Shown here one piece after another: positions 1 to 64,000 of a stretch of DNA of 64,000 bases (position 1 is its first letter; each line of letters begins with the position of its first letter). The stretch spans positions 124,001 to 188,000 of the forward strand of contig NZ_RCTZ02000007.1 in the NCBI RefSeq assembly GCF_003667315.2, in the 5' to 3' direction. Below the pieces are notes generated by a model. It was not told the DNA's origin and did no database searches. It saw only the letters and a list, made by a program, of their open reading frames with translations. The translations under genes and the position numbers were made by a program. The DNA comes from Tropicibacter alexandrii (lineage in GTDB: Bacteria > Pseudomonadota > Alphaproteobacteria > Rhodobacterales > Rhodobacteraceae).

Positions 1-1158
1 TATGGCCCGAACACCGAGCCGGGCATGGAGCTGCTGGGCAAGTATGTGTTCCTCGCCGAGGGCGTGCGGGGGTCCCTGTCCAAGGAAGTGATCGCGAAAT
101 ACGACCTGCAAGCCGGGAAAGAGCCGCAGAAATTCGGCCTCGGCATGAAGGAAATCTGGGAGATCGACCCGGCCAAGCACAAAGAGGGCACCGTGACCCA
201 CACGATGGGCTGGCCGCTTGGCTCCAACGCGGGCGGCGGGTCGTTCATCTATCACCTTGATAACAATCAGGTCTATGTGGGCTTCGTGGTCCACCTGAAC
301 TACGAGAACCCCTACCTGTTCCCCTACATGGAATTCCAGCGCTTCAAGCATCACCCGATGGTCGCGGAACTGCTGGAAGGCGGCAAGCGCGTGGCCTACG
401 GCGCGCGGGCGATTTCCGAGGGTGGCTGGCAGTCCATGCCCAAGATGGTCGCGCCGGGTGTGGCGCTGCTGGGCTGTTCCGTCGGCATGGTCAACGTGCC
501 GCGCATCAAGGGCAACCACAACGCGATGCTGTCGGGCAAGGCGGCGGCGGAGGCGGCCTATGCCGCGATCAAGGCCGACCGTTCGGGCGATGAGCTGTCC
601 GATTACGAGACCGAAGTGCGCGAGGGCGCGATTGGCAAGGACCTGAAGCCCGTCCGCAACGTCAAACCGATGTGGTCCAAGTGGGGCCTGACGGCGTCCT
701 TGGCCTTTGGCGGGCTCGACATGTGGACCAACTCGCTGTTTGGCATGTCGCTGTTCGGGACGCTGAGCCATGGCAAGAACGACGCGGACGCCACCGGCAA
801 GGCCAGCAAGTTCGAGCCGATCGACTATCCGAAACCCGATGGCAAGCTGTCCTTCGACCGTCTGACCAACGTGGCGTTCAGCTTTACCAACCACGAGGAA
901 AGCCAGCCCGCGCATCTGCGGCTGAAGGACGTGCACACGCCGACCGTGGTCAACCTCAAGCAATATGCCGGGCCGTCCCAGCGCTACTGCCCGGCGGGCG
1001 TGTATGAATTCGTTCAGGAAGAGGGCAAGGATCCGCGCTTTGTCATCAACTTCCAGAACTGCGTCCACTGCAAGACCTGCGACATCAAGGACCCCAGCCA
1101 GAACATCACATGGACGGTCCCGCAGGGCGGCGACGGGCCGAATTACCCGAACATGTGA
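1..1158 (+). CDS. Electron transfer flavoprotein-ubiquinone oxidoreductase, C-terminal part
   Basis: The reading frame is already open at base 1 and about 385 residues are visible, roughly the last two thirds of a family that is about 550 residues long. The enzyme passes electrons from ETF (fatty-acid and amino-acid oxidation) to ubiquinone at the inner membrane, using FAD and one 4Fe-4S cluster. The C-terminal cluster ligands are present: a cysteine in RYCPAGVYE and three more in CVHCKTC, followed by the typical end TWTVPQGGDGPNYPNM. The N-terminal FAD-binding Rossmann motif lies outside the window. The family assignment is firm; only the start is missing. Confidence 0.95.
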   Translation, partial: YGPNTEPGMELLGKYVFLAEGVRGSLSKEVIAKYDLQAGKEPQKFGLGMKEIWEIDPAKHKEGTVTHTMGWPLGSNAGGGSFIYHLDNNQVYVGFVVHLNYENPYLFPYMEFQRFKHHPMVAELLEGGKRVAYGARAISEGGWQSMPKMVAPGVALLGCSVGMVNVPRIKGNHNAMLSGKAAAEAAYAAIKADRSGDELSDYETEVREGAIGKDLKPVRNVKPMWSKWGLTASLAFGGLDMWTNSLFGMSLFGTLSHGKNDADATGKASKFEPIDYPKPDGKLSFDRLTNVAFSFTNHEESQPAHLRLKDVHTPTVVNLKQYAGPSQRYCPAGVYEFVQEEGKDPRFVINFQNCVHCKTCDIKDPSQNITWTVPQGGDGPNYPNM

Positions 1159-1182
1159 CCGGGTGTAGTCCAACCGGACCAC

Positions 1183-1578
1183 ATGATCGCAGGTACGCAG
1201 GCCGCTTCGGGCAGACACCGAACGGCCTGCGCCCATGACGCCGACATCCTCAAGGCGTTTTCCCCGCTCGGGGACGACGCGACAGACTGTCTCGACAGCT
1301 ATGCCACGCGCTACGGCGTGAATGTGTCGGGCATGCTCTGGTCTTTCCACGACAATGCGAATGAGCCGCCTTTCGCGGAAACCGCTTGGCCCCATAGGCC
1401 GGACGGCAGAGAACTGAACCGCACTGCCATCACGCCCCAAATGCTCGCTGATGCCGCGAACCAAGGCGTCTGGCCGCTCACATACCCGGATCACGGGCTC
1501 CGCAATCGTGGACCGAGGTTCTGGATCATCCCGGCGCTTGCCGTTCTAGCCTTGATCCTGATGAACATCCTGTCGTGA
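1183..1578 (+). CDS. DUF1493-like protein with C-terminal membrane segment
   Basis: This is a 131-residue protein. Its middle (GDDATDCLDSYATRYGVNVSG) resembles the acyl-carrier-like core of DUF1493 proteins, and the later TPQMLADAANQGVWP matches the end of that domain. It finishes with one hydrophobic segment (FWIIPALAVLALILMNI), so it is probably anchored in the membrane with the domain in the cytoplasm. The start is 24 bases after the ETF-QO stop and has no strong ribosome-binding site, so it may be co-transcribed with that gene. DUF1493 has no established function. The domain call is from pattern recognition and is moderate. Confidence 0.6.
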   Translation: MIAGTQAASGRHRTACAHDADILKAFSPLGDDATDCLDSYATRYGVNVSGMLWSFHDNANEPPFAETAWPHRPDGRELNRTAITPQMLADAANQGVWPLTYPDHGLRNRGPRFWIIPALAVLALILMNILS

Positions 1579-1636
1579 TCGCAGCCACCCGCCAGCAAAC
1601 CGATTTTGTGACAGGTGGCCCAATCGACTATTAACG

Positions 1637-1651
1637 TTAACCTTACGTTAA
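1637..1651 (+). promoter_or_regulatory. CtrA-type box upstream of the PilZ gene
   Basis: TTAA, seven bases, TTAA (TTAACCTTACGTTAA), the consensus of the alphaproteobacterial response regulator CtrA. A third TTAA lies just upstream at 1631-1634. The box ends 49 bases before the PilZ start codon, a sensible distance for a CtrA-activated promoter. Confidence 0.6.
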
Positions 1652-1700
1652 GTCCCGGTTGCAAGCATGGTTGCCGGGGCTTTTTGCAAAGGAGGCGACG

Positions 1701-1991
1701 ATGAAATGGCGTGCTGATCGGTATCCCAGCGGTTGGGCCATGGATGTGAATTGTTCAGGCGGGGAGTTTCCCGTGAAGGTCGTGAATGTCAGCACCAGCG
1801 GGCTGAAATTCTCGGGCGATGTGCAGGCTGGCGTGGACGATCCCGTGCGATTCCGCGTCTTGGGGCAGCGCATCGGCGCAAAACTGGCGCGGCGCGACAC
1901 CAAGGGCGGCGCATTGAAATTCGACCGCGCCCTGACACCGGCGCAACTGGCGACTCTGCGGCAATTCCGGTCGATGGGCGGCGTCTGGTAA
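1701..1991 (+). CDS. PilZ-domain protein
   Basis: This 96-residue protein is essentially a single PilZ domain, the cyclic-di-GMP receptor fold. The second conserved motif (D/N)xSxxG is present as NVSTSG near residue 33. The first motif, RxxxR, is not exact: the N terminus has RADR, so ligand binding is uncertain. I chose the ATG at 1701 because AAAGGAGG lies 5 bases upstream; a longer frame from 1659 has no such site. A CtrA-type box sits about 50 bases upstream, which suggests cell-cycle or motility-linked expression. The downstream TPR gene begins 81 bases later on the same strand. Confidence 0.8.
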   Translation: MKWRADRYPSGWAMDVNCSGGEFPVKVVNVSTSGLKFSGDVQAGVDDPVRFRVLGQRIGAKLARRDTKGGALKFDRALTPAQLATLRQFRSMGGVW

Positions 1992-2072
1992 CCTCGCTTT
2001 GACCGGATGGTCGATTGCCTTGCCCGGCCCGGCGCTCTAGGCTTTCCCCGAACGATGCAAGGAGACGGGCAA

Positions 2073-3785
2073 GTGACAGCTTTGGCACGGATTTTGGGCG
2101 TAGGTCTTTTGACGGTGAGTCTGGCGGCGCCCGCCACGGCAAACGGCATCGCCGGATCCTACCTTGCGGCGCGGCAGGCAAGCTTTCTTGGCGATTTCGA
2201 AAGCGCCGCCTTTTATTATGGCCGTGCGCTGGCCTTTGACCCGGGCAAGCCCGAGCTTCTGGAGCGCGCCATCATCTCCAACATCTCGCTAGGCGACATG
2301 ACGGATGCGGCGGCGCTTGCGCGTCAATTGGGGCAGCGCGGATTTGCCTCCGAACTGGCGCAGATGGCCATCCTCGCCGAGGAAGCGGGCTCGGAAAACT
2401 ACGCCACCGTGATCGAGATGATCGACAGCCAGAAGGGCGTCGGCCTGCTGGCTGACGGCCTCGTCAAAAGCTGGGCCGAACTGGGGCGCGGCGATGTCGG
2501 CGCGGCGATGAACGCCTTTGACGAAGTCGCGCGAATCGATGGTCTGGGTGGCTTTGCGAGCTATCACAAGGCCTTGGCGTTGGCCTCTGTCGGCGATTGG
2601 GACGGGGCCAATTCCCTGTTTGCCGGTGATACCACCGGCGGCATGAGCAACACCCGCCGCGGCGTCATGGCCCGGGCCGAGATCCTGTCGCAGTTGGATC
2701 GCAACGAGGATGCGCTGGCGCTGCTGGAACAGTCCTTCGGGGTCGATCTCGATCCCGGTCTGTCGGCGATGCAGGCCCAGTTGCAGGCGGGCGAGACGCT
2801 GCCCTTCACTCATGCCCGCTCGCCGCGCGACGGGATTGCCGAGGTGTTCTACACGCTCGCGGGCGCGCTTTCGAATGAACGCAACGACGACCTGACGCTG
2901 CTTTATTCGCGCACGGCCGAGCATCTGCGCCCCGATCATATCGACGCGCTGTTGCTGTCGGCCGAGGTGCTCGAGGATATGGGCCAGCACGATCTTGCGG
3001 TGCAGACCTATGCCCGCGTGCCGCAGGACAGCTATGCCTTCCATGCCGCCGAGTTGGGCCGGGCAGAGGCGTTGCGCGCGCAGGACAAGGCCGCCGAGGC
3101 CATCGCCGTGCTGGAGGCACTGACTGAAAGCCATGGCGACTTGCCGGTGGTCTGGACAACGCTGGCCGACCTGCAGCGCAGCGAACAGAATTTCGACGCG
3201 GCCATCGCCGATTACACCCGCGCGCTCAGCCTTTATTCCGAGATCACGGAACGCCAGTGGTTCCTGTATTACGCGCGCGGCATCAGCAATGAGCGCGCCG
3301 ACAACTGGCCCGAAGCCGAGGCCGATTTCCGCCGCGCGCTGGAACTGAACCCGGATCAGCCGCAGGTGCTGAACTACCTTGGCTATTCGCTGGTCGAGAA
3401 GAAGCTGAAGCTGGACGAGGCGCTGGACCTGATCGAGCGCGCCGTCGCGGCGCGGCCCAATAGCGGCTACATCGTCGATTCCCTCGGCTGGGTCCTGTAC
3501 CGTCTTGGCCGCTACGAAGAGGCGGTGCCGCACATGGAGCGCGCCGCCGAACTGATGCCCATCGACCCGGTGGTGAATGACCATCTGGGCGACGTCTACT
3601 GGTCGGTCGGGCGCTACCGCGAGGCCGAGTTCATGTGGAAGCGCGCCTTGTCCTTCGTCGATTGGGAAGACGCCGCCGCCGAGGCCGATCCCGAGGCGAT
3701 CAAGCGCAAGATCGAGGTGGGTCTCGACGTCTACCGGTCCGAACAGGGGCTGCCGCCACTGGAAAGCGCGAATGCCGCCGAATGA
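2073..3785 (+). CDS. Exported tetratricopeptide-repeat protein
   Basis: This 570-residue protein has an N-terminal signal peptide (ARILGVGLLTVSLAAPATA) and is then almost wholly TPR-like helical repeats. The clearest repeats are in the C-terminal half, for example AEADFRRALELNPDQPQVLNYLGYSL and the two repeats after it. I chose the GTG at 2073 because AAGGAG lies 8 bases upstream. The protein is probably periplasmic or outer-membrane associated and acts as a scaffold; no catalytic motif is visible. Its last 14 bases overlap the start of ispE, so the two are translationally coupled. This TPR-ispE pairing is common in Rhodobacterales. Confidence 0.85.
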   Translation: MTALARILGVGLLTVSLAAPATANGIAGSYLAARQASFLGDFESAAFYYGRALAFDPGKPELLERAIISNISLGDMTDAAALARQLGQRGFASELAQMAILAEEAGSENYATVIEMIDSQKGVGLLADGLVKSWAELGRGDVGAAMNAFDEVARIDGLGGFASYHKALALASVGDWDGANSLFAGDTTGGMSNTRRGVMARAEILSQLDRNEDALALLEQSFGVDLDPGLSAMQAQLQAGETLPFTHARSPRDGIAEVFYTLAGALSNERNDDLTLLYSRTAEHLRPDHIDALLLSAEVLEDMGQHDLAVQTYARVPQDSYAFHAAELGRAEALRAQDKAAEAIAVLEALTESHGDLPVVWTTLADLQRSEQNFDAAIADYTRALSLYSEITERQWFLYYARGISNERADNWPEAEADFRRALELNPDQPQVLNYLGYSLVEKKLKLDEALDLIERAVAARPNSGYIVDSLGWVLYRLGRYEEAVPHMERAAELMPIDPVVNDHLGDVYWSVGRYREAEFMWKRALSFVDWEDAAAEADPEAIKRKIEVGLDVYRSEQGLPPLESANAAE

Positions 3786-4596
3786 GGTCTTTGCCCCGGC
3801 AAAGATCAATCTGACGCTGCACGTGACCGGGCAGCGGGAGGACGGCTATCATCTGCTCGACAGCTACGTGATGTTCGCGGATATCGGCGACCGGGTGTTT
3901 GTCGAAGCGGCGGACGAGATGTCGCTGACCGTGACTGGGCCCCGTGCGGCAGGGGTGCCGGATGACGCGCGCAACCTGTGCTGGAAAGCGGCTGAATTCT
4001 ACGGGGCGCGCGCTGCCATCACCCTCGAAAAACATCTTCCCGCCGCGGCCGGCATTGGCGGCGGGTCCAGCGACGCGGCGGCGGTCTTGCAGGGGTTGGA
4101 GCAGGTCTATGGCCGTCCGGCGCCTCTCGATACCCTGCCGCTTGGCGCGGATGTGCCGGTCTGCATGGTGGGCCACGCGGCGCATATGGCGGGCATCGGC
4201 GAGCGCGTGCTGCCCCTGTTCACCGAAGTGCCCATGCCCTGCCTGCTGGTCAATCCCGGGGTCGAGGTCTCGACACCGGAGGTCTTCGGGCGCTTGGCGC
4301 GCAAGGACAATCCGCCGATGGAGCCATGGCCGGAGGGCGGCGGCAACGCCGCGGCGCTCGACTGGTTGGCGCGGCAGCGCAACGACTTGCAAGCGCCTGC
4401 ATTGGCGGCGCAGCCGGTGATTGCAGAGGTTCTGGAGGTCCTCGATGCCTTGCCTAGCGCGCGTCTGGCGCGCATGTCAGGCTCTGGCGCGACCTGTTTC
4501 GCACTGTTCGACACCTTCGACGAGGCGGAAGCTGGGGCACGGGCCGTGGCAAGCGCGCACCCGGATTGGTGGGTCGAACCCTGTCGCTTGCGCTGA
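3772..4596 (+). CDS. ispE: 4-diphosphocytidyl-2-C-methyl-D-erythritol kinase
   Basis: This GHMP-family kinase of 274 residues phosphorylates CDP-methylerythritol in the MEP pathway for isoprenoid precursors. It opens with the family signature FAPAKINLTLHVTGQREDGYH. The glycine-rich ATP loop is PAAAGIGGGSSDAAA near residue 90, and the third GHMP motif is MSGSGATCFALF. The start ATG lies inside the end of the TPR gene. Downstream, a polyprenyl diphosphate synthase, which uses the pathway's products, is transcribed convergently. The two stops are separated by a perfect palindrome that probably ends both transcripts. Confidence 0.95.
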   Translation: MPPNEVFAPAKINLTLHVTGQREDGYHLLDSYVMFADIGDRVFVEAADEMSLTVTGPRAAGVPDDARNLCWKAAEFYGARAAITLEKHLPAAAGIGGGSSDAAAVLQGLEQVYGRPAPLDTLPLGADVPVCMVGHAAHMAGIGERVLPLFTEVPMPCLLVNPGVEVSTPEVFGRLARKDNPPMEPWPEGGGNAAALDWLARQRNDLQAPALAAQPVIAEVLEVLDALPSARLARMSGSGATCFALFDTFDEAEAGARAVASAHPDWWVEPCRLR

Positions 4597-4602
4597 GCTC
4601 GG

Positions 4603-4628
4603 GTAGGATGGGTGATCACCCATCCTAC
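4603..4628. terminator. Convergent-gene palindrome, copy 1 (probable bidirectional terminator)
   Basis: A perfect 26-base palindrome made of GTAGGATGGGTGA followed by its reverse complement. It fills the gap between ispE (+) and the polyprenyl synthase gene (-). Four other copies occur in this window, all between convergent genes. Confidence 0.75.
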
Positions 4629-4630
4629 TT

Positions 4631-5629
4631 TCAGGAGACGCGCTCGATCACGTAATCGTTCACGCCGATCAGCAGATCGCGCAATTCGCTCGGCGGGAAG
4701 CCTTCCATCGCGGCCTTGGCCTTGGCGGACCACGCCAGCGCCTCAATCCGGGTCGCCTCCAGCGCGCCATGCCTGTTCAGCAAGTCCATCGCCGTCTCCA
4801 GATCGCCCTCGCGTTGGTCGCCCTTTTCGATCACCCGCTTCCAGAACGCGCGCTCGGCCTCGTCGGCCTTGGCAAAGGCCTTGATCAGAGGCAGGGTCAG
4901 TTTGCGCTCGCGGAAGTCGTCACCGACATTCTTGCCGGTCGCGTCACCCCCCCAGTAATCCAGCAGATCGTCCACGATCTGAAAGGCGATCCCCAGCGCG
5001 TCGCCATAGTCGAACAGGGCCTGCACCTCGGCATCCGGGCGCCCGGCGATCACGCCGCCCACCTCGGTCGCGGCGGAAAACAGCGCCGCCGTCTTGCCGC
5101 GCACCACTTGCAGATAGATATCCTCGGTCGTCGAAAGGTCCTGCGCGGCGGTCAGTTGCAGCACCTCGCCCTCGGCAATCGTCGCTGCGGCATCGGAGAG
5201 GATGTTCAACACCCGCAGGTTGCCCGGCTCTGTCATCAACTGGAACGCGCGGGCAAACAGGTAATCGCCCACCAGCACGCTGGACTTGTTGTCCCAGAGC
5301 AGGTTCGCCGTGGGCCGCCCGCGCCGCTTCGCGCTTTCGTCGACCACATCGTCATGCAGCAGCGTCGCAGTGTGGATGAATTCGACCGTCGCGGCCAGTT
5401 TGACATGGTCCGCGCCGTCATAGCCGCAAAGCCGCGCCGCAGCCAGCGTCAGCATCGGGCGCAGGCGCTTGCCCCCGGCCTCGACCAGATGCGCCGTGAC
5501 TTCGGGGATGCGGGGCGCGTGTTTCGACGCCATGCGTTCGCGGATCAGCGCGTTGACCGCGTCCAGATCCTCGGCGAGGACCGTTGCGAGGCGTTCATGC
5601 GGCTTCTGGCGGCTTTCGTCCAAGCTCAT
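4631..5629 (-). CDS. ispB: Polyprenyl (octaprenyl-type) diphosphate synthase
   Basis: This 332-residue trans-prenyl transferase builds the side chain of ubiquinone from FPP and IPP. Both aspartate-rich Mg-diphosphate motifs are present: DDVVDESAKRRGRPTAN near residue 90 and DDLLDYWGG near residue 215. The frame stays open further upstream, but the ATG at 5629 (MSLDESRQKPHERL) matches the usual family N terminus and has GGGAG just upstream. It faces the DUF2007 gene in a divergent arrangement and ispE in a convergent one. Product chain length cannot be read from the sequence with certainty; a decaprenyl product is equally possible. Confidence 0.9.
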   Translation of the reverse strand: MSLDESRQKPHERLATVLAEDLDAVNALIRERMASKHAPRIPEVTAHLVEAGGKRLRPMLTLAAARLCGYDGADHVKLAATVEFIHTATLLHDDVVDESAKRRGRPTANLLWDNKSSVLVGDYLFARAFQLMTEPGNLRVLNILSDAAATIAEGEVLQLTAAQDLSTTEDIYLQVVRGKTAALFSAATEVGGVIAGRPDAEVQALFDYGDALGIAFQIVDDLLDYWGGDATGKNVGDDFRERKLTLPLIKAFAKADEAERAFWKRVIEKGDQREGDLETAMDLLNRHGALEATRIEALAWSAKAKAAMEGFPPSELRDLLIGVNDYVIERVS

Positions 5630-5680
5630 CTGGCTCCCCGTCTCTCGACTTTCCGTCGAATGTATTCTTAAGTCCGTCTC

Positions 5681-5896
5681 ATGGAAGAGCTTTTGCGCAC
5701 CAATGACATCACCTTGATCCCGCTGGCCCGGACCCTTCTGGACGGGGAGGGTATAGTCAGCTTTGAACTGGACGTAAATATGAGCGTTCTCGAAGGCAGC
5801 ATCGGCATATTGCCGCGCCGCCTGATGGTTCGGTCGGACGACCTCGCGCGGGCGCGCCGCGTGCTGTGGGAAAACGGGGTCAAGTTTGAGGCTTGA
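5681..5896 (+). CDS. DUF2007-domain protein
   Basis: This 71-residue protein has the DUF2007 pattern: MEELLRTNDITLIPLARTLLDGEGI, where the domain is proposed to be a small signal-transducing or ligand-binding fold, then RSDDLARARRVL near the end. It has no signal peptide or membrane segment. It overlaps the next gene by 11 bases, which implies coupled translation with the TrmN6-like methyltransferase. The same DUF2007-methyltransferase pair is frequent in Rhodobacterales. Its function is unknown. Confidence 0.8.
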   Translation: MEELLRTNDITLIPLARTLLDGEGIVSFELDVNMSVLEGSIGILPRRLMVRSDDLARARRVLWENGVKFEA

Positions 5897-6659
5897 TCCG
5901 TTTGCCGAGGCCGACCTGACTTGTGATGCCATGCTGGGTGGCCGGGTGATGATCCGCCAACCGCGGGTGGGCTATCGCGCGGGGACCGACCCGGTGCTGC
6001 TGGCGGCTGCCTGTGACGCGAAGCCGGGTCAGACCGTGCTGGAGCTGGGCTGCGGCGCGGGACCGGCCTTGTGCTGTCTGGGGGCGCGGGTGCCCGGGGC
6101 GATCCTGTCGGGGATCGAGCTGCAACCCGCCTATGCGGAACTCGCCCGTCGCAACCTCGCCGAGAACGGCTTGCAAGGGACGGTTTGGGACGGGGATGTT
6201 GCCGATCCGCCGACCGCCTTGAAGCAGTTCAGCTTTGACCATGTCATCGCCAACCCGCCCTATTTCGAACCGTCACGGGGCTTGACGGCGCAGGATGGCG
6301 GGCGCGGGATCGGGCGATCGGGGGAAACGCCCTTGGCCGACTGGGTTGCCATGGCGGCCCGGCGGTTGAAGCCGCGTGGCCACGCGCTGTTCATCCAGCG
6401 TGCCGAACGCCTGCCGGAGCTTCTGGCGGCCCTGTCCGGATCGCTGGGGGCGCTGGAGCTTTTGCCACTGATCCCGAGGCCCGGTCGTCCGCCCCGTCTG
6501 GTGCTGGTGCGGGCCCGCAAGGACGGTCGCGCACCCTTTCGGTTCCATGCGGCTGAGGTGATTCACGCCGACGCGCCGCATTGCGACGGCAGCGACAATT
6601 ACTCGGACCGCTTTCGCGACATCATGGTGAACGGTGCTGGATTACCGTTCTCGGCATGA
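5886..6659 (+). CDS. TrmN6-like tRNA1(Val) adenine-N6 methyltransferase
   Basis: This 257-residue Rossmann-fold methyltransferase has SAM motif I as LELGCGAGPALCCLG near residue 55 and the N6-adenine catalytic tetrapeptide NPPY near residue 123. The N-terminal LGGRVMIRQPRVGYRAGTDPVLLAA is typical of the YfiC/TrmN6 group, which modifies A37 of tRNA1(Val). The likely start is TTG at 5886, inside the previous gene; an ATG at 5931 would remove the conserved LTCDAMLGG segment. Substrate specificity is inferred from family only. Confidence 0.8.
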   Translation: MRLDPFAEADLTCDAMLGGRVMIRQPRVGYRAGTDPVLLAAACDAKPGQTVLELGCGAGPALCCLGARVPGAILSGIELQPAYAELARRNLAENGLQGTVWDGDVADPPTALKQFSFDHVIANPPYFEPSRGLTAQDGGRGIGRSGETPLADWVAMAARRLKPRGHALFIQRAERLPELLAALSGSLGALELLPLIPRPGRPPRLVLVRARKDGRAPFRFHAAEVIHADAPHCDGSDNYSDRFRDIMVNGAGLPFSA

Positions 6660-6778
6660 ACCCGCCTTTCAGACGTATTTTCTTGATAAATCGGTCACCC
6701 ATTTTGCACGTGCCGCGTGACAGAACGATGACAATGTGTTGCACTGGTGGTGCTTAATCCGATGATAGGAGGATCGAA

Positions 6779-6952
6779 ATGAGCTTGAGTTCGCACCTGC
6801 AAGAACTGAAGAGAAAACATAACTCCCTGTCGACCGCCGTGGAAGAGGCGCAACGCGCGCCCGGCACTGATGACTTGCACATCGCGGACCTGAAAAAGCG
6901 CAAACTCCGGATCAAGGAAGAAATCGAGCGCGTATCGGCCCAACTGGCCTGA
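6779..6952 (+). CDS. YdcH/DUF465-like small coiled-coil protein
   Basis: This 57-residue charged peptide begins MSLSSHLQELKRKHNSL and ends RKLRIKEEIERVSAQLA. The pattern of an N-terminal helix, a short loop and the second helix DLHIADLKKRKLRIKEEI is that of the YdcH family. A strong AGGAGG lies 6 bases upstream of the ATG, and a hairpin terminator follows the stop. It is a complete, single-gene unit about 120 bases after the methyltransferase. The function of the family is unknown. Confidence 0.85.
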   Translation: MSLSSHLQELKRKHNSLSTAVEEAQRAPGTDDLHIADLKKRKLRIKEEIERVSAQLA

Positions 6953-6978
6953 TACCTCGACGCAGTCCAGCGCGCGGG

Positions 6979-7011
6979 CCTGTCCCATCCGGGGCAGGTC
7001 CGTTTCGTTTT
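6979..7011 (+). terminator. Rho-independent terminator after the YdcH-like gene
   Basis: Stem CCTGTCCC / GGGGCAGG (one G-U pair) with loop ATCC, followed by a T-rich stretch (TCCGTTTCGTTTT). Confidence 0.7.
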
Positions 7012-7022
7012 GGGCGCAGCGT

Positions 7023-7051
7023 GGTCCCGGGCCGGACCCGGGACCTTCTGG
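7023..7051. repeat. CCCGGG hairpin plus CTCTGG-type intergenic repeat, copy 1
   Basis: Nine-base arms GGTCCCGGG / CCCGGGACC with loop CCGGA, then TTCTGG. Related elements lie at 17630-17657 and 34813-34840, where the arms differ by compensating changes and CTCTGG follows. Confidence 0.5.
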
Positions 7052-7061
7052 CCCGCGCCGA

Positions 7062-7991
7062 TCAATCGGCAATCGGCTCCAGTGTTTGTTCCAGCCGGTC
7101 GCGCAGGTGGGCGAGCTGGCTCGGCAGCTTCAGCGCCTCACCCAGATGGGCCCTGTCCTCGTCACGGTCGAAACCCGGCTCGTTGGTCGCCACCTCGAAC
7201 AGAACCCCGCCGGGGGTGCGGAAATAGATCGCCCAGAAATAGTCTCGGTCGATCACCGGCGTCACCTGATAGCCGGTATCCATCAGCGCCTTGCGCACCT
7301 CGGCCTGCGTGTCGCGGTTGTCGACGGAGAAGGCGACGTGATGCACGCTGCCCGCGCCCTGATCCGCCGGGGCGGCGTCGATCTCGGTGATGTCGATGAC
7401 CTGCGCCGCGTTGCCGCCGGGCACCCGGAACCGGGTGACGTTGTCTTCGCCCGCCTCGCGGTCATAGCCCATGAAGCCCAGCAATTCCGCCGTCGCGGCC
7501 GCGCCGCGCGGGTCGAGCCGCATGTCGACGGAATGAAAGCCGCGAATGGCCACGTCCTCGGGCACATCCGCCACCCACGGGGCGCGGTCATCGTCGGTTT
7601 CCACCAGCGCGAACCCGTCGCCATCGGGCCCCTTGAAGATCAGCCGCTCTTCGCCGAGGCGGGTGGTGCGGATCATGCCAGCGGTGCCGTGCCCGGACAG
7701 GCGGGCTTCCCAATAGGGCAGGGCGCCCTTGGGTACCGCGAAGGAGGTGGTGCCGACCTCGCCTGTGCCGGGGCGGCCGGGGCCTGCATCGGGGAAGGGG
7801 AAATAGGTCATCACGGTGCCGGGCGTGCCCAGCTCGTCGCCGTAATAGAGGTGATACACCTCGGGGCGGTCGAAATTGACGGTCTTCTTGACCCGGCGCA
7901 ATCCCAGCGTGCGGGTGAAGAAGGCGTTGTTCTCCTGCGCGCCGGAAGCGAGCGAGGTGACATGGTGCAGACCGTTGATCTGGGTGAGCAT
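7062..7991 (-). CDS. Ring-cleaving dioxygenase of the VOC (glyoxalase) superfamily
   Basis: This 309-residue protein has two VOC domains. The first opens with INGLHHVTSLASGAQENNAFFTRTLGLRRV and the second centres on IRGFHSVDMRL. Candidate metal ligands are the His of GLHHVT, the His of GSVHHVAFSV and the Glu of GVLFEVATNEPGF. The length and N terminus match the LinE/MhqO-type dioxygenases that open hydroquinone-like rings with Fe(II). The ATG is followed by the usual MLTQINGLHH. It is a single gene, read convergently with the YdcH-like gene. The actual substrate is unknown. Confidence 0.85.
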   Translation of the reverse strand: MLTQINGLHHVTSLASGAQENNAFFTRTLGLRRVKKTVNFDRPEVYHLYYGDELGTPGTVMTYFPFPDAGPGRPGTGEVGTTSFAVPKGALPYWEARLSGHGTAGMIRTTRLGEERLIFKGPDGDGFALVETDDDRAPWVADVPEDVAIRGFHSVDMRLDPRGAAATAELLGFMGYDREAGEDNVTRFRVPGGNAAQVIDITEIDAAPADQGAGSVHHVAFSVDNRDTQAEVRKALMDTGYQVTPVIDRDYFWAIYFRTPGGVLFEVATNEPGFDRDEDRAHLGEALKLPSQLAHLRDRLEQTLEPIAD

Positions 7992-8172
7992 GGCGCGTCT
8001 CCTGTTGTCTGCACCACGATATAGCGCGCGCAGGCGTCAGGAAACGGGCGGGGCCGCGTGGGTTTGGTGCGAATTTGCACAGTTGGGATGGGGACGGCGC
8101 TGTTCTCGCTTTGCTCGAAGGCGCCCCGCCCACCATCCCCGGCGGCGGGGGCCCGGTGCGCGGTCATGGAAA

Positions 8173-8196
8173 AGCCCCGGCCGTGAAGCCGGGGCT
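8173..8196 (-). terminator. Terminator downstream of phaB
   Basis: Stem AGCCCCGGC / GCCGGGGCT, followed on the minus strand by TTTTCC. It lies about 40 bases after the phaB stop. A second inverted repeat (CCCCGGG-TCAAG-CCCGGGG) at 8207-8225 lies between the two. Confidence 0.65.
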
Positions 8197-8206
8197 GAGC
8201 GTGAGA

Positions 8207-8225
8207 CCCCGGGTCAAGCCCGGGG
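8207..8225. repeat. CCCGGG-TCAAG-CCCGGG inverted repeat, copy 1
   Basis: Arms CCCCGGG / CCCGGGG around TCAAG. The same loop and core recur at 34857-34877. Confidence 0.5.
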
Positions 8226-8238
8226 CGCGAGGGGCACA

Positions 8239-8961
8239 TCAAACGAAGAACTGCGCGCCGTTGGCGGAGATCGTCGAGCCGTTGATGAAGCCCGCATCGT
8301 CGGAGGCAAGGAAGGCCACGCAGCGCGCGATTTCCTCGGGCTCGCCGAGACGGCCTGCGGGGATGCCCTTGATGATCTTTTCACGCACGGATTCGTCGAT
8401 CGCCATGACCATCTCGGTCGCGATGTAGCCCGGGCAGATCGCGTTGGCGGTGATGCCGAAGCGCGCGCCTTCCTGTGCCAGCGACTTGACGATGCCCAGA
8501 TCGCCCGCCTTGGTCGCGGCATAGTTGACCTGACCGGCCTGACCCTTTTGGCCGTTGATCGAGGAAATCACGATCACGCGGCCGAACTTGCGGTCACGCA
8601 TGCCGTTCCAGATCGGGTGCACGGTGTTGAACACGCCGGTCAGGTTGGTGCCGATGACCTCGTTCCACTGTTCCGGGGTCATGCGGTGGAACATGGCGTC
8701 GCGGGTGATGCCCGCATTGGCGACAACCACGTCGATCGGACCCAGATCGGCCTCGACCTGTGCCAGACCCGCTTTGGATTCCTCGTAATCCGCGACGTTC
8801 CACTTGTAGGTCTTGATGCCGGTGGCCTCGGTAAAGGCGGCGGCTTTCTCGTCATTGCCGGCATAGGTCGCGGCGACCTCGTAACCTTCGGCTTTCAGCT
8901 TTTTCGAGATGGCCTCGCCGATGCCCCGGCTCCCGCCGGTCACTAGTGCTACTCTCGCCAT
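8239..8961 (-). CDS. phaB: Acetoacetyl-CoA reductase
   Basis: This 240-residue short-chain dehydrogenase reduces acetoacetyl-CoA to (R)-3-hydroxybutyryl-CoA with NADPH, the second step of polyhydroxybutyrate synthesis. The cofactor loop is GGSRGIGEA near residue 8. The catalytic Ser, Tyr and Lys are in VISSINGQKGQAGQVNYAATKAG. I chose the ATG at 8961 (MARVALVTGG) because GGAGG precedes it; the longer open frame has no such site. It is the last gene of the series phaA, patatin, phaB, and a terminator follows. The synthase phaC is not in the window. Confidence 0.95.
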   Translation of the reverse strand: MARVALVTGGSRGIGEAISKKLKAEGYEVAATYAGNDEKAAAFTEATGIKTYKWNVADYEESKAGLAQVEADLGPIDVVVANAGITRDAMFHRMTPEQWNEVIGTNLTGVFNTVHPIWNGMRDRKFGRVIVISSINGQKGQAGQVNYAATKAGDLGIVKSLAQEGARFGITANAICPGYIATEMVMAIDESVREKIIKGIPAGRLGEPEEIARCVAFLASDDAGFINGSTISANGAQFFV

Positions 8962-9029
8962 GGTGTCCTCCGTTTGGCAAATCGTCTTTGTAATGTTGTT
9001 ACCGTGTTGCGCGCATGTGCGCAACAAAG

Positions 9030-9851
9030 TTACCCGTCAAGATATCGGCGGGCGTCTCTCTCTCCCTGGGCCCAGGTGTCGCGCAGCTTTTGCGGATCGG
9101 TGAAGTCGATCTTGTCCGCAGGCGTTTCCTGACTGGGCGCGATGTAGTGGCGGCCGTCCACCTCGGGCAGCCGCGTGTAGTCGCGTGTCAGCAGCACCAT
9201 CGTGACCCCCTCGTCCGGGTCGGGCAGCGGGGCCTGATCGGCCATCCCGCCATCGACAACCCGCCGATCCTGCCAGAGCGGTGGCTCGAAGACCGGGGGG
9301 ATCACCGCAGCGGCGTTCACCAGATCGGTCAGCTTGCCCGCGCGCGCCGCGGCGTTGGCGTCGACAAGGTGCGAGTCCAGCCCCATTTTCTCGGCCCAGC
9401 CGAAATGCGGGGCGTTCTTCACGTGCAGCTCGGCCTCGTAGGCGGCGGCCAGCGCCGTCCCGGTCAGGGTCGGCAGCCCGGTCGAGGGCGGATGCGCGAT
9501 CAGGATCTGGAACTGCGGACCGTCCGCGATCCTGTCACAGGCGGCCTTGTCCAGAACCTCGGCGACCACGTTGCAATACAGCCGCTGATGCGGCGTGATG
9601 CCGTCCTCGTCCGGATCGAACAGGCCGAGATTGCTGTCGCGTTGCGCAAAGGCGTCGCACATCGTGTCCAGCAACCGCCGTTCCACATCCGCCACCCAAG
9701 CTGCGCCCGCCAAAGCGCCACCGGACACGCCGGTGATGCGTTTGGGCGCGAGCCTGCGGGTCTTTTCCAGTTCGGTCAGGAAGCCGCCCTGCCAGAAGCA
9801 ACGCAGCCCGCCGCCGGAAAACACGATCTGTTCGGGGTCTTTGGGGATCAT
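9030..9851 (-). CDS. Patatin-like phospholipase
   Basis: This 273-residue protein has all patatin landmarks: the oxyanion stretch FSGGGLRCFWQGGFL at residues 11-25, the nucleophile elbow GVSGG near residue 43, and the catalytic Asp in VDGGMADQ near residue 200. It has no signal peptide, so it should be cytoplasmic. It lies 40 bases after phaA and 68 bases before phaB on the same strand, so it probably belongs to the polyhydroxybutyrate operon. Patatins act on lipids, and some polymer-granule proteins belong to this fold. A granule-linked role is my inference. Confidence 0.88.
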   Translation of the reverse strand: MIPKDPEQIVFSGGGLRCFWQGGFLTELEKTRRLAPKRITGVSGGALAGAAWVADVERRLLDTMCDAFAQRDSNLGLFDPDEDGITPHQRLYCNVVAEVLDKAACDRIADGPQFQILIAHPPSTGLPTLTGTALAAAYEAELHVKNAPHFGWAEKMGLDSHLVDANAAARAGKLTDLVNAAAVIPPVFEPPLWQDRRVVDGGMADQAPLPDPDEGVTMVLLTRDYTRLPEVDGRHYIAPSQETPADKIDFTDPQKLRDTWAQGERDARRYLDG

Positions 9852-9891
9852 GCGAAAACGGGTCCCGAAGGACCCGTCCCTGTGCCGGTGA

Positions 9892-11067
9892 TTACGGGCG
9901 TTCGAGGCACATGGCCACGCCCATGCCGCCGCCGATGCAGAGGGTCGCGAGACCCTTTTTCGCGCCGCGACGCTTCATCTCGAACAGCAGGGTGTTCAGG
10001 ATGCGCGCGCCGGATGCGCCGATCGGGTGGCCGATGGCAATCGCGCCACCATTGACGTTCACGACCGCCGGATCCCAGCCCATGTCCTTGTTCACGGCGC
10101 AGGCCTGCGCGGCAAATGCCTCGTTGGCTTCGACCAGATCCAGATCCTCGGGCTTCCAGCCAGCCTTTTCCAGAGCCTTGCGCGAGGCGTGGATCGGGCC
10201 GACACCCATGATCGACGGGTCGAGACCGGCGGTGGCGTAGGAGACGATCCGCGCCAGCGGCTCGATCCCGCGACGCTCGGCCTCGTCGGCGGTCATCAGC
10301 AGGGCACCGGCGGCACCGTCATTAATGCCCGACGCGTTGGCCGCGGTCACAGAGCCGTCCTTGGTGAAGGCGGGGCGCAATTTCTGCATCGCTTCCATCG
10401 TGGCGCCATGGCGGATGTATTCATCCTTGTCGACGATGATGTCGCCCTTGCGGGTCTTGACGGTGAAGGGGATCACCTCGTCGTCGAACTTGCCGGCCTT
10501 CTGCGCGGCCTCGGCCTTGTTCTGCGATGCCACGGCGAATTCGTCCTGCATCTCGCGGGAGATCTGCCACTTCTCGGCGACGTTCTCAGCGGTCTGGCCC
10601 ATGTGGTAGCCGTTGAAGGCGTCCCACAGACCGTCGCGGATCATCGTGTCGATATACTTGACGTCGCCCATCTTGTGACCGGCGCGCAGATGCGCGGCAT
10701 GGGTCGAGAGCGACATGTTTTCCTGACCACCGGCGCAGACGATGGCGGCATCGCCCAGCTGGATGTGCTGCGCGGCCAGTGCGACGGCGCGCAGGCCCGA
10801 ACCGCAGACCTGGTTGATGCCCCAGGCGGCCGACTCGATCGGCAGGCCGGCATTGACATGCGCCTGACGGGCCGGATTCTGCCCCTGTGCGGCGGTCAGC
10901 ACCTGACCGAGGATGGTTTCGGAAACCTCGCCCTTCTCGATGCCGGCGCGGGCGACCAGCGCCTCGAGCATGGCGGCACCCAGATCATGTGCGGGGGTGG
11001 TCGCGAAGGACCCGTTGAAAGAGCCCACGGCAGTCCGTGCAGCGCTTGCGATAACGACGTTGGTCAT
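9892..11067 (-). CDS. phaA: Acetyl-CoA acetyltransferase (beta-ketothiolase)
   Basis: This 391-residue thiolase condenses two acetyl-CoA to acetoacetyl-CoA, the first step of polyhydroxybutyrate synthesis. The acylated Cys is in [14 protein letters not shown] near residue 88, the His in [13 protein letters not shown] and the second Cys in [11 protein letters not shown] near the C terminus. AGGAGG stands 6 bases before the ATG. The length is exactly that of typical PhaA. It heads the run phaA-patatin-phaB. About 150 bases separate it from the EAL gene upstream. Confidence 0.96.
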
Positions 11068-11215
11068 AAGTATCCTCCTGGCCCAAGCGTGTATGCCGAG
11101 GCATACCGTGATTCCGCGACTTGCGAAACCATTCCCTTCTCGCCTGTCATGTTGGAGGGGTAAACCATTCTGCGCTGCAGCGAAAGCGGCAGTGTGTCTC
11201 AGGCTTGACGTATGG

Positions 11216-12043
11216 TCAGGCTTTCTGGCGCTGCGCGTCCGGGCGCCAAGCCGGTGTCACGGTCGGCGCCGCGTATAGATAGCCTTGCAGGCAGTCGACC
11301 CCGAGGGCCGCCAGCGTCTGCGCCTCGGCCAGCGTCTCGACCCGTTCGGCGACGGTATACATGTCGAACTGCTCGGCGATCTTGACGATTGCGCCGACCA
11401 GCACCTGATTGTCGGGGTCGTTCTCGATGCCACGGCTGAAATCGCCGTCGATCTTGAGGATGTCGAAGCTGAAATCCTTGAAATGCCGCAGCGCCGTGTA
11501 GCCAGCCCCGAAATCATCCATGGCAAAGGTGATTCCCTTGGATTGCAGGTCGTTCATGAAAGTGACGACCAGTTCCGGGACCGTCATCGCCGAGGTCTCG
11601 GTGATCTCGAGGATCAGCCGCTCGGCCACGGTCGGGTCCTGCTGCAAGCCACGCTGCAGCGTGCGCCCCCACTTCTTGTAGCCGATGGACCGGGCCGACA
11701 TATTGATCGCAAGGCGCAGCGACGGATAGTGCGCCAGTTCCGCCAGCCCCTTTTCCAGTGCGATGCAATCCAGCATGCGCCCCTGTTCGGTGTTCTCGAC
11801 CTGACCGATGAACTCCTTGGCGGGAATGATGCGCCCGGTTTCATCCAAAACGCGCAGCAGCCCCTCATGGAAGGCGACGGTGCGCGGGTCATGCGCCAGA
11901 AGCACGGGTTGGAAGGCAAGCGTGACCTGCCGGTGCTGAATGGCGCGGTTCACCATGTCCATGATGTTCGAATCCCGCGCGGCGACAGCGTGGTCCAGCG
12001 CGTTGCGCGCACCGTGTCCGAAATCGTTGTTCACCCGGGTCAT
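11216..12043 (-). CDS. EAL-domain cyclic-di-GMP phosphodiesterase
   Basis: This 275-residue protein is a stand-alone EAL domain. The signature reads EGLLR instead of EALLR. The other catalytic residues are there: Asn in LAINMSARS, Glu in LEITETSAM, the Asp pair in MDDFGAGYT, Lys in ILKIDGDF, Glu in AERVET and Gln in CLQGYLYA. It is therefore probably active. I chose the ATG at 12043 because AAGGAG precedes it; the frame stays open to 12097 without support. A CtrA-type box sits 47 bases upstream of this start, matching the PilZ gene at 1701. Confidence 0.9.
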
Positions 12044-12089
12044 AACGGTCGCTCCTTCACATCCCGCATGCCGTTCTGCGCCTCTTCGC

Positions 12090-12104
12090 TTAAACATTTG
12101 TTAA
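12090..12104 (-). promoter_or_regulatory. CtrA-type box upstream of the EAL gene
   Basis: On the minus strand this reads TTAACAAATGTTTAA: TTAA, seven bases, TTAA. It lies 46 bases before the chosen start codon, nearly the same spacing as at the PilZ gene. Confidence 0.55.
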
Positions 12105-12156
12105 AGCCGCGAATCGTCAAAAATTGTCTGAAACATTCGGCGGCGCGGCAGAGCGC

Positions 12157-12184
12157 TTGACTCTGCCGGGATCCCCCGTATAAG
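12157..12184 (+). promoter_or_regulatory. Probable sigma-70 promoter of rpsD
   Basis: A -35 hexamer TTGACT and a -10 hexamer TATAAG lie 16 bases apart. They are followed by a GC-rich leader of about 110 bases with small hairpins before the rpsD start. Confidence 0.65.
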
Positions 12185-12300
12185 CGCGCCTTCATTGGTG
12201 TTGGTGGCCCCCGCAAGGGGATGCCTGTCAGTCCGGGTCGCCGGTTTTCCGGTCCGGGCAGAGGACAACGCCCTTCGAACTCATATGAAGGAGATCAGCC

Positions 12301-12921
12301 GTGACCAAACGCACGTCTGCCAAGTACAAGATCGACCGCCGCATGGGCGAAAACATCTGGGGCCGCGCCAAGTCCCCGGTCAACCGCCGTGAATACGGCC
12401 CCGGCCAGCACGGCCAGCGCCGCAAGGGCAAGATGTCCGACTTCGGTCTGCAGCTGCGCGCCAAGCAGAAGCTGAAGGGCTACTATGGCGACCTGACCGA
12501 AAAGCAGTTCCGCCGCATCTTCGCCGAGGCAGAGCGTCTGCGCGGTGACACCGGCGAACAGCTGATCGGCCTGCTGGAGCGCCGCCTCGACGCGGTCGTC
12601 TACCGCGCCAAGTTCGTTCCGACCGTCTTCGCAGCCCGTCAGTTCGTGAACCACGGTCACGTGCTGGTCAACGGTCGCCGCGTGAACATCGCGTCCTACC
12701 GTGTCAAGGAAGGCGACGTGATCGAAGTCCGCGAGAAGTCCAAGCAGATGGCAGCCATTCTGGAAGCCACCCAGTCGCCCGAGCGCGACGTGCCGGACTA
12801 TCTCGACGTCGACCACAACAAGCTGGTTGCGACCTTCGTGCGGACTCCGGGCCTTTCCGACGTGCCTTACCCGGTCGTCATGGAACCGAACCTGGTCATC
12901 GAATATTACGCGCAGAACTAA
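12301..12921 (+). CDS. rpsD: 30S ribosomal protein S4
   Basis: This 206-residue protein is the primary 16S rRNA binder of the small subunit body. The start is GTG with AAGGAG 7 bases upstream. N-terminal [26 protein letters not shown] is typical of alphaproteobacterial S4. The S4 RNA-binding domain follows ([36 protein letters not shown]). It is a single-gene unit here, outside the alpha operon, with its own promoter and a strong terminator. The long leader may host feedback control, but no known S4 leader structure can be recognised by eye. Confidence 0.98.
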
Positions 12922-12943
12922 GGCTCTGTGCCCCGAATGCGAA

Positions 12944-12969
12944 AGGCCGCCTTCCGAGGCGGCCTTTTT
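12944..12969 (+). terminator. Rho-independent terminator of rpsD
   Basis: Stem GGCCGCC / GGCGGCC with loop TTCCGA and a run of five T. Confidence 0.9.
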
Positions 12970-12994
12970 CGTTGGTTTGCCTGCCACGCAAAGA

Positions 12995-13027
12995 AAAACC
13001 GCGTCCCGGATGGCGGGGCGCGGTTTT
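12995..13027 (-). terminator. Terminator of the DUF1127 gene
   Basis: Inverted repeat AAAACCGCG / CGCGGTTTT enclosing an inner CCC/GGG stem. On the minus strand a T-run follows the stem. It lies 28 bases after the DUF1127 stop and could work in both directions. Confidence 0.7.
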
Positions 13028-13054
13028 CGCTGGTCTGGACCTGTATGGTCGGCG

Positions 13055-13270
13055 TCAGAGGTACATGACGTCGCCGAAAACGTGCTTGACGATGTCGTCA
13101 CGCTTGAGGCCACGCGCGGCCAGTTCGGCGTCGGACAGGGCCTGCAAGGCCTCGACGCGCTTCACGCGGCTGTTCGATTCGGCGATGTTGACCATGGCAC
13201 GGATGAAACCGTCATAGAGGTTGGCAAAGAAGTTGCCGTGCGGCGCTGCCGCAGTTTGGATATGAGCCAT
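13055..13270 (-). CDS. DUF1127 (YjiS-like) small protein
   Basis: This 71-residue protein has the C-terminal DUF1127 pattern KRVEALQALSDAELAARGLKRDDIVKHVFGD. The ATG at 13270 is preceded by AAGGAG. The Arg-rich DUF1127 core is known to influence RNA turnover, phosphate or carbon metabolism in Rhizobiales; its role here is unknown. An inverted repeat (GGGTAA-N5-TTACCC, 13285-13301) touches the ribosome-binding site and could regulate translation or transcription. It is a single gene ending convergently with rpsD. Confidence 0.85.
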   Translation of the reverse strand: MAHIQTAAAPHGNFFANLYDGFIRAMVNIAESNSRVKRVEALQALSDAELAARGLKRDDIVKHVFGDVMYL

Positions 13271-13284
13271 TTGGATGTCTCCTT

Positions 13285-13301
13285 GGGTAAATAGGTTACC
13301 C
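13285..13301. promoter_or_regulatory. Inverted repeat next to the DUF1127 ribosome-binding site
   Basis: Arms GGGTAA / TTACCC separated by ATAGG, directly abutting the Shine-Dalgarno of the minus-strand DUF1127 gene. It could be an operator or an mRNA hairpin. Confidence 0.35.
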
Positions 13302-13618
13302 TCCCTGACCCAATATCTATGCTGCGGCGCGGCATCGCGCCAGTGGCAAGAGCGAATACCCGCGTTTTCACAAATGCATAGCTCTGTGAACGGTTTGGAA
13401 AGAAATGGGCGGGAGACCCGGGGGTCTCCCGCCTGACCGAAAGAAAACGTGCCTTGAAATGGGTCGGTACATGAGGTCGCAGGCGGCAAGAACTTTCCGC
13501 GTGGACATGCGCCCGGGGGGACGCTGTGGCCTTGTGCAGGGATTCGGTGACAGGAGCGTGACGCTTTGAGGCCATGCCCGGCACTCTGCGCGCCGCGCGA
13601 AATGCGGGACAGGCGGGC
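13302..13618. other. Intergenic region before the rpsA promoter
   Basis: I see no supportable coding sequence here. The region holds a 12-base-arm inverted repeat at 13408-13433 and upstream sequence of the divergent DUF1127 and rpsA genes. Confidence 0.5.
13408..13433. repeat. Strong GC-rich inverted repeat in the DUF1127-rpsA intergenic region
   Basis: Arms GGCGGGAGACCC / GGGTCTCCCGCC separated by two G. On the minus strand it is followed by ATTTCTTT, weakly terminator-like. No gene lies immediately upstream of it on either strand. Confidence 0.55.
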
Positions 13619-13646
13619 TTGATCCGAATGCAGGCTTGCGCTATAC
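13619..13646 (+). promoter_or_regulatory. Probable promoter of rpsA
   Basis: TTGATC and CTATAC lie 16 bases apart. The arrangement matches the rpsD promoter, including the following CGCGC. It implies a leader of about 180 bases before the rpsA start. Confidence 0.55.
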
Positions 13647-13693
13647 GCGCGCCTGTCGGAACGGCGATCAACGCCGCAGCACAAAGATCGAGC

Positions 13694-13724
13694 AGGGTCG
13701 GGACTTACCGGCCCTCTTTGTTTT
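13694..13724 (+). terminator. Terminator-like hairpin inside the rpsA leader (possible attenuator)
   Basis: Stem AGGGTCGG / CCGGCCCT (one G-U pair), loop GACTTA, followed by CTTTGTTTT. It lies between the likely promoter and the rpsA start, with no plus-strand gene upstream for it to end. Confidence 0.55.
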
Positions 13725-13832
13725 GCGTCCGCCCGACGACCAAGCCAGTCCACGGCAAGCGTGGACACCCTCCCAAGACCGGTGGAGACAACCACCCGGC
13801 CGGAAAACCGATGAAAAGGAATTGAACGCCAC

Positions 13833-15509
13833 ATGGCAAACGCAACTATGGAAGAATTCGAAGCGCTTCTTAACGAAAGCCTCGAAATGGACACCCCCGA
13901 CGAGGGTACCGTCGTCAAAGGCAAGGTCATCGCCGTCGAAGCGGGCCAAGCCATCATCGACGTGGGCTACAAGATGGAAGGCCGCGTTGATCTGAAAGAA
14001 TTCGCGAATCCCGGCGAAGCGCCCGACATCAATGTCGGCGACGAGGTCGAAGTCTACCTTCGCGCCGCCGAGAACGCCCGTGGCGAAGCCGTCATTTCCC
14101 GTGAAATGGCCCGCCGCGAAGAAGCCTGGGACCGCCTCGAAAAAGCCTATGCAGACGATGCCCGCGTCGAAGGCGCGATCTTTGGCCGCGTCAAGGGTGG
14201 CTTCACCGTCGATCTCGGCGGTGCCGTGGCCTTCCTGCCCGGCTCCCAAGTTGACGTGCGCCCCGTGCGCGATGCTGGCCCGTTGATGGGTCTCAAGCAG
14301 CCGTTCCAGATCCTGAAGATGGACCGTCGCCGTGGCAACATCGTCGTGTCGCGCCGCGCGATCCTCGAAGAGTCCCGCGCCGAACAGCGCGCCGAGGTCA
14401 TCGGCAAGCTGCAAGAAGGCGACGCGGTTGACGGCGTGGTCAAGAACATCACCGAGTACGGCGCATTCGTCGATCTGGGTGGCGTCGACGGCCTGCTGCA
14501 CGTCACCGACATGGCATGGCGCCGTGTGAACCACCCGTCGGAAATCCTGTCGATCGGCGAGACCGTCAAGGTCCAAGTCATCAAGATCAACAAGGAAACC
14601 CACCGTATCAGCCTCGGCATGAAGCAGCTGCAGGAAGATCCGTGGGATCTGGTTGGCGTCAAGTATCCGCTGGGCTCGGTCCACAAGGGTCGCGTCACCA
14701 ACATCACCGATTACGGTGCGTTTGTTGAGCTGGAAGCCGGTGTCGAAGGTCTGGTCCACGTCTCCGAGATGTCCTGGACCAAGAAGAACGTGCACCCCGG
14801 CAAGATCGTGTCGACCTCGCAGGAAGTCGACGTCATGGTTCTGGAAATCGACCCGACCAAGCGTCGCGTGTCGCTGGGCCTGAAGCAGACGCAGCGCAAC
14901 CCGTGGGAAGTCTTCTCCGAGACCCACCCCGAGGGCACGCAGGTCGAAGGCGAAGTCAAGAACATCACCGAATTCGGTCTGTTCATCGGCCTCGAAGGCG
15001 ACATCGACGGCATGGTTCACCTGTCCGACCTGTCCTGGGACGAGCGCGGCGAGGAAGCCATCCAGAACTACCGCAAGGGCGATGTGGTTCAGGCGGTTGT
15101 CTCCGAAGTCGACATCGAGAAAGAGCGTATCTCGCTCTCGATCAAGGCTCTGGGCGGCGACAAGTTCGCGGATGCGGTTGGCGGCGTGAAGCGCGGCTCG
15201 ATCGTGACCGTCGAAGTGACAGCCATCGAAGATGGCGGCATCGAAGTGGAATATGAAGGCATGAAGTCCTTCATCCGCCGCTCCGACCTGTCGCGTGACC
15301 GTGCCGAACAGCGCCCCGAGCGTTTCTCGGTCGGTGACAAGGTCGACGTCCGTGTCACCAACATCGACTCCAAAACCCGCCGTCTGGGCCTGTCGATCAA
15401 GGCACGCGAGATCGCCGAAGAGAAAGAGGCCGTGGAACAGTACGGTTCGTCGGACTCGGGCGCATCGCTGGGCGATATCCTTGGCGCAGCGCTGAAGGGC
15501 GACAACTGA
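13833..15509 (+). CDS. rpsA: 30S ribosomal protein S1
   Basis: This 558-residue protein consists of six S1 RNA-binding repeats and recruits mRNA to the 30S subunit. The repeats are plain in the sequence, for example VVKNITEYGAFVDLGGVDGLLHVTDM and the following VTNITDYGAFVELEAGVEGLVHVSEM. The ATG has AAGGA upstream. cmk, the common neighbour of rpsA, is absent here. The leader of about 180 bases contains a terminator-like hairpin. After the stop come a 20-base palindrome and a strong terminator. Confidence 0.98.
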   Translation: MANATMEEFEALLNESLEMDTPDEGTVVKGKVIAVEAGQAIIDVGYKMEGRVDLKEFANPGEAPDINVGDEVEVYLRAAENARGEAVISREMARREEAWDRLEKAYADDARVEGAIFGRVKGGFTVDLGGAVAFLPGSQVDVRPVRDAGPLMGLKQPFQILKMDRRRGNIVVSRRAILEESRAEQRAEVIGKLQEGDAVDGVVKNITEYGAFVDLGGVDGLLHVTDMAWRRVNHPSEILSIGETVKVQVIKINKETHRISLGMKQLQEDPWDLVGVKYPLGSVHKGRVTNITDYGAFVELEAGVEGLVHVSEMSWTKKNVHPGKIVSTSQEVDVMVLEIDPTKRRVSLGLKQTQRNPWEVFSETHPEGTQVEGEVKNITEFGLFIGLEGDIDGMVHLSDLSWDERGEEAIQNYRKGDVVQAVVSEVDIEKERISLSIKALGGDKFADAVGGVKRGSIVTVEVTAIEDGGIEVEYEGMKSFIRRSDLSRDRAEQRPERFSVGDKVDVRVTNIDSKTRRLGLSIKAREIAEEKEAVEQYGSSDSGASLGDILGAALKGDN

Positions 15510-15526
15510 GCCTGAGCGCCTGCGAA

Positions 15527-15546
15527 TGTCAGACAATTGTCTGACA
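15527..15546. repeat. Perfect 20-base palindrome after rpsA
   Basis: TGTCAGACAA followed by its reverse complement. A further GTCTGACA half lies at 15554-15561. The palindrome sits between the rpsA stop and its terminator. Confidence 0.7.
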
Positions 15547-15567
15547 TTTAAAGGTCTGACACTTGAG

Positions 15568-15594
15568 ACCCCCGCCTGATTGGCGGGGGTTTTT
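15568..15594 (+). terminator. Rho-independent terminator of rpsA
   Basis: Stem ACCCCCGCC / GGCGGGGGT, loop TGATT, then TTTTC. Confidence 0.92.
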
Positions 15595-15668
15595 CTTTGG
15601 GTTATTTGGCTCGCATCGGGGCGCGGTTTTTGCTCTGTTGGTCCCTGAGTGATGTCAGGGGGGGTCCG

Positions 15669-15947
15669 ATGAAACGATTCTATGGTGCCGTTGTCGGAGC
15701 GCTGCTCGCAGGGGCGGCACAGGCGCAGGACGGGCCGCCGCCGGGCGGGACGGACCTGATCATGAAGGCGGTGACGGTGCAGGGGCAGAACCAGTTGCGC
15801 GGGCGCTACGGCTCGGCCTGGGAGGCGGGGGAGGTGCGCGACGAGGCGGCGAAGACCTGCGCCGACAACGGCATGCGCATGATCTATTTCAAACCGGGTA
15901 AGACGGACAGCAAGGGCCGCACGGAATTCGCCGCCGTCTGCAAGTGA
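15669..15947 (+). CDS. Small exported protein of unknown function
   Basis: This 92-residue protein opens with a signal peptide (MKRFYGAVVGALLAGAAQAQ) whose likely cut follows AQA. The mature part is about 72 residues and holds two cysteines (KTCADNG and AAVCK at the C terminus), which could form one disulfide. I do not recognise the family. It lies alone between the rpsA terminator and ihfB. GGGGGG before the ATG may act as a weak ribosome-binding site. A GC-rich hairpin without a T-run follows the stop. Confidence 0.65.
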   Translation: MKRFYGAVVGALLAGAAQAQDGPPPGGTDLIMKAVTVQGQNQLRGRYGSAWEAGEVRDEAAKTCADNGMRMIYFKPGKTDSKGRTEFAAVCK

Positions 15948-16223
15948 TCCCGGGCGGCGGGGGCCAGCCCCGCCCTGCGATCAGGCACATGCATCGCGGC
16001 AGATTGGCACGCCGCGCCCCCCGAATCGCGGGTGGCATCGCCGCGGTGCGGCATCACCCATGCGCGGGCTGCACTGGCCGGAATCGGCAAGGAAGCGTCG
16101 GAAATCCGCGCAAACTGCTGCAAGACTTGAATTTTCCAGCGAGTTCATGTTTCCGTTTTGAAAAACCCATGCGTATAGTTCGCTAAGAGAGACAAGAACA
16201 AGACACCACGGGGGGTGGCTGGA

Positions 16224-16511
16224 ATGATCAGATCTGAACTGATCCAGAAGATTGCGGATGAGAACCCGCACCTGTATCAGCGGGACGTGGAGAGGATCGT
16301 GAACACGATCTTCGAGGAAATCACCAATGCCATGGCCCGGGGTGATCGGGTCGAGCTGCGGGGCTTCGGGGCCTTTTCGGTCAAGAAGCGGGACGCGCGG
16401 ACCGGACGCAACCCGAGGACGGGTGAGGCGGTCGAGGTCGAGGAAAAGCACGTCCCCTTCTTCAAGACCGGCAAGCTTCTGCGGGACCGCCTGAACGGAC
16501 ATACTGATTGA
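16224..16511 (+). CDS. ihfB: Integration host factor subunit beta
   Basis: This 95-residue DNA-bending protein is the beta subunit of IHF. The start [23 protein letters not shown] and the arm [20 protein letters not shown], with the Pro that intercalates DNA, fix the family. I prefer the ATG at 16224 to the in-frame GTG at 16215, because family members begin MIRSEL and a G-rich ribosome-binding site precedes it. Its stop overlaps the next ATG (TGATG), so lapA is coupled to it. The ihfB-lapA-trpF order is typical of Rhodobacterales. Confidence 0.95.
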
Positions 16512-16870
16512 TGCGCTATATCCGCTACGCCTTTCTTGCCTTGCTGGCCATTTGCCTCGTGGTCGTGGCCCTCGCCAATCGCCAGTCGGTGGCGCTGAAC
16601 AGCCTTCCTGACGGTTTGGCGACCTTTCCCGGCTTGGGACCGTTCGCCGTTTCCGTCGAGCTGCCTTTGTTCATCGTGATCTTTGCGGGCATCGTGGCGG
16701 GGCTTTTGATCGGCTTCGTCTGGGAATGGCTGCGCGAGCACAAGTATCGCGCCGAGGCCGCCCGCAAGAAGGGTGAGGTCAAGAAGCTTGAACGCGAGCT
16801 GAAGAAGACGCAGGCGGAGCGGGACAAGGACAAGGACGAGGTCCTGGCGATTCTGGATCAATCCGCCTGA
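16511..16870 (+). CDS. LapA-domain membrane protein
   Basis: This 119-residue protein has two N-terminal membrane segments ([16 protein letters not shown] and [18 protein letters not shown]) and a cytoplasmic coiled coil rich in Lys and Glu ([25 protein letters not shown]). This is the DUF1049/LapA layout; in enterobacteria LapA works with LapB in controlling LPS assembly. The stop of ihfB and this start share one base. No lapB neighbour is present. The role in this organism is inferred from family. Confidence 0.85.
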
Positions 16871-16878
16871 TCCATCCG

Positions 16879-16945
16879 CGGGGAGGGGGCTCTGCCCCCC
16901 GGCGCGTGCCGCGCCTCCCCCGGGGTATTTTCAAAGAGAAGAAGA
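16879..16945 (+). repeat. Composite hairpin plus TATTTT/AGAAG intergenic element, copy A
   Basis: Two hairpins in order, GGGGGC-TCT-GCCCCC and GGCGCG-TGC-CGCGCC, then CCCCCGGGGTATTTT and AGAAGAAG. An outer GGGGAGG/CCTCCCC pairing encloses the first part. The same order occurs at 21701-21772 (minus strand) and, with one hairpin, at 32391-32449. Confidence 0.65.
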
Positions 16946-16956
16946 CAGGGGCCGCG

Positions 16957-17625
16957 ATGCAGGACATCCGGATCAAGATTTGTGGCCTGACGCGGGTGCG
17001 CGATGTCGAGGCGGTGGCCGAGGCCGGGGTGAACTATTTCGGTCTCGTGTTCTTTGCCAAGAGCCCGCGCAACGTGAGCATCGCGCAGGCGCGCGACTTG
17101 GCCTTGGCGGCGCCCGTGGGGTTGGCGAAGGTCGGTTTGATGGTCAATCCGACGGATGACGACTTGCGGATGATCCTCGACGAGGTTCCCTTGGACATGA
17201 TCCAATTGCATGGGTCCGAAAGCCCGGAACGGGTGGCCGAGGTACGGGCACGATACGGCCTGCCGGTGATGAAGGCGGTGGGGGTGGCCGACGAGGCGGA
17301 TCTGGCACGGGTGGCATCCTACCAGCCGGTGGCGGACCAATTGCTGATCGACGCGAAGCCGCCAAAGGGCGGCGATCTTCCGGGCGGCAACGGTTTGAGT
17401 TTCGACTGGCGGCTGGTGGCGGGGCGCCGGTTCGGCAAGCCATGGATGCTGGCCGGGGGATTGACGCCCGAGAATGTCGCGACGGCGATCGCCATGACCG
17501 GTGCGCGGCAGGTGGACCTGTCGTCGGGGGTCGAGAGCGCGCCGGGGGTGAAGGATGCGGGTCTGATCCGCGCCTTCGTGCAGGCGGCCCGCAGCGCGGC
17601 GGCGAAGGCCCCGCCGCGCCTGTGA
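16957..17625 (+). CDS. trpF: Phosphoribosylanthranilate isomerase
   Basis: This 222-residue TIM-barrel enzyme catalyses the Amadori rearrangement of phosphoribosylanthranilate in tryptophan synthesis. The catalytic Cys is in [13 protein letters not shown] at the N terminus. The catalytic Asp is in [16 protein letters not shown], and the phosphate-binding end has [10 protein letters not shown] and [16 protein letters not shown] chose the ATG at 16957 ([10 protein letters not shown]). The gene is separated from lapA by the composite repeat, which may attenuate read-through. trpB, its usual neighbour, is not in the window. Confidence 0.94.
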
Positions 17626-17629
17626 CCCC

Positions 17630-17657
17630 GCTCCGGGCGAAGACCCGGAGCCTCTGG
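17630..17657. repeat. CCCGGG hairpin plus CTCTGG intergenic repeat, copy 2
   Basis: Arms GCTCCGGG / CCCGGAGC with loop CGAAGA, then CTCTGG. It lies between the convergent trpF and the ArsC-like gene. Confidence 0.5.
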
Positions 17658-17658
17658 G

Positions 17659-18003
17659 TCAGAGCAGGTCCAGCACGCGTTCCGGCGGGCGGCCGATGAC
17701 GGCCTTTTCGCCTGCAAACAGGACGGGGCGTTCGATCAGCTTTGGCTGCTCTGCCATGGCCTGCAGGAGGGCGTCGTCGGCCATGTCCGTGGTCAGGCCC
17801 ATTTCCTTGAAGGTGGTTTCTTTCGTGCGCATCATCTCGACGGCGGACAGGCCGAGCGCCGCCTGAGCCGCGCGCAATTCGTCAAGGCTGGGCGCGTCGT
17901 CGAGATAGCGGCGGAGGGTGACATCGGCGCCGCGCTCTTCGAGAAGCGCAAGCGCATGACGGGATTTCGAGCAGCGTGGATTGTGCCACAGGATCAGAGC
18001 CAT
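17659..18003 (-). CDS. ArsC-family (glutaredoxin-dependent arsenate reductase-like) protein
   Basis: This 114-residue protein has the ArsC-family active-site loop [15 protein letters not shown] near residue 7, with the nucleophilic Cys, and the later anion-binding arginines in [24 protein letters not shown]. Members reduce arsenate or act in unknown thiol chemistry (YfgD-like). Its start overlaps the end of pyrD by 10 bases, so it is the last gene of a four-gene operon. No arsenite pump or ArsR is adjacent, so a true arsenic role is not supported by context. Confidence 0.85.
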
Positions 18004-19049
18004 GTGTCGCGTCCTTGTCCAACGGCTTGCGCGGCGGTGCAGCCTTCGCGTTCGAGGATGGCGTCGAGGCCGTGGACGATGTTGGGGATCAGCGACATGC
18101 CGCCATAGACCAGCGCGGTGTAGAGTTGCACGGCAGACGCCCCCGCGAGGATCTTCTGCCACGCCTGTTCCGCCGTGCTGACGCCGCCGACGCCGATCAG
18201 GGGAATCTTGCCGTCGGTCAGTTGGGAGAGCCGGGCGAGGGTGCGGGTCGATTTCTCGAACAGCGGCGCGCCGGAGAGGCCGCCGGGTTCGTCCCTGAAG
18301 CGGGATGTCAGCCCGTCCCGCGACAGGGTGGTGTTGGTGGCGATGACACCCGCCACGCCGGAGGCGAGCGCGACCTCGGCCACGTCCTCCAGCCCTTGGG
18401 CATCGAGATCGGGGGCGATCTTGAGAAAGACCGCGATCGGCGTGTCGAGAGCGCCGCGCGCCTCCATGACACCGGCGAGCAGGGCCGACAGCGCCTCCTT
18501 GCCTTGCAGGTCGCGCAGTTTCTCGGTGTTGGGGGAGGAGACGTTGACGGTGGCGAAGTCCAGATAGGGGCCGCAGCGGGTCAGGACCTTGGCGAAATCC
18601 GCCGCGCGGTCTTCGCTGTCCTTGTTGGCACCAAGGTTGAGGCCAAGGACCATGTCGCGCGGGCGCTTCATCAGGCGGCCTGCGATGGCCTCCATCCCGT
18701 CATTGTTGAAGCCGAACCGGTTTATGGCCGCGCGGTCCTCGGTCAGGCGAAAGAGGCGTGGTTTGGGGTTGCCGGCTTGCGGGCGAGGCGTGGCGGCGCC
18801 GACCTCGACAAAGCCGAAGCCCGCGCGTGACAGGCCGTCGAGCACCTCGGCATTCTTGTCGAAACCGGCGGCAAGGCCAAGCGGGTTGGGCAGGCTCAGC
18901 CCGGCGACGGTGCACCGCAGCCGGTCCGAGGTGATCTGACCGGGGGCAGGCGCCAGCCCCATGCCGAGCGCCTTCATGGCCAGCCCATGGGCGGCCTCCG
19001 GGTCCATCCGGTGGAGCAGGGTCATGCCTGCCTTTTCGAACAGGTTCAT
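17994..19049 (-). CDS. pyrD: Dihydroorotate dehydrogenase (quinone), class 2
   Basis: This 351-residue flavoenzyme oxidises dihydroorotate to orotate with ubiquinone in pyrimidine synthesis. It has the N-terminal helical extension that binds membrane and quinone ([20 protein letters not shown]). It also has [19 protein letters not shown], the catalytic Ser region [16 protein letters not shown], the FMN-binding LKIAPDL and [13 protein letters not shown]. The start overlaps the previous stop as ATGA. The function is certain from these motifs. Confidence 0.96.
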
Positions 19050-19474
19050 CCGAACACGTCTCCTGTCGTGGCGGGGGCTGTGCGGATCAGGCGCGACTCC
19101 GCCACGGCGGCCTGACGGTGGATGACGGCCCGCGCATAGTCCGGATCCTTGACCATCGCCATGAAGGCATGGGCGGACGGGTAGCGCGCGATGAAGACGT
19201 GGTCCCAAACCTCGTCGGATGGGCCGATCAACGTGCAACGATAGCCGCCGCGCCACAGGATCGATCCGCCGACGCGCGCCAAGACCGGACCGCTTTCCGC
19301 GCCGTAGCGGGCATAGGCCTCGGCTCCGCTGAGGCCGTCATCATAGAGTGCGTGGTCCTCGGGATAGCGGGCGATCTCGCGCAGACGCACGAGGTTGAGC
19401 ATTTCGCAAGGTTCGTCCCGATCAAGCGCCTTGAAGGCGTCGAACTGCGCGCGCTCCGGGTCGATATGGCTCAT
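19046..19474 (-). CDS. DUF1330-domain protein
   Basis: This 142-residue protein matches the DUF1330 ferredoxin-like dimeric fold. It has [37 protein letters not shown] near residues 20-60, then [25 protein letters not shown] in the second half. The function of the family is unknown; it resembles antibiotic-monooxygenase-like folds. It is bound by ATGA overlaps to the DUF952 gene before it and pyrD after it, so the three are translationally coupled. Confidence 0.8.
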
Positions 19475-19809
19475 GCTAACGTCTCGGGGAAGACATGACC
19501 CTCGGGACCAAGCGGCAGCGGCTGGCACCACGTCACATGGGCCAGCGTCAGCGGGCCGTAATAATGCGGGAACAGGGCGCCGCCGCGCGAGACTTCCCAT
19601 TTGAGGGCATCGCCCATGCGGTCGGTGTCGAGTTCCGCCAGCATCAGCCCGTCAACCCCGGCGAAATGTTTCGCCGCCGTCTCGCGCGCCTGTTCGGCGG
19701 TGGAGAAATGGATGAAGCCGTCGGTGACGTCGATGGGCGCGCCGGGTGTTTCGCCCTTGGCGCGCAGGTCCGACCATTCGTCGGCGCGGAGGATCTTGTA
19801 TATCAGCAT
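19471..19809 (-). CDS. DUF952-domain protein
   Basis: This 112-residue protein starts MLIYKILRADEW and contains DGFIHFSTAEQARETAAKHFAGVDGLMLAELD, then LFPHYYGPLTLAHVTWCQPLPLGPEG: the DUF952 pattern. Members are related in fold to ADP-ribosyltransferase-like proteins but have no proven activity. It is the first gene of the DUF952-DUF1330-pyrD-arsC-like operon. A cluster of TTCGAA palindromes lies just upstream of the start, in the gap to the divergent nucleotidase gene. Confidence 0.82.
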   Translation of the reverse strand: MLIYKILRADEWSDLRAKGETPGAPIDVTDGFIHFSTAEQARETAAKHFAGVDGLMLAELDTDRMGDALKWEVSRGGALFPHYYGPLTLAHVTWCQPLPLGPEGHVFPETLA

Positions 19810-19854
19810 GCACGCGGTTTGCCCCGACCTGCGCGCCCGGTCAAGCGCTGCGCG

Positions 19855-19876
19855 CAAGGCGCTTCGAAGCGCCTTG
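19855..19876. repeat. TTCGAA-core palindrome 1 (CAAG-GCGC-TTCGAA-GCGC-CTTG)
   Basis: Perfect 22-base palindrome. It is first of three within 94 bases in the gap between the DUF952 operon and the nucleotidase gene. An identical copy lies at 45227-45248. Confidence 0.75.
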
Positions 19877-19902
19877 GTGGCGCGCCGTTCCCTAGGGGCG
19901 CC

Positions 19903-19924
19903 CAAGCGCTTTCGAAAGCGCTTG
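19903..19924. repeat. TTCGAA-core palindrome 2 (CAAG-CGCT-TTCGAA-AGCG-CTTG)
   Basis: Perfect 22-base palindrome with the same ends and core as palindrome 1 but different complementary arms. Confidence 0.75.
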
Positions 19925-19926
19925 TT

Positions 19927-19948
19927 CAAGGCCCTTCGAAGGGCCTTG
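19927..19948. repeat. TTCGAA-core palindrome 3 (CAAG-GCCC-TTCGAA-GGGC-CTTG)
   Basis: Perfect 22-base palindrome, two bases after palindrome 2. The rest of this 312-base gap shows no gene. Confidence 0.75.
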
Positions 19949-20121
19949 CGGCGCGCAGGGCAAAGCGCGCGCCTGGGGGCATCGACCTGTCGCCGCGATT
20001 TCACGCAAGTTCGTCATGCACGCGTCACATGACGCGGCGATACCGCGCATCAGGCTTTGACTCTTTGGTCCAACCGGGGTCTGCTGTTCGGATAACAACT
20101 CTGACAGAGAGGTTTTCACCC

Positions 20122-21681
20122 ATGTATCGTCTGATGACCAGCGCCGCCGCGCTTGCCATGATGGCAGGCACCGCGCAGGCCGACTATTCCCTGACCATCC
20201 TGCACACGAACGACTTCCACGCCCGCTTCGAGCCGATCAGCAAATATGATTCGGGCTGCTCCGCCGAGGACAACGATGCCGGTGAATGCTTTGGCGGCTC
20301 CGCCCGCCTCATGACCGCCATTTCCGAGGCAAAGGCCCGCAGCAACAACCACATCCTCGTGGATGGCGGCGACCAGTTCCAAGGCACGCTCTTCTACACC
20401 TATTACAAGGGCAAGCTGGCCGCCGAGATGATGAACCAGATGGGCTATGACGCGATGACCGTGGGCAACCACGAATTCGACGATGGCCCCGAGGTGCTGC
20501 GCGGTTTCATGGATGCGGTCGACTTCCCCGTCCTGATGTCCAACGCCGATGTCTCGGGCGAGCCGCTGCTGGCCGATGTCCTGATGAAATCCACCGTGAT
20601 CGAGCGCGGCGGCGAGCGTCTGGGCCTGATCGGCCTGACCCCGCAGGACACCGATGAACTGGCCTCCCCCGGCAAGAACATCATCTTCACCGATCCGTCG
20701 GGCGCGGTGCAGGGCGAGGTCGACAAGCTGACCGCCGATGGCGTCAACAAGATCATCGTCCTGTCGCATTCAGGCTATGGCGTCGACCAGATGGTCGCGC
20801 AGAACACCACCGGGGTCGACGTGATCGTCGGCGGTCACTCCAACACCCTGCTTGGCGACATGGACGGCGCAGTGGGCGCCTATCCGACCGTCGTCAATGG
20901 TGTGCAGATCGTTCAGGCCTATGCATATGGCAAGTTCCTGGGCGAACTGAACGTGACCTTCGACGATGACGGCAACGTCATCGAAGCCGTGGGCGCGCCG
21001 ATCATCATGGACGCCGCCGTGACCGAGGACGAGGCCACCAAGGCCCGCATCACCGAGGCCGCCGCCCCGCTGGAGGAAATCCGCAACAAGGTCGTGGCCG
21101 AAGCCGCCGAACCCATCGAAGGCAACCGCGATGTCTGCCGCGCGATGGAATGCTCCATGGGCAACCTCGTGGCGGATGCCATGCTCGACCGGGTCAAGGA
21201 TCAGGGCGTCGAGATCGCCATCGCCAACTCCGGTGGCCTGCGCGCGTCCATCGGCGCGGGCGAAGTCACCATGGGCGAGGTGCTGACCGTGCTGCCCTTC
21301 CAGAACACGCTCTCGACCTTCCAGGTCTCGGGCGCGACCATCGTCGAGGCGCTGGAAAACGGCGTCAGCCAGATCGAAGAGGGCGCAGGCCGCTTCCCGC
21401 AGGTGGCGGGCATGACCTTCACCGTCGATCCCTCGGCCGAGGCCGGCAGCCGCGTGTCCGAGGTCATGGTCGGCGGCGCGCCGATCGACATGGACAAGAT
21501 GTATGGCGTTGTTTCCAACAACTACGTCCGCAATGGCGGCGACGGCTACAAGATGTTCACCGATGCGGAAAACGCCTACGACTTCGGGCCGGATCTGGCG
21601 GATGTGACGGCGGAATACCTCGCCGCCGAGGGGCCGTACCAGCCCTACACGGATGGCCGCATCAAGATCATGGGCCAATAA
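20122..21681 (+). CDS. Exported 5'-nucleotidase / 2',3'-cyclic phosphodiesterase (UshA family)
   Basis: This 519-residue periplasmic enzyme removes phosphate from external nucleotides. A signal peptide (MYRLMTSAAALAMMAGTAQA) is followed by the metallophosphoesterase domain: LTILHTNDFHARFEP, VDGGDQFQGT, TVGNHEFDDG and IVGGHSNTLLG. The C-terminal nucleotide-binding domain follows (AIANSGGLRASIGAG, VLPFQNTLSTF, NNYVRNGGDGYKMF). I chose the ATG at 20122, which gives a clean signal peptide; the open frame upstream runs through the palindrome cluster and is not credible. A composite repeat separates it from the convergent ABC exporter. Confidence 0.93.
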   Translation: MYRLMTSAAALAMMAGTAQADYSLTILHTNDFHARFEPISKYDSGCSAEDNDAGECFGGSARLMTAISEAKARSNNHILVDGGDQFQGTLFYTYYKGKLAAEMMNQMGYDAMTVGNHEFDDGPEVLRGFMDAVDFPVLMSNADVSGEPLLADVLMKSTVIERGGERLGLIGLTPQDTDELASPGKNIIFTDPSGAVQGEVDKLTADGVNKIIVLSHSGYGVDQMVAQNTTGVDVIVGGHSNTLLGDMDGAVGAYPTVVNGVQIVQAYAYGKFLGELNVTFDDDGNVIEAVGAPIIMDAAVTEDEATKARITEAAAPLEEIRNKVVAEAAEPIEGNRDVCRAMECSMGNLVADAMLDRVKDQGVEIAIANSGGLRASIGAGEVTMGEVLTVLPFQNTLSTFQVSGATIVEALENGVSQIEEGAGRFPQVAGMTFTVDPSAEAGSRVSEVMVGGAPIDMDKMYGVVSNNYVRNGGDGYKMFTDAENAYDFGPDLADVTAEYLAAEGPYQPYTDGRIKIMGQ

Positions 21682-21700
21682 CCCCTGAAATCAGCGCCTC

Positions 21701-21772
21701 CCCCTCGCTTCTTTGGTCCAAAAATACCTTGGGGGGAGGCGCGCCAGCGCCGGGGGGCAAAGCCCCCCAGCC
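21701..21772 (-). repeat. Composite hairpin plus TATTTT/AGAAG intergenic element, copy B
   Basis: Read on the minus strand: GGGGGGC-TTT-GCCCCCC, then a GGCGC/GCGCC hairpin, then CCCCCCAAGGTATTTTT and CAAAGAAG. The order is the same as in copy A. It lies between convergent genes. Confidence 0.65.
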
Positions 21773-21775
21773 ACC

Positions 21776-23569
21776 TTATTCGGCGGCCATGCCTTCGGTG
21801 AATTGCAGCCGCGCCAGCCGGGCATAAAGCCCGCCCTCGGCCACCAGCGCGTCATGCGTGCCCTGCGCGACGATCCGGCCCTGATCCATCACCACGATCC
21901 GATCCGCCTTCTTCACCGTCGCCAGACGGTGCGCGACGATGATCGTCGTGCGACCCTCGGCCAGCTTGTCGACGGCGGCCTGCACCAGACGCTCGCTTTC
22001 GGCATCCAAGGCGCTCGTCGCCTCGTCCAGCAGCAGAACGGGCGCATCGCGCAGGATCGCGCGGGCAATCGCCACGCGCTGCTTCTGGCCGCCCGACAGC
22101 ATGACGCCACGTTCGCCGAGCCATGTGTCATAGCCGTCGGGCAGGGCGTCGATGAACTCATGCGCGGCGGCGGCGCGGGCGGCGGCCTCGACCTCGTCGC
22201 GCGCCGCATCCGGTCGGCCAAAGCGGATATTGTCCAGCGCCGAGGCGGCAAAGATCACCGGGTCCTGCGGCACCAGTGCCAGCGCCCGGCGGAAGTCGTG
22301 CCGTGCCATGGCGTTCAACGCCACGCCGTCCAGCGTGATCGCCCCCGAGGCCGGGTCGTAGAACCGTTGGATCAACTGGATGATCGTCGTCTTGCCCGCG
22401 CCCGACGGGCCAACCAGCGCCACGGTCTCGCCCGGTGCGATGCGCAGGCTGACGCCCTCCAGTGCCGACACGTCAGGGCGGGTGGGATAGGCGAAGTGCA
22501 CATCGTCAAAGACGAGTTCGCCACGCACGGGCGCGGGAAGACCAACCGGAGCGCGCGGATCGGTGACGGTGTCCTCGGCCTGCAACAGCTCGACCAGCCG
22601 TTCGGTCGCGCCGGCGGCGCGCTGCAATTCGCCGAACACTTCGGACAGCGCACCCACCGCGCCTGCGACCATCACCGAATAGATCACGAACTGGATCAGG
22701 GTGCCTGCCGACATGCCGCCCGCGCGGACGTCCCATGCGCCGACCCAAAGCACGCCGACAATGCCGGTGAAGACCAGAAAGATGACGATCATCGTCATGC
22801 CCGCGCGGGTCCAGATCCGCTTGCGCGCCGAATCGAAGCTTTTCTCCGTCACGTCGCCAAAGGCCGCACGCGACAGCGCCTCGTGGGTATAGGCCTGCAC
22901 CGTCTGCACGCTCAGAAGCGCCTCTGACGCGTTGCCCGAGGACACTGCGATCCAGTCCTGGTTTTCCCGGCTGAGCTTGCGCAGGCGCTTGCCCAGCACG
23001 ATGATCGGCACCACCACGGCGGGCACGATCAACAGCACCAGCCCGGTCAGCTTGGGCGAGGTGAACATCATCAGGATCATCCCGCCCGAGAACAACAACA
23101 CGTTGCGCAGCGCGATGGAAATCGACGAGCCGATCACCGACAGGATCAGCGTCGTGTCGGTGGTGATGCGCGACAGGACCTCGCCGGTCATGATCTTTTC
23201 GTAGAAGGCGGGCGACAGGCCGATCACCTTGTCGAACACCGCCTTGCGAATATCGGCTACGACCCGTTCGCCCAGCCGCGTCACCAGCGCATAGCGCGCC
23301 GCGGTGCCCACCGCCAGCAGCGCCGCCAGCCCGAGCGCCGCGCCGAAATACTGGTCCAGCAGCACGCCGTCGGTGTTGTTGAAATTGTCTACCACCCGGC
23401 GCACCGCCAAGGGCAGGGTCAGCGACACCGCCGCCGTGGCCGACAGCGCCGCCAACGCGGCCATCATCAACAGGCGGTAGGGCGCCAGAAACGGCCAGAG
23501 TGCGCCGAGCGAGCCGATCTTCTTCGACTTCGCGCGTTCCTCGTCGGGACTGGTGAGGGTGCGGGCCAT
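21776..23569 (-). CDS. ABC exporter, fused permease and ATPase (MsbA/LmrA type)
   Basis: This 597-residue half-transporter has an N-terminal membrane domain of about six segments (residues 25-310). Its ATPase has Walker A GPSGAGKTTII near residue 385, signature LSGGQKQRVAIARAI and Walker B VLLLDEATSALD. Such proteins work as homodimers in the inner membrane and export lipids or drugs; the substrate cannot be told here. An AGGAG precedes the ATG. The start faces the tRNA-Gly gene, which is on the same strand upstream. Confidence 0.93.
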   Translation of the reverse strand: MARTLTSPDEERAKSKKIGSLGALWPFLAPYRLLMMAALAALSATAAVSLTLPLAVRRVVDNFNNTDGVLLDQYFGAALGLAALLAVGTAARYALVTRLGERVVADIRKAVFDKVIGLSPAFYEKIMTGEVLSRITTDTTLILSVIGSSISIALRNVLLFSGGMILMMFTSPKLTGLVLLIVPAVVVPIIVLGKRLRKLSRENQDWIAVSSGNASEALLSVQTVQAYTHEALSRAAFGDVTEKSFDSARKRIWTRAGMTMIVIFLVFTGIVGVLWVGAWDVRAGGMSAGTLIQFVIYSVMVAGAVGALSEVFGELQRAAGATERLVELLQAEDTVTDPRAPVGLPAPVRGELVFDDVHFAYPTRPDVSALEGVSLRIAPGETVALVGPSGAGKTTIIQLIQRFYDPASGAITLDGVALNAMARHDFRRALALVPQDPVIFAASALDNIRFGRPDAARDEVEAAARAAAAHEFIDALPDGYDTWLGERGVMLSGGQKQRVAIARAILRDAPVLLLDEATSALDAESERLVQAAVDKLAEGRTTIIVAHRLATVKKADRIVVMDQGRIVAQGTHDALVAEGGLYARLARLQFTEGMAAE

Positions 23570-23678
23570 GTCGTCTCCTGTCCTTGTCTGGCAAGGGGTT
23601 TGGCCATCCAGCGCGCGCGGGTCAAGCGCCGAAAGGACGCGGCCTAGGCGATTTGTGCGGGATCGAAAGAGGAAAGGT

Positions 23679-23752
23679 TGGAGCGGGCGACGGGAATCGA
23701 ACCCGTATCTCTTGCTTGGAAGGCAAGGGTCTTACCATTACACAACGCCCGC
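23679..23752 (-). tRNA. tRNA-Gly (anticodon TCC)
   Basis: A 74-base cloverleaf on the minus strand. Acceptor arms GCGGGCG / CGCCCGC pair fully. The anticodon stem CTTGC / GCAAG encloses loop CTTCCAA (anticodon TCC, reads GGA/GGG), and the T arm contains GGTTCGATTCC. The 3' CCA is encoded. Confidence 0.97.
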
Positions 23753-23761
23753 TTCGGCCCC

Positions 23762-23790
23762 TGATTATGACAGCCGGGCGCAGGCGTCAA
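23762..23790 (-). promoter_or_regulatory. Probable promoter of tRNA-Gly
   Basis: On the minus strand TTGACG is followed after 17 bases by TAATCA (or after 15 by CATAAT), just upstream of the tRNA 5' end. Confidence 0.5.
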
Positions 23791-23926
23791 GCGGTGCGCG
23801 CGCGTGGGCGCTGTGTCGTCTTTTTCGCGTAGTTTCGTCAAATTCGCCCCAATTTTGCCGCGATTCACCCTTAAACACTTTGCAAAGGATACACGTGGTG
23901 GGGGCCTCGTGAGTTCAGGAGCTGCC

Positions 23927-24334
23927 ATGTTTCGCAAAATCGGTCTGACCGTCGCTCTCGCCCTTGGTGTCGTTGCCACTCCGCTGGCCGCCGAGGAGCA
24001 TTATGTCTTGCTGATGGGCACCGGCTATTTCCCGGATTACGTCTATCCGGAGGTTGGCGACACGATCAAATTCGTCAACGCGTCGATCTACCCGATGAGT
24101 GCGACCGCCGTGGACCTGAGCTGGGACACTGGCGTCCTTCTGCCGCAAGAGACCGTCACCATCGAGGTCTTCGACGGCATGAAGCAGACCTTCAACAACG
24201 TGGTCGACACCAATTATGACGGCAATGGCCAGCCGATCGGAACCAATGCGATCGGCGTGATCGAATACACACGGCAGGCCGACCTCGCGACCAACACCCT
24301 GACTGGCGAAGTCCACGAAGAGGCGATCAATTAA
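23927..24334 (+). CDS. Exported cupredoxin-like protein without evident copper ligands
   Basis: This 135-residue protein has a signal peptide (FRKIGLTVALALGVVATPLAAEE). The mature part resembles the plastocyanin fold: GYFPDYVYPEVGDTIKFVNAS, then VLLPQETVTIEVFDGMKQTF. The Cys and His ligands of a blue-copper site are missing (no Cys at all), so copper binding of the usual kind is not expected. AGGAG stands 5 bases before the ATG. The end overlaps the SRAP gene end by 4 bases. The fold call is from pattern only. Confidence 0.6.
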   Translation: MFRKIGLTVALALGVVATPLAAEEHYVLLMGTGYFPDYVYPEVGDTIKFVNASIYPMSATAVDLSWDTGVLLPQETVTIEVFDGMKQTFNNVVDTNYDGNGQPIGTNAIGVIEYTRQADLATNTLTGEVHEEAIN

Positions 24335-24993
24335 GGCGCGACCGGCTCGATCAGCTGCGCGCCGCTTGCGCGGTTGGAATTGACCTGCGTGGACACGCGA
24401 TGAAAGGCCAGTGCCCCTTCGGGCGCTGGCTGCATCAGTTTGGCCGCGCCGTGCCCGTCCTCGCCCAGCCATTTCGCCCAGTCCGTCTGTTCCAGCGTGA
24501 CGGGCATGCGGTGGTGGATCTGTGACATCTGGTCATTGGCGCCGATGGTGACGATGGCACAGGTGCGCATCCGCTCGGCCTCCGGCCCCCAATCCTGCCA
24601 GACCCCGGCAAAGACCAGCGGATCGCCATCGGCGCGGGTGATGTACCACGGCAGGCGGTTGCCGTCCTCGTCCTTGGTCCATTCGTAGAACCCGGTGCAG
24701 GGGATCAGGCAGCGGCGTTCGCGGCAGGCGGCGCGAAAGGCGGGTTTCTCGGCGATGGTCTCGGCGCGGGCGTTGATCAGCAGCGGGCCGTCATTGGGTT
24801 TCTTGTACCAATGCGGGATGAAGCCCCAGCGCATGGCGGTCAGCCTGCGCGCGCCGTCGCTGAGGACGGTGTGGATTTGGTTGGTGGGGCAGACGTTGTA
24901 GTTCGGCACACTGGGCAGGTCGTTGGCGGGCTGCGCGTCGAACAGCTGCGCCATGGCATCCGTGGGCAGAGTGACTGCAAACCGCCCGCACAT
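24331..24993 (-). CDS. SRAP (SOS response-associated peptidase) family protein, YedK/HMCES-like
   Basis: This 220-residue protein starts MCGRFAVTLP, giving the catalytic Cys2 that crosslinks to abasic sites in single-stranded DNA. The other active-site residues are present: Asn in LINARAETI, Glu in GFYEWTKDEDG and His in IHHRMPVTL. It protects abasic sites and undergoes autoproteolytic release of the first Met. The start is 2 bases after the stop of the methyltransferase gene, so the two are co-transcribed. I see no SOS box directly before it. Confidence 0.93.
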   Translation of the reverse strand: MCGRFAVTLPTDAMAQLFDAQPANDLPSVPNYNVCPTNQIHTVLSDGARRLTAMRWGFIPHWYKKPNDGPLLINARAETIAEKPAFRAACRERRCLIPCTGFYEWTKDEDGNRLPWYITRADGDPLVFAGVWQDWGPEAERMRTCAIVTIGANDQMSQIHHRMPVTLEQTDWAKWLGEDGHGAAKLMQPAPEGALAFHRVSTQVNSNRASGAQLIEPVAP

Positions 24994-24995
24994 GC

Positions 24996-26189
24996 CTAGC
25001 GCCCCAGCGTCGAATACAGCATCAGCCCCCACGCGGTCAGATGCTTGTCGAGCGCCCCCCACAGCGCGCCAAAGCGCAGGGGGTCCGTCCGGGTCGCCTC
25101 GGCGATCTGCGCCAGCGCGCGGCGCCCGTCGATGGCGGCGATCAGGGGGGCCGCGTCCTTGGGGAGTGTCACGCGTTCGCTGACGCCGCCCATGTTGATC
25201 GGCAGGGGTTTGCCCTGCGCCACCGCCTGCGCCAAGGCACGGGGCTGGACGCCGCGCAGATGCGGGATCAGCTGGCGGTTGCTGCCCTTGGCGGGTTTGC
25301 GAAGGTCATCCGATGGCACCGCATAGGCGGCGTGCAGCTTGATCGTGCCGCGCAGCTTTTCGGCCACGGCCATCGCCTCGCCATCCCCCATGCCCTCAGG
25401 CCGCGAGGCAATGCGGGACAAGTCATAAAGGGCAGGCGTGCAGAAGGATTGCAGCCGCCAGCCGGTTTGGTCGAGCACCGCCAGCAGGTCACCCACGTCA
25501 AAGGCCCGATCCTGCCCGTGCAGCAGCAGGTCATAGAAGCCGGCATCGCTTTGACGGTGGTCGGTCAGGTGCGGGTTGACGGCAAAGGGGTGGCCTGCGG
25601 GCAGGTTTGTGACGATCTCCTTGGCCTTGGCCAGCCGGTCTTGCGGCGGCAACCCGTCGAACAGCGTGCCGAACGCCTCTTGCAACGGGTAGACGCCGGA
25701 GCGGCCATAGGGCGCGTAGACCATGAAACCCAAGCCCCCGCCCGGTGCCAGCGCCTTGCGCAGCGCCGCGAACCCCTCGGCGGGGTCGGGCAGGTGATGC
25801 AGCACGCCGCAGCAGTCGATATAGTCGAACTGGCCATAATCGGGCGCATCCAGCAATGACCCGGTGTGGAAGGTGATCCCGGTCAGCCCGCGCGCCTGCG
25901 CCCGCGCCTCGGCCACGGCGCGCGAGGCGGTCGAGAGGTCGACATAGGTGATGTCATAGGGCTTGCCCGCGCTGGTCAGCACCTGCGCCAGTTGGATCAG
26001 CCCGTCACCGGTGCCGCCTCCCGCCACGAGGATGCGCAAGGGCTGCGACCAGTCGCGGCGGCCCTCCCACAGGAAATGGTCCATCTCCAGCGGATGCGAG
26101 GGCGAGCCGGTGATCAGGCGCTTGGCCTCGTCGCTTGGGTCACGCTCGGGATAGGGGTAGGCTTCGTATTGTTCGCTGACGCTGACCAT
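24996..26189 (-). CDS. Class I SAM-dependent methyltransferase
   Basis: This 397-residue protein has SAM motif I ILVAGGGTGDGLIQLA near residue 53, an acidic residue in ITYVDLSTAS, and the post-motif FDYIDCCGVLHHLPDPAEGFAALRKALAPGGGLGFMVY. A C-terminal extension of about 180 residues follows and is not recognised. The frame remains open upstream, but MVSVSEQYEAYPYPERDP at 26189 is the natural start; YPYP-type N termini are common in this family. It precedes and probably shares a transcript with the SRAP gene. The substrate is unknown. Confidence 0.85.
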   Translation of the reverse strand: MVSVSEQYEAYPYPERDPSDEAKRLITGSPSHPLEMDHFLWEGRRDWSQPLRILVAGGGTGDGLIQLAQVLTSAGKPYDITYVDLSTASRAVAEARAQARGLTGITFHTGSLLDAPDYGQFDYIDCCGVLHHLPDPAEGFAALRKALAPGGGLGFMVYAPYGRSGVYPLQEAFGTLFDGLPPQDRLAKAKEIVTNLPAGHPFAVNPHLTDHRQSDAGFYDLLLHGQDRAFDVGDLLAVLDQTGWRLQSFCTPALYDLSRIASRPEGMGDGEAMAVAEKLRGTIKLHAAYAVPSDDLRKPAKGSNRQLIPHLRGVQPRALAQAVAQGKPLPINMGGVSERVTLPKDAAPLIAAIDGRRALAQIAEATRTDPLRFGALWGALDKHLTAWGLMLYSTLGR

Positions 26190-26243
26190 GCAGGCTTGGC
26201 CTTTCCGATTGCGGTGCACAGAGAGTTTCGGCAGGGTCGCCGC

Positions 26244-26798
26244 ATGACGCACGTGCCTATTTGTCTGCCCTATCATTCCGGAAATGGCCATACCCGTCGC
26301 CTTGTCGAGGCCATTGCCGAAGGGATTGGCGACACGGCCCGGATGATCGACGTGACCCGCCTGACCACATCCGACTGGCAGGCGCTGGATCGGGCGGCGG
26401 GCGTGGTCTTTGCCACGCCGACCTATATGGGCAGCACCTCCGCCGCCTATGCCGCCTTTCTCGAAGAGGCCGGGGACCGTTGGGCCGCGGGCGGTTGGCT
26501 AGACACGATCGCAGCGGGAGCAACGGTGGCCAGCTATCCGTCGGGCGACAAACTTGCGACGCTTCAGCGGCTTGTCGTTTTCGCCGCGCAGATGGGCATG
26601 ATCTGGGTGGGGCAGTCCGAAATCGGCGCGCCGGTCGATCGGGCGCGCCCCGGGATCAATCGGGACGGCAGCCATCTGGGGCTGATGGCGACCGCCGCGC
26701 GGGACAAGACGGTGCTTGTCGAAGAGCACGATCTGGCGACGGCACGGCTGTTCGGGGCACGGATCGCGCAAGCGGTGCGGCGCTGGGGGCAGGCCTAG
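26244..26798 (+). CDS. Flavodoxin-like NAD(P)H:quinone oxidoreductase (WrbA-like)
   Basis: This 184-residue flavodoxin-fold protein has the FMN phosphate loop PYHSGNGHTRRLVEAIAEG at the N terminus, FATPTYMGSTSAAYAAFLEEAG near residue 57 and VASYPSGDKLATLQRLVVFAAQMGM near residue 95. These match WrbA/NADPH-dependent FMN reductases that reduce quinones by two electrons. It is transcribed divergently from the methyltransferase and its stop overlaps the DUF1992 gene by 3 bases. Confidence 0.82.
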   Translation: MTHVPICLPYHSGNGHTRRLVEAIAEGIGDTARMIDVTRLTTSDWQALDRAAGVVFATPTYMGSTSAAYAAFLEEAGDRWAAGGWLDTIAAGATVASYPSGDKLATLQRLVVFAAQMGMIWVGQSEIGAPVDRARPGINRDGSHLGLMATAARDKTVLVEEHDLATARLFGARIAQAVRRWGQA

Positions 26799-27094
26799 CC
26801 TTTGCGGGCGAGGTCCCGCTTGGCCTCCAGCAGCGAGATGTCGGTCATCAAACGCTTACGCTCGGTGCGATCCGCCGTTTCCAGCAGCTCGGCGCGCAAT
26901 CGCGCCAGTTCCTTCGACAGGGAGACAAAGGCAGGCTCGGCCCCGTTCTCCTGCAGGATGCGGTTCAACACCCCGTCCACGGACGGATCGCGTGGCGGCA
27001 GGGGCTTGCCCGCGCCCGGCAGGTTGTCAAAGGCGCCCTTTGCTTCGGCGGCGCGGATCTTGGCGCTGATGAGGTCGATCAGGGGATGGTCCAT
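26795..27094 (-). CDS. DUF1992 (DnaJ-homologue subfamily C28-like) protein
   Basis: This 99-residue protein has the DUF1992 signature: LISAKIRAAEAKGAFDNLPGAGKPLP, with the diagnostic GAFDNLPGAGKPL, then a charged helical second half (LRAELLETADRTERKRLMTDISLLEAKRD). It has no J domain. I chose the ATG at 27094 (MDHPLIDLISAKI). Its function is unknown. The acyl-CoA synthetase gene starts divergently 141 bases away. Confidence 0.85.
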   Translation of the reverse strand: MDHPLIDLISAKIRAAEAKGAFDNLPGAGKPLPPRDPSVDGVLNRILQENGAEPAFVSLSKELARLRAELLETADRTERKRLMTDISLLEAKRDLARKG

Positions 27095-27235
27095 CCAGAC
27101 AATATAGGCCCGGCGCAGCCGGGCGGCAATGCGGGCGAAACGCTGCGTCACAGGCCACCTGCCGCAGCGTCCATCCCGCTTGCGCGCTGCACGGTTCTTG
27201 CCCAGACTGAACAAAACGAACGGGAGGAGGCGACC

Positions 27236-29116
27236 ATGACCTATGCAGGTGTGGCCGATCGCAATGCCATAGAAGCGCAGATGCCTTGGGCCGAACGCGA
27301 CGTGCCGGCCACGCTCTGGGCGCAGTTGACCAAGACGGCGGCTGCGTTTCCGGCGCGGCCCGCCGTCAGCTATCAGCTGACCTCGGGCGCGACCGACAAG
27401 GCCGAGACGCTGTCCTGGGCCGAACTGCGCGACCAGACCGCGCAGGCGGCGAACCTGTTCCGCAAGCTGGGCGTGGGTGAAAACGACGTGGTCGCCTATG
27501 TCCTGCCGAACTGCAACGAGACCATCGCGACGCTGCTGGGCGGGGCCGTGGCCGGGATCGTTAACCCGATCAACCCGCTGCTGGAGCCGGAACAGATCGG
27601 TGCGATCCTGCGCGAAACCGGGGCCAAGGTCGTGGTCACGCTGAAACCCTTCCCCAAGACCGACATCGCGCAAAAGGTGTCCGAGGCGGTGCGCCATGCG
27701 CCGAAATGCAATACGGTTCTGGAAATCGACCTGAACCGGTACCTGAGCCCGCCGAAATCCTGGCTGGTGCCCTTCCTGCGGCCCAAGATCGAGGGCACGC
27801 GCCACGCCGATTACCTCGACTTCGTCAAGGAAGTGGCCAAGCAGCCCACCGAGTTGCAGTTCGAGGACAGCACGGGCGACCGGGTCGCCGCCTATTTCCA
27901 CACGGGCGGCACGACGGGCATGCCCAAGGTGGCGCAGCACCTGTATTCCGGCATGATCTACAACGGCTGGCTGGGCGCGACCCTGCTGTTCGACGAGACC
28001 GACAACATCATGTGCCCGCTGCCGCTGTTCCACGTCTTTGCCTGCCACGTCATCCTGATGGCCGCGATCTGTTCGGGGGCGCATGTGGTCTTCCCGACGC
28101 CTGCGGGCTATCGCGGCGAGGGGGTGTTCGACAATTTCTGGAAGCTCTGCGAGCGGTGGAAGATCAGCTTTGTCATCACGGTGCCCACCGCTGTCAGCGC
28201 GCTGATGCAGCGCAAGGTCGATGCGGATATCTCTTCGGTGAAGACGGCGTTTTCGGGCTCGGCGCCCATGCCGTTGGAACTGTTCAAGCGGTTCCAGACC
28301 TCCTGCGGCGTGACCATCTGCGAGGGCTACGGCCTGACCGAGGCGACCTGCCTCGTGTCGGTCAACCCGCCCGATGGCGAGAAGAAGGTCGGCTCGGTCG
28401 GCATCGCATTGCCCTATACGCAGGTCAAGATCGTCAAGCAGACCGATGCTGGTCCGGTGGAATGCGCCACGGACGAGGTGGGTGAGATCTGTATCTCCAA
28501 CCCCGGCGTCTATGCGGGCAGCACCTATACCGAAGAGGACAAGAACCGCGACCTGTTCCATGAGGGGATCTACCTGCGGACGGGCGACCTTGGGCGGGTC
28601 GATTCGGACGGCTACCTTTGGATCACGGGACGGGCCAAGGACCTGATCATTCGCGGCGGTCACAATATCGACCCCGCCGAGATCGAAGAGGCGCTGCTGG
28701 CGCACCCGGCTGTGGCCTTTGCCGGGGCCATCGGCCAGCCCGATGCCCATTCCGGCGAACTGCCCTGCGCCTTCGTCGAACTGGTCGACGGGGCGACGGT
28801 CACGGAGGACGAGTTGATGGAACATGCCAAGGTGCATGTCCACGAACGCGCCGCGCACCCCAAGCACATGACCATCCTGCCGGAACTGCCCAAGACCGCC
28901 GTCGGCAAGGTCTTCAAGCCCGATCTGCGCAAGCATGCGATCACGCGGGTCTATAACGCGGCGCTTGAGGGCGCGGGGTGCCCGGCGCGGGTGGCCTCTG
29001 TCGTCGATGACAAGAAGCGCGGCCTCGTCGCGCAGATCGAGATGAACGGCGCGGGCAAGGACGAGGTCGGCCAAGTGCTGGGCGCCTTCGTCCGGCCTTG
29101 GGACGCGACGGCCTGA
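27236..29116 (+). CDS. AMP-forming acyl-CoA synthetase
   Basis: This 626-residue ANL-superfamily enzyme activates a carboxylic acid to its CoA ester through an acyl-adenylate. Landmarks are the phosphate loop YFHTGGTTGMPKVAQH near residue 220, GYGLTEATC near residue 363, RTGDLGRVDSDGYLWITGRAKDL near residue 450 and the C-terminal lysine region PKTAVGKVFKPDLRK. GGGAGGAGG lies 5 bases before the ATG. The substrate is unknown; a medium or long acyl chain is plausible. It is a single-gene unit; palindromes of the TTCGAA family follow the stop. Confidence 0.92.
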   Translation: MTYAGVADRNAIEAQMPWAERDVPATLWAQLTKTAAAFPARPAVSYQLTSGATDKAETLSWAELRDQTAQAANLFRKLGVGENDVVAYVLPNCNETIATLLGGAVAGIVNPINPLLEPEQIGAILRETGAKVVVTLKPFPKTDIAQKVSEAVRHAPKCNTVLEIDLNRYLSPPKSWLVPFLRPKIEGTRHADYLDFVKEVAKQPTELQFEDSTGDRVAAYFHTGGTTGMPKVAQHLYSGMIYNGWLGATLLFDETDNIMCPLPLFHVFACHVILMAAICSGAHVVFPTPAGYRGEGVFDNFWKLCERWKISFVITVPTAVSALMQRKVDADISSVKTAFSGSAPMPLELFKRFQTSCGVTICEGYGLTEATCLVSVNPPDGEKKVGSVGIALPYTQVKIVKQTDAGPVECATDEVGEICISNPGVYAGSTYTEEDKNRDLFHEGIYLRTGDLGRVDSDGYLWITGRAKDLIIRGGHNIDPAEIEEALLAHPAVAFAGAIGQPDAHSGELPCAFVELVDGATVTEDELMEHAKVHVHERAAHPKHMTILPELPKTAVGKVFKPDLRKHAITRVYNAALEGAGCPARVASVVDDKKRGLVAQIEMNGAGKDEVGQVLGAFVRPWDATA

Positions 29117-29127
29117 CGCGGCGGGGG

Positions 29128-29149
29128 CAAGGCTCTTCGAAGAGCCTTG
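29128..29149. repeat. TTCGAA-core palindrome 4 (CAAG-GCTC-TTCGAA-GAGC-CTTG)
   Basis: Perfect 22-base palindrome 11 bases after the acyl-CoA synthetase stop. An identical copy lies at 29262-29283. Confidence 0.75.
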
Positions 29150-29239
29150 CGTGGCGCTGCCCTTACCGGTGCGCTGCCGTCCGAAAGGAAAGATTTGTCC
29201 CGCAAGAGCCGGGCGCGGCGATTGTCGGCTGGGCGGGCT

Positions 29240-29261
29240 CAAATTCCTTCAAAGGAATTTG
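29240..29261. repeat. TTCGAA-family palindrome 5 (CAAATTCC-TTCAAA-GGAATTTG)
   Basis: Same layout and length as the others, with AT-rich arms and a core changed to TTCAAA. Apart from the two central bases it is a perfect palindrome. Confidence 0.6.
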
Positions 29262-29283
29262 CAAGGCTCTTCGAAGAGCCTTG
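29262..29283. repeat. TTCGAA-core palindrome 6, identical to palindrome 4
   Basis: Directly abuts palindrome 5, in the gap between the convergent acyl-CoA synthetase and amidase genes. Confidence 0.75.
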
Positions 29284-29296
29284 CACCGCACCTCCA

Positions 29297-30733
29297 TCAG
29301 CGGCGGATCGGATCGATGGGGGGTGCGCAAAGCCCGAGGCGCTCTTCCAGCACGCGGGCAACCTGCAACAGCCGTCCCTCGCCGCGCGGTTTGCCGATCA
29401 ACTGGATGCCAACGGGCAGCCCCGCCTCAGTGAAGCCCACGGGCAAGGAGAGCGCGGGCAGGCCGCACAGGGTCGCCAGAAACGCAAAGCGCAGCCAGTC
29501 GAGATAATCCTTGCAGGGCACGCCCGCGACCTCGGTCGGGTATTCGACCTCGACCGGCAACGGCGGCAGGCCGGCGACCGGGCAGGCCAACACATCGTAG
29601 CGCGTCATGAAGTCCTGCATCACGCCGTAGGCGCGACCACGCGCGACCATCGCGTCGCCGATCTGCTCGACGGTCAGGGCCCGGCCATCCTCGATGTTCT
29701 GGCGCAGCGTTGGCTTGTACTGCGCGCGGATGCGCTCCGGCGTGTGGCGATACATCGTCCACATGTCCAAGGCCCGGTGCACGCGGAACGCCATCTCGAT
29801 ATCGCGCACCTGCGGTGTCTCTTCCTCGACCGAAACCCCGTCATCGGTCATCTGCCCAAGGGCGGTTCGCAGCAGCCCGTCCATCTCGGTGGTAACGGGG
29901 GCGACCCCGTTCAGGTCCGGCGAGAAGGCGATGCGGATCGGGCCCGGCTGCCGGAGGCACTGGTCGAGATACGTGGCCGCGGGCGCCGGATACGAGACCG
30001 GCCAGACTGGATCGAATCCGGCCATGGCGTCCAGCATCAGCGCGCAATCCGCGACGTTGCGCGCCATCGGACCGTCGACCGGCATCGTGCCCATCTTGAG
30101 CACGTCATGTCCGCCACCGGCGACGCCGGGCGAGGGGCGCAGCCCCACGACACCGCAATAGCTGGCGGGCGTGCGCAGGGACCCACCAAGGTCCGAGCCT
30201 TGGCTCAGCCAGACCTCGCCGGCGGCGAGGCCCGCCGCTGCGCCGCCGGAAGAGCCGCCCGCGTTCATCCGGGTGTCCCACGGATTGCGCGTCGCGCCGA
30301 AGACGGCGTTGAACGTGTTCGCGCCAGCCCCCATTTCCGGCGTGTTGGTCTTGCCGATGACGACGCCACCCCGGCCTTCGAGCCGGGTGACGATGGGGTC
30401 CGAGTGCTCGGGGACGAACTCCGCAAGACCGGGCGTGCCGAAGGTCGTCCGGACTCCGGCGACGGTGGTCAGATCCTTGATACCGATGGGCAGGCCCGCC
30501 AGCAGGGTCGACTTGTCGGCCTGCGCGGCGGCGGCGCGGGCGCGGTCCGGGCAGGGCGTGACCATGGCGTTGATCGCATCCGAGGTCTGGCCGATGCGCG
30601 TCAGGGACGCCTCGACCAGTTCGGCGGGCGACACCTCTCCGGCTTTCAACAGGGCAATGGCCTCGCGCGCGGTCAGGCGGCAGAGATCCGGTCCGGAGAA
30701 GACCGGCTCAGCAGGCGTTGTCGGTGTCGGCAC
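29297..30733 (-). CDS. Amidase-signature family hydrolase
   Basis: This 478-residue serine amidase has the Ser-cisSer-Lys triad: Lys in LPIGIKDLTTVAG near residue 85, and the glycine-serine region MNAGGSSGGAAAGLAAGEVWLSQGSDLGGSLRTPA near residues 155-190. GatA-type glutaminyl-tRNA amidotransferases share this core, but no gatB or gatC is near and the C-terminal half is that of stand-alone amidases. The start lies 26 bases inside the end of the SqrR-like regulator gene, so the two are coupled. The substrate is unknown. Confidence 0.92.
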   Translation of the reverse strand: MPTPTTPAEPVFSGPDLCRLTAREAIALLKAGEVSPAELVEASLTRIGQTSDAINAMVTPCPDRARAAAAQADKSTLLAGLPIGIKDLTTVAGVRTTFGTPGLAEFVPEHSDPIVTRLEGRGGVVIGKTNTPEMGAGANTFNAVFGATRNPWDTRMNAGGSSGGAAAGLAAGEVWLSQGSDLGGSLRTPASYCGVVGLRPSPGVAGGGHDVLKMGTMPVDGPMARNVADCALMLDAMAGFDPVWPVSYPAPAATYLDQCLRQPGPIRIAFSPDLNGVAPVTTEMDGLLRTALGQMTDDGVSVEEETPQVRDIEMAFRVHRALDMWTMYRHTPERIRAQYKPTLRQNIEDGRALTVEQIGDAMVARGRAYGVMQDFMTRYDVLACPVAGLPPLPVEVEYPTEVAGVPCKDYLDWLRFAFLATLCGLPALSLPVGFTEAGLPVGIQLIGKPRGEGRLLQVARVLEERLGLCAPPIDPIRR

Positions 30734-31052
30734 AGAACATCTCGTAGAGCAGACCGATCACGCGGCTCGTGTTTTCATTGGCGAGGGAATAGTAGATCGT
30801 CTTGCCATCGCGGCGGGTGACGACCAGCCCTTCTTCGCGCAGGCGGGCGAGCATCTGGCTGACAGCAGCCTGCCGGATGTTCAGCAGGGCTTCCAACTCG
30901 CCCACCGATTTTTCGCCGCCGCCGAGATGGCACAGGATCATCAACCGACCTTCATGTGCCAGCGTCTTGAGAAACGCCGCCGCATTCTGGGCGTTGGCAG
31001 ACATTTCATCGGGCGGGGCGGGGGGCTGTGTGACTGTATCCATCGTCTGCAT
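30708..31052 (-). CDS. ArsR-family regulator, SqrR/BigR-like persulfide sensor
   Basis: This 114-residue winged-helix repressor has LKTLAHEGRLMILCHLGGGEKSVGELEALLNI, the recognition helix QAAVSQMLARLREEGLV, and the wing TRRDGKTIYYSLA. Cysteines fall at positions 41 and 107, the same positions as the two sensing cysteines of Rhodobacter SqrR; a third Cys is the last residue. By family knowledge this suggests a sensor of reactive sulfur rather than of metals. It is upstream of and overlaps the amidase gene. No sulfide:quinone reductase is in the window. Confidence 0.85.
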   Translation of the reverse strand: MQTMDTVTQPPAPPDEMSANAQNAAAFLKTLAHEGRLMILCHLGGGEKSVGELEALLNIRQAAVSQMLARLREEGLVVTRRDGKTIYYSLANENTSRVIGLLYEMFCADTDNAC

Positions 31053-31109
31053 CTGCTCTGTCTGCTTGGAACCGCGCCAATATAGACCCCTTGATCGGAA
31101 ATTGCGAGG

Positions 31110-32342
31110 TCAACTCTGCTTGACGGGCGCTCCGCCGCCGAACACGTTGCCGTTCGCATAATCGCAGGGCGCATCCTGCATCTGCAGGTGCAATCCCTCG
31201 CCGGTGAAGGGGTGGGCGCGGGCCAGATCCTCGTCTACGTCTATCCCAAGGCCGGGCGCCTGTGGGGCAGGGATGAAACCGTCTTCGATGCGGATGGTTC
31301 CCTTGATCAGCGCGTCATGGAAGGGCGTCTCGATGGTCTCGGCGATCAGCAGGTTGGGGATCGCGCAGGCCAGTTGGATATTGGCGGCCCATTCGATGGG
31401 ACCTGCGTAGAGGTGCGGCGCCATCTCGGCGTTGAAGCTTTCGGCCAGCGCGGCCAGTTTGCGCGCCTCCCAGATGCCGCCCGCGCGCCCCAGCGCCGGT
31501 TGCAGGATCTTCGCCCCGCCGGTGCGCAACAGGGTGGCGAATTCAGCGCGGGTGGTCAGGCGCTCGCCGGTGGCGACCGGGATGCGGACGGCGTTTGCCA
31601 CCTGCTGGAACTCCAGCAGGTTGTCCGGGGGAATGGGTTCCTCGAACCAGAGCGGGTTGTAGGGCTCGATGGCCTGTCCCAGCCGGATCGCGCCGGCGGT
31701 GGTGAACTGGCCATGGGTGCCGAAGAGCAGGTCGGCCTTGTCGCCCACGGCGGCGCGGATCGCCCGGCAGAAGGACACCGACAGCGAGATGTCGGACATG
31801 GCGGGCTGGTGCCCGCCGCGCATGGTGTATGGGCCTGCCGGGTCGAACTTGACCCCGGTATAGCCGCGCCCGATGCAGTCCAGCGCCGACTCGGCGGCCA
31901 TTTCCGGGCTGACCCAGAAGTCGGGCAGCGGGTGATGCGGCAGCGGGTAGAGATAGGTATAGGCGCGCACGCGCTCGTTCATCAGCCCGCCGATCAGCGC
32001 CCAGACGGGGCGGTCGCGGGCTTTGCCGAGGATGTCCCAGCAGGCGATTTCGAGGCCCGAGAACGCGCCCATGACCGTCAGGTCGGGGCGTTGGGTGAAG
32101 CCCGACGAATAGGTGCGGCGGAACATGCGTTCGATGTTCTCGGGGTTCTCGCCCTCGAAATAGCGCTGGAAGACGTCCGAAATCACCGCGCGCATGGCGT
32201 CGGGACCGATGGAGGAGGCGTAGCATTCGCCCCAGCCGGTGATGCCGCAGGCCGTCGTCAGTTTCACGAGGATCCAGTATTGCCCGCCCCAGCCGGGGGC
32301 CGGGGGGCTGGTGACGATGATGTCGAGATCAGCGAGTTTCAT
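31110..32342 (-). CDS. Mandelate racemase/enolase-superfamily enzyme (probable acid-sugar dehydratase)
   Basis: This 410-residue protein has the N-terminal capping domain and a C-terminal barrel with metal-binding acids (FGTHGQFTTAGAI, WFEEPIPPDN and TGERLTTRAEF) and a basic residue region HLYAGPIEWAANIQLA. GYTGVKFDPAGPY resembles acid-sugar dehydratases of the mandelate racemase subgroup. These enzymes abstract the proton alpha to a carboxylate. The next gene downstream on the same strand is not close; the zinc alcohol dehydrogenase lies 116 bases upstream. The substrate is unknown. Confidence 0.85.
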   Translation of the reverse strand: MKLADLDIIVTSPPAPGWGGQYWILVKLTTACGITGWGECYASSIGPDAMRAVISDVFQRYFEGENPENIERMFRRTYSSGFTQRPDLTVMGAFSGLEIACWDILGKARDRPVWALIGGLMNERVRAYTYLYPLPHHPLPDFWVSPEMAAESALDCIGRGYTGVKFDPAGPYTMRGGHQPAMSDISLSVSFCRAIRAAVGDKADLLFGTHGQFTTAGAIRLGQAIEPYNPLWFEEPIPPDNLLEFQQVANAVRIPVATGERLTTRAEFATLLRTGGAKILQPALGRAGGIWEARKLAALAESFNAEMAPHLYAGPIEWAANIQLACAIPNLLIAETIETPFHDALIKGTIRIEDGFIPAPQAPGLGIDVDEDLARAHPFTGEGLHLQMQDAPCDYANGNVFGGGAPVKQS

Positions 32343-32390
32343 CGGTGTCGTCCTTTCACATGTTTCGCCCGCGCTGCGCTTGGGCGACCG

Positions 32391-32449
32391 GTTGGGGGAG
32401 GCTCTGCCTCCCCCAACCCCCCTCCGCGGTATCTTCAGCCAGAAGAAGG
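32391..32449 (+). repeat. Composite hairpin plus TATTTT/AGAAG intergenic element, copy C
   Basis: Twelve-base arms GTTGGGGGAGGC / GCCTCCCCCAAC around TCT, then CCCCCTCCGCGGTATCTT and CCAGAAGAAG. It matches copies A and B except for a missing second hairpin. Confidence 0.6.
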
Positions 32450-32458
32450 GCTGGCGGG

Positions 32459-33535
32459 TCAGAAGAGGATCACGTTGCGCCGCGCGCCGCCGGTCTTCGT
32501 GTCGGCGATGGCTTCGTTGATCTGGTCCAGCGACCAGCGGCCCGAGACGAGCTCGTCGAGTTTCAGGCGGCCTTGGCGGTAGAGGTCGGCCATCCATGGG
32601 ATGTCGCGGCTGATCACCACGTCGCCCATTTTCGAGCCTATCATGGATTGGCCCATGAAGGCAGGGACGACCGGTTCGTATTGCGCCATGGCACCCGAGG
32701 CGGGCATGCCGACCATGACCATCCGTCCACCCCAACCCATGTAGCGCAGGGATTGTTCGTAGGCCGGGATGGCGCCCACGGTCACGGCGACGAGGTCGGC
32801 ACCGCGGCCCATGGCCTTGATCGCCTTGGCCCACGGGGCCTTGTCGGTGGCCAGCACGCCATCGGTGGCGCCGAAATCGCGGGCGATGTCGAGTTTCTCG
32901 GGGCTCATGTCGACGGCGACGATGCGGCGGGCCCCGGCGATGCGGGCGCCTTGAATGGCGTTCAGGCCGACGCCGCCCGCGCCGATCACCACGACGTCCT
33001 CGCCCGCGCGCAAGCGGCCCGCATTGACCACCGCGCCGATGCCGGTGATGACGCCGCAGGCCAGCAGACAGATGCTTTCGGCGGGCATGTCGTCGGGCAT
33101 GGCGACGATCTGGGTCTGGTCGACCACGACGCGTTCGGCAAAGGCACCGCAATTCATGGCCTTGACCACGGGAGTGCCGTCGGGGCAGGTCAGGGGGCTG
33201 TCGCTGCCGGGATGCTCGCAGATCGTCGGCTTGCCGGTTGCGCAGTTCCCGCAATGGCCGCAGGACTTGATCAGGGTGACGACGACGCGCTGGCCCTCGG
33301 TGAAGCCCGTGACGCCGTTGCCGAGTTTGCTGATGCGGCCTGCGGCCTCGTGGCCGTAGACGGCCGGAAGGTCGCCGCCCCAGATGCCCTCGGCATAGCT
33401 TATGTCGGAATGGCAGATGGCCACCGCCTCCAGCGTGACCTCGACCTCGGTCTTGTCGGGCGCGCGCAGGTCCAGTTCCTGGATCTCCAATGGCGCGTTG
33501 AACGCCGTGCAGACGGCGGCCTTGATGCGTGTCAT
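32459..33535 (-). CDS. Zinc-dependent alcohol dehydrogenase (class III-like)
   Basis: This 358-residue medium-chain dehydrogenase has catalytic zinc ligands Cys in AICHSDISYAEG and His in VYGHEAAG. The four structural-zinc cysteines are in SCGHCGNC and TICEH near residues 90-108, and the NAD loop is VVIGAGGVGLNAIQGARIAGA near residue 178. The long catalytic-domain layout follows the class III (formaldehyde/glutathione) dehydrogenases, but specificity cannot be read. With the enolase-superfamily gene it may form an operon for an oxidised substrate such as an acid sugar; this is inference. Confidence 0.9.
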   Translation of the reverse strand: MTRIKAAVCTAFNAPLEIQELDLRAPDKTEVEVTLEAVAICHSDISYAEGIWGGDLPAVYGHEAAGRISKLGNGVTGFTEGQRVVVTLIKSCGHCGNCATGKPTICEHPGSDSPLTCPDGTPVVKAMNCGAFAERVVVDQTQIVAMPDDMPAESICLLACGVITGIGAVVNAGRLRAGEDVVVIGAGGVGLNAIQGARIAGARRIVAVDMSPEKLDIARDFGATDGVLATDKAPWAKAIKAMGRGADLVAVTVGAIPAYEQSLRYMGWGGRMVMVGMPASGAMAQYEPVVPAFMGQSMIGSKMGDVVISRDIPWMADLYRQGRLKLDELVSGRWSLDQINEAIADTKTGGARRNVILF

Positions 33536-33600
33536 GTCCCTCTCCCTGTTTTCGGCGAGCCTGCTGTGCGTTGCGGCGCGGTGCAAGCCGGAATGCGGCG

Positions 33601-34803
33601 TTACGCAACGGCGTTTTGGCGCGATTGGGACAGAAACAACGCCAGCGCGATCAGGATCAGCCCGAGCGCCACGACAAAGGGCGCGCCGGCGAAGGGCGTT
33701 GTGCGCTCCGGCGCCGTGGCCCAGGCAAAGCTGGTGGTCATCAACAGCGGCGAGACGATGGTGGCGATGGCGGCGGTCGAGGTTAGGACACCTTGCAGCA
33801 GGCCCTGACGGTTGGGGCCAAGCCCTTGCGACAGCATGGCGGTGGCGGCGGGGCCGAAGCAGCCGCCAAGTGCGGCGAGCGGCACCAATGTCAGGGCCAA
33901 GGCCGTGTTCGGCACCACGGCGGTCGCGGCGAAGGCGATCGCGAGGAAGGACAGGCCGAAGATCGCCGTGCCGCGCTCGCCCATCTGGCGGATCAGCAGC
34001 CGGATCAGCCCGGCCTGCACGACAAAGCCCGACAAGCCGAAGATCGCCAGCGAGAGGCCGATCAGGCCGGCGTCCCAGCCATAGCGCGCGGTGGTGAAAT
34101 AGGCCCAGACCAGCGGGTAGACCGCAAAGGCGAGGTGGTAGAGGAAGATCACCACGAGGCTGCGCGCGATGCCGGGCAGCCGCGTCAGGGCGTAGAATGC
34201 GCCGAACGGGTTGGCGCGGGACCAGTGGAACCGGTCGGCTTTTTCCGTGAGCGTTTCGGGAAAGGTCAGCAAGCCCAGCACCCAGTTCAGAGCGCACAGC
34301 CCGGCGGCGGCCCAGAAGGGCGCGCGTGTGCCCAGCTCGCCCAGCAGGCCACCCAGCAGCGGCCCGGCGATGAAGCCAAGGCCGAAGGCGGCGCCGATCA
34401 GGCCGAACCCTTGGGCGCGTTTGTCTGGCGGGGAGAGATCGGCCATGGCGGCGGATGCGGTGCTTTGCGTGGCGCTGGCGAGGCCTCCCAAAGCGCGGGC
34501 GGCGACCAGCAGGGCGATGGTGCCCGCCAGCCCCAGCAGCGCGTAATCGGCCATGACGATGGCGAGCGTGACCAGCAAGACGGGGCGGCGGCCAAAGCGG
34601 TCCGACAGGTGGCCCAGAAGCGGCGCGCAAAGGAATTGCATCACGGCGAAGATCGTCGACAGGACACCGCCCCACAGGGCGGCTTCGGACAGGCCGCCGC
34701 CCGAGACTTCGCGGATCAGGTCGGGCATGACCGGGATGATCAGGCCGATGCCCATGGCGTCGATGACGACGGTCAGAAGCAGGAAGAGGACCGGCAGCTT
34801 CAT
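33601..34803 (-). CDS. MFS drug transporter, TetA-like
   Basis: This 400-residue, 12-segment transporter starts LFLLLTVVIDAMGIGLIIPVMPDL, the hallmark of the TCR/Tet group. It has the loop 2-3 motif GHLSDRFGRRPVLL and motif C-like GLIGAAFGLGFIAGPLLGG. Members exchange protons for tetracyclines or related compounds. It lies 87 bases after pcaB on the same strand, across two GC-rich inverted repeats, so co-transcription is possible. A role in aromatic acid transport is less likely, as it lacks the aromatic-acid symporter pattern. Confidence 0.88.
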   Translation of the reverse strand: MKLPVLFLLLTVVIDAMGIGLIIPVMPDLIREVSGGGLSEAALWGGVLSTIFAVMQFLCAPLLGHLSDRFGRRPVLLVTLAIVMADYALLGLAGTIALLVAARALGGLASATQSTASAAMADLSPPDKRAQGFGLIGAAFGLGFIAGPLLGGLLGELGTRAPFWAAAGLCALNWVLGLLTFPETLTEKADRFHWSRANPFGAFYALTRLPGIARSLVVIFLYHLAFAVYPLVWAYFTTARYGWDAGLIGLSLAIFGLSGFVVQAGLIRLLIRQMGERGTAIFGLSFLAIAFAATAVVPNTALALTLVPLAALGGCFGPAATAMLSQGLGPNRQGLLQGVLTSTAAIATIVSPLLMTTSFAWATAPERTTPFAGAPFVVALGLILIALALFLSQSRQNAVA

Positions 34804-34812
34804 GACCGACGC

Positions 34813-34840
34813 GCCCCGGGCGCAGACCCGGGGCCTCTGG
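34813..34840. repeat. CCCGGG hairpin plus CTCTGG intergenic repeat, copy 3
   Basis: Arms GCCCCGGG / CCCGGGGC with loop CGCAGA, then CTCTGG. It differs from copy 2 (17630-17657) mainly by a compensating pair in the stem. Confidence 0.5.
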
Positions 34841-34856
34841 CCGGAGTGCGGTGGAG

Positions 34857-34877
34857 GTCCCGGGTCAAGCCCGGGAC
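34857..34877. repeat. CCCGGG-TCAAG-CCCGGG inverted repeat, copy 2
   Basis: Arms GTCCCGGG / CCCGGGAC around TCAAG, between pcaB and the MFS gene. Confidence 0.5.
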
Positions 34878-34890
34878 GGGGGGTGTCAGG

Positions 34891-36210
34891 TCACAGCGCA
34901 TGCACGGCGGCGGCAAAGGCGCGCGCCTCTGAGGGCGCGGTCCCGAGATGCCGGGCCGGGTCAAAGAAACCTTCGGGCAGGGCGTGGGCGTCGCGGGCGA
35001 TCTCCTCCAGCGGCTGGCCGTTGGTGCGGGCCTGTTTGCACAGGTCCTTGGACAGGGCCTGCGCCTCGGGGCGGGGCATGGATTTGGCCAACTCGAACGA
35101 CAGCGCCTCGGCAAGGATCAGGCCGCCGGTGGCGTCCAGATGCCCGCGCATGGCGTCGGCATCGGGCGACAGGGTCTCCGCCAGCGCCTGCGCGTGGGTC
35201 ATCGACGCCGCGCCGGTCAGGATCAATTGCGGCAGGGTCAGCCATTCGGTGAACCACGCCGCGCCGTCCCGTTGCCAACGGTGGAGCGTCGCGCCCTGAA
35301 GCGTGCCGAACAGGCCTTGGGCGTGATGCGCCAGCGCGACCAGCACGGACGGCGCGACCGGGTTCTGTTTCTGCGGCATGGTGGAGGACGCACCCGTGCC
35401 GCCAAGGCGGACTTCGCCAAGGTCGGATTGGGTCATCAGGGTCAGGTCCTCGCCCATCTTGCCCGTGACCAAGGCCACCTGCGCGAACCAGCCCGCGATG
35501 GCCTGCACCGGGGCGCGGTCGGTGTGCCAACTGCGCTGGGGGTCTTTCAAACCCAAAGCCTTGGCCAGACCGGCGCGGATCGCGGCCGGGTCGTCGCCCA
35601 AGGCGGACCCGGTGCCTGCCGCGCCGGACAGCGAGACCATCAGGTTCTCGCGGATGCGCGGGGCGTCCTGCAACAGGTGCAGCAGCGGCGTGCCCCATTG
35701 GGCCACCACCGCGCCAAAGCTGGTCGGTGTCGCGTGCTGGCCATAGGTGCGCGCGGCCATGGGCGTTTCGGCATGCGCCTCGGCCAGCCGGGCCAGCGCC
35801 TGCACGGTCGCCGTCAAGTGGTCCTCGGCCAGCGCGATGGCTTGGCGCAGGCGCAACATCAGGGCGGTGTCCTGTATGTCTTGCGACGTCGCCCCCCAAT
35901 GCAGGTATTGTGCATGTTCGGGCGCCTGCGTCAGTTTGCGGAACTCCGCCACCAGCGCGGGCGTGCTGACGCCGTTCTGCCCCGTCGCCTCGGCCAGCCC
36001 GGCCGGGTCGATCTGCAATTCCAGCGCCGCGCGGTGGATCGCCTTTCCGGCGGTTTCCGGGATCACGCCGTGTTGGGCCTGCACCTGCGCCAGCGACCCC
36101 TCGACCAGCATCATGGCGCGAATCTCGGCAGTGTCGGAGAACAAGCGGGCGGTCTCGCCCGTGGGGAACAGCCTGTGCAGGTGGGCGGAATCGAACGGCG
36201 TGGCGGTCAT
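34891..36210 (-). CDS. pcaB: 3-carboxy-cis,cis-muconate cycloisomerase
   Basis: This 439-residue member of the fumarase/aspartase superfamily has the signature GTGASSTMPQKQNPVAPSV near residue 275 and the His-region LHWGATSQDIQDTALMLRLR near residue 97. PcaB cyclises 3-carboxymuconate in the protocatechuate branch of the beta-ketoadipate pathway. It overlaps the esterase gene before it by 4 bases (ATGA). Adenylosuccinate lyase shares the fold, but the pairing with pcaD supports pcaB. pcaGH and pcaC are not in the window. Confidence 0.9.
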   Translation of the reverse strand: MTATPFDSAHLHRLFPTGETARLFSDTAEIRAMMLVEGSLAQVQAQHGVIPETAGKAIHRAALELQIDPAGLAEATGQNGVSTPALVAEFRKLTQAPEHAQYLHWGATSQDIQDTALMLRLRQAIALAEDHLTATVQALARLAEAHAETPMAARTYGQHATPTSFGAVVAQWGTPLLHLLQDAPRIRENLMVSLSGAAGTGSALGDDPAAIRAGLAKALGLKDPQRSWHTDRAPVQAIAGWFAQVALVTGKMGEDLTLMTQSDLGEVRLGGTGASSTMPQKQNPVAPSVLVALAHHAQGLFGTLQGATLHRWQRDGAAWFTEWLTLPQLILTGAASMTHAQALAETLSPDADAMRGHLDATGGLILAEALSFELAKSMPRPEAQALSKDLCKQARTNGQPLEEIARDAHALPEGFFDPARHLGTAPSEARAFAAAVHAL

Positions 36211-36920
36211 CGGTCTTTGGCAATCCTGTCGAGAAGCGCGGCAAGGTCATCGGGCGCGGCGAAAAAAGGCGAATGCGAGGTGTTCAGTTCATGCCGGTCC
36301 TCGGGTGCGAACCGCCCGGCCATGACGCGCTGGAAGGCGGGGGGAATGGCGCGGTCTTCGGTGCAGATGATGTAGCTGCGCGGTAGGGTTTGCGAGCGGT
36401 CCGTCAGGTCGATGGCCGTGTTTGAGGCGGCGGTGGACTCGGCGCAGAGCCGGGGCAGGGCGTAGTCCAGCGTGCCGGGCGGGCAATCGTGATAGAACTC
36501 ACCCGCCCCGCCCGAGGTGTCGAAGGTGAAGCTCAGCCGCGTGTCGGACAGGCGGATCAGCGGCACCAAGGGTTGCTCGTCGGCCTGCATCCGCATCTGC
36601 GACAGGCTGAAGCTGGGCCAAGGCGTGTAGGCGCACAGATAGACGAGGCGGTGGATCTGCGTAGGGTCGATTTCGGCCGCCTGCGTGATCGAGTAGCCGC
36701 CCATGGAATGGCCGACGACGATGGTCGGTTCGGTCAACGCATCCACAACAGCCTGACCGAAGTCGCGCAGGCTGGTCTGTTCGATATCCGCCGGGTCGTC
36801 GCCGTGGCCGGGCAGGTCGATGGCCGTGGCCTGATGCCCCCGCGCCCCCAGCGCCGGGATCACGTCGCGCCAGCACCACGCGCCATGCGACGCACCGTGG
36901 ATCAGCAGGAAACGCGCCAT
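36207..36920 (-). CDS. Alpha/beta hydrolase (EstC/methylesterase-like)
   Basis: This 237-residue hydrolase starts MARFLLIHGASHGAWCWRDVIPAL, typical of plant methylesterase and EstC-like families. The nucleophile elbow is VVGHSMGGYS near residue 80, and the C-terminal His is in HELNTSHSPFFAAPDDL. It lies between pcaD and pcaB with a 1-base gap and a 4-base overlap, so it belongs to the same operon. It may release an aromatic acid from an ester before ring cleavage; that is inference from context. Confidence 0.85.
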   Translation of the reverse strand: MARFLLIHGASHGAWCWRDVIPALGARGHQATAIDLPGHGDDPADIEQTSLRDFGQAVVDALTEPTIVVGHSMGGYSITQAAEIDPTQIHRLVYLCAYTPWPSFSLSQMRMQADEQPLVPLIRLSDTRLSFTFDTSGGAGEFYHDCPPGTLDYALPRLCAESTAASNTAIDLTDRSQTLPRSYIICTEDRAIPPAFQRVMAGRFAPEDRHELNTSHSPFFAAPDDLAALLDRIAKDR

Positions 36921-36921
36921 G

Positions 36922-37707
36922 TCAGGCGCCTTGCGCGCGCAGGAAATCCGACAGTATTTGCGCGTATTCCTCGGGCTTTTCCACGCAGGGCAAGTGGCCC
37001 GCGCCGCGGATCAGCGCCTTTTGCGCTCCGGGGATCAGGTCGGCTGTCTCAAAGACCAGATCGGGCGGGGTCGAGCCGTCCTCGGACCCGGCAATCGCCA
37101 GCGTCGGCAGGCGCAAGCCGCTGGTGGGCGTCATGAAATCCGTCCCGGCAATCGCTGCGCCACAGCCGGTCCAGCCGGTGGGGCCGGTGCTGAGGAACAT
37201 GTTGCACCAGCCGGGGAATTCGTCGCTGGCATGGAACGGCTTGGAAAACCAGCGGTCCATGGTCGGGCCGATGATCGCCTCCAGCCCGCCGTCCTCGACC
37301 AGCTTGATGCGCTCGGCCCACATGTCGCGGGTGCCGATCTTGGCCCCCGTATTCGACAGCACCATGGCGCGCACGAGGTCGAGCCGCTTGGCCGCCAGCC
37401 CCTGCGCGATCATCCCGCCAATCGACAGACCGACAAAGACCGCGTTCTTGAAGCCCACGTGATCCATCAGCTTTTCGGTGTCCGACACCAGCGCGCCCAT
37501 GGAATAGGGGCCATCGGGCGTGTCCGACAGGCCGTGCCCGCGCTTGTCGAAGCGCAGGATGCGCAGGTTCGTGGGCAGAAGGGGCAGGATCTTATCCCAC
37601 AGTCGGAAATCGGTGCCGAGCGAGTTGGCAAAGACCACCGGCATCCCGTCCTCGGGGCCGGTCAGGCTGTAATGGATGTGGATGTCGCCGATCTTGGCCA
37701 TCTGCAT
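36922..37707 (-). CDS. pcaD: 3-oxoadipate enol-lactonase
   Basis: This 261-residue alpha/beta hydrolase opens the enol-lactone of beta-ketoadipate. It has VVFANSLGTDFRLWDKIL, the diagnostic PcaD start, FDKRGHGLSDTPDGPYSM, the nucleophile in FVGLSIGGMIAQGLA near residue 95 and the C-terminal His in IRGAGHLPCVEKPEEYA. The ATG at 37707 is preceded by GGGAGGA at 7 bases. It heads the operon pcaD-esterase-pcaB and is divergent from the SulP gene; a short dyad lies near the SulP start. Confidence 0.92.
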   Translation of the reverse strand: MQMAKIGDIHIHYSLTGPEDGMPVVFANSLGTDFRLWDKILPLLPTNLRILRFDKRGHGLSDTPDGPYSMGALVSDTEKLMDHVGFKNAVFVGLSIGGMIAQGLAAKRLDLVRAMVLSNTGAKIGTRDMWAERIKLVEDGGLEAIIGPTMDRWFSKPFHASDEFPGWCNMFLSTGPTGWTGCGAAIAGTDFMTPTSGLRLPTLAIAGSEDGSTPPDLVFETADLIPGAQKALIRGAGHLPCVEKPEEYAQILSDFLRAQGA

Positions 37708-37805
37708 GTGCTGTCCTCCCGTTTTGCGACCTGTGTAGCGCGGTGCGGCGCGGGCGGGAAGGGGCGCTGGCCGGTCTTGTCAGATCGGGCACTGGGGTGT
37801 ATGGT

Positions 37806-37819
37806 GGTAATATGATACC
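37806..37819. promoter_or_regulatory. Small dyad between pcaD and the SulP gene
   Basis: GGTA-N6-TACC, with the wider ATGGTGGTAATATGATACC partly symmetrical. It resembles operators of GntR-type regulators, but the match is short. Confidence 0.25.
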
Positions 37820-37834
37820 GTATAGCGGTGCGCC

Positions 37835-39091
37835 ATGACTCCGAAACTGTTGACGACCCTCAGGACGTATGATCGCGCGACCTTTCTGGCCGACGTGATT
37901 GCCGGGATCAGCGTGGCGCTTGTGGCGCTGCCCCTGAGCCTTGCCATCGCGATTGCCAGCGGCGCGCTGCCCGAGACGGGGCTTTACACGGCGATGGTCG
38001 GCGGGTTCCTGATCTCGGCGCTGGGCGGCAGCCGGGTGCAGATCGGCGGGCCGACGGGGGCGTTCATCGTCGTGGTGTTCGGCGTGATCGAGGCGCATGG
38101 CATGGACGGTCTGGTGCTGGCCACGATGATGGCGGGGGGGATCCTGCTGGTGGCCGGATTGCTGCGCGCAGGCAGCCTGATCGCCTATGTGCCAGAGCCG
38201 GTGGTGCATGGCTTTACCATCGGGATCGCAGGGATCATCGCGGTCAGCCAACTGCCGGACTTGCTGGGGCTGTCGGGAGAGCTGCCCGCAGGCGTCTTTG
38301 CGCGGCTGAAGGCCGTTTGGGCCGCGCGGGACATGGTCAACGGCGCGGCGCTCGGCGTGGGGCTGGCGGTCATGGCCCTGATCATCGCGTTGCGCCGGGC
38401 CTTTCCACGATTTCCGGGCTTGATCGTCGCCGTGGGACTCGGGTCGCTTGTCGTGGCACTGGCCGGACTGGAGGTCGATACGGTGGCGGGGCGATTTGGC
38501 GCGTTGCCGCGCAGCTTGCCGGTGCCGGCATTGCCGGAGGTGACGACCGCGCGGCTGGTCGAGCTTCTGCCCTCGGCGCTGGTGATCGCCTTTCTGGCGG
38601 GGATCGAGTCGCTGTTGTCAGCGGTGGTGGCCGATCGGATGATCGGCGGGCGGCATCGCCCCAATGCCGAAGTGCTGGCGCAGGGCGTGGCGAATCTCGG
38701 CTCGGCTCTGTTCGGCGGCCTGCCCGCAACGGGGGCGATTGCTAGGACGGCGACGAATGTGCGGGCGGGTGGCAAGACGCCGGTGGCAGGCATCGTGCAT
38801 GCGCTGACGGTGGGGCTGTGCATGGCGCTGGCGGCCCCGTTGGTGGGGGCGATGGCAATGCCGGCTCTGGCGGGATTGCTGCTGCTGACCGCGTGGAACA
38901 TGAGCGAGCCGGGCAAGTGGCGCGGCTATCTCGGCTTGCGCCGGTCGGACCTGTTCCTGCTGGTGCTGACGATGGTCCTGACCTTGGCGGCGGACCTGAC
39001 GGTGGCCATCGGGGTCGGCGTGGCGTTGGGGCTTGCGCTGCGGCTGAGACGCCGGGCGGAGCCCGTGGACTGGGCGCCGAGGGAAAAGTAG
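37835..39091 (+). CDS. SulP-family anion transporter without a STAS domain
   Basis: This 418-residue membrane protein starts with the SulP signature region (TFLADVIAGISVALVALPLSLAIAIASG) and has PEPVVHGFTIGIAG and the later AFLAGIESLLSAVVADRM and GLPATGAIARTATNVRAGGKTP. Most SulP transporters are about 550 residues with a cytosolic STAS domain; here the frame ends directly after the last membrane segment. The stop TAG is part of the convergent-gene palindrome. It probably moves sulfate, bicarbonate or another anion. There is no clear ribosome-binding site. Confidence 0.88.
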   Translation: MTPKLLTTLRTYDRATFLADVIAGISVALVALPLSLAIAIASGALPETGLYTAMVGGFLISALGGSRVQIGGPTGAFIVVVFGVIEAHGMDGLVLATMMAGGILLVAGLLRAGSLIAYVPEPVVHGFTIGIAGIIAVSQLPDLLGLSGELPAGVFARLKAVWAARDMVNGAALGVGLAVMALIIALRRAFPRFPGLIVAVGLGSLVVALAGLEVDTVAGRFGALPRSLPVPALPEVTTARLVELLPSALVIAFLAGIESLLSAVVADRMIGGRHRPNAEVLAQGVANLGSALFGGLPATGAIARTATNVRAGGKTPVAGIVHALTVGLCMALAAPLVGAMAMPALAGLLLLTAWNMSEPGKWRGYLGLRRSDLFLLVLTMVLTLAADLTVAIGVGVALGLALRLRRRAEPVDWAPREK

Positions 39092-39113
39092 GATGGGTTC
39101 AGACCCATCCTAC
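39088..39113. terminator. Convergent-gene palindrome, copy 2, supplying the SulP stop
   Basis: Eleven-base arms GTAGGATGGGT and its complement around TCAG. The arms equal those of the four other copies; only the centre differs. It separates the SulP (+) and FKBP (-) genes. Confidence 0.75.
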
Positions 39114-39121
39114 CCGATGTT

Positions 39122-39550
39122 TCACGCGATCGCGACGAGTTCGAAGTCGAACACCAGATCCTTGCCCGCCAGCGGGTGGTTGGCGTCCAGCGTCACCTGC
39201 TCCTCGGTCACTTCGACCACGGTCACGGGCATGACCTGCCCGGTGGGCGTCTGCACCTGCAGCTGCGTGCCAAGGTCCAGCGGGATGTTGTCGGGGATCT
39301 CGGTGCGCGGCACCGATTGTATCGCCTGCGGGTTGGGCTGGCCATAGGCCTCGTCCGCCGGGATCTCGACACGCTTCTTCTCGCCGACTTCCATGCCGGG
39401 GATCGCCTTTTCGAGGCCCGGAATGATCTGGCCGGAGCCGATGGTGAATTCCAGCGGATCACGGCCATCGGAGCTGTCGAATGTCGTGCCGTCGGTGAGC
39501 GTACCAGTGTAATGAATGCGAACGGTGTCGCCGGATTTGACCTGCGTCAT
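39122..39550 (-). CDS. FKBP-type peptidyl-prolyl isomerase, SlyD-like
   Basis: This 142-residue protein has the FKBP start VKSGDTVRIHYTGTLTDGTTFDSS, the flap GSGQIIPGLEKAIPGMEVGEKKRVEIPADEAYG, and the inserted chaperone domain (VPRTEIPDNIPLDLGTQLQVQTPTGQ) typical of SlyD. The His-rich tail of E. coli SlyD is missing. It catalyses proline isomerisation in the cytoplasm. AAGGA lies before the ATG at 39550. It is a single gene, convergent with the SulP gene. Confidence 0.92.
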   Translation of the reverse strand: MTQVKSGDTVRIHYTGTLTDGTTFDSSDGRDPLEFTIGSGQIIPGLEKAIPGMEVGEKKRVEIPADEAYGQPNPQAIQSVPRTEIPDNIPLDLGTQLQVQTPTGQVMPVTVVEVTEEQVTLDANHPLAGKDLVFDFELVAIA

Positions 39551-39708
39551 GGGGTTCCTTGAATGTCTGGGAAGGGAATCGAAGAGGCCGGGTCTCTCCC
39601 GGGTGCTCTGGCTCGCGCGACAGCATACGCCTGACGGGCCGGATTTGCAAACCACGGCTTTCCCCCGTGCCTTCACTGTGCCAGTCTGCGCCGCAAAAGG
39701 GAGTGGCC

Positions 39709-40389
39709 ATGACAACGAAGCTCTGCGTTTTCGACGCCTACGGAACCCTGTTCGACGTGGCCGCCGCCGCCCGTGTCGCGGCGGCTGAACCGGGGCGCGC
39801 GGCGCTGGCCGCCGTGTGGGAACAACTGTCCGAGGATTGGCGGCGCAAGCAGCTGGAATACAGCTGGCTGCGCGCGGTGACGGGCGACTATGTCCCGTTC
39901 TGGCAGGTCACCTGCGACGGGCTCGACTGGGCGATGGACCGCGCGGGCCTGTCCGAGGACATGGAACTGCGCGAGCGCCTGCTGGCGCTCTATTGGGAAC
40001 TGGCCGCCTACAAGGAGGTGCCCTTCATGCTGGCGCATCTTCAGGCGCGCGGCATGGCGACGGCGATTTTGTCCAATGGCAGCAAGGACATGCTTGAAGG
40101 GGCTGTCGACAGTTCGGGTCTGCGCACCTCCCTGCACGCGGTGTTGTCGGTCGAAGAGGTCGGCACCTTCAAGCCCGCCCGCGCGGTCTATGACCTCGTC
40201 GGGCAGCATTTCGACGTCACACCCGAAGAGGTGCTGTTCGTCTCGTCCAATGGCTGGGACGTGGCGGGCGCTGCGGCCTATGGCTTTCGCACGGTCTGGG
40301 TCAACCGCGCGGGCCTGCCCGTTGATCGCCTGATGGCCCAGCCCGCCCACATTCTGCCCGACCTGACCACCATACCGGAGCTGATCTGA
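39709..40389 (+). CDS. HAD-superfamily haloacid dehalogenase, type II
   Basis: This 226-residue hydrolase has the nucleophilic Asp motif CVFDAYGTLFDVAAA at the N terminus, AILSNGSKDMLEGAV near residue 120 and VLFVSSNGWDVAGAAAYGFRTVWVNR near residue 175; SSNGWD is characteristic of L-2-haloacid dehalogenases. The Arg and Tyr needed for dehalogenation are not checked by eye beyond this. AAAGGGAG precedes the ATG. The stop overlaps the next start as TGATG, so it is co-expressed with the alpha/beta hydrolase. Confidence 0.9.
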   Translation: MTTKLCVFDAYGTLFDVAAAARVAAAEPGRAALAAVWEQLSEDWRRKQLEYSWLRAVTGDYVPFWQVTCDGLDWAMDRAGLSEDMELRERLLALYWELAAYKEVPFMLAHLQARGMATAILSNGSKDMLEGAVDSSGLRTSLHAVLSVEEVGTFKPARAVYDLVGQHFDVTPEEVLFVSSNGWDVAGAAAYGFRTVWVNRAGLPVDRLMAQPAHILPDLTTIPELI

Positions 40390-41210
40390 TGCCGCGTTTC
40401 ACCACCTCTGACGGTCTGTCCCTGCACTATACCGACGAGGGCGAGGGCACCCCGCTGCTGTGCCTGTCGGGGCTGACGCGCGACGGGCGCGACTTCGACT
40501 TCGTCGCGCCGCATCTGGACGGTGTGCGGCTGATCCGGATGGATTATCGCGGGCGCGGCCAGTCCGACTGGGGGGATCACACCACCTATCAGGTCCCGGT
40601 CGAGGGGCGCGATGCGCTGGAACTGCTCGACCATCTGGGGCTGGACAAGGCGGCGATCCTCGGCACCTCGCGCGGCGGTATCATTGCCATGGTGCTGGCC
40701 GCGACGGCCAAGGACCGGCTGACCGGGGTCGCGCTGAACGATATCGGCCCGGTGATCGCCGAGGCCGGGCTGAAGGTGATCGAGGGCTATCTGGGCAAGC
40801 GCCCGCCTTGGAAAACCCTGAGCGAGGCGGTCGCCGCGCGCCGCAAGGCCATGACCGCCTTTGCCAACCTTCCCGAGGGCCGATGGGAAGCAGAGGCCGA
40901 ACGGCTGTATATCGAAACCCCCGACGGGCTGGACCTGCCTTATGACGCGAAACTGCGCGAGGCGGTGCTGGGTGGCGGCGCGCAGCCCGCCCCCGATCTG
41001 TGGCCGCTCTACGATGCGCTGGCAGGGTTGCCGTTGTGCCTGATCCGGGGCGCGAATTCCGACCTTCTGGACGAAGAAACCTTTGCCGAGATGATCCGCC
41101 GTCGCCCTGACGCGGTCGTGGCCGAGGTGCCCGATCGCGGCCATATCCCGTTCCTCGACGAACCCGAGGCGCTGGCGGCGCTGACCAAATGGCTGGCGAT
41201 GCTGCGGTAG
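40389..41210 (+). CDS. Alpha/beta hydrolase
   Basis: This 273-residue protein has the usual fold markers: MDYRGRGQSDWGDHTTY, the nucleophile elbow ILGTSRGGIIAMVLA near residue 95 and the catalytic His in VPDRGHIPFLDEPEALAAL near the C terminus. The Ser is in a GTSRGG context common in esterases and haloalkane-like hydrolases. It overlaps the dehalogenase stop by one base, suggesting a joint two-gene function on an unknown halogenated or ester substrate. A terminator follows. Confidence 0.85.
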   Translation: MPRFTTSDGLSLHYTDEGEGTPLLCLSGLTRDGRDFDFVAPHLDGVRLIRMDYRGRGQSDWGDHTTYQVPVEGRDALELLDHLGLDKAAILGTSRGGIIAMVLAATAKDRLTGVALNDIGPVIAEAGLKVIEGYLGKRPPWKTLSEAVAARRKAMTAFANLPEGRWEAEAERLYIETPDGLDLPYDAKLREAVLGGGAQPAPDLWPLYDALAGLPLCLIRGANSDLLDEETFAEMIRRRPDAVVAEVPDRGHIPFLDEPEALAALTKWLAMLR

Positions 41211-41228
41211 AAAGCGCCCGAAATGGAA

Positions 41229-41258
41229 ACAGTGGACCCCGCCCGGGTCCATTGTTTA
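41229..41258 (+). terminator. Terminator after the dehalogenase-hydrolase pair
   Basis: Eleven-pair stem ACAGTGGACCC / GGGTCCATTGT (one G-T) with loop CGCCC, then TTATC. Confidence 0.75.
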
Positions 41259-41356
41259 TCTACAATTGTTTCTTTCGGCCCCTGTGATCTGCGTCGCTAG
41301 GCGAAAACCGGGAAACGTGCTTTCCTGATTCGGGTTTTCTGCCGGGGGGCATGTGC

Positions 41357-42814
41357 ATGTATTTGATTCTGTTGGGAACGCTATTCAATCTGTCGCTGCT
41401 TGGCTGGGCGCTGGGCGCGTTCGACGGGGATGGCGACGACTCCGACGATCGCGACGAGGGCGAAACGCTCGATATCGGCGATGATACCATCGAGATCGGG
41501 GATGACATCCTTGGCGATGACACGCCTGCGGGCGAGGACGATCCGCTATCGGGAGACGACGCCGCCGACATTCCGCTGTCTGGCGACGACGCGGCGGATG
41601 ATCCGCTGACCCCGGCACCGCCGGGAAGCGCCGAGGAAACGCTGCCCGGCCCGGATGGCGACGATACGATCCCGGCTGGTGACCCCGGCGACGGCGACGA
41701 CACCACAGCCGGCGGCGACGACCTGTCAGGCGATGACACCATCCTCGCCATGCAGGGCGACACCGTCACGGGTGGTGCGGGGGCGGATACCTTCTATATC
41801 GCCGGCCCGGACGAAGAGGGCCTGCTGGTGACCGATGGCTTCGGTGCCACGATCACCGATTACGAGCCGGGCATCGACCGCATCCTGACCACCTCGCACC
41901 CCGAGGGCGAGGAACACACGCCCGAGCGCGGCGCGATCTATGACTGGGACGTGCGCGAGGATGGTGTGGCCCTGACCCGCTCCGGCGGCAACGGCGGCAC
42001 GACCCCGGTCGATGTCGTCTTTCTCGAAGGGCTGGAGGTGCCGCCCGAGGACAGCGATGTCGGCGTGCAACTCATCCTCGACCGCACGGTCGAAGAGACT
42101 TTCGATACCGAGGACCTTGACGATTTCTTTGACGCGCCCGCCAATTTCGTCCGCCATATCGACGGCGGGGCCGGGGCCGAGACCTTTGATTACAACACCC
42201 AGACCTCCTCGACCGACCAAGTGCTGGACGGACAGACCGGCGGCAGCGACGACACGGTCGGGTTCTTCGGGTTCCGGTCGGATGTGGACCTTGGCGAGGG
42301 CGATGATACCTATATCGGCCTGTCCGAGATCATCGCCTTGGAGGCGCCTGCGGAACAGGAGGTGTCGGCGGGCGAGGGGAATGACTTCGTCTCGGTCGCG
42401 CGCAGTCTTGTCGATATCGATGGCGGCGCGGGGGACGATTTCCTTTCGGTGACCGAGGCGCTCGGTGGCCGGATGGAAGGCGGTGCGGGCGACGATACCC
42501 TCGTGTCAAACCTGAGCGACGACACGACCGGCACGGGGCTTGCGCCGAACCTTGCCATGATCGGCGGCGCCGGGGCCGACCTGTTCCAGGTCGAGGTCGG
42601 CGACCGCACGCCCATCGTGGCCGATTACGACGAAAGCGAGGATATTCTGTCGATCGTGATGCCGTCGGGCTATGACGGGCCGGGTGAGGTGACGCTTGGC
42701 GCCTCCGCCATCGGCGGGACGGAGATCCGCGTCGACGGGATGGCCGTGGCCACCGTCTATTCTGCGATCTCCGACCCGTCGCTGGTCAATGTCATCCTGA
42801 CCATGGCGGAGTGA
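41357..42814 (+). CDS. Acidic RTX-like calcium-binding repeat protein
   Basis: This 485-residue protein opens with one hydrophobic segment (MYLILLGTLFNLSLLGWALGAF), probably an anchor or uncleaved signal. About 100 residues almost all Asp, Glu, Gly and Pro follow, with repeated SGDDAAD and GDDT units. The rest has scattered RTX-like nonapeptide pieces such as GGAGADTFYI, GGAGAETFDY, GGAGDDFLSV and GGAGADLFQV. Such repeats bind Ca2+ in beta rolls. I prefer the ATG at 41357 over 41351 because the G-run is then 8 bases away. No type I secretion genes are adjacent. Confidence 0.8.
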   Translation: MYLILLGTLFNLSLLGWALGAFDGDGDDSDDRDEGETLDIGDDTIEIGDDILGDDTPAGEDDPLSGDDAADIPLSGDDAADDPLTPAPPGSAEETLPGPDGDDTIPAGDPGDGDDTTAGGDDLSGDDTILAMQGDTVTGGAGADTFYIAGPDEEGLLVTDGFGATITDYEPGIDRILTTSHPEGEEHTPERGAIYDWDVREDGVALTRSGGNGGTTPVDVVFLEGLEVPPEDSDVGVQLILDRTVEETFDTEDLDDFFDAPANFVRHIDGGAGAETFDYNTQTSSTDQVLDGQTGGSDDTVGFFGFRSDVDLGEGDDTYIGLSEIIALEAPAEQEVSAGEGNDFVSVARSLVDIDGGAGDDFLSVTEALGGRMEGGAGDDTLVSNLSDDTTGTGLAPNLAMIGGAGADLFQVEVGDRTPIVADYDESEDILSIVMPSGYDGPGEVTLGASAIGGTEIRVDGMAVATVYSAISDPSLVNVILTMAE

Positions 42815-42830
42815 TCCGCCGCGGCTGCGC

Positions 42831-43736
42831 TCAGGGCAGGTTGAAGACCCGGCTGGGGTGCAATTCGCCCGACTTGTAGATTCCGACGGCGAGCGGCTTG
42901 CCATCGAGGCTGGCCCAAGCCTCGTCGCCATATTCGGCGTCCCCGGCAAAGACCATGCCCGGATTGCCATTGCCCAGCCGCACCGCGCCTTCGGGCGTGG
43001 CGCGCAATTCGGGCAGGTCGTCGAGCCCCAGTTCCAGCGGCAGCAGATGAGTGTCCAGTTCCGGGGTGCGGGCCATGGCCTCGATCTGCTCCAGCGTCAG
43101 GCCCTTTTCGGCCTCGAACGGGCCGGACCAAACGCGACGCAGCTTTTGCACATGGCCGAGGCACCCCAGCACCTCGCCCAGATCGCGCGCGATGGAGCGG
43201 ACATAGCCGCCCTTGCCGCAGACCATTTCCAGCACGGCGGTGTCGGGGTCGGGCCGATCCAGCAGGATCAGGCTTTCGACCCAGAGGGGACGGGCGGCAA
43301 GGTCCATTTCTTCGCCGTCGCGGGCGCGCTTGTAGGCGCGCTCACCATCGACCTTCACCGCCGAGAATTGTGGCGGGACTTGCATGATGTCGCCGATGAA
43401 GCCGCTGAGCGCGGCCTTGATCTCGTCATCCGAGGGGCGGGCCTCGGAGCGGGCGATGACCTCGCCCTCGGCATCGTCGGTATTGGTCGCGGCGCCGAGA
43501 TTGACGGTAAAGACATAGGCCTTGAGCGCGTCGGTGATGTAGGGGACGGTCTTGGTTGCCTCGCCCAAGGCTATCGCCAGCACGCCTGTCGCTTCGGGGT
43601 CGAGCGTGCCCGCATGGCCTGCCTTCTTTGCGTCCAAAGCCCAGCGGACCTTGCCGACCACCGCGGTCGAGGTCAGCCCGGCCGGTTTGTCCACCACCAG
43701 CCAACCGGAAATATCGCGACCCTTCTTGCGTGCCAT
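42831..43736 (-). CDS. truB: tRNA pseudouridine(55) synthase
   Basis: This 301-residue enzyme makes pseudouridine at U55 in the T loop of tRNAs. The N terminus has [20 protein letters not shown] and the catalytic Asp in [18 protein letters not shown]. The later [22 protein letters not shown] and GTL-type RNA-contact [19 protein letters not shown] follow. AGGAGG lies before the ATG. It is convergent with the RTX-like gene. rbfA and rpsO, frequent neighbours, are not adjacent here. Confidence 0.96.
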
Positions 43737-43785
43737 GCCGTGCCTCCTGTCAAGGCGGGCCGCGTAGCAAGCCGCGCGGGGGCTG

Positions 43786-45165
43786 TCAATTCGACTGCGA
43801 CAGGGCGACGGGTTCTGGACGCTGGAAATGCAGCAGTCCGGTCCGCCATGTCAGCCAGACCGCACCGGCGGCCCCGGCGATATTGGCGGCCAGCGCGGCG
43901 GCCAGCACGCCGCCATAGCCCAGCCCCCAGACCCCAAGCCACGCCAGTGGCACGTAGACCAGCGCGATGCGCGCCGCCGACAGCCCCATGGCGTGCACGG
44001 CCCGGTCGCGCGCGTTCAACGCCGCATTGCCGGTGACTAGGATGCCGTAACCGAAAAAGCCCAAACCGACGACGCGCAGGTATTGCGCCGCATAGGGGGC
44101 CGCGTCGCCATCATTGGCGACCAGCCGCGCCAAAGGATCGGCGAAGAGCATCAGCGCGGTGGCCAGCGCCGCGCCGTAGCCCGCACACAGGAAGAAGGTC
44201 AGCCGGGTCGCGGCCTGCGCCCGTGCAGGCCGGTCCGCGCCCCAAGCCTGACCCACGACCGGGCCAATGCCCGCCGACAGCGCCAGCATCGGCAGGACCA
44301 GCAGCGATTGCACCCGCGTCGCCGCGCCGAAACCCGCAACGGCGACTTCTCCCAGCGTGGCTACGGCGGCGGTGACGAAAGACAGGCCAAGCGGGTTGAT
44401 CGCATTCGACAGCGCCGCCGGGCCGCCGATCCGCGCGATGCGGCGCAGCGATTGGCCCAAACCCTTCAGGCAGGCGCGATCCACCGACAGCCGGCCGCTG
44501 GCAATGGCAAAGACCAACAGGCCGCCAAAGCCCAAGACCCGCGCGATGCAGGTCGCGATGCCCGCACCTTCGGTGCCAAGCGCAGGCACGGGTCCCCAGC
44601 CAAAGATGAAGATCGGGTCGAGCGCGACGTTGATCACCGATTGCGAGATCATCACCGTCGCGGCGATCTGCGACTCGCCGCCGGCCCGAAAGACCGCGTT
44701 CAGCCCCATGCCCGCGACCATCGGCGCGAAGGACAGACACCACCACGGCACATAGGCCAGCACCTTGTCCAGCACGGCCCCCTCGGCGCCCATGGCGGCG
44801 AACACGAAGGGCGCGGCCAGCCAGAACGCGGTCGCGGCCACGACTGCCAGGATGGCGGCAAAGATCAGCGCTTGCAGGGCAAGCCGGGCGGATTGCGCCT
44901 CTGAGCCGCCGGTGCGGCCCAACTCTTGGCTGACGACGGCAGAGGTGCCCGCGCCCATGCCGATGGCCAACGAGGTCAGCGCGACGATGGCCGGGTAGAC
45001 GAAGCCGATGGCGGCGAGATCATCGGCACCCGCGCGCGCAAGGAATGTCGCGTCTGCGAGGCCAACATAGAGCACGCCGGCGATGCCGATGGTCATAGGT
45101 GCGGAAACGCGCCACAGGGCGCGGGCGACGGGGCCCTGGGTCAGGTCTCTTTTGGCGGTGCTCAT
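43786..45165 (-). CDS. MATE-family efflux transporter
   Basis: This 459-residue, 12-segment transporter has the MATE N terminus [43 protein letters not shown] and matching second-half repeats ([25 protein letters not shown]). It exports cationic drugs or other toxic compounds with Na+ or H+. It ends 49 bases before the truB start. The region upstream of the ATG carries two TTCGAA palindromes, which lie between it and the SUKH-like gene. Confidence 0.9.
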
Positions 45166-45226
45166 TGCCTGACAACACCGCCGCCGCGCTTGGGTTCCCG
45201 CGCGTGTCGCTGCGCGTTGCGGGGTG

Positions 45227-45248
45227 CAAGGCGCTTCGAAGCGCCTTG
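45227..45248. repeat. TTCGAA-core palindrome 7, identical to palindrome 1
   Basis: Perfect 22-base palindrome upstream of the MATE gene. Confidence 0.75.
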
Positions 45249-45250
45249 TC

Positions 45251-45272
45251 CAAGCGCGTTCGAACGCGCTTT
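45251..45272. repeat. TTCGAA-core palindrome 8 (CAAG-CGCG-TTCGAA-CGCG-CTTT)
   Basis: Palindromic except for its last base. It is two bases from palindrome 7, as palindromes 2 and 3 are from each other. Confidence 0.7.
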
Positions 45273-45291
45273 CCCGCGCAGGTGGCAGATG

Positions 45292-45897
45292 TCACGCCCG
45301 GATCAGGGTTTGACCGAAGCCACCGAAATGCAGGCGGTGCGACGCGTCATGCGTCCAAAAGCCGGTCCAGCCCGGAGCTAGGGCGGGGTGCGTCCAGAGC
45401 AGCACCGGGCAATCGGCTGGCCGGATTTCGAAATCCGGCTCTTCACGCGTTTCGAAACGCGTGCCCAAGCCGAAGAAACCGTTGACGAGGACCGTCAGGA
45501 TCAACGCGTCCTCACAGGTCATGGAGAGCGGGCACCACCTGTCCGGATGCAGATTGTCATCGCCATAGAGCCAATCCCCCTTGACCAGCACCTGTTCGGG
45601 GGCCGACGAAGCAAAATCCAATCGCCAAACACATTGGTTTTCCGTGATCAGCGGTAGGATGCCGTCGGCGTCTGGCTGCATATCCTCTGGCCGCCATATT
45701 TGGTCCTGAACGCTCCGCAAGGGACTGTTTTGGCTGTCGCTGCTGGAGAAACCGGGACCCAATGCATCCGATACGGAAATGACACGCGGCAGCGCGGCGG
45801 GCAGACCGGGGCAGGGCGCGGACGGGGGCAAGGCCGCGTCCTGCCCGGCCCAATCAAGGATCAGCGCCAGCGCGTCGTCAATGGCGCCGATCCGCAA
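45292..45897 (-). CDS. SUKH (SMI1/KNR4)-like protein carrying two inserted TTCGAA palindromes
   Basis: This 201-residue protein starts at a TTG 3 bases after the metG stop, so it is probably coupled to metG; no upstream ATG is available. The central part GILPLITENQCVWRLDF and QVLVKGDWLYGDD resembles the SUKH fold used by immunity proteins. Residues 146-160 (TRFETREEPDFEIRP) are encoded by two perfect 20-base palindromes with TTCGAA cores, which look like an in-frame insertion. The identity is uncertain. Immunity or a regulatory role is only an inference, as no toxin gene is adjacent. Confidence 0.55.
   Translation of the reverse strand: MRIGAIDDALALILDWAGQDAALPPSAPCPGLPAALPRVISVSDALGPGFSSSDSQNSPLRSVQDQIWRPEDMQPDADGILPLITENQCVWRLDFASSAPEQVLVKGDWLYGDDNLHPDRWCPLSMTCEDALILTVLVNGFFGLGTRFETREEPDFEIRPADCPVLLWTHPALAPGWTGFWTHDASHRLHFGGFGQTLIRA
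45420..45439. repeat. TTCGAA-core palindrome 9, inside the SUKH-like gene
   Basis: Perfect 20-base palindrome: GCCGGATTTCGAA and complement. It encodes PDFEIRP on the minus strand. Confidence 0.75.
45444..45463. repeat. TTCGAA-core palindrome 10, inside the SUKH-like gene
   Basis: Perfect 20-base palindrome: CACGCGTTTCGAA and complement. It lies 4 bases from palindrome 9 and encodes TRFETR. Confidence 0.75.
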
Positions 45898-45900
45898 GGC

Positions 45901-47613
45901 TCAGTCCCGCACCCCGGCGAAACGTTCGGCCCATTCCTCGCGCTCGGCATCGGTGATCTTGCGGAAGGTCACGTCGGGCACGGTGAAGGCATGGCCCTCT
46001 TTCAACACCTCCAGCGCGGCGGCCACGTCGGTGGGCCATTCGGCGTCGGTGGCGTGCATGGCCTCCAGCAATTCGGCGCTGGCATCGGGGATGAACGGCG
46101 CGGAGATCACCGCGTAGAGACGGATCATGTTCAGCGCGAGGCGGATTTGCATCGCGGCCTGTTCCGGATCGGTCTTGAAGGTCGACCAAGGGGCGACCTC
46201 TTGCAGATACTCGTTGCCCATGACCCAAGCGGCGCGCAGCGCGGCGGCCGCCTTGCGGATTTCGACTGCCTCCATGTGCGCTTCGTATTCGCGGATCTTG
46301 GCTGTCAGGTCGGCGATCAGCTGCTCCTCGCGTGCGCCGCGCTGGCCGCCCTCGGGGACGGCCTCCGAGAACTTCGAGCGGCAGAACTTCGTCACGCGGC
46401 TGGCAAAGTTGCCCAGCACGTCGGCGAGGTCCTTGTTGACGCCCGACTGGAACGATTCCCACGTGAATTCGCTGTCCGAGGTTTCCGGCACATGGCTCAG
46501 CAGCCACCAGCGCCAGTAATCCGCCGGAAGGATGTCCAAGGCCTGATCCATGAACACGCCGCGCCCGCGCGAGGTGCTGAACTGGCCGCCGTCATAGTTC
46601 AGGTAGTTGAAGGACTTGATGTAATCGACCAGCTTCCACGGCTCGTTCGAGCCGAGGATGGTGCAGGGGAAGGACAGGGTGTGGAAGGGGACGTTGTCCT
46701 TGCCCATGAACTGGGTGTAGCGGACATCATCCGCACCCTTGTCGGTGCGCCACCAGCGCTCCCAATCGTCGCCTTTGCCGGCCTCGACCCATTCCTGCGC
46801 GCAGGCGATGTATTCGATGGGCGCGTCGAACCAGACGTAGAAGACCTTGCCCTCCATGCCCGGCCAGTCCTGATCGCCCTTCTTGACCGGCACACCCCAG
46901 TCGAGGTCGCGGGTGATGCCGCGATCCTGCAAGCCGTCGCCGTCGTTCAGCCATTTCTTGGCAATCGAGGTGGTCAGCACCGGCCAGCCCTCGCGCGTGT
47001 CGATCCACTTTTCCAGACGGTCCTTCATGGTGGATTGGCGCAGGTACAGGTGCTTGGTCTCGCGCATTTCCAGATCGGTGGAGCCGGAAATCGTCGAATG
47101 CGGGTTGATCAGGTCGACGGGGTCGAGCTGCTTGGTGCAGTTGTCGCACTGGTCGCCGCGCGCCGATTCAAAACCGCAATTCGGGCAGGTGCCCTCGATA
47201 TAGCGGTCAGGCAGGAAGCGGCCGTCGGCCTTGGAATACATCTGGGTCTCGCTGACCTCACGGATCAGGCCCTCACGCTCCAGCGCGCCCGCGAAATGCT
47301 GGGTCAGCGCATGGTTCTGCGGGCTGGACGAGCGCCCGAAATGGTCGAAAGACAGGCGGAAGCCCTTGGCGATCTCGGCCTGCACCTGATGCAGTTCGGC
47401 GCAATACTCGGCCACGGGCTTGCCCGCCTTGGCAGCGGCCAGTTCCGCAGGCGTGCCGTGTTCGTCCGTGGCGCAGAGGAACAGCACCTCGTGACCGCGC
47501 GCGCGCAGGTAGCGGGCATAGAGATCGGCGGGCAGTTGGGACCCAACCAGATTGCCCAGATGCTTGATCCCGTTGATGTACGGAATCGCGGAGGTGATGA
47601 GGTGGCGCGCCAT
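45901..47613 (-). CDS. metG: Methionyl-tRNA synthetase
   Basis: This 570-residue class I synthetase has the HIGH-type motif [19 protein letters not shown] at the N terminus, two CxxC zinc pairs in [17 protein letters not shown] near residue 145 and a KMSKS-like loop [16 protein letters not shown] near residue 350. The anticodon domain occupies the C-terminal third. It lacks the C-terminal dimerisation (EMAP-like) domain. The ATG at 47613 ([15 protein letters not shown]) has AAGGAAGAG upstream. Confidence 0.97.
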
Positions 47614-47758
47614 GTGTCTCTTCCTTTGCAGGTCTTGCACGCGGTTTAACGCGGCGATGCGCGACTGGCCAGTGGGCAGCTGCAGGCTTTGGCGGATCGC
47701 GCGATCCGTGTTAGACTACCGCCATAGTTGAAATCATTTCATTGGAAAGGGGAGTCTG

Positions 47759-48079
47759 ATGACGGACGACACCCATTTAGGCCTGCCGGTCGGCGATCAC
47801 GACATGAGCCACGGCACGCAGGTCACGTCAGTTCGCAGTTTCGATCATGGCGGCAAGGCGGTCGAGATCGCCGCCACCTACGAGGTCAAGGTCAACGGCG
47901 TCGCGCGGCAGTTGCATTTCTCGGTCGGGCAGGATGGCAAGGTTACCTCCCATCTGCGGCCTTACGTGGCCTACGACTCGCTCGTCGACATGGTCAAGGA
48001 CATCATCGACCACTATCCCGACGATTTCGGCCCCGCGCCGCAGGGCGGTCATGGCGACCACCATGGGCACGGAGGGTGA
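47759..48079 (+). CDS. Small His-rich protein preceding the tyrosinase
   Basis: This 106-residue protein has a middle region VEIAATYEVKVNGVARQLHFSVGQDGKVTSHLRPYVAYDSLVDMVKDIIDHYPDDFG and a C-terminal tail GGHGDHHGHGG. I do not recognise the fold. It has no signal peptide. AAAGGGGAG precedes the ATG, and the tyrosinase gene follows after 3 bases, so the two are co-expressed. The His tail could bind copper for delivery to the tyrosinase, in the manner of a caddie protein, although it is not a MelC1 homologue by sequence. That role is inference. Confidence 0.8.
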   Translation: MTDDTHLGLPVGDHDMSHGTQVTSVRSFDHGGKAVEIAATYEVKVNGVARQLHFSVGQDGKVTSHLRPYVAYDSLVDMVKDIIDHYPDDFGPAPQGGHGDHHGHGG

Positions 48080-48082
48080 GCC

Positions 48083-49030
48083 ATGCGCAAGGATATCATG
48101 AGCGACGCCACCGCGCGGGCCGACTATATCGACGGGGTCAAGGCGCTGAAGGCCACCCCGGCGGACGATCCGCGCTATTCGCGCTATGACTGGTACGTGC
48201 TGTGGCACGCCGCAACGATGATGACGATGACCCCGCCGGGCAATTCGGCAGGGCGCAACGCGGCCCATAGCGGTCCGGCCTTTCTGCCGTGGCACCGCTA
48301 TTACCTGAAACGGTTCGAGGCCGAGATCGCGCAGGCCTTGGGCAAGCCGGATTTCGCGCTGCCCTATTGGAACTGGGTGGCCGATGGCGCACTGGGCGAG
48401 ACGGATCAGGGCAACGCGCCGATCTGGGGGCTGGACGCCATGGGGGGCAGCGGCTCGCCCGTTGCAAGCGGGCCCTTCGCCTATGACCCGACCGACCCGG
48501 ACACATGGGTCGTGCGGATCGAGCTGCGCCCGTCGGGGCTGTTCCTCGTGGAGCGGGGGCTGAACCGGATGATCCAGCAAGCGGGCATTCGGCGGTTGCC
48601 GAACACCGGCTCGGTGGCGCGGACCTTGCTGCGCGGCGATTACGACGCTGCGCCGTGGGATCGCAGTTCGCTGCCCAGCTTCCGCAACGAGCTGGAAGGT
48701 TGGCGGGGCGAGGGCATGCACAACCGGGTGCATGGGTTCGTCGGCGGGGATATGGGCTTTGGCCATTCGCCGAACGACCCGATCTTTTTCCTGCACCACT
48801 GCAATGTCGATCGAATCTGGGCCTTCTGGCAGCAGCGCAACGGCGCGGCGACCTACCTGCCGCTGGACAGCGCACCGGCCGACCTGATGCGCCATCGCGT
48901 GTCCGACCCGCTTTACACTTTGCCGGGCGATCCGGGGGCAAGCGGGGCGGTGATCTCGGACATGTTCGCCGATCCCTCGGCCAGCTACGATTCGCTGTCG
49001 GATTTGGCGGATTTGGCCGTCGTCGTCTGA
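48083..49030 (+). CDS. Tyrosinase-family copper oxidase
   Basis: This 315-residue protein has type 3 copper site A: His in WYVLWHAATMM, His in NAAHSGPAFLPWHRYYLKRFE (the AHSGPAFLPWHR pattern is diagnostic). Site B is GMHNRVHGFVGGDM and PNDPIFFLHHCNVDRIWAFWQQ, with three His. It oxidises phenols or catechols; monophenolase versus diphenolase activity cannot be told. There is no signal peptide. It follows the His-rich gene and its last 46 bases overlap the convergent MFS gene. Confidence 0.93.
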   Translation: MRKDIMSDATARADYIDGVKALKATPADDPRYSRYDWYVLWHAATMMTMTPPGNSAGRNAAHSGPAFLPWHRYYLKRFEAEIAQALGKPDFALPYWNWVADGALGETDQGNAPIWGLDAMGGSGSPVASGPFAYDPTDPDTWVVRIELRPSGLFLVERGLNRMIQQAGIRRLPNTGSVARTLLRGDYDAAPWDRSSLPSFRNELEGWRGEGMHNRVHGFVGGDMGFGHSPNDPIFFLHHCNVDRIWAFWQQRNGAATYLPLDSAPADLMRHRVSDPLYTLPGDPGASGAVISDMFADPSASYDSLSDLADLAVVV

Positions 49031-50235
49031 GAGCGCAGCTGCTTGAGCAGGTTGCCGACCCCGAAGGAGGTCCGCGGCATGTAAACATAGCGCGTGCGCG
49101 CCTGCGTCGGACGGGCGCGCATCCGGATCAGGCCAAACACCACCAGCGCCGCGTGCCCCAGCGCGATCAGCGCGAACAGGGCAGGCGGGCCGAACCGCTC
49201 GATCAGGCTGGACGCGACCCAAGGGGCCGCGATGGCGCCGACCGCGTACCAGAACATCAGCGCGGCGGACAGTTCGACCCGCTCGCGGGTCTCGGCAAAG
49301 TCATGGGCATGGGCCGCCGAGACCGAGTAGATCGGAAAGGTGGTCAGGCCGAACACGGCGGCGGTCAGCATGATGCCGGTGGTCGGCAGGCCGGTGGCGG
49401 TGGCGGTGAAGAGACACGACGCGATGGCCGCGACCGACAGCCAGATCAGCACATGCCGCCGGTCATAGCGGTCGGCGAGCCAGCCCACCGGGTATTGGCT
49501 GAGCGCGCCGCCCGCCACGAAAGCCGCGAGAAAGATGGCGATCTGCCCGGTTTCCAGCCCCACGCCGGTGCCGTAGATCGGCCCGACCATGCGAAAGGAC
49601 GCCCCCGACAGCGCGGCGACCAGCACGCCCGCCACGGCCAGCGGCGAGCGGTCCCAAGCGAGGCGCGGGTGTAGGCGGGGCGCGGCGGGCGTTTCCGGCT
49701 GGGGCAGGCGGGTCAGCGTCATCGGCATCAGCGCCGCACAGCAGATAAGCGCCAGCAGCGTGTAGCTGATATAATGCGCAGGCGGCAGGACCGAGATGAT
49801 CAGCTGCGCGCCAAGGCTGGCGGTGATGTCGGTCAGGCGGTACGCGCCCATGGCGCGGCCCCGGTTGGCATTGGTGACCTTGGCCTGAAGCCAAGCCTCG
49901 ATCACCGTGTAGCAGCCTGCGACGCAAAGGCCCTGCGCGACGCGCAGGCCCATCCACGCATATGCATTGTCCGTCAGAACGTGCCCGAGGATGCCCATCG
50001 TCCCCAGCGCGGTGAAGGCCGAGAAGGCGCGGGCATGGCCCACCGCCCCCATGAGCCGTGGCGCCCACCAGCAGCCGATGAAGAATCCCATGAAATGCGC
50101 CGAGCCCAGAAGGCCGATTTGCGGCGTGGTGAAATTCAGCGCGATGCCGGACAGCGCGTCCAGCGGCCCAAGGCCGCCCGACGACAGTTGGAGAAGGATG
50201 ACGGACAGGAAGAGGGCGGCGAAGGAGAGGGGCAT
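48985..50235 (-). CDS. MFS transporter (YcaD-like)
   Basis: This 416-residue, 12-segment transporter has LGSAHFMGFFIGCWWAPRLMGAVGHARAF, GLCVAGCYTVIEAWLQAKVTNANRGRAMGAYRL, and PVGWLADRYDRRHVLIWLS, typical of the YcaD branch of MFS. The substrate is unknown. Its C-terminal end, a Ser/Lys-rich tail (TTTAKSAKSDSES), is encoded opposite the tyrosinase C terminus. The imuA gene lies upstream on the same strand after a 230-base gap without a recognisable gene. Confidence 0.85.
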   Translation of the reverse strand: MPLSFAALFLSVILLQLSSGGLGPLDALSGIALNFTTPQIGLLGSAHFMGFFIGCWWAPRLMGAVGHARAFSAFTALGTMGILGHVLTDNAYAWMGLRVAQGLCVAGCYTVIEAWLQAKVTNANRGRAMGAYRLTDITASLGAQLIISVLPPAHYISYTLLALICCAALMPMTLTRLPQPETPAAPRLHPRLAWDRSPLAVAGVLVAALSGASFRMVGPIYGTGVGLETGQIAIFLAAFVAGGALSQYPVGWLADRYDRRHVLIWLSVAAIASCLFTATATGLPTTGIMLTAAVFGLTTFPIYSVSAAHAHDFAETRERVELSAALMFWYAVGAIAAPWVASSLIERFGPPALFALIALGHAALVVFGLIRMRARPTQARTRYVYMPRTSFGVGNLLKQLRSQTTTAKSAKSDSES

Positions 50236-50465
50236 GTCGAGGTCTTGGCGGCTTGGCGCGGGTGGGTCTGGCCCGCTGGCGACGGGTTTGGTCGTTTGTG
50301 GCGGTTGCGACGGTTCTCCCTTGGTCGTGGGGGCGGCGGTTGTGGCCGAGCCTCAGGCACAGTGCCGGCTTGCCCCCATCCGCGCCTCCCGCCCTCAAAG
50401 ACTGGCGCCATGCGACCTTCGCCCGTGCGGGGGCGGGGGGCAACCCCGCTTTCACCCTGCCGCTT
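50236..50465. other. Gap between imuA and the MFS gene
   Basis: 230 GC-rich bases. I find no convincing gene. imuB, which would usually follow imuA, cannot be recognised here, even as a fragment. Confidence 0.5.
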
Positions 50466-51119
50466 TCATCCCACCATGGCCAGCGGCACGCTTTGGGCCG
50501 CGCCAATCGCCGCCCCGGGGGACACCTCGCGTAGCGCGGGTCGGCCCCCCGCCTCCCTTTCGAGGACCAAGTACCAGCTGCGCGGCGGATACATTCGCGC
50601 CCTCAGCCGCGTCAGCCGCCATGCTCCGGGCCAGAACGGATCCAGCCGCCACCGCGTCTCGATCGCCTGCGCGCCGCCATCGTCGGGCGTCAGCACCAGC
50701 CCCAGCGGCATCCCCATCCCGGCGCGTGCCCCGGCTTCGGCTGCCAGATGTAGACGGCGCACGGGGGTGATCCCCGGCGGCGCCGTCAGTTCCATCGCCA
50801 CCACCGGCGCAGCCCCGCTGCGCAGGCTTTCCTCCATCGTCCAGAACATGTCCCCGGACTTTTCGGGACGCACGCGCAGCAACTGCCCCGCATCCATGAG
50901 CCCGCGAATCCCCGGCGCGGTCATCTCTTCCCCCGTTCGGTCCGGGGCGATCCAGATCAGCGGCCCCCCGGCCCGCGCCGCGATCCACAGCGCCAGCGTC
51001 CAGCGCGCCGGGCCGCAGATCTCGTGTACCCGTGCCAGCGGAAAGGACACCTCCCCCCACAGCGTCAGGGCCGGGCGGCTGTCGTGATGGCGGCGGGTCA
51101 GGCAGGGGTGATGAGACAT
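50466..51119 (-). CDS. imuA: ImuA-like SOS mutagenesis accessory protein
   Basis: This 217-residue protein has the pattern of ImuA, a RecA-related accessory of the ImuB-DnaE2 mutasome: VHEICGPARWTLALWIAARAGGPLIWIAPD, then LLRVRPEKSGDMFWTMEESLRSGAAPVVAMELTAPPGITPVRRLHLAAEAGARAGM and ETRWRLDPF. A GTTC-N7-GTTC SOS box lies 17 bases upstream of the ATG. It should thus be induced by DNA damage through LexA. The usual partners imuB and dnaE2 are not downstream; an MFS gene follows. Confidence 0.8.
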   Translation of the reverse strand: MSHHPCLTRRHHDSRPALTLWGEVSFPLARVHEICGPARWTLALWIAARAGGPLIWIAPDRTGEEMTAPGIRGLMDAGQLLRVRPEKSGDMFWTMEESLRSGAAPVVAMELTAPPGITPVRRLHLAAEAGARAGMGMPLGLVLTPDDGGAQAIETRWRLDPFWPGAWRLTRLRARMYPPRSWYLVLEREAGGRPALREVSPGAAIGAAQSVPLAMVG

Positions 51120-51135
51120 GCTCCCCTCATAGCAT

Positions 51136-51150
51136 GTTCCACATTTGTTC
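51136..51150 (-). promoter_or_regulatory. SOS box (LexA site) of imuA
   Basis: GTTC-CACATTT-GTTC, that is GAAC-N7-GAAC on the minus strand: the direct-repeat operator of alphaproteobacterial LexA. It overlaps the likely promoter of imuA, which starts 17 bases away. Confidence 0.85.
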
Positions 51151-51229
51151 TCAATCCATCCAAAACATAGTGACACTTGCATGTTTTCAAGGCACGCTTC
51201 GGGCACCACGAACGAAAGGGAGGAAACAC

Positions 51230-51652
51230 ATGCAACCGTTCAAGGTCCTCGTGGCGCTTTGTATCGCGCTCACGCTGTCCACCGGCGCCTTCGCCGCCGA
51301 CAAGCTCAAGGTCGTCTACCACGTCTCCGAAGCCGACAAGGTCGGCTTTGCGCTGGGCAACATGCTCAACCATATCCAAGGCGTGGGCGGCCCGGAGAAT
51401 GTCGAGATCGTGCTGGTCGCCCACGGCCCCGCGCTCAAGGCCTTTCATGACATCAGCGCCGATCCCAAGACCTCAGAGCGGGTCGCGGCGCTGCAGGGCA
51501 ATGGCGTCCAGTTCGAAGCCTGCGGCAACACGATGAACGCGCAGGCCGTCGGTCTCGACGATCTGCTCGACGGCTTTGCCCGCCGCGACGAGGGCGGCGT
51601 CGTCCGCATCGCGCAACTGCAATCCGAGGGGTATCTCTACATCCGTCCGTGA
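51230..51652 (+). CDS. Exported DsrE-family protein
   Basis: This 140-residue protein has a signal peptide (FKVLVALCIALTLSTGAFA) and a DsrE/F-like alpha/beta domain: LKVVYHVSEADKVGFALGNMLNHIQGVGG, VEIVLVAHGPALKAFHD, and the Cys in VQFEACGNTMNAQ, at the position where sulfur-carrying DsrE proteins have theirs. It should be periplasmic. GGGAGG precedes the ATG. It is divergent from imuA. A sulfur-transfer role is possible but not shown. Confidence 0.82.
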   Translation: MQPFKVLVALCIALTLSTGAFAADKLKVVYHVSEADKVGFALGNMLNHIQGVGGPENVEIVLVAHGPALKAFHDISADPKTSERVAALQGNGVQFEACGNTMNAQAVGLDDLLDGFARRDEGGVVRIAQLQSEGYLYIRP

Positions 51653-51728
51653 CCTCGCCCCGTCCCTTGCCATCCGGCCAAGGGGCGGGCATCCTGCCCG
51701 TCAACGCACGCAATCCACGGACAGGACC

Positions 51729-52775
51729 ATGAAAACCAACCCCTTGGGCCGCACCGGCCTGCAGGTGACCGAGCATTGCCTCGGCACCATGACCTTCGGC
51801 AATCAGACCGCGCCCGACATCGCCCACGCCCAGATGGACCGGGCGCTGGAGGCCGGGATCAACTTCCTCGACACCGCCGAGATGTACCCGGTGAACCCGG
51901 TCCGGGCCGAGACCATGGGCCGGACCGAGGAAATCATCGGCGACTGGTTCGCAAAGACCGGACGCCGCAATGACTGGATTCTCGCGACGAAACATTCCGG
52001 CGAAGGCTCCCATGCCCGCGACGGCGCGCCGATCTCGTCGAAAACCATCCGCCCGACCATCGAAGCCGGGCTCAAGCGGCTCAAGACCGACCATATCGAC
52101 CTCTACCAGTTCCACTGGCCGAACAGGGGCAGCTTCCAGTTCCGCAAGAACTGGACCTACGACCCTTCGGCCTGCCCGATGACCCGCGCCGAGATCGTCG
52201 CCGATATGGAGGATTGCCTCGGCGCGCTTCAGGACGAGGTCGAGCGCGGCACGATCCGCGCCTTCGGCCTGTCGAACGAAAGCGCATGGGGCACGGCGCA
52301 ATGGCTGGCGGCGGCCGAGCGCACGGGCGGGCCGCGCGTCGCGACCATCCAGAACGAATATTCGCTGCTCTGCCGTGCTGCCGATACCGATCTCGCGGAA
52401 TTGATGTGGCACGAGGATGTGGGCCTTCTGCCCTTCTCGCCCTTGGGCGCGGGCTTCCTGACCGGCAAGTATCAAGGCGGCGCGGTGCCCGAGGGCTCGC
52501 GCATGTCGCTCAACGACACCATGGGCGGGCGCAAAAGCGCGCGCGTCTTCGACGCGGTCGCGGCCTATCTGCAAGCCGCGCGCGATTTCGGTCTGGACCC
52601 GGTGCATATGGCCTTGGCCTGGGCTGCCGGGCGGCCCTTCGTGGCCTCGTCGATCTTCGGGGCGACCACGCTCGACCAGCTCGAACACGCGCTCAAAGGT
52701 CTGGATGTCACCCTGCCGGACGAGTTGCTGACCCGTCTCGACGAGATCCACAAACAGCACCCGATGCCGTACTGA
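51729..52775 (+). CDS. Aldo/keto reductase
   Basis: This 348-residue NADPH-dependent reductase has the AKR tetrad in order: Asp and Tyr in INFLDTAEMYP near residue 50, Lys in WILATKHSGEG near residue 87 and His in YQFHWPNRG near residue 130. The TIM barrel follows (VGLLPFSPLGAGFLTGKYQGG). The layout matches Tas/YghZ-like members. The function in the cell is unknown. It lies 77 bases after the DsrE gene. A perfect short hairpin without T-run (52784-52802) follows the stop. Confidence 0.9.
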   Translation: MKTNPLGRTGLQVTEHCLGTMTFGNQTAPDIAHAQMDRALEAGINFLDTAEMYPVNPVRAETMGRTEEIIGDWFAKTGRRNDWILATKHSGEGSHARDGAPISSKTIRPTIEAGLKRLKTDHIDLYQFHWPNRGSFQFRKNWTYDPSACPMTRAEIVADMEDCLGALQDEVERGTIRAFGLSNESAWGTAQWLAAAERTGGPRVATIQNEYSLLCRAADTDLAELMWHEDVGLLPFSPLGAGFLTGKYQGGAVPEGSRMSLNDTMGGRKSARVFDAVAAYLQAARDFGLDPVHMALAWAAGRPFVASSIFGATTLDQLEHALKGLDVTLPDELLTRLDEIHKQHPMPY

Positions 52776-52783
52776 CCCCGTAG

Positions 52784-52802
52784 GTCGGGCCTCTGGCCCG
52801 AC
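52784..52802. terminator. Hairpin between the aldo/keto reductase and XRE genes
   Basis: Arms GTCGGGCC / GGCCCGAC around TCT, perfect. There is no T-run. It lies between convergent genes. Confidence 0.4.
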
Positions 52803-52868
52803 ACGCCCGAGCGGACGACCGAAGGGAGGACCGCGAGGCAAACTGCGCGCCGCAGGCGCTCCGCCAGG

Positions 52869-53729
52869 TCAACCCACCCGCGCGCGCAGGTCCCGCAGAT
52901 GATCGGGCAGCGCGCGGGCCGAGACCTGCGCCTCGCGCACAAGCCCGTCGAAATGCGCGGCAAAGGCCGAAATCCGGTCCGTGTCCCGGAACGCCAGATA
53001 ATTGCGGCCCATATACAGCACCGCCAGCAGTGGGCCAAAGATCGTCAGCGGGGCCGAATACAGCGCCCGCGCATCGAACAGATAGATCCGCATGCGCGGA
53101 TACAGCCCCTCCGCCAGTTCGATCAACAGATCGAGCTGCGCCTGCCGCAGCCCCACCGACAGCCCGGCATAATAGCCGGTGCCTGCCGCGAAACTCTCCA
53201 ACTCGTGCAGGGGCAGGGCGATCTCGTAATCCGACCGGGCCCCGCGCATCCAGTTCAGCCGGTCGTTCGAGGCGTTGATCGCCTGTTCCGTCGTCTTGCC
53301 CAGATGCGGCGTATATTCCCATTCCAGCATGGCCTGCGTCTTGAGCATGTCCGGCAGGGCCGGGGGCACGTAGCGGATCTTGTAGCCCTCCGCCTCGCGG
53401 TGCCACTGATAGATCGTCTCATCCACAAGCGCGCGCGGCGCCTCGGTCACGGTCAGCGAATTGGCCAGCAGGTCGGCGGCCAGTTCGGGGCGGTCCGACA
53501 GGCCCAACAGCCAGTCCGAGGACACGCCCAAAGCCTGCGCGCAGGCGCCCACCAGATGCGCATTGGGCAGCCGCGCGCCCTGATCCTTGAGCAATTGCGA
53601 AATGGTCGAGCGATCCACGCCCACGGCCCGCGCCAGCGCGGTCTGGTTGGACCCGGCCCGGTCCATCGCCTCGGACAGGCGGGTGCGCAGCAGGGCAGCG
53701 CGGTCTCGTTTGTCGATCAGATGCGGCAT
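52869..53729 (-). CDS. XRE-family transcriptional regulator with C-terminal sensor-like domain
   Basis: This 286-residue protein has an N-terminal helix-turn-helix: RLSEAMDRAGSNQTALARAVGVDRSTISQLLKDQ near residues 17-50, with the Cro/C1 pattern. About 200 residues of unrecognised C-terminal sequence follow; this region (DMLKTQAMLEWEYTP and WMRGARSDYEIALP) may bind a ligand. I chose the ATG at 53729 (MPHLIDKRDRAALL). An inverted repeat GGTGA-N6-TCACC lies just upstream of the start, a likely site of self-control. It is divergent from the DUF2061-desaturase pair. Confidence 0.85.
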   Translation of the reverse strand: MPHLIDKRDRAALLRTRLSEAMDRAGSNQTALARAVGVDRSTISQLLKDQGARLPNAHLVGACAQALGVSSDWLLGLSDRPELAADLLANSLTVTEAPRALVDETIYQWHREAEGYKIRYVPPALPDMLKTQAMLEWEYTPHLGKTTEQAINASNDRLNWMRGARSDYEIALPLHELESFAAGTGYYAGLSVGLRQAQLDLLIELAEGLYPRMRIYLFDARALYSAPLTIFGPLLAVLYMGRNYLAFRDTDRISAFAAHFDGLVREAQVSARALPDHLRDLRARVG

Positions 53730-53731
53730 GT

Positions 53732-53747
53732 GGTGACAAATATCACC
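53732..53747. promoter_or_regulatory. Inverted repeat between the XRE gene and the desaturase operon
   Basis: GGTGA-CAAATA-TCACC. With the next bases the arms become GGTGACA / TATCACC, one mismatch. It is in the divergent promoter region and touches the XRE ribosome-binding site. Confidence 0.5.
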
Positions 53748-53833
53748 GCTGCGGAAATTTGTGAACCAGAGACGAACTGCCCGGATGCTCACGGATGCGT
53801 TACCGCTTCGTGCATATGCATCAAGGAGGCAGA

Positions 53834-54040
53834 ATGGAAACCGGCGCCCGCACGCTCTTGAAATCCGTTGTCTGGACGCTGATCGGACTGGTCAGCATGG
53901 CCCTTGTCGGTCTGGCCTTTACCGGCTCGGCCGCGCTTGGGGGCGGCATGGCTCTGGTCAACGCGGTGCTCGGCTTTGCCAGCTATCTGGTCTACGAGCG
54001 GGTCTGGGCGCGGATCGGCTGGGGGCGCGCCGATGCGTGA
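53834..54040 (+). CDS. DUF2061 small membrane protein
   Basis: This 68-residue protein has the DUF2061 pattern ETGARTLLKSVVWTLIGLVSMALVGLAFTG, with a second membrane segment GGMALVNAVLGFASYLVYERVW. Two transmembrane helices are likely, and the function is unknown. AAGGAGG lies 4 bases upstream of the ATG. It overlaps the desaturase gene by 8 bases, so the two are coupled. Confidence 0.85.
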   Translation: METGARTLLKSVVWTLIGLVSMALVGLAFTGSAALGGGMALVNAVLGFASYLVYERVWARIGWGRADA

Positions 54041-54929
54041 GCGGTTGCGCGGCTTCGAATGGCCGACCCTCGCGCTGCTGGCGGCATGCTACGCGCTCTG
54101 GACCTTGGGCACGCTGGCCAGCGGCGCTTGGCTGCCGCTGGGGATGCTGGCGGTGACGCTGGGCGCGGCGCTGCATTCCTCGCTGACGCACGAGGTCCTA
54201 CATGGCCATCCGTTCCGCTCGCGCTTCTGGAACGGCGCGCTGGTGTTTCCGGCCTTGTCGCTCGTCGTGCCTTACCTGCGGTTCAAGGACACGCATCTGG
54301 CGCATCACCGCGACTCGATCCTGACCGACCCCTATGACGACCCAGAAAGCAACTATCTCGACCCCAAAGTCTGGGACGCGCTCCCGGGCTGGCGCCGGTG
54401 GCTCTTACGGGCCAACAACACGCTGGCCGGTCGCTTGCTGATCGGGCCTGCGCTGGGCACATGGGTCTTCACCAAAGGGGATATGCGCCTGATCGCACGC
54501 GGCGACCGGCGGGTGATGCTGGGCTATGCGCTGCATGTCCCTGCGGTGGCCGTGGTGCTGTGGTGGATGCTGGCGGTGGCGGCGATGCCGCTTTGGGCCT
54601 GGGCCGTCAGCACCTACGCGGCGCTGTCTGTGCTGAAGATCCGCACCTTCCTCGAACACCGCGCCCATGACGAGGCGCGCGGGCGGACCGTCATCATCGA
54701 GGATCGCGGCCCGCTCGCGCTGATCTTTCTCAACAACAACCTGCACGTGGTCCACCACATGCACGCCGCCGTGCCGTGGTACCGGCTGCCGCGCCTCTAC
54801 TGGTCCAATCCCGACCGCTACCTGTCGCGCAACAAGGGCTACCGCTACCGCTCCTATGCCGAGATCTTCCGCCGCTACCTGTGGAAGGCCAAGGACCCGG
54901 TGCCGCATCCGCTCTGGCCTTCGTCGTAA
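54033..54929 (+). CDS. Membrane fatty acid desaturase/hydroxylase-family protein
   Basis: This 298-residue protein has three histidine boxes for a diiron site: HEVLHGHP near residue 55, HLAHHRDS near residue 90 and HVVHHMHAAVPWYRLPRL near residue 245. Several hydrophobic segments lie between them. It could desaturate lipid acyl chains or hydroxylate carotenoids; I cannot choose. It is paired with the DUF2061 gene. A DMT-family exporter gene follows on the same strand 22 bases on. Confidence 0.88.
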   Translation: MRERLRGFEWPTLALLAACYALWTLGTLASGAWLPLGMLAVTLGAALHSSLTHEVLHGHPFRSRFWNGALVFPALSLVVPYLRFKDTHLAHHRDSILTDPYDDPESNYLDPKVWDALPGWRRWLLRANNTLAGRLLIGPALGTWVFTKGDMRLIARGDRRVMLGYALHVPAVAVVLWWMLAVAAMPLWAWAVSTYAALSVLKIRTFLEHRAHDEARGRTVIIEDRGPLALIFLNNNLHVVHHMHAAVPWYRLPRLYWSNPDRYLSRNKGYRYRSYAEIFRRYLWKAKDPVPHPLWPSS

Positions 54930-54951
54930 GCCTGCGCCATAGCAACAGGCC

Positions 54952-55854
54952 ATGGAGTTATGGATTATCGCGACGCTGTCGGCGGCAACGTTCCAGACAG
55001 TTCGATTCATGGTGCAAAAGGTGCTGGCCTCGGGCGCGCTGAGCGCCACGGGCAGTACCTTCGCGCGCTTTGCCTATGCCGCGCCGTTTGCATGGCTGGT
55101 TCTGGGCGGGATGCTTTGGGTCAAGGGCACGGGCCTGCCGGGGCTTGGCCCGGCCTTCTGGGGCTGGACGGTGGTCGGCGGGCTGGGGCAGATTCTTGCC
55201 ACGGTGCTGGTTGTGCTGACCTTTCGCGAACGGAATTTCGCGGTCGGAATCACGCTGAAGAAGACCGAAGTCATCCAGACCGCGCTCATGGGGCTGGTGC
55301 TGCTGGGCGAGGCGATTGCCCCCGGCGGCTGGCTGGCCATCGGCATCGGACTGGTCGGCGTGCTGCTGTTGTCGCGCACGCCGGGCGATGTGGGCCGGGT
55401 CTGGGCCGGACTGAAGAGCCGCGCGGTGGTGCTGGGTCTGGGATCGGGTTTCTTCTTCGCGGTCTCGGGCGTCGGATACCGCGCTGCCACGCTGGAGGTT
55501 CCGTCCGACGATCCGCTACTGCGCGCGGCGGTGTCACTGGTGGCGGTGACGCTGTTGCAGGCGGGGGGCATGGCGCTGTGGCTGCGCTGGCGCGAGCCGG
55601 GGCAGTTGACCGCCGTGTGGGGCGCGCGGCGGGTGGCGGTCTGGCTGGGCGTGACCTCGATGTGCGGCACGCTGAGCTGGTTCACCGCTTTCACGCTGCA
55701 AACTGCCGCCTATGTCTATGCGCTGGGGCAGGTGGAACTGATCCTGTCGCTGATGGCCTCGGTGCTGTTCTTCAAGGAGACGGTCTCGCGCCGGGAGTTG
55801 GTGGGGATCGGGTTTCTGACAGTGTCGATCCTTGCGCTGGTTCTGGTGACCTGA
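54952..55854 (+). CDS. EamA-family (DMT) transporter
   Basis: This 300-residue, ten-segment transporter has two EamA repeats, the second starting near LGLGSGFFFAVSGVGYRAA. It exports small metabolites in many bacteria, but its substrate is unknown here. It shows no strong ribosome-binding site. It ends at a copy of the convergent-gene palindrome. It may be co-transcribed with the desaturase gene upstream. Confidence 0.85.
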   Translation: MELWIIATLSAATFQTVRFMVQKVLASGALSATGSTFARFAYAAPFAWLVLGGMLWVKGTGLPGLGPAFWGWTVVGGLGQILATVLVVLTFRERNFAVGITLKKTEVIQTALMGLVLLGEAIAPGGWLAIGIGLVGVLLLSRTPGDVGRVWAGLKSRAVVLGLGSGFFFAVSGVGYRAATLEVPSDDPLLRAAVSLVAVTLLQAGGMALWLRWREPGQLTAVWGARRVAVWLGVTSMCGTLSWFTAFTLQTAAYVYALGQVELILSLMASVLFFKETVSRRELVGIGFLTVSILALVLVT

Positions 55855-55855
55855 G

Positions 55856-55881
55856 GTAGGATGGGTGATCACCCATCCTAC
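55856..55881. terminator. Convergent-gene palindrome, copy 3
   Basis: Perfect 26-base palindrome identical to copy 1, between the DMT transporter (+) and kptA (-). Confidence 0.75.
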
Positions 55882-55929
55882 TCAAAGGGCAATCGCCTGT
55901 GATCCCGACCCGACCGGTCTAACCTTGGG

Positions 55930-56481
55930 TCAGGCGCGGGGCGGGCCGTCCCCGGCATGGGTCCCAAGGAAGGCGGGCGGCACATGCTCGGTCAGCCAGA
56001 CACCATTCTGAGACCGGAAAAAGACATGGCCCGCGCCATGCATTCGGCCCGCCGCAATCTTCAGGACAACAGGGGGACCGTAGCGCATCCCGACGCTGCG
56101 CGCGGTCTCCGGGTCCGGCGACAGGTGCACATGCTGCCGGGCGCGCTTGTTCAGCCCCTCGGCCCGGATGGCATCCAGATTTCGCGTGGCGGTGCCGTGA
56201 TACAGCAGGTCCGGCGGCGGGAGCGGGGCCAACCCCAGATCGACGTCGAAGCTGTGGCCCTGATTGGCGCGGATGCGCAGCCCATCCGGAGAGATGGCAA
56301 AGCGTTGCTTATCGCTGTTCGCCACGATCCTTTCCAGCGCCGTGCGGTCCAATGGCACCGTCGCACGGGCCAACAGGTCGTCGATCATTGCCCAACCGCC
56401 CGCGTCCAGCGTCAGGTCGATCTCTTCGGGCTTGTGGCGCAGCACGTAGGACAGGAATTTCGAGACGGTCTTGTCGGTCAT
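55930..56481 (-). CDS. kptA: RNA 2'-phosphotransferase
   Basis: This 183-residue enzyme is the bacterial Tpt1/KptA that moves a 2'-phosphate from RNA to NAD+. The four catalytic residues Arg-His-Arg-Arg are represented by [14 protein letters not shown] at the N terminus, [11 protein letters not shown] near residue 70, [19 protein letters not shown] near residue 93 and [19 protein letters not shown] near residue 118. Bacteria lack tRNA splicing of the eukaryotic kind, so its natural substrate is unclear. It lies after glyA on the same strand, separated by a terminator. Confidence 0.92.
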
Positions 56482-56512
56482 GCCGCGCAGCTTGCCACAA
56501 GCCTGCTGCGCC

Positions 56513-56549
56513 GCAAAACAAAACGGACCGCGCCAAACGGCGCGGTCCG
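56513..56549 (-). terminator. Rho-independent terminator of glyA
   Basis: Eleven-base arms CGGACCGCGCC / GGCGCGGTCCG with a four-base loop, followed on the minus strand by TTTTGTTTT. Confidence 0.9.
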
Positions 56550-56593
56550 CGATGCAGATCAGAGGCCGGGACCGTGCCCGGGCCTCCCTGAAC

Positions 56594-57889
<1,296 letters not shown>

Positions 57890-58058
57890 TTTGGCTCTCC
57901 TGACAGGGAATCCGACAATTGCGCCTGCTGTAGCCGAAAGGGGCAGGGGCGCAAAGGTTGCAAAGCGACGCTGCGGATTAATCTTGCGTCCTCTCTGGCG
58001 ATTGCCGGGCGGTTGTGCTTGTTTCGGGGCATATCGGAGCGGACAGGAAACTTGGCCC

Positions 58059-58820
58059 ATGTCATTGAAGATCGCCTTTTGCGCCTCGCGCGCGCCGATC
58101 GCGCAGGCCGCTCTGGAGGGGTTGAGCCGCCGCTACGGTGACCATTCCGAGCACGGCGCAGACGTGATCGTGGCACTGGGCGGCGATGGCTTCATGCTGC
58201 AGACCCTGCACCGCACCGAGCACAACCCCGCACCGGTCTACGGCATGAACCGGGGGACGGTCGGCTTTCTGATGAATGAATATTCCGACCACGCGCTGGT
58301 CGAACGGCTGGAGGCCGCCGAACAGGCGGTGATCAACCCGTTGCGTATGCGCGCGGCCTGTCTGGACGGGTCCGAACACCGCGCGCTGGCGATCAACGAG
58401 GTGTCGCTGCTGCGGCAGGGGCCACAGGCGGCCAAGCTGCGCATCAGCGTCGATCGCAAGGTCCGCCTGCCGGAACTGGTCTGCGACGGCGCGCTGTTGG
58501 CGACGCCCGCCGGGTCGACGGCCTATAACTACAGCGCCCACGGGCCGATCCTGCCGATCGGCGCGGATGTGCTGGCCCTGACGGCGGTTGCGGCGTTCCG
58601 CCCCCGACGCTGGCGCGGGGCGCTGCTGCCGAAGGCGGCAGAGGTGACGTTCGAGGTGCTGGAGGCCGACAAGCGCCCGGTCATGGCCGAGGCCGACAGC
58701 AACGCGGTGCGTGACGTGTCGCGGGTGCATATCCGGTCGGACCCGTCGATTGCGCACAGGGTCTTGTTCGACCCCGGTCACGGGCTGGAAGAACGGCTGA
58801 TCCGCGAGCAATTCGTATGA
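58059..58820 (+). CDS. nadK: NAD kinase
   Basis: This 253-residue kinase makes NADP from NAD and ATP. The GGDG motif is in [17 protein letters not shown] near residue 40. The NAD-contacting NE/D region is [11 protein letters not shown] near residue 120, and the glycine-rich second motif is [22 protein letters not shown] near residue 145. The ATG at 58059 ([10 protein letters not shown]) is the usual start. The gene ends 7 bases before a copy of the convergent-gene palindrome. Confidence 0.95.
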
Positions 58821-58827
58821 GCCTCAA

Positions 58828-58853
58828 GTAGGATGGGTGATCACCCATCCTAC
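58828..58853. terminator. Convergent-gene palindrome, copy 4
   Basis: Perfect 26-base palindrome identical to copy 1, between nadK (+) and the CRP-type gene (-). Confidence 0.75.
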
Positions 58854-58854
58854 C

Positions 58855-59550
58855 TCAGTTCACCCCCTGCGCCATCGCGTCCAGCGCATCGGGATTGCGC
58901 AGCACCAGCTTGTCGGGCCTGCGCTCCAATATCCCGTCCGCGTCCCAGTTGCGGATCAGGCGGTTGACCGTTTCGCGCGTCAGTCCCGCCATGTCGCCAA
59001 GCTCCGACTGGGTAAACGCGCCGTCCAGCACGATGCCGCCATCCTCGTCCGGCTTGCCCCATTCGTCGTAAAGCCGGTTCATCACCCGTGCCAGCCGCGT
59101 CGGCCCGTCGGTCAGGGCCAGCCCGGCCAACTGGTCGTTGGTGTCGCGCAGCCGCTGGCACAGGGTCTGGATCACGAGGATCGCGGCATCGGGCCGCGAC
59201 CGGAGAAAGTCCATGATCTGCGCCCGTGTCAGCAGCCGCCCCGTCACATGCCCCGCCGCCGTGGCAAAGGCGCTGCGCGGCGCGCCATCCAGCGCCGCCA
59301 TCTCGCCCACCACGTCGCCCGGCCCCAGCTGCGCCAGGATCGAGCGCCGCCCGTCCGATGAGATCAGGCTGATCTGCACCCGCCCGGTTTCGATCAGCAG
59401 CATAGTTTGGTCCGTGCCACCCATGGCAAAAATCTGTTTTCGGCCCGGGTAATGCACCGGCTGAGCCAGCGCGCTGAGCGCAATGGCGTCGTCGCGCGAC
59501 AGGGCGCCGAACAGAATCCCCTTGGGGCGTTGGAAAAGTGTGTCCGTCAT
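58855..59550 (-). CDS. CRP/FNR-family regulator, CRP-like
   Basis: This 231-residue protein has a cyclic-nucleotide-type sensor (IETGRVQISLISSDGRRSILAQLGPGDVVGEMAALDGAPRSAFATAAG) in which the Glu of GEMA and the Arg-Ser pair of the CRP pocket are kept. There are no FNR-type cysteines. The DNA-reading helix is TRETVNRLIRNWD near residue 195, with the Arg-Glu-x3-Arg pattern that reads TGTGA. A near-consensus CRP site lies 53 bases upstream, suggesting self-control. It is the only gene of this family in the window. Confidence 0.9.
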   Translation of the reverse strand: MTDTLFQRPKGILFGALSRDDAIALSALAQPVHYPGRKQIFAMGGTDQTMLLIETGRVQISLISSDGRRSILAQLGPGDVVGEMAALDGAPRSAFATAAGHVTGRLLTRAQIMDFLRSRPDAAILVIQTLCQRLRDTNDQLAGLALTDGPTRLARVMNRLYDEWGKPDEDGGIVLDGAFTQSELGDMAGLTRETVNRLIRNWDADGILERRPDKLVLRNPDALDAMAQGVN

Positions 59551-59600
59551 GATCGTTCCGGTCCGCTTTCTCGCGAAATTGGTGTCTGAAAGATGTCTGA

Positions 59601-59620
59601 GGTGTGATCTGGATCACACC
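59601..59620 (-). promoter_or_regulatory. CRP-type operator before the CRP-like gene
   Basis: TGTGA-TCTGGA-TCACA, with outer GG/CC pairs also matching. It differs from a perfect palindrome only at the two central bases. Confidence 0.75.
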
Positions 59621-59918
59621 CCTCCCGCAATAGTCAGGGCACAACTGACCCAAGCTTCGAGAGTCGATGCGGAGGCTGCGCAAGTCAACCTTGTTCATGC
59701 CCTCGTGTTGTCGGAGCTGGTATGGAGGTTGAAGGGTCCGGTTGCATTTTTCGAACCGGATCTGGAACGGGGCTGTTCGTGTGAGTGTGGCGAAGGTCGG
59801 GTCATATTTCGACCAGATTGCCAGCCCTGCCATGCCGTGCCGGTTGGTGAGGGTGTCCCCTATCCCCAAGCCTCGGGGCGCCACTGTTCAATCGGGTTCT
59901 CTCTCGGTGTGTCCGAGG
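59621..59918. other. Gap between prpE and the CRP-like gene
   Basis: About 300 bases without a recognisable gene. A strong plus-strand terminator follows at its right end, so a plus-strand transcript is possible. Confidence 0.4.
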
Positions 59919-59948
59919 CGGGGTGGTCCAGCCGGCCACCCCGTTTTT
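59919..59948 (+). terminator. Plus-strand terminator with no assigned gene
   Basis: Stem CGGGGTGG / CCACCCCG with a nine-base loop, then five T. Both flanking genes are on the minus strand, so this may end an unannotated plus-strand RNA. Confidence 0.65.
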
Positions 59949-59975
59949 CCTGTTTCCACGCGCCGGACAAACGAA

Positions 59976-59999
59976 AGGCCGCCCCCGAAGGAGCGGCCC
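59976..59999 (-). terminator. Probable terminator after prpE
   Basis: Arms GGCCGC / GCGGCC enclosing ten bases, 21 bases after the prpE stop; on the minus strand only TTTCG follows, so it is weak. Confidence 0.45.
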
Positions 60000-60019
60000 T
60001 GAACCGGGGGCGCGGGCGA

Positions 60020-61912
60020 TCAGGCCTGCGCGTAGCCAAGCCCCTGAAGCGCGACCTTGATCTCGTCCAGAATGACCGGATCGTCGATGGTCGCCGGCAT
60101 CTTGAACGTTTCGCTGTCGGCGATCTTGACCATCGTGGCGCGCAGGATCTTGCCCGAGCGGGTCTTGGGCAACCTGTCCACGACGCAGGCCAGTTTGAAC
60201 GCCGCGACCGGGCCGATCTTGTCGCGCACCAGCTTGACGCATTCCTTGACGATCTCGTCATGCGGCCGGTTCACACCGGCGGACAGGCACAAAAAGCCCA
60301 GCGGCAGCTGGCCCTTGAGCTGGTCGGTCACGCCGATCACCGCGCATTCGGCCACGTCCGGGTGAGAGGCCAGAACCTCTTCCATGGCGCCGGTGGACAG
60401 GCGGTGGCCCGCGACGTTGATGACGTCATCGGTGCGCGCCATGATGTAGACATAGCCGTCGTCGTCGATCATGCCCGCATCGCCGGTCTCGTAATAGCCG
60501 GGGAAGTGTTCGAGGTAGGATTTCTTGAACCGGCCTTCGGCGTTCCACAGCGTCGGCAGAGTGCCGGGGGGCAGGGGCAGCTTGACCGCGATGGCGCCCA
60601 ACTCGCCCTTGGGCATGGGGTGGCCCGCCTCGTCGAGGATCTGGATGTCGTAACCCGGCATCGGCACCGCGGGAGAGCCCAGCTTCGTCGGCAATTCCTC
60701 GATCCCCAACGGGTTGCCCGCGATGCACCAGCCGGTTTCGGTCTGCCACCAATGGTCGATCACCGGCACCTTCAACTGGTCCTGCGCCCATTCGATGGTC
60801 GCGGGGTCGGCGCGCTCACCGGCAAGATAGACGGCCTTGAGGCAGGACAGGTCATACTTGCCGACGAACTCGCCCTTGGGGTCCTCGCGCTTCACCGCGC
60901 GGAAGGCCGTGGGGGCGGTGAAGAAGCTCTTGACCTTGTGTTCCGAAATCACCCGCCAGAAGGTGCCCGCATCAGGGGTGCCGACCGGCTTGCCCTCGAA
61001 GACGATGGTGGTGTTGCCGTGGATCAGCGGGCCGTAGCAGATATAGCTGTGGCCCACGACCCAACCCACATCGGAGGCCGCCCAGAACACGTCGCCCGGA
61101 TCGACGTTATACAGGTTCTTCATCGTCCAGTTCAGCGCCACCAGATGGCCGCCGGTGGGGCGCACGACGCCCTTGGGCTGGCCCGTGGTGCCGGAGGTAT
61201 AGAGGATATAGGCCGGGTGGTTGCCCTCGACCGGCACGCAATCCGCAGGCTCGACGCCATACTGGAAGCCATGCCAGTTGTAGTCACGACCCTCGATCAG
61301 CTTGGCCACCTCCTGCTCGCGCTGGAAGATCACGCAGAAATCCGGCTTGTGCGTGGCTTGGTCGATGGCGCCATCCAGCAGGGGCTTGTAATGCACGACG
61401 CGGCCCGGCTCCATCCCGCAGGAGGCGGCGATGATCGCCTTGGGCTTGGCGTCGTCGATGCGCACCGCCAGTTCGCTGGCGGCAAAGCCGCCGAAGACCA
61501 CCGAATGGATCGCACCCAGACGGGCGCAGGCCAGCATCGCCTCCAGCGCCTCGGGGATCATCGGCATGTAGATGATGACGCGGTCGCCCTTTTCCACGCC
61601 CTTGGCGCGCAGCGCCCCGGCGAGATTGGCGACGCGGTTGCGCAGTTCCATGTAGGAAATCTCGCGCTTGGTATGGGTGATCGGGCTGTCATAGATGATC
61701 GCGGTCTGCTCGCCCCGCCCGGCCTCGACATGGCGGTCGACGGCGTTCCAGCAGGTGTTGACCATGCCATCGGCGAACCATTCGTACATGTTGTCGCCCA
61801 GATCGGTCAGCGCCGTCGACGGTTTGCGGTCCCAGTCGATGGCCTCGGCAGCCTCCATCCAGAAGCCCTCGGGGTCGGATGTCCAGCGGTCATATACGTC
61901 TTGGTAGCCCAT
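60020..61912 (-). CDS. prpE: Propionyl-CoA synthetase
   Basis: This 630-residue acyl-CoA synthetase starts YQDVYDRWTSDPEGFWMEAAEAIDW, the form typical of PrpE rather than Acs. It has the ATP loop ILYTSGTTGQPKGVVRPTGGH near residue 235, YYETGDAGMIDDDGYVYIMARTDDVINVAGHRL near residue 475 and the catalytic Lys in PKTRSGKILRATM near residue 585. It activates propionate. A cluster of TTTGCAAA-like octamers, known half-sites of short-chain acyl-CoA regulators, lies about 100-185 bases upstream. Confidence 0.92.
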   Translation of the reverse strand: MGYQDVYDRWTSDPEGFWMEAAEAIDWDRKPSTALTDLGDNMYEWFADGMVNTCWNAVDRHVEAGRGEQTAIIYDSPITHTKREISYMELRNRVANLAGALRAKGVEKGDRVIIYMPMIPEALEAMLACARLGAIHSVVFGGFAASELAVRIDDAKPKAIIAASCGMEPGRVVHYKPLLDGAIDQATHKPDFCVIFQREQEVAKLIEGRDYNWHGFQYGVEPADCVPVEGNHPAYILYTSGTTGQPKGVVRPTGGHLVALNWTMKNLYNVDPGDVFWAASDVGWVVGHSYICYGPLIHGNTTIVFEGKPVGTPDAGTFWRVISEHKVKSFFTAPTAFRAVKREDPKGEFVGKYDLSCLKAVYLAGERADPATIEWAQDQLKVPVIDHWWQTETGWCIAGNPLGIEELPTKLGSPAVPMPGYDIQILDEAGHPMPKGELGAIAVKLPLPPGTLPTLWNAEGRFKKSYLEHFPGYYETGDAGMIDDDGYVYIMARTDDVINVAGHRLSTGAMEEVLASHPDVAECAVIGVTDQLKGQLPLGFLCLSAGVNRPHDEIVKECVKLVRDKIGPVAAFKLACVVDRLPKTRSGKILRATMVKIADSETFKMPATIDDPVILDEIKVALQGLGYAQA

Positions 61913-62007
61913 GCTTTCCTCCTCAGGATGCCTCTGAAGGGCTTAGGCGTTGCCTGTGGTCGCGGGCAAGCCTGTTGGCGCATGTCAGGACAAGTTACCG
62001 CAGGAAA

Positions 62008-62097
62008 TTTGCGAAAACCGCTGCCGATTACTTGCGAATTTTTGCAAATTATTGAGAATTTATGCGCTACCCTGCGAAGAAGTTAAGACTTTGCAAA
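62008..62097. promoter_or_regulatory. Cluster of TTTGCAAA-like octamers upstream of prpE
   Basis: TTTGCGAA (62008), CTTGCGAA (62031), TTTGCAAA (62041) and TTTGCAAA (62090), plus CTGCGAA near 62071. The region is AT-rich and lies between prpE and the divergent exported-protein gene. Confidence 0.5.
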
Positions 62098-62191
62098 CTT
62101 TTTCCAGGCCGGGCTGCAAAGATGTGATGGCGCGGGCGCTTGACCAGTCCACCCGGAATTGGCGAGAACGGGACAACAGCCAGGAGAGACC

Positions 62192-63085
62192 ATGAGAAAG
62201 CTGATCGTTGCCTGTTTCGCGTTCCTCGTCTGGGCCAGCGGGGCACAGGCCCAGTGGGTGGTCGAGGGCGAGGGGGGGGCGGCACGCAATGCCGCGCAGG
62301 TCTGCACGGATGGCCAGACCGGCCTGTGCTTCGAACTGGCCTGCGAGGCCGGGGGCCCCCTGACATGGGGGCTAAGCTCCGAGACGATGATCGACATGAT
62401 GGCCGCGCCGCGCGTGCGGGCGCTGATCTTTGTCGGGTCGCGCCTGTCGGGCGAGGTGACGTTCGAGCAGACCAGCCCGGGCGTGTTCTCGGCGCCGATG
62501 GAGCAGTCGCATGAGGAGGGGATCGAGCGGCTGAAGGCCGGGGCGCAGGCGGAACTGCGCCTGTGGTTCGACATCGACAGCCCGCCAGAGATCGTGCGGC
62601 TGGGCCTGCGCGGCTCGCGCAGCGCCCTGACAGCGGTCGAGGAAGCCTGCGCGCGGCCGGATTACGCGGCGCAGGAGGTGGCGAAGAAGACCTCGGACAA
62701 TCCCCTGATCGACATTCTTGGCGACATGAAAGAGGCCTGCGATGCGCTGGGCGGCCAGCTGACGCCTTTGGAAGGGCTGGCCGAGGCGGTGGATCTAGAC
62801 GGGCAGGACCCGATCGACATGCGGGTGAACCACGCCAAGGCGGAATGCTCGACCACCTCGTCGCTGGTCTGCGGCTCCGCCGGCTGTGTGACCTCGCTTT
62901 GGCTGGGTCTCGAAGGGGGCGACTACCGGCAGGTCTTCGAGGGCAATGTCTATGGCATGAGCCTGCCGCAGCCCGGCGTGGTCGAGATGGACCTGCACGG
63001 CTCGGCCTGCGGCAAGGCCGGTTCGGCACCGTGCAAGAAGCGGTTCGCACTGGTGGGCGAAACGCTGGAGCCTCTGGCGGACTGA
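62192..63085 (+). CDS. Exported protein of unknown function
   Basis: This 297-residue protein has a signal peptide (MRKLIVACFAFLVWASGAQA). The mature part has several cysteines (VCTDGQTGLCFELACEAGG, EEACARP, ECSTTSSLVCGSAGC and ACGKAGSAPCKK), which suggests disulfides in the periplasm. SRSALTAVEEACARP is a pattern often seen in exported proteins of this order. CAGGAGAG precedes the ATG. I do not recognise the family. It is divergent from prpE and ends at a copy of the convergent-gene palindrome. Confidence 0.75.
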   Translation: MRKLIVACFAFLVWASGAQAQWVVEGEGGAARNAAQVCTDGQTGLCFELACEAGGPLTWGLSSETMIDMMAAPRVRALIFVGSRLSGEVTFEQTSPGVFSAPMEQSHEEGIERLKAGAQAELRLWFDIDSPPEIVRLGLRGSRSALTAVEEACARPDYAAQEVAKKTSDNPLIDILGDMKEACDALGGQLTPLEGLAEAVDLDGQDPIDMRVNHAKAECSTTSSLVCGSAGCVTSLWLGLEGGDYRQVFEGNVYGMSLPQPGVVEMDLHGSACGKAGSAPCKKRFALVGETLEPLAD

Positions 63086-63094
63086 CGGTCGCAA

Positions 63095-63120
63095 GTAGGA
63101 TGGGTGATCACCCATCCTAC
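63095..63120. terminator. Convergent-gene palindrome, copy 5
   Basis: Perfect 26-base palindrome identical to copy 1, between the exported-protein gene (+) and the malic enzyme gene (-). Confidence 0.75.
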
Positions 63121-63126
63121 CCAAGG

Positions 63127-64000
63127 TCAGCTGTAGTGATCGACCGGCGTTCCCGCGATGGCCGCCATGTTCAGCAGCCCCCGCGCCGTGATCGACGGGG
63201 TCACGATATGCGCGCGGTTGCCCATGCCCATCAGGATCGGCCCGACCTCAAGCCCGCCGCCCTTCATCTTGAGGATGTTGCGCGTGGCCGAGGCCGCATC
63301 CGCATGGCCAAAGATCAGCACATTCGCTGCGCCCTGCATCCGGTTGCCCGGGAACAGACGGTTGCGCAGCTCCTGATCCAGCGCGGCGTCGACGTTCATC
63401 TCGCCCTCATAGCAGAAATCGTGCCCCTGCGCGTCGAGGATCGCCATCGCGTCGCGCAGCCGCTTGCCGGACCCCTCGCTCTGGTTCCCGAACTGCGACT
63501 GCGAGCAGAACGCGATGTTCGGCCGCAAGCCGAACCGCGCCACGTGCCGCGCCGCGCCGATCGCCGTCTCGGCGATCTCCTCGGGCGTGGGCAGCACGCG
63601 GCAATGGGTGTCGGCGATGAACAGCGGCCCGTCTTCGAGGATCATCAGCGAGAGCGCGCCATGCGGGTGGTGCTTCTTCGACCCCAGAACCTGCCGGATA
63701 TAGTTCAGATGCCAGCGATATTCGCCGAAGGTGCCGCAGATCAGGCTGTCGGCTTCGTCGCGATGCACCATCACGGCGCCGATGGCGGTGGTGTTGGTGC
63801 GCATGATCGCCCGCGCCAGATCGGGCGTCACGCCGCGCCGCGCCATGATCTGGTGATACGTCTCCCAGTAGTCGCGGTAGCGCGCGTCGTTCTCCGGGTT
63901 CACGATGGTAAAGTCCCGCTCTGGCCGGATGTTCAGCCCCAGCCGTTCGCAGCGCGTGGCGATCACCTCGGGGCGGCCGATCAGGATCGGCGTCTCGGTC
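63127..64000 (-). CDS. maeB: NADP-dependent malic enzyme, C-terminal phosphotransacetylase-like part
   Basis: The gene runs out of the window to the right; about 291 C-terminal residues are visible. Sequence such as PILIGRPEVIATRCERLGL, PENDARYRDYWETYHQIMARRGVTPDLARAIMR, VLIFGHADAASATRNILKMKGGGLEVGPILMGM and VTPSITARGLLNMAAIAG is the phosphotransacetylase-like domain fused to the malic enzyme of proteobacteria. In MaeB this domain is regulatory. A stand-alone Pta is less likely because of the end and the style of the match, but the N-terminal malic domain is not visible. Confidence 0.88.
   Translation of the reverse strand, partial: TETPILIGRPEVIATRCERLGLNIRPERDFTIVNPENDARYRDYWETYHQIMARRGVTPDLARAIMRTNTTAIGAVMVHRDEADSLICGTFGEYRWHLNYIRQVLGSKKHHPHGALSLMILEDGPLFIADTHCRVLPTPEEIAETAIGAARHVARFGLRPNIAFCSQSQFGNQSEGSGKRLRDAMAILDAQGHDFCYEGEMNVDAALDQELRNRLFPGNRMQGAANVLIFGHADAASATRNILKMKGGGLEVGPILMGMGNRAHIVTPSITARGLLNMAAIAGTPVDHYS

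Follow-up and report, generated by a model that had tools for sequence, protein, structure and literature searches.

The window, a stretch of 64,000 nucleotides from Tropicibacter alexandrii, contains five copies of a palindrome of 26 bp. The form GTAGGATGGGTGATCACCCATCCTAC is present four times, and the fifth copy is the variant GTAGGATGGGTTCAGACCCATCCTAC with arms of 11 bp and a loop of 4 nt (Table 1). An earlier sequence-only reading had placed four identical palindromes and one variant at these positions, with convergent genes and close stop codons around each of them, and was correct in all of this. Their occurrence is beyond chance: matches to the arms with up to two mismatches number 10 in the window, compared to 0.85 +/- 0.98 expected, and none of 100 shuffles reached 10. 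The flanking genes, which were called with our own script using a hexamer model trained on the same genome, are ordinary. The only Rfam match in the window is a tRNA, and no palindrome is matched.

Table 1. Palindrome copies in the window and the stop codons of the convergent genes on both sides (distance from stop to palindrome in brackets).
Feature	Position	Strand	T-side	Gene to the left	Gene to the right
26-bp palindrome, TGATCA centre	4603-4628	+	right (TTTC)	GHMP kinase gene, + (6 bp)	polyprenyl synthetase gene, - (2 bp)
variant palindrome, 11-bp arms, TTCAGA centre	39088-39113	-	minus strand (TTTTCCC)	sulfate-permease-family gene 37835-39091 (-4 bp; the TAG of GTAG is its stop codon)	FKBP gene (8 bp)
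26-bp palindrome, TGATCA centre	55856-55881	+	right	EamA transporter gene, + (1 bp)	KptA/Tpt1 gene, - (48 bp)
26-bp palindrome, TGATCA centre	58828-58853	-	left	NAD kinase gene, + (7 bp)	Crp-like regulator gene, - (1 bp)
26-bp palindrome, TGATCA centre	63095-63120	-	left	gene without Pfam match, + (9 bp)	phosphate acetyl/butyryl transferase gene, - (6 bp)

Other repeats were noticed as well. A second, unrelated family forms arrays of about 100 bp with two to four different perfect palindromes of 20-22 bp (CAAG..TTCGAA..CTTG, ACGCGTCTTCGAAGACGCGT), which are often 24-25 bp apart. About 60 of them occur in 1.29 Mb in all types of gaps (window 29128-29283 and 45227-45248; L127:13655-13750, L140:11927-12041, L142, L146, L152, L153, L173, L179), and the copies in the window have no Rfam match. 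Related palindromes, whose arms are different and still self-complementary, are found in G001, a genome of the same genus. A further recurrent hairpin, GGGGGAGGCnCTGCCTCCCCC, is followed by AACCCCC or GAACCCCC and lies between co-directional genes (window 32342-32458; L131:3999-4277 and 14483-14688).

Copy number, arms and centres

The T. alexandrii assembly (5.04 Mb in 86 contigs, 99.96% complete) contains the palindrome in about 114 places (pattern GTAGGRTGGG-N-CCCAYCCTAC), and 108 places are within three mismatches of the 26-mer. We read 110 copies individually in 1.31 Mb of fetched stretches; about four further copies lie outside these. The arms GTAGGATGGGT are almost invariant and the centres variable: 90 of the 110 copies are the identical 26-mer, and the 20 with other centres (TTTGAA, TCTGAA, TGCGCA and others) have unchanged outer arms of 10 bp. 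Scored over 22 arm positions, 107 places are exact, three have one change, two have two and none has three or four, after which only background at the level of shuffles follows. No tail of decayed copies was found by this scoring, and compensatory arm changes do not occur within the genome. As decayed copies are almost completely lacking while centres vary, the arms seem to be under stronger constraint than would be necessary for a neutral mobile element.

In Neisseria and Haemophilus, inverted pairs of uptake sequences are located behind stop codons, a situation which the palindromes recall. The idea that they are DNA uptake sequences (DUS/USS-like), the inverted pairs of which double as terminators, is nevertheless refuted, because single copies are practically missing, and retains almost no probability: unpaired GTAGGATGGG was found only six times in 1.31 Mb versus 110 palindromes, and five of the six are decayed palindromes.

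The element has a polarity. About 80 of the 90 identical copies are preceded by G and followed by TT(T), so that on one strand the outer bases pair as G-T wobbles. The strand carrying the T side is the G-rich strand in 65 of 105 cases (p 0.02), which is a weak bias and confounded with gene direction. The element is surrounded by TGA codons at two offsets, which together with the TAG of GTAG provide stops in all three frames. Extended by its flanks the palindrome measures about 30-45 bp, and homology between the flanks of different copies ends about 10 bp beyond the element. Five doublets with spacers of 14-21 bp (L126, L130, L131, L148, L152) were observed among about 105 places.

Position relative to genes and hairpin properties

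Outside the window the palindrome is not restricted to convergent genes. Among the 110 classified copies, 44 are located between convergent, 59 between co-directional and four between divergent genes, one lies at the end of one of the stretches read and two were called inside ORFs; one of the latter is clearly in an ORF, the other is probably due to a mis-called start. The convergent setting, which the sequence-only reading took to be the only one, therefore holds within the window but is not a general rule, and more than half of the copies are co-directional. The enrichment between convergent pairs for which it had suggested a genome count is real, though. There are 44 copies in 124 convergent gaps of at least 30 bp, 59 in 468 co-directional and four in 185 divergent ones, rates which are relative and not genome-wide because the gaps for comparison were taken from the surroundings of copies. 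Copies are more frequent in convergent than in co-directional gaps (Fisher p 4e-8, odds ratio 3.8), and more frequent in the latter than in divergent gaps (Fisher p 1e-5).

The copies sit directly behind stop codons, typically at -4 to +13 bp with clusters at -4, 1, 6 and 8, and the TAG of GTAG is often the stop itself. In co-directional gaps the upstream stop is the nearer one in 46 of 59 copies (p 2e-5), with a median of 7 bp to the stop versus 48 bp to the next start.

Such a position, as well as the convergent enrichment, would also result if the palindromes were a family of bidirectional intrinsic terminators, selected for termination at 3' ends and homogenised by recombination, whose likeness to REP elements is coincidental. 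We give this reading a modest chance. GC-rich hairpins shortly behind stop codons are predicted on both strands, with a stem of 11 bp, a loop of 4 nt and about -19 to -24 kcal/mol in the native context (with the flanks included, the consensus reaches up to -33), and the G-T wobble of the T side lengthens the stem on one strand. Many of the convergent gaps with a copy are only about 40 bp long and have nothing else in them. However, the U-tracts are weak: the T-run has a mean of 2.2 on the T side and the other side is mostly C, then C or T, whereas many other hairpins of this genome have classical A/T tracts with at least four T. The T side follows transcription at only 32 of the 59 co-directional sites, so no significant orientation rule is seen, and termination alone needs no fixed arm sequence. 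Classical terminators are not depleted near copies according to a weak detector (11/85 vs 35/325 convergent ends).

In addition, some copies interrupt operons. One (L165:15709-15734) lies between atpB and atpE, which encode the F0 subunits a and c, one (L144:8739) between def for peptide deformylase and fmt for formyltransferase, and one (L175:7110) behind argJ, 15 bp before the ATG of the next gene. A strong terminator inside any of these units would be costly. The T side of the atpB/atpE copy faces upstream, and its hairpin in the mRNA is thus without a U-tract; if stable, it could shift the relative expression of subunit c.

Distribution in relatives and comparison with a congener

The 10-bp arms with species-specific centres are found in 30 of 397 sampled genomes of the family, with 1-21 copies each apart from T. 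alexandrii, and in none of about 380 genomes sampled elsewhere in the Alphaproteobacteria. The exact 26-mer is absent from the 84,980 GTDB species searched (the own genome was possibly left out), and the consensus of 45 nt has no match in 72,556 plasmids. Among the matches listed in a scan of all genomes, the named carriers are mostly Rhodobacteraceae and Roseobacteraceae, and at least a few gamma- and betaproteobacterial and planctomycete contigs have single copies. The best plasmid matches to the SHMT of this genome likewise belong to roseobacters (Ponticoccus, Ruegeria), in agreement with a host from this group. Relatives show the same placement: of 98 loci, 31 are convergent, 56 co-directional and four divergent, and the most common distance is again -4, with TAG as stop. 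We found no published description of the palindrome in Rhodobacteraceae in the open literature.

Which centre dominates depends on the lineage (CAATATTG, TGATATCA, CGATATCG, GTTGAAC). In dominant forms the palindrome is perfect right across its middle, TGATCA here and CAATATTG, TGATATCA or CGATATCG in relatives, which is a symmetry that RNA hairpins do not need. Together with near-invariant arms without compensatory changes it would fit a site in duplex DNA, bound by a putative dimeric protein with a role in the nucleoid, topology or regulation and tolerated only at the 3' ends of genes. The symmetry is suggestive only. Asymmetrical centres make up most of the distinct forms in relatives, yet less than half of the copies. 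We regard such a binding site as quite improbable, as a species of the same genus has no copy at all and most sampled genomes of the family lack the palindrome; the placement behind stops fits an RNA role or insertion tolerance equally well.

The species without a copy is represented by G001, which offers a natural before/after comparison at each junction. In the 1.13 Mb of G001 compared, 17 junctions have orthologous flanks on both sides, about 15 of which are informative, and the element is absent from all of them. At five junctions (L164:7255, L137:12746, L137:4313, L134:11619, L148:4914) G001 has a classical hairpin terminator in the same gap, which speaks for a terminator function; the one at the L148 junction shares the GGATGGG stem, but A/T tracts take the place of GTAG/CTAC. 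At L133:5735 and L152:8040, on the other hand, the classical terminator is retained intact beside the new copy, and this speaks against a terminator family. The gaps of G001 are 34-44 bp shorter at two junctions (L114:9655, L127:7688). Neither a target-site signature nor an exact insertion boundary is visible in this comparison, in which borders are blurred because the congener is only 75-85% identical.

The sequence-only reading had interpreted the palindromes as a dedicated bidirectional terminator family. The convergent enrichment, the hairpins on both strands and the five congener terminators are in line with termination, but the family is not a dedicated set, as copies interrupt operons and U-tracts are weak. 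Judged from these sequence features, a 3'-end hairpin with some use as terminator would fit better.

The clear in-ORF copy (L172:5874-5899) is located in frame within xdhA, which encodes the small subunit of xanthine dehydrogenase. Here 26 nt are replaced and the length is the same as in G001, where the stretch already comes close to the right arm in sequence (CCCCGTCCTACCGCGA vs CCCATCCTACCGCGA); the rest corresponds to the master sequence including the TGATCA centre. Five other xdhA homologs have a variable segment at this site and a conserved P-[SGD]-[YF], which is overlapped by the right arm. The unchanged length and the near-match in the congener would fit a spread of the palindrome without transposase, in which a master copy replaces a short pre-existing sequence by template-directed conversion that starts where an arm is partly matched. 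As a general way of spreading this seems unlikely to us. If true, a novel family-specific system of copying and recognition would be marked by the nearly invariant arms and by the symmetric centres, which differ between species.

The palindrome among known systems

The palindrome is probably a REP-like mobile hairpin, non-coding and non-autonomous, which is used opportunistically at 3' ends. It would present 5'-GTAG and a hairpin on both strands and is probably derived from or convergent with REP elements of the GTAG type. Its multiplication to about 114 copies may have taken place after the split from the sequenced congener. Copies would then persist where the hairpin is harmless or useful, namely directly behind stop codons, and once transcribed it could end or protect the 3' end of the mRNA. 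Between tightly spaced convergent genes it would often be the sole candidate terminator and might replace a classical one. Inside operons it would have to be read through and would serve as 3'-stabiliser or attenuator, functions which REPs are held to have.

A REP is characterised by a single unpaired tag. Most hosts of REPs possess a RAYT transposase, which is the usual explanation for the spread of these repeats. No match to PF01797 (Y1_Tnp) exists in the T. alexandrii genome, and only one of the 30 palindrome genomes has a Y1 match, with about 2.9 expected by chance (38 of 397 overall). A RAYT/IS200 origin inside this genome is therefore not supported, although a RAYT may have been lost or unsampled. 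We also looked for a REPtron-like gene between two copies and found none; the genes between close copies look housekeeping as judged by eye. A clean, apparently recent, high-copy REP-like family without RAYT is a good system for studying how such repeats multiply, and it equally suits the question whether hosts use them to replace terminators.

According to the sequence-only reading, such repeats are seen in other bacteria only as scattered terminators and have no known mechanism of spread. The former overlooks the GTAG REPs, which are found chiefly between ORFs transcribed in one direction or convergently, in most cases no more than 20 bp from a 3' end, and whose TAG often serves as the stop codon (Di Nocera 2013, PMC3733652). 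As to the latter, RAYT has been proposed as the transposase of REPs (Nunvar 2010, PMC2817692); being absent here, it would not account for the spread in this genome.

The closest known counterparts are Haemophilus REPs of the GTAG superfamily (GTAGGGTGGG), namely GTAGGGTGGGTCTTGACCCACC of H. parasuis and GTAGGGTGGGCTTcAGCCCACC of H. influenzae (PMC2817692), with which the palindrome shares the GTAG start and the GGRTGGG stem. It further resembles GTAG REPs in its 20-40 bp, tens to hundreds of mostly intergenic copies, some doublets and rare in-ORF copies, in its location between co-directional and convergent ORFs close to stops and in the use of TAG as stop. Stem and loop lie within the ranges given for REPs (5-13 bp and 2-20 nt). 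In contrast, doublets are few here, the host is alphaproteobacterial, and the GTAG is not a single unpaired tag: it pairs with the 3' CTAC and stands at the start of both strands. For the TnpA-REP of E. coli the GTAG motif is important, and perfect palindromes are the substrates of group 3 TnpA-REPs (PMC8266576), so that a perfect stem alone is no bar to REP identity.

REPINs consist of two REPs in inverted orientation and are mobilised by RAYT (PMC3116915, PMC8049555). They likewise start with GTAG, end with CTAC and can form a single hairpin, but the palindrome has only 26 bp, without a spacer between two separate REPs, and no RAYT. The alphaproteobacterial repeats of the 2013 survey, which are mainly of the CGTC type (PMC3733652), are also REP-like and have no dedicated transposase known, but differ in tag and sequence. 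Rho-independent bidirectional terminators are similar in position and in the hairpin on both strands, and at some junctions the palindrome is found at the place of a classical terminator in the congener; they differ from it in U-tract, in arm sequence, which is fixed here, and in the copies inside operons. The palindrome would work like a REP, yet it is a variant outside REP membership, because both of its ends have a paired GTAG and the genome lacks a Y1 transposase, a gene which does not track the repeat in the family either.

What the first reader, a model, noticed from the sequence alone, without database searches (positions are those of the whole stretch)
47759..49030. Tyrosinase with a co-translated His-rich partner protein
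A 106-residue protein ending GGHGDHHGHGG lies 3 bases before a type 3 copper oxidase. Streptomyces uses a caddie protein (MelC1) to deliver copper, but this protein is not similar. It may be an independent solution, making a new tyrosinase-chaperone system.
Basis: partly seen in the sequence, partly recalled or inferred. Interest (0 to 1): 0.6.

Follow-up and report, generated by a model that had tools for sequence, protein, structure and literature searches.

The report
Remote caddie-like chaperone paired with tyrosinase
A bacterium carries a copper-using pigment enzyme next to a small histidine-rich helper protein; the helper is probably not a new invention but an unrecognised distant cousin of the known Streptomyces copper-delivering 'caddie' protein, and its relatives sit beside the same kind of enzyme in other bacteria.

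Summary
ORF A (47759-48079, 106 aa, tail GGHGDHHGHGG) lies 3 bases before ORF B (48083-49030, 315 aa), a PF00264 tyrosinase with all six copper-binding His. ORF A has no Pfam or NCBIfam match and at first looks unrelated to MelC1. Homologues from 11 other sources (10 unnamed proteobacterial genomes and the solved orphan NE1242, PDB 2jv8) show that it belongs to a family whose profile matches Streptomyces MelC1 (hhalign probability 97.2, E 3.6e-11, score 62.5 against at most 16.4 in 200 shuffles). The alignment runs over the whole core and puts MelC1's active-site Tyr98 on ORF A's Tyr69. All nine homologues found with the small protein as bait (9 of 9) lie directly upstream of a tyrosinase. Tyrosinases with a His-rich partner form one clade (100/98). 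So this is probably not an independent solution but a diverged, probably cytosolic branch of the caddie system in Proteobacteria, with no visible Tat signal and a His-rich appendage whose position varies. Most likely it holds apo-tyrosinase, delivers copper and blocks the active site until loading. No function was tested; structure searches were inconclusive. New variant of a known kind.

The parts
47759..48079 (+). ORF A: 106-aa small His-rich partner, remote MelC1 (caddie) homologue
47825..48031 (+). Conserved core of ORF A (residues 23-91); strands then a helix in a low-confidence model; contains H53, H65, Y69, Y72
   Evidence: model (pLDDT 48.8 and 69.4)
48044..48076 (+). His/Gly-rich C-terminal tail GGHGDHHGHGG (residues 96-106)
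   Evidence: similar C-terminal tails in L035 and L070-L072
48071..48076 (+). GGAGGG Shine-Dalgarno-like run inside the end of ORF A, ahead of ORF B
   Evidence: read from the sequence; coupling inferred
48083..49030 (+). ORF B: 315-aa tyrosinase (type 3 copper oxidase), no C-terminal lid domain apparent
   Evidence: PF00264 E 2.8e-42; copper-ligand His by alignment

Best explanation
ORF A and ORF B are a diverged proteobacterial version of the MelC1-MelC2 (caddie-tyrosinase) operon. Inferred mechanism: ORF A is made just before ORF B from the same transcript. Its core binds the folded apo-tyrosinase over the active site, probably placing the Tyr69 loop (equivalent to MelC1 Tyr98) in the pocket. 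His53, His65 and the His-rich tail collect copper and pass it to the two copper sites, and loading frees the enzyme. Neither protein shows a signal peptide by eye, so this probably happens in the cytosol. Shown here: gene pair, conservation of the pair, profile homology to MelC1, intact copper ligands. Inferred: complex formation, copper transfer, latency, location.
For: Profile homology to MelC1: 12-row family A7 against 7 Streptomyces MelC1 rows (all PF06236) gives probability 97.2, E 3.6e-11, score 62.5 against a maximum of 16.4 in 200 column shuffles. His-rich rows alone score 47.2 (shuffle maximum 14.8) and short rows alone 45.1 (16.6). L070-L072 keep LHTM where MelC1 has LHxM, and an NYSFP loop like MelC1's NHYESFP. 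Pairing: 9 of 9 small-protein-first hits with E <= 1.7e-6 lie directly upstream of a tyrosinase (L035, L036, L051, L052, L053, L067, L070-L072; neighbours). Tyrosinases of the His-rich type form one branch, support 100/98. Streptomyces pairs have the same gene order. MelC1 as copper-delivering caddie with Tyr98 in the active site: PMC6312201 (introduction, part 1, and passages).
Against: ORF A alone gives no PF06236 match, and against the MelC1 profile by itself it reaches only 37.2% probability. No PF06236 match passes the cut-off in any of 11 genomes. Identity over the aligned core is about 15%. The Tyr98 equivalent is Phe in L035 and shifted by one residue in L070-L072. The Met of MelC1's LHxM is Ser in the window. 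Fold searches with the single-sequence model listed neither caddie nor 2jv8 (model too weak to judge). ORF A lacks MelC1's Tat signal. No wet evidence.
Confidence: 0.7

Rival explanations
1. An independent tyrosinase-chaperone family that resembles MelC1 only by convergence.
For: No Pfam or NCBIfam hit for ORF A or, beyond chance level, for the eight family members of A4; about 15% identity; His tail at the other end from MelC1's.
Against: Profile scores about three times the shuffled maximum from two separate halves of the family; the same order of elements over the core; same gene order relative to the tyrosinase.
Confidence: 0.1
2. ORF A is a caddie-derived inhibitor or folding lid that keeps the tyrosinase latent, with copper coming from elsewhere; the His tail is a metal buffer or a chance GC-rich low-complexity tail.
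For: MelC1's HxM and Tyr98 residues are only partly kept; the short members counted have almost no His (1 to 3 in 67-72 aa) yet are equally paired; the His tail is not unusual for this window.
Against: A His-rich stretch recurs in all six His-rich-type members, whatever its position.
Confidence: 0.18
3. The neighbouring genes are unrelated in function; ORF A is a bystander.
For: None beyond lack of experiments.
Against: 9 of 9 homologues found with the small protein as bait lie directly before a tyrosinase (neighbours).
Confidence: 0.02

Closest known systems
MelC1 / caddie protein of Streptomyces (PF06236; PDB 1wx2 chain B, 6j2u chain A)
   Same: Gene directly upstream of tyrosinase; shared core (E-x-Y/F-x-G-x-x-I, I-D/N-G, DG-x-W/V, Tyr loop, helix); His-rich stretch; aligned Tyr98
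   Different: Below Pfam detection; no twin-arginine signal; His-rich part is C-terminal in the window; Met of LHxM not kept in the window
NE1242 of Nitrosomonas europaea (PDB 2jv8, uncharacterised)
   Same: Same core family: profile without NE1242 hits it with E 1.7e-25
   Different: 73 aa, no His-rich tail; its own gene neighbours were not examined here
PpoB2 of Marinomonas mediterranea (COG5486)
   Same: Non-MelC1 copper chaperone co-operonic with a tyrosinase in a Gram-negative (PMC2855505, passages)
   Different: Putative transmembrane metal-binding protein; ORF A is small, soluble-looking and MelC1-related
C-terminal lid domain of zymogen tyrosinases (Verrucomicrobium, Ralstonia, Burkholderia)
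   Same: Proposed same job of covering the active site (PMC9454253, passages)
   Different: Part of the same chain; ORF B has no such extension

Membership tests
MelC1 (PF06236) | Match to the curated Pfam model above cut-off | tested here: not met
   0 families for ORF A at E <= 10; no place over cut-off in G000
MelC1 (PF06236) | Homology at profile level over the core domain | tested here: met
   hhalign 97.2%, E 3.6e-11; shuffles
MelC1 (PF06236) | Gene directly upstream of a tyrosinase | tested here: met
   Streptomyces pairs
MelC1 (PF06236) | Tyr98 in the tyrosinase pocket | tested here: inconclusive
   Window Tyr69 aligns; Phe in L035, shifted in L070-L072; no complex model
MelC1 (PF06236) | LHxM and HY copper-site residues (role recalled; invariant in A5) | tested here: inconclusive
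   Window keeps LH (H53) but has Ser for Met and Pro for the His before Tyr; L070-L072 have LHTM
MelC1 (PF06236) | Twin-arginine signal that exports the complex | tested here: not met
   ORF A starts MTDDTHLGLPVGDHDMSHG, read by eye; no predictor was run
MelC1 (PF06236) | Binds apo-tyrosinase and delivers copper | not testable with these tools
   needs bench work
NE1242 family (2jv8) | Sequence homology of the core | tested here: met
   window plus L005 profile hits 2jv8 at E 0.0019; window alone against the five short rows 95.5%; profile without NE1242 E 1.7e-25
Tyrosinase (PF00264) | Pfam domain and six copper-binding His | tested here: met
PpoB2 / COG5486 | Transmembrane metal-binding protein | tested here: not met
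   No long hydrophobic stretch in ORF A by eye; description of PpoB2 from PMC2855505 passages

The most novel reading that the evidence does not exclude
A whole unannotated proteobacterial branch of caddie proteins loads tyrosinase with copper inside the cytosol. In the His-tailed members the tail works as a movable copper antenna that replaces MelC1's HxM site, and the short NE1242-type members represent a minimal caddie without any antenna. This would be a tyrosinase metallation route without Tat export.
Probability: 0.35. Interest if true: 0.6.

Novelty: new variant of a known kind. Interest (0 to 1): 0.42.

Why it matters
It extends the caddie system, described in the passages seen only for Streptomyces, to Proteobacteria. 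It gives a testable function to an orphan solved structure (2jv8) and to small proteins that Pfam and NCBIfam do not name. It also offers a natural comparison (His-tailed, short, Tat-exported) to ask which part of a caddie moves copper. For users of bacterial tyrosinases it points to the partner to co-express.

Tried and rejected
Single-sequence searches for ORF A led nowhere: Pfam and NCBIfam 0 families, plasmids no match, phages only chance-level matches with the core, 101 related genomes only the own copy. A five-row profile found no relative in viral contigs. The genome-contig scan with the tyrosinase gave one distant locus, L003, with no small partner gene seen before its tyrosinase among ORFs of 70 aa or more.

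Structure: two AlphaFold runs on window sequence alone (pLDDT 48.8; core, 69.4). Foldseek gave no match with E <= 0.001 and VIA-align no Z >= 5. Neither caddie nor 2jv8 was listed; the model is too weak to draw anything from that.

Rejected: the His tail as the defining oddity, since its density is not unusual in this window. Rejected: a classic MelC1 elsewhere in the genome; the only PF06236 place in G000 is weak (E 0.107) and lies in another contig.

Rows dropped before counts: 13 weak hits (L037-L049, E 0.00176 to 0.092) and 3 (L054-L056, E 0.024 to 0.037) were not counted as family. ORFs around them were looked at for L037, L038, L040, L042 and L054 only, and those listings covered the + strand of the locus, whereas the matches of L038, L042 and L054 lie on the - strand. 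L053's tyrosinase reads in two frames and was left out of the tree. Literature on proteobacterial caddie relatives: searches showed none in the listings and passages seen; most subscription papers are not held.

Full report
What is there. ORF A (47759-48079, +, 106 aa) ends GGHGDHHGHGG and its stop codon is followed by GCC and the ATG of ORF B (48083-49030, +, 315 aa). A GGAGGG run inside the last codons of ORF A can serve ORF B, so coupled translation is likely (inference). ORF B is a tyrosinase: PF00264, E 2.8e-42, the only PF00264 match in the genome. H42, H62, H71 and H213, H217, H239 sit on the copper-ligand positions, and the Glu of LEGW and the Asn after H213 are kept as in Priestia and MelC2; PMC6312201 (introduction) names Glu182 and Asn191, which I take to be the corresponding residues. 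ORF B has no long C-terminal extension, so any lid must come from another protein. ORF A alone matches nothing in Pfam or NCBIfam. Neighbours include metG, MATE and MFS genes, which give no functional hint.

Is the His tail unusual? By itself no: ORF A has 11 His in 106 aa and at most 4 in 12 residues, and three other listed ORFs of the window have 5 in 12. The case rests on conservation.

The family. The nearest tyrosinase in 385 genomes of the class, apart from the own one, is L005 (46% identity). The gene just upstream of it encodes a 169-aa protein that matches ORF A with 42% identity over 74 residues, E 2e-18; there the His-rich stretch comes before the core. A two-row profile found L035 (E 7.4e-24) and L036 (E 1.7e-6) in 398 genomes of the phylum. 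Wider profiles found L051, L052, L053 in 369 genomes, L067 in 194 and L070-L072 in 292. All nine of these, found with the small protein as bait, lie directly upstream of a tyrosinase. The spacing runs from an overlap (L035; 1 base in L070-L072) to 84 bases (L036). The family is patchy: 4 of 292 genomes in the order, own included, 3 of 54 in one genus.

Two shapes exist. His-rich members (window, L005, L035, L070-L072) carry 11 to 16 His in 106-169 aa; the three short members counted (L036, L051, L067; 67-72 aa) carry 1 to 3. The short type includes NE1242 of Nitrosomonas europaea, solved as PDB 2jv8 and called uncharacterised. A profile without NE1242 hits it with E 1.7e-25, and the window-plus-L005 profile alone gave E 0.0019. 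Whether NE1242 itself lies by a tyrosinase was not checked.

Link to MelC1. Seven MelC1 proteins were taken from Streptomyces plasmids, five annotated as tyrosinase cofactor or copper chaperone and two read from records without gene annotation there; all seven match PF06236. Profile-profile comparison with the family gave 95.4%, E 1.9e-8 for 8 rows and 97.2%, E 3.6e-11 for 12 rows. Scores of 62.5 (all), 47.2 (His-rich six) and 45.1 (short six) stand against maxima of 16.4, 14.8 and 16.6 in 200 shuffles of the MelC1 domain columns. The reversed MelC1 alignment scored 15.6. ORF A alone against MelC1 is weak (37.2%), which explains why it looks unrelated. L070-L072 look intermediate, with LHTM for MelC1's LHxM and NYSFP for NHYESFP. 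The alignment puts MelC1 Tyr98 on Tyr69 of ORF A.

Tyrosinase tree. In a 21-row tree the tyrosinases with His-rich partners form one branch (100/98), those with short partners another (100/100) and MelC2 a third (95/96); four rows without a recognised partner do not group. This fits long joint inheritance of enzyme and partner; the order among the branches is not resolved.

Mechanism. In Streptomyces the caddie holds apo-tyrosinase, puts Tyr98 in the active site, helps two copper ions in, and is then modified and released (PMC6312201, introduction part 1 and passages). In some cases it also takes the enzyme out by Tat (PMC9454253 and PMC8375020, passages). ORF A most likely does the first part. 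Neither ORF A nor ORF B shows a signal peptide by eye, so export is unlikely; no predictor was run. The His-rich appendage, at the C end in the window, L035 and L070-L072 and before the core in L005, would be a copper collector (inference).

Against. Identity is about 15%; Tyr98 is Phe in L035 and shifted in L070-L072; the Met of LHxM is missing in the window. Fold searches with a single-sequence model were uninformative. No binding or activity was measured. Because curated MelC1 features (Pfam match, Tat signal) are not met, ORF A is filed as a remote homologue that probably works like a caddie, not as a MelC1 member.

Known or new. A non-MelC1 tyrosinase copper chaperone, PpoB2, is already known from a Gram-negative (PMC2855505, passages), so even a separate chaperone would not be the first. 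The searches showed no report of a proteobacterial caddie relative in the listings and passages seen. Verdict: new variant of a known kind.

Noticed in passing
PDB 2jv8 (NE1242), matched: An orphan solved protein of Nitrosomonas europaea belongs to this family and is thus predicted to be a tyrosinase partner.
   Followed up: partly
L036 989-1498 + and L053 1795-2391 (- strand): A 169-199 aa protein with a hydrophobic N-terminal stretch precedes the short partner in two loci; the two look alike by eye and neither has a Pfam match.
   Followed up: no
L070-L072, first 1250 bases: A haem-binding-like protein with a CxxCH motif (ANCEECHNAPP or near) lies before the partner-tyrosinase pair in all three.
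   Followed up: no
window 48985-49030: The tyrosinase gene and a convergent MFS transporter gene overlap tail to tail by 46 bases.
   Followed up: no
L006, L007, L036, L051, L052, L053, L067: These proteobacterial tyrosinases have C-terminal extensions beyond the core (in most of them with repeats around a TDTFLTLFGPDD-like motif) that ORF B lacks.
   Followed up: no
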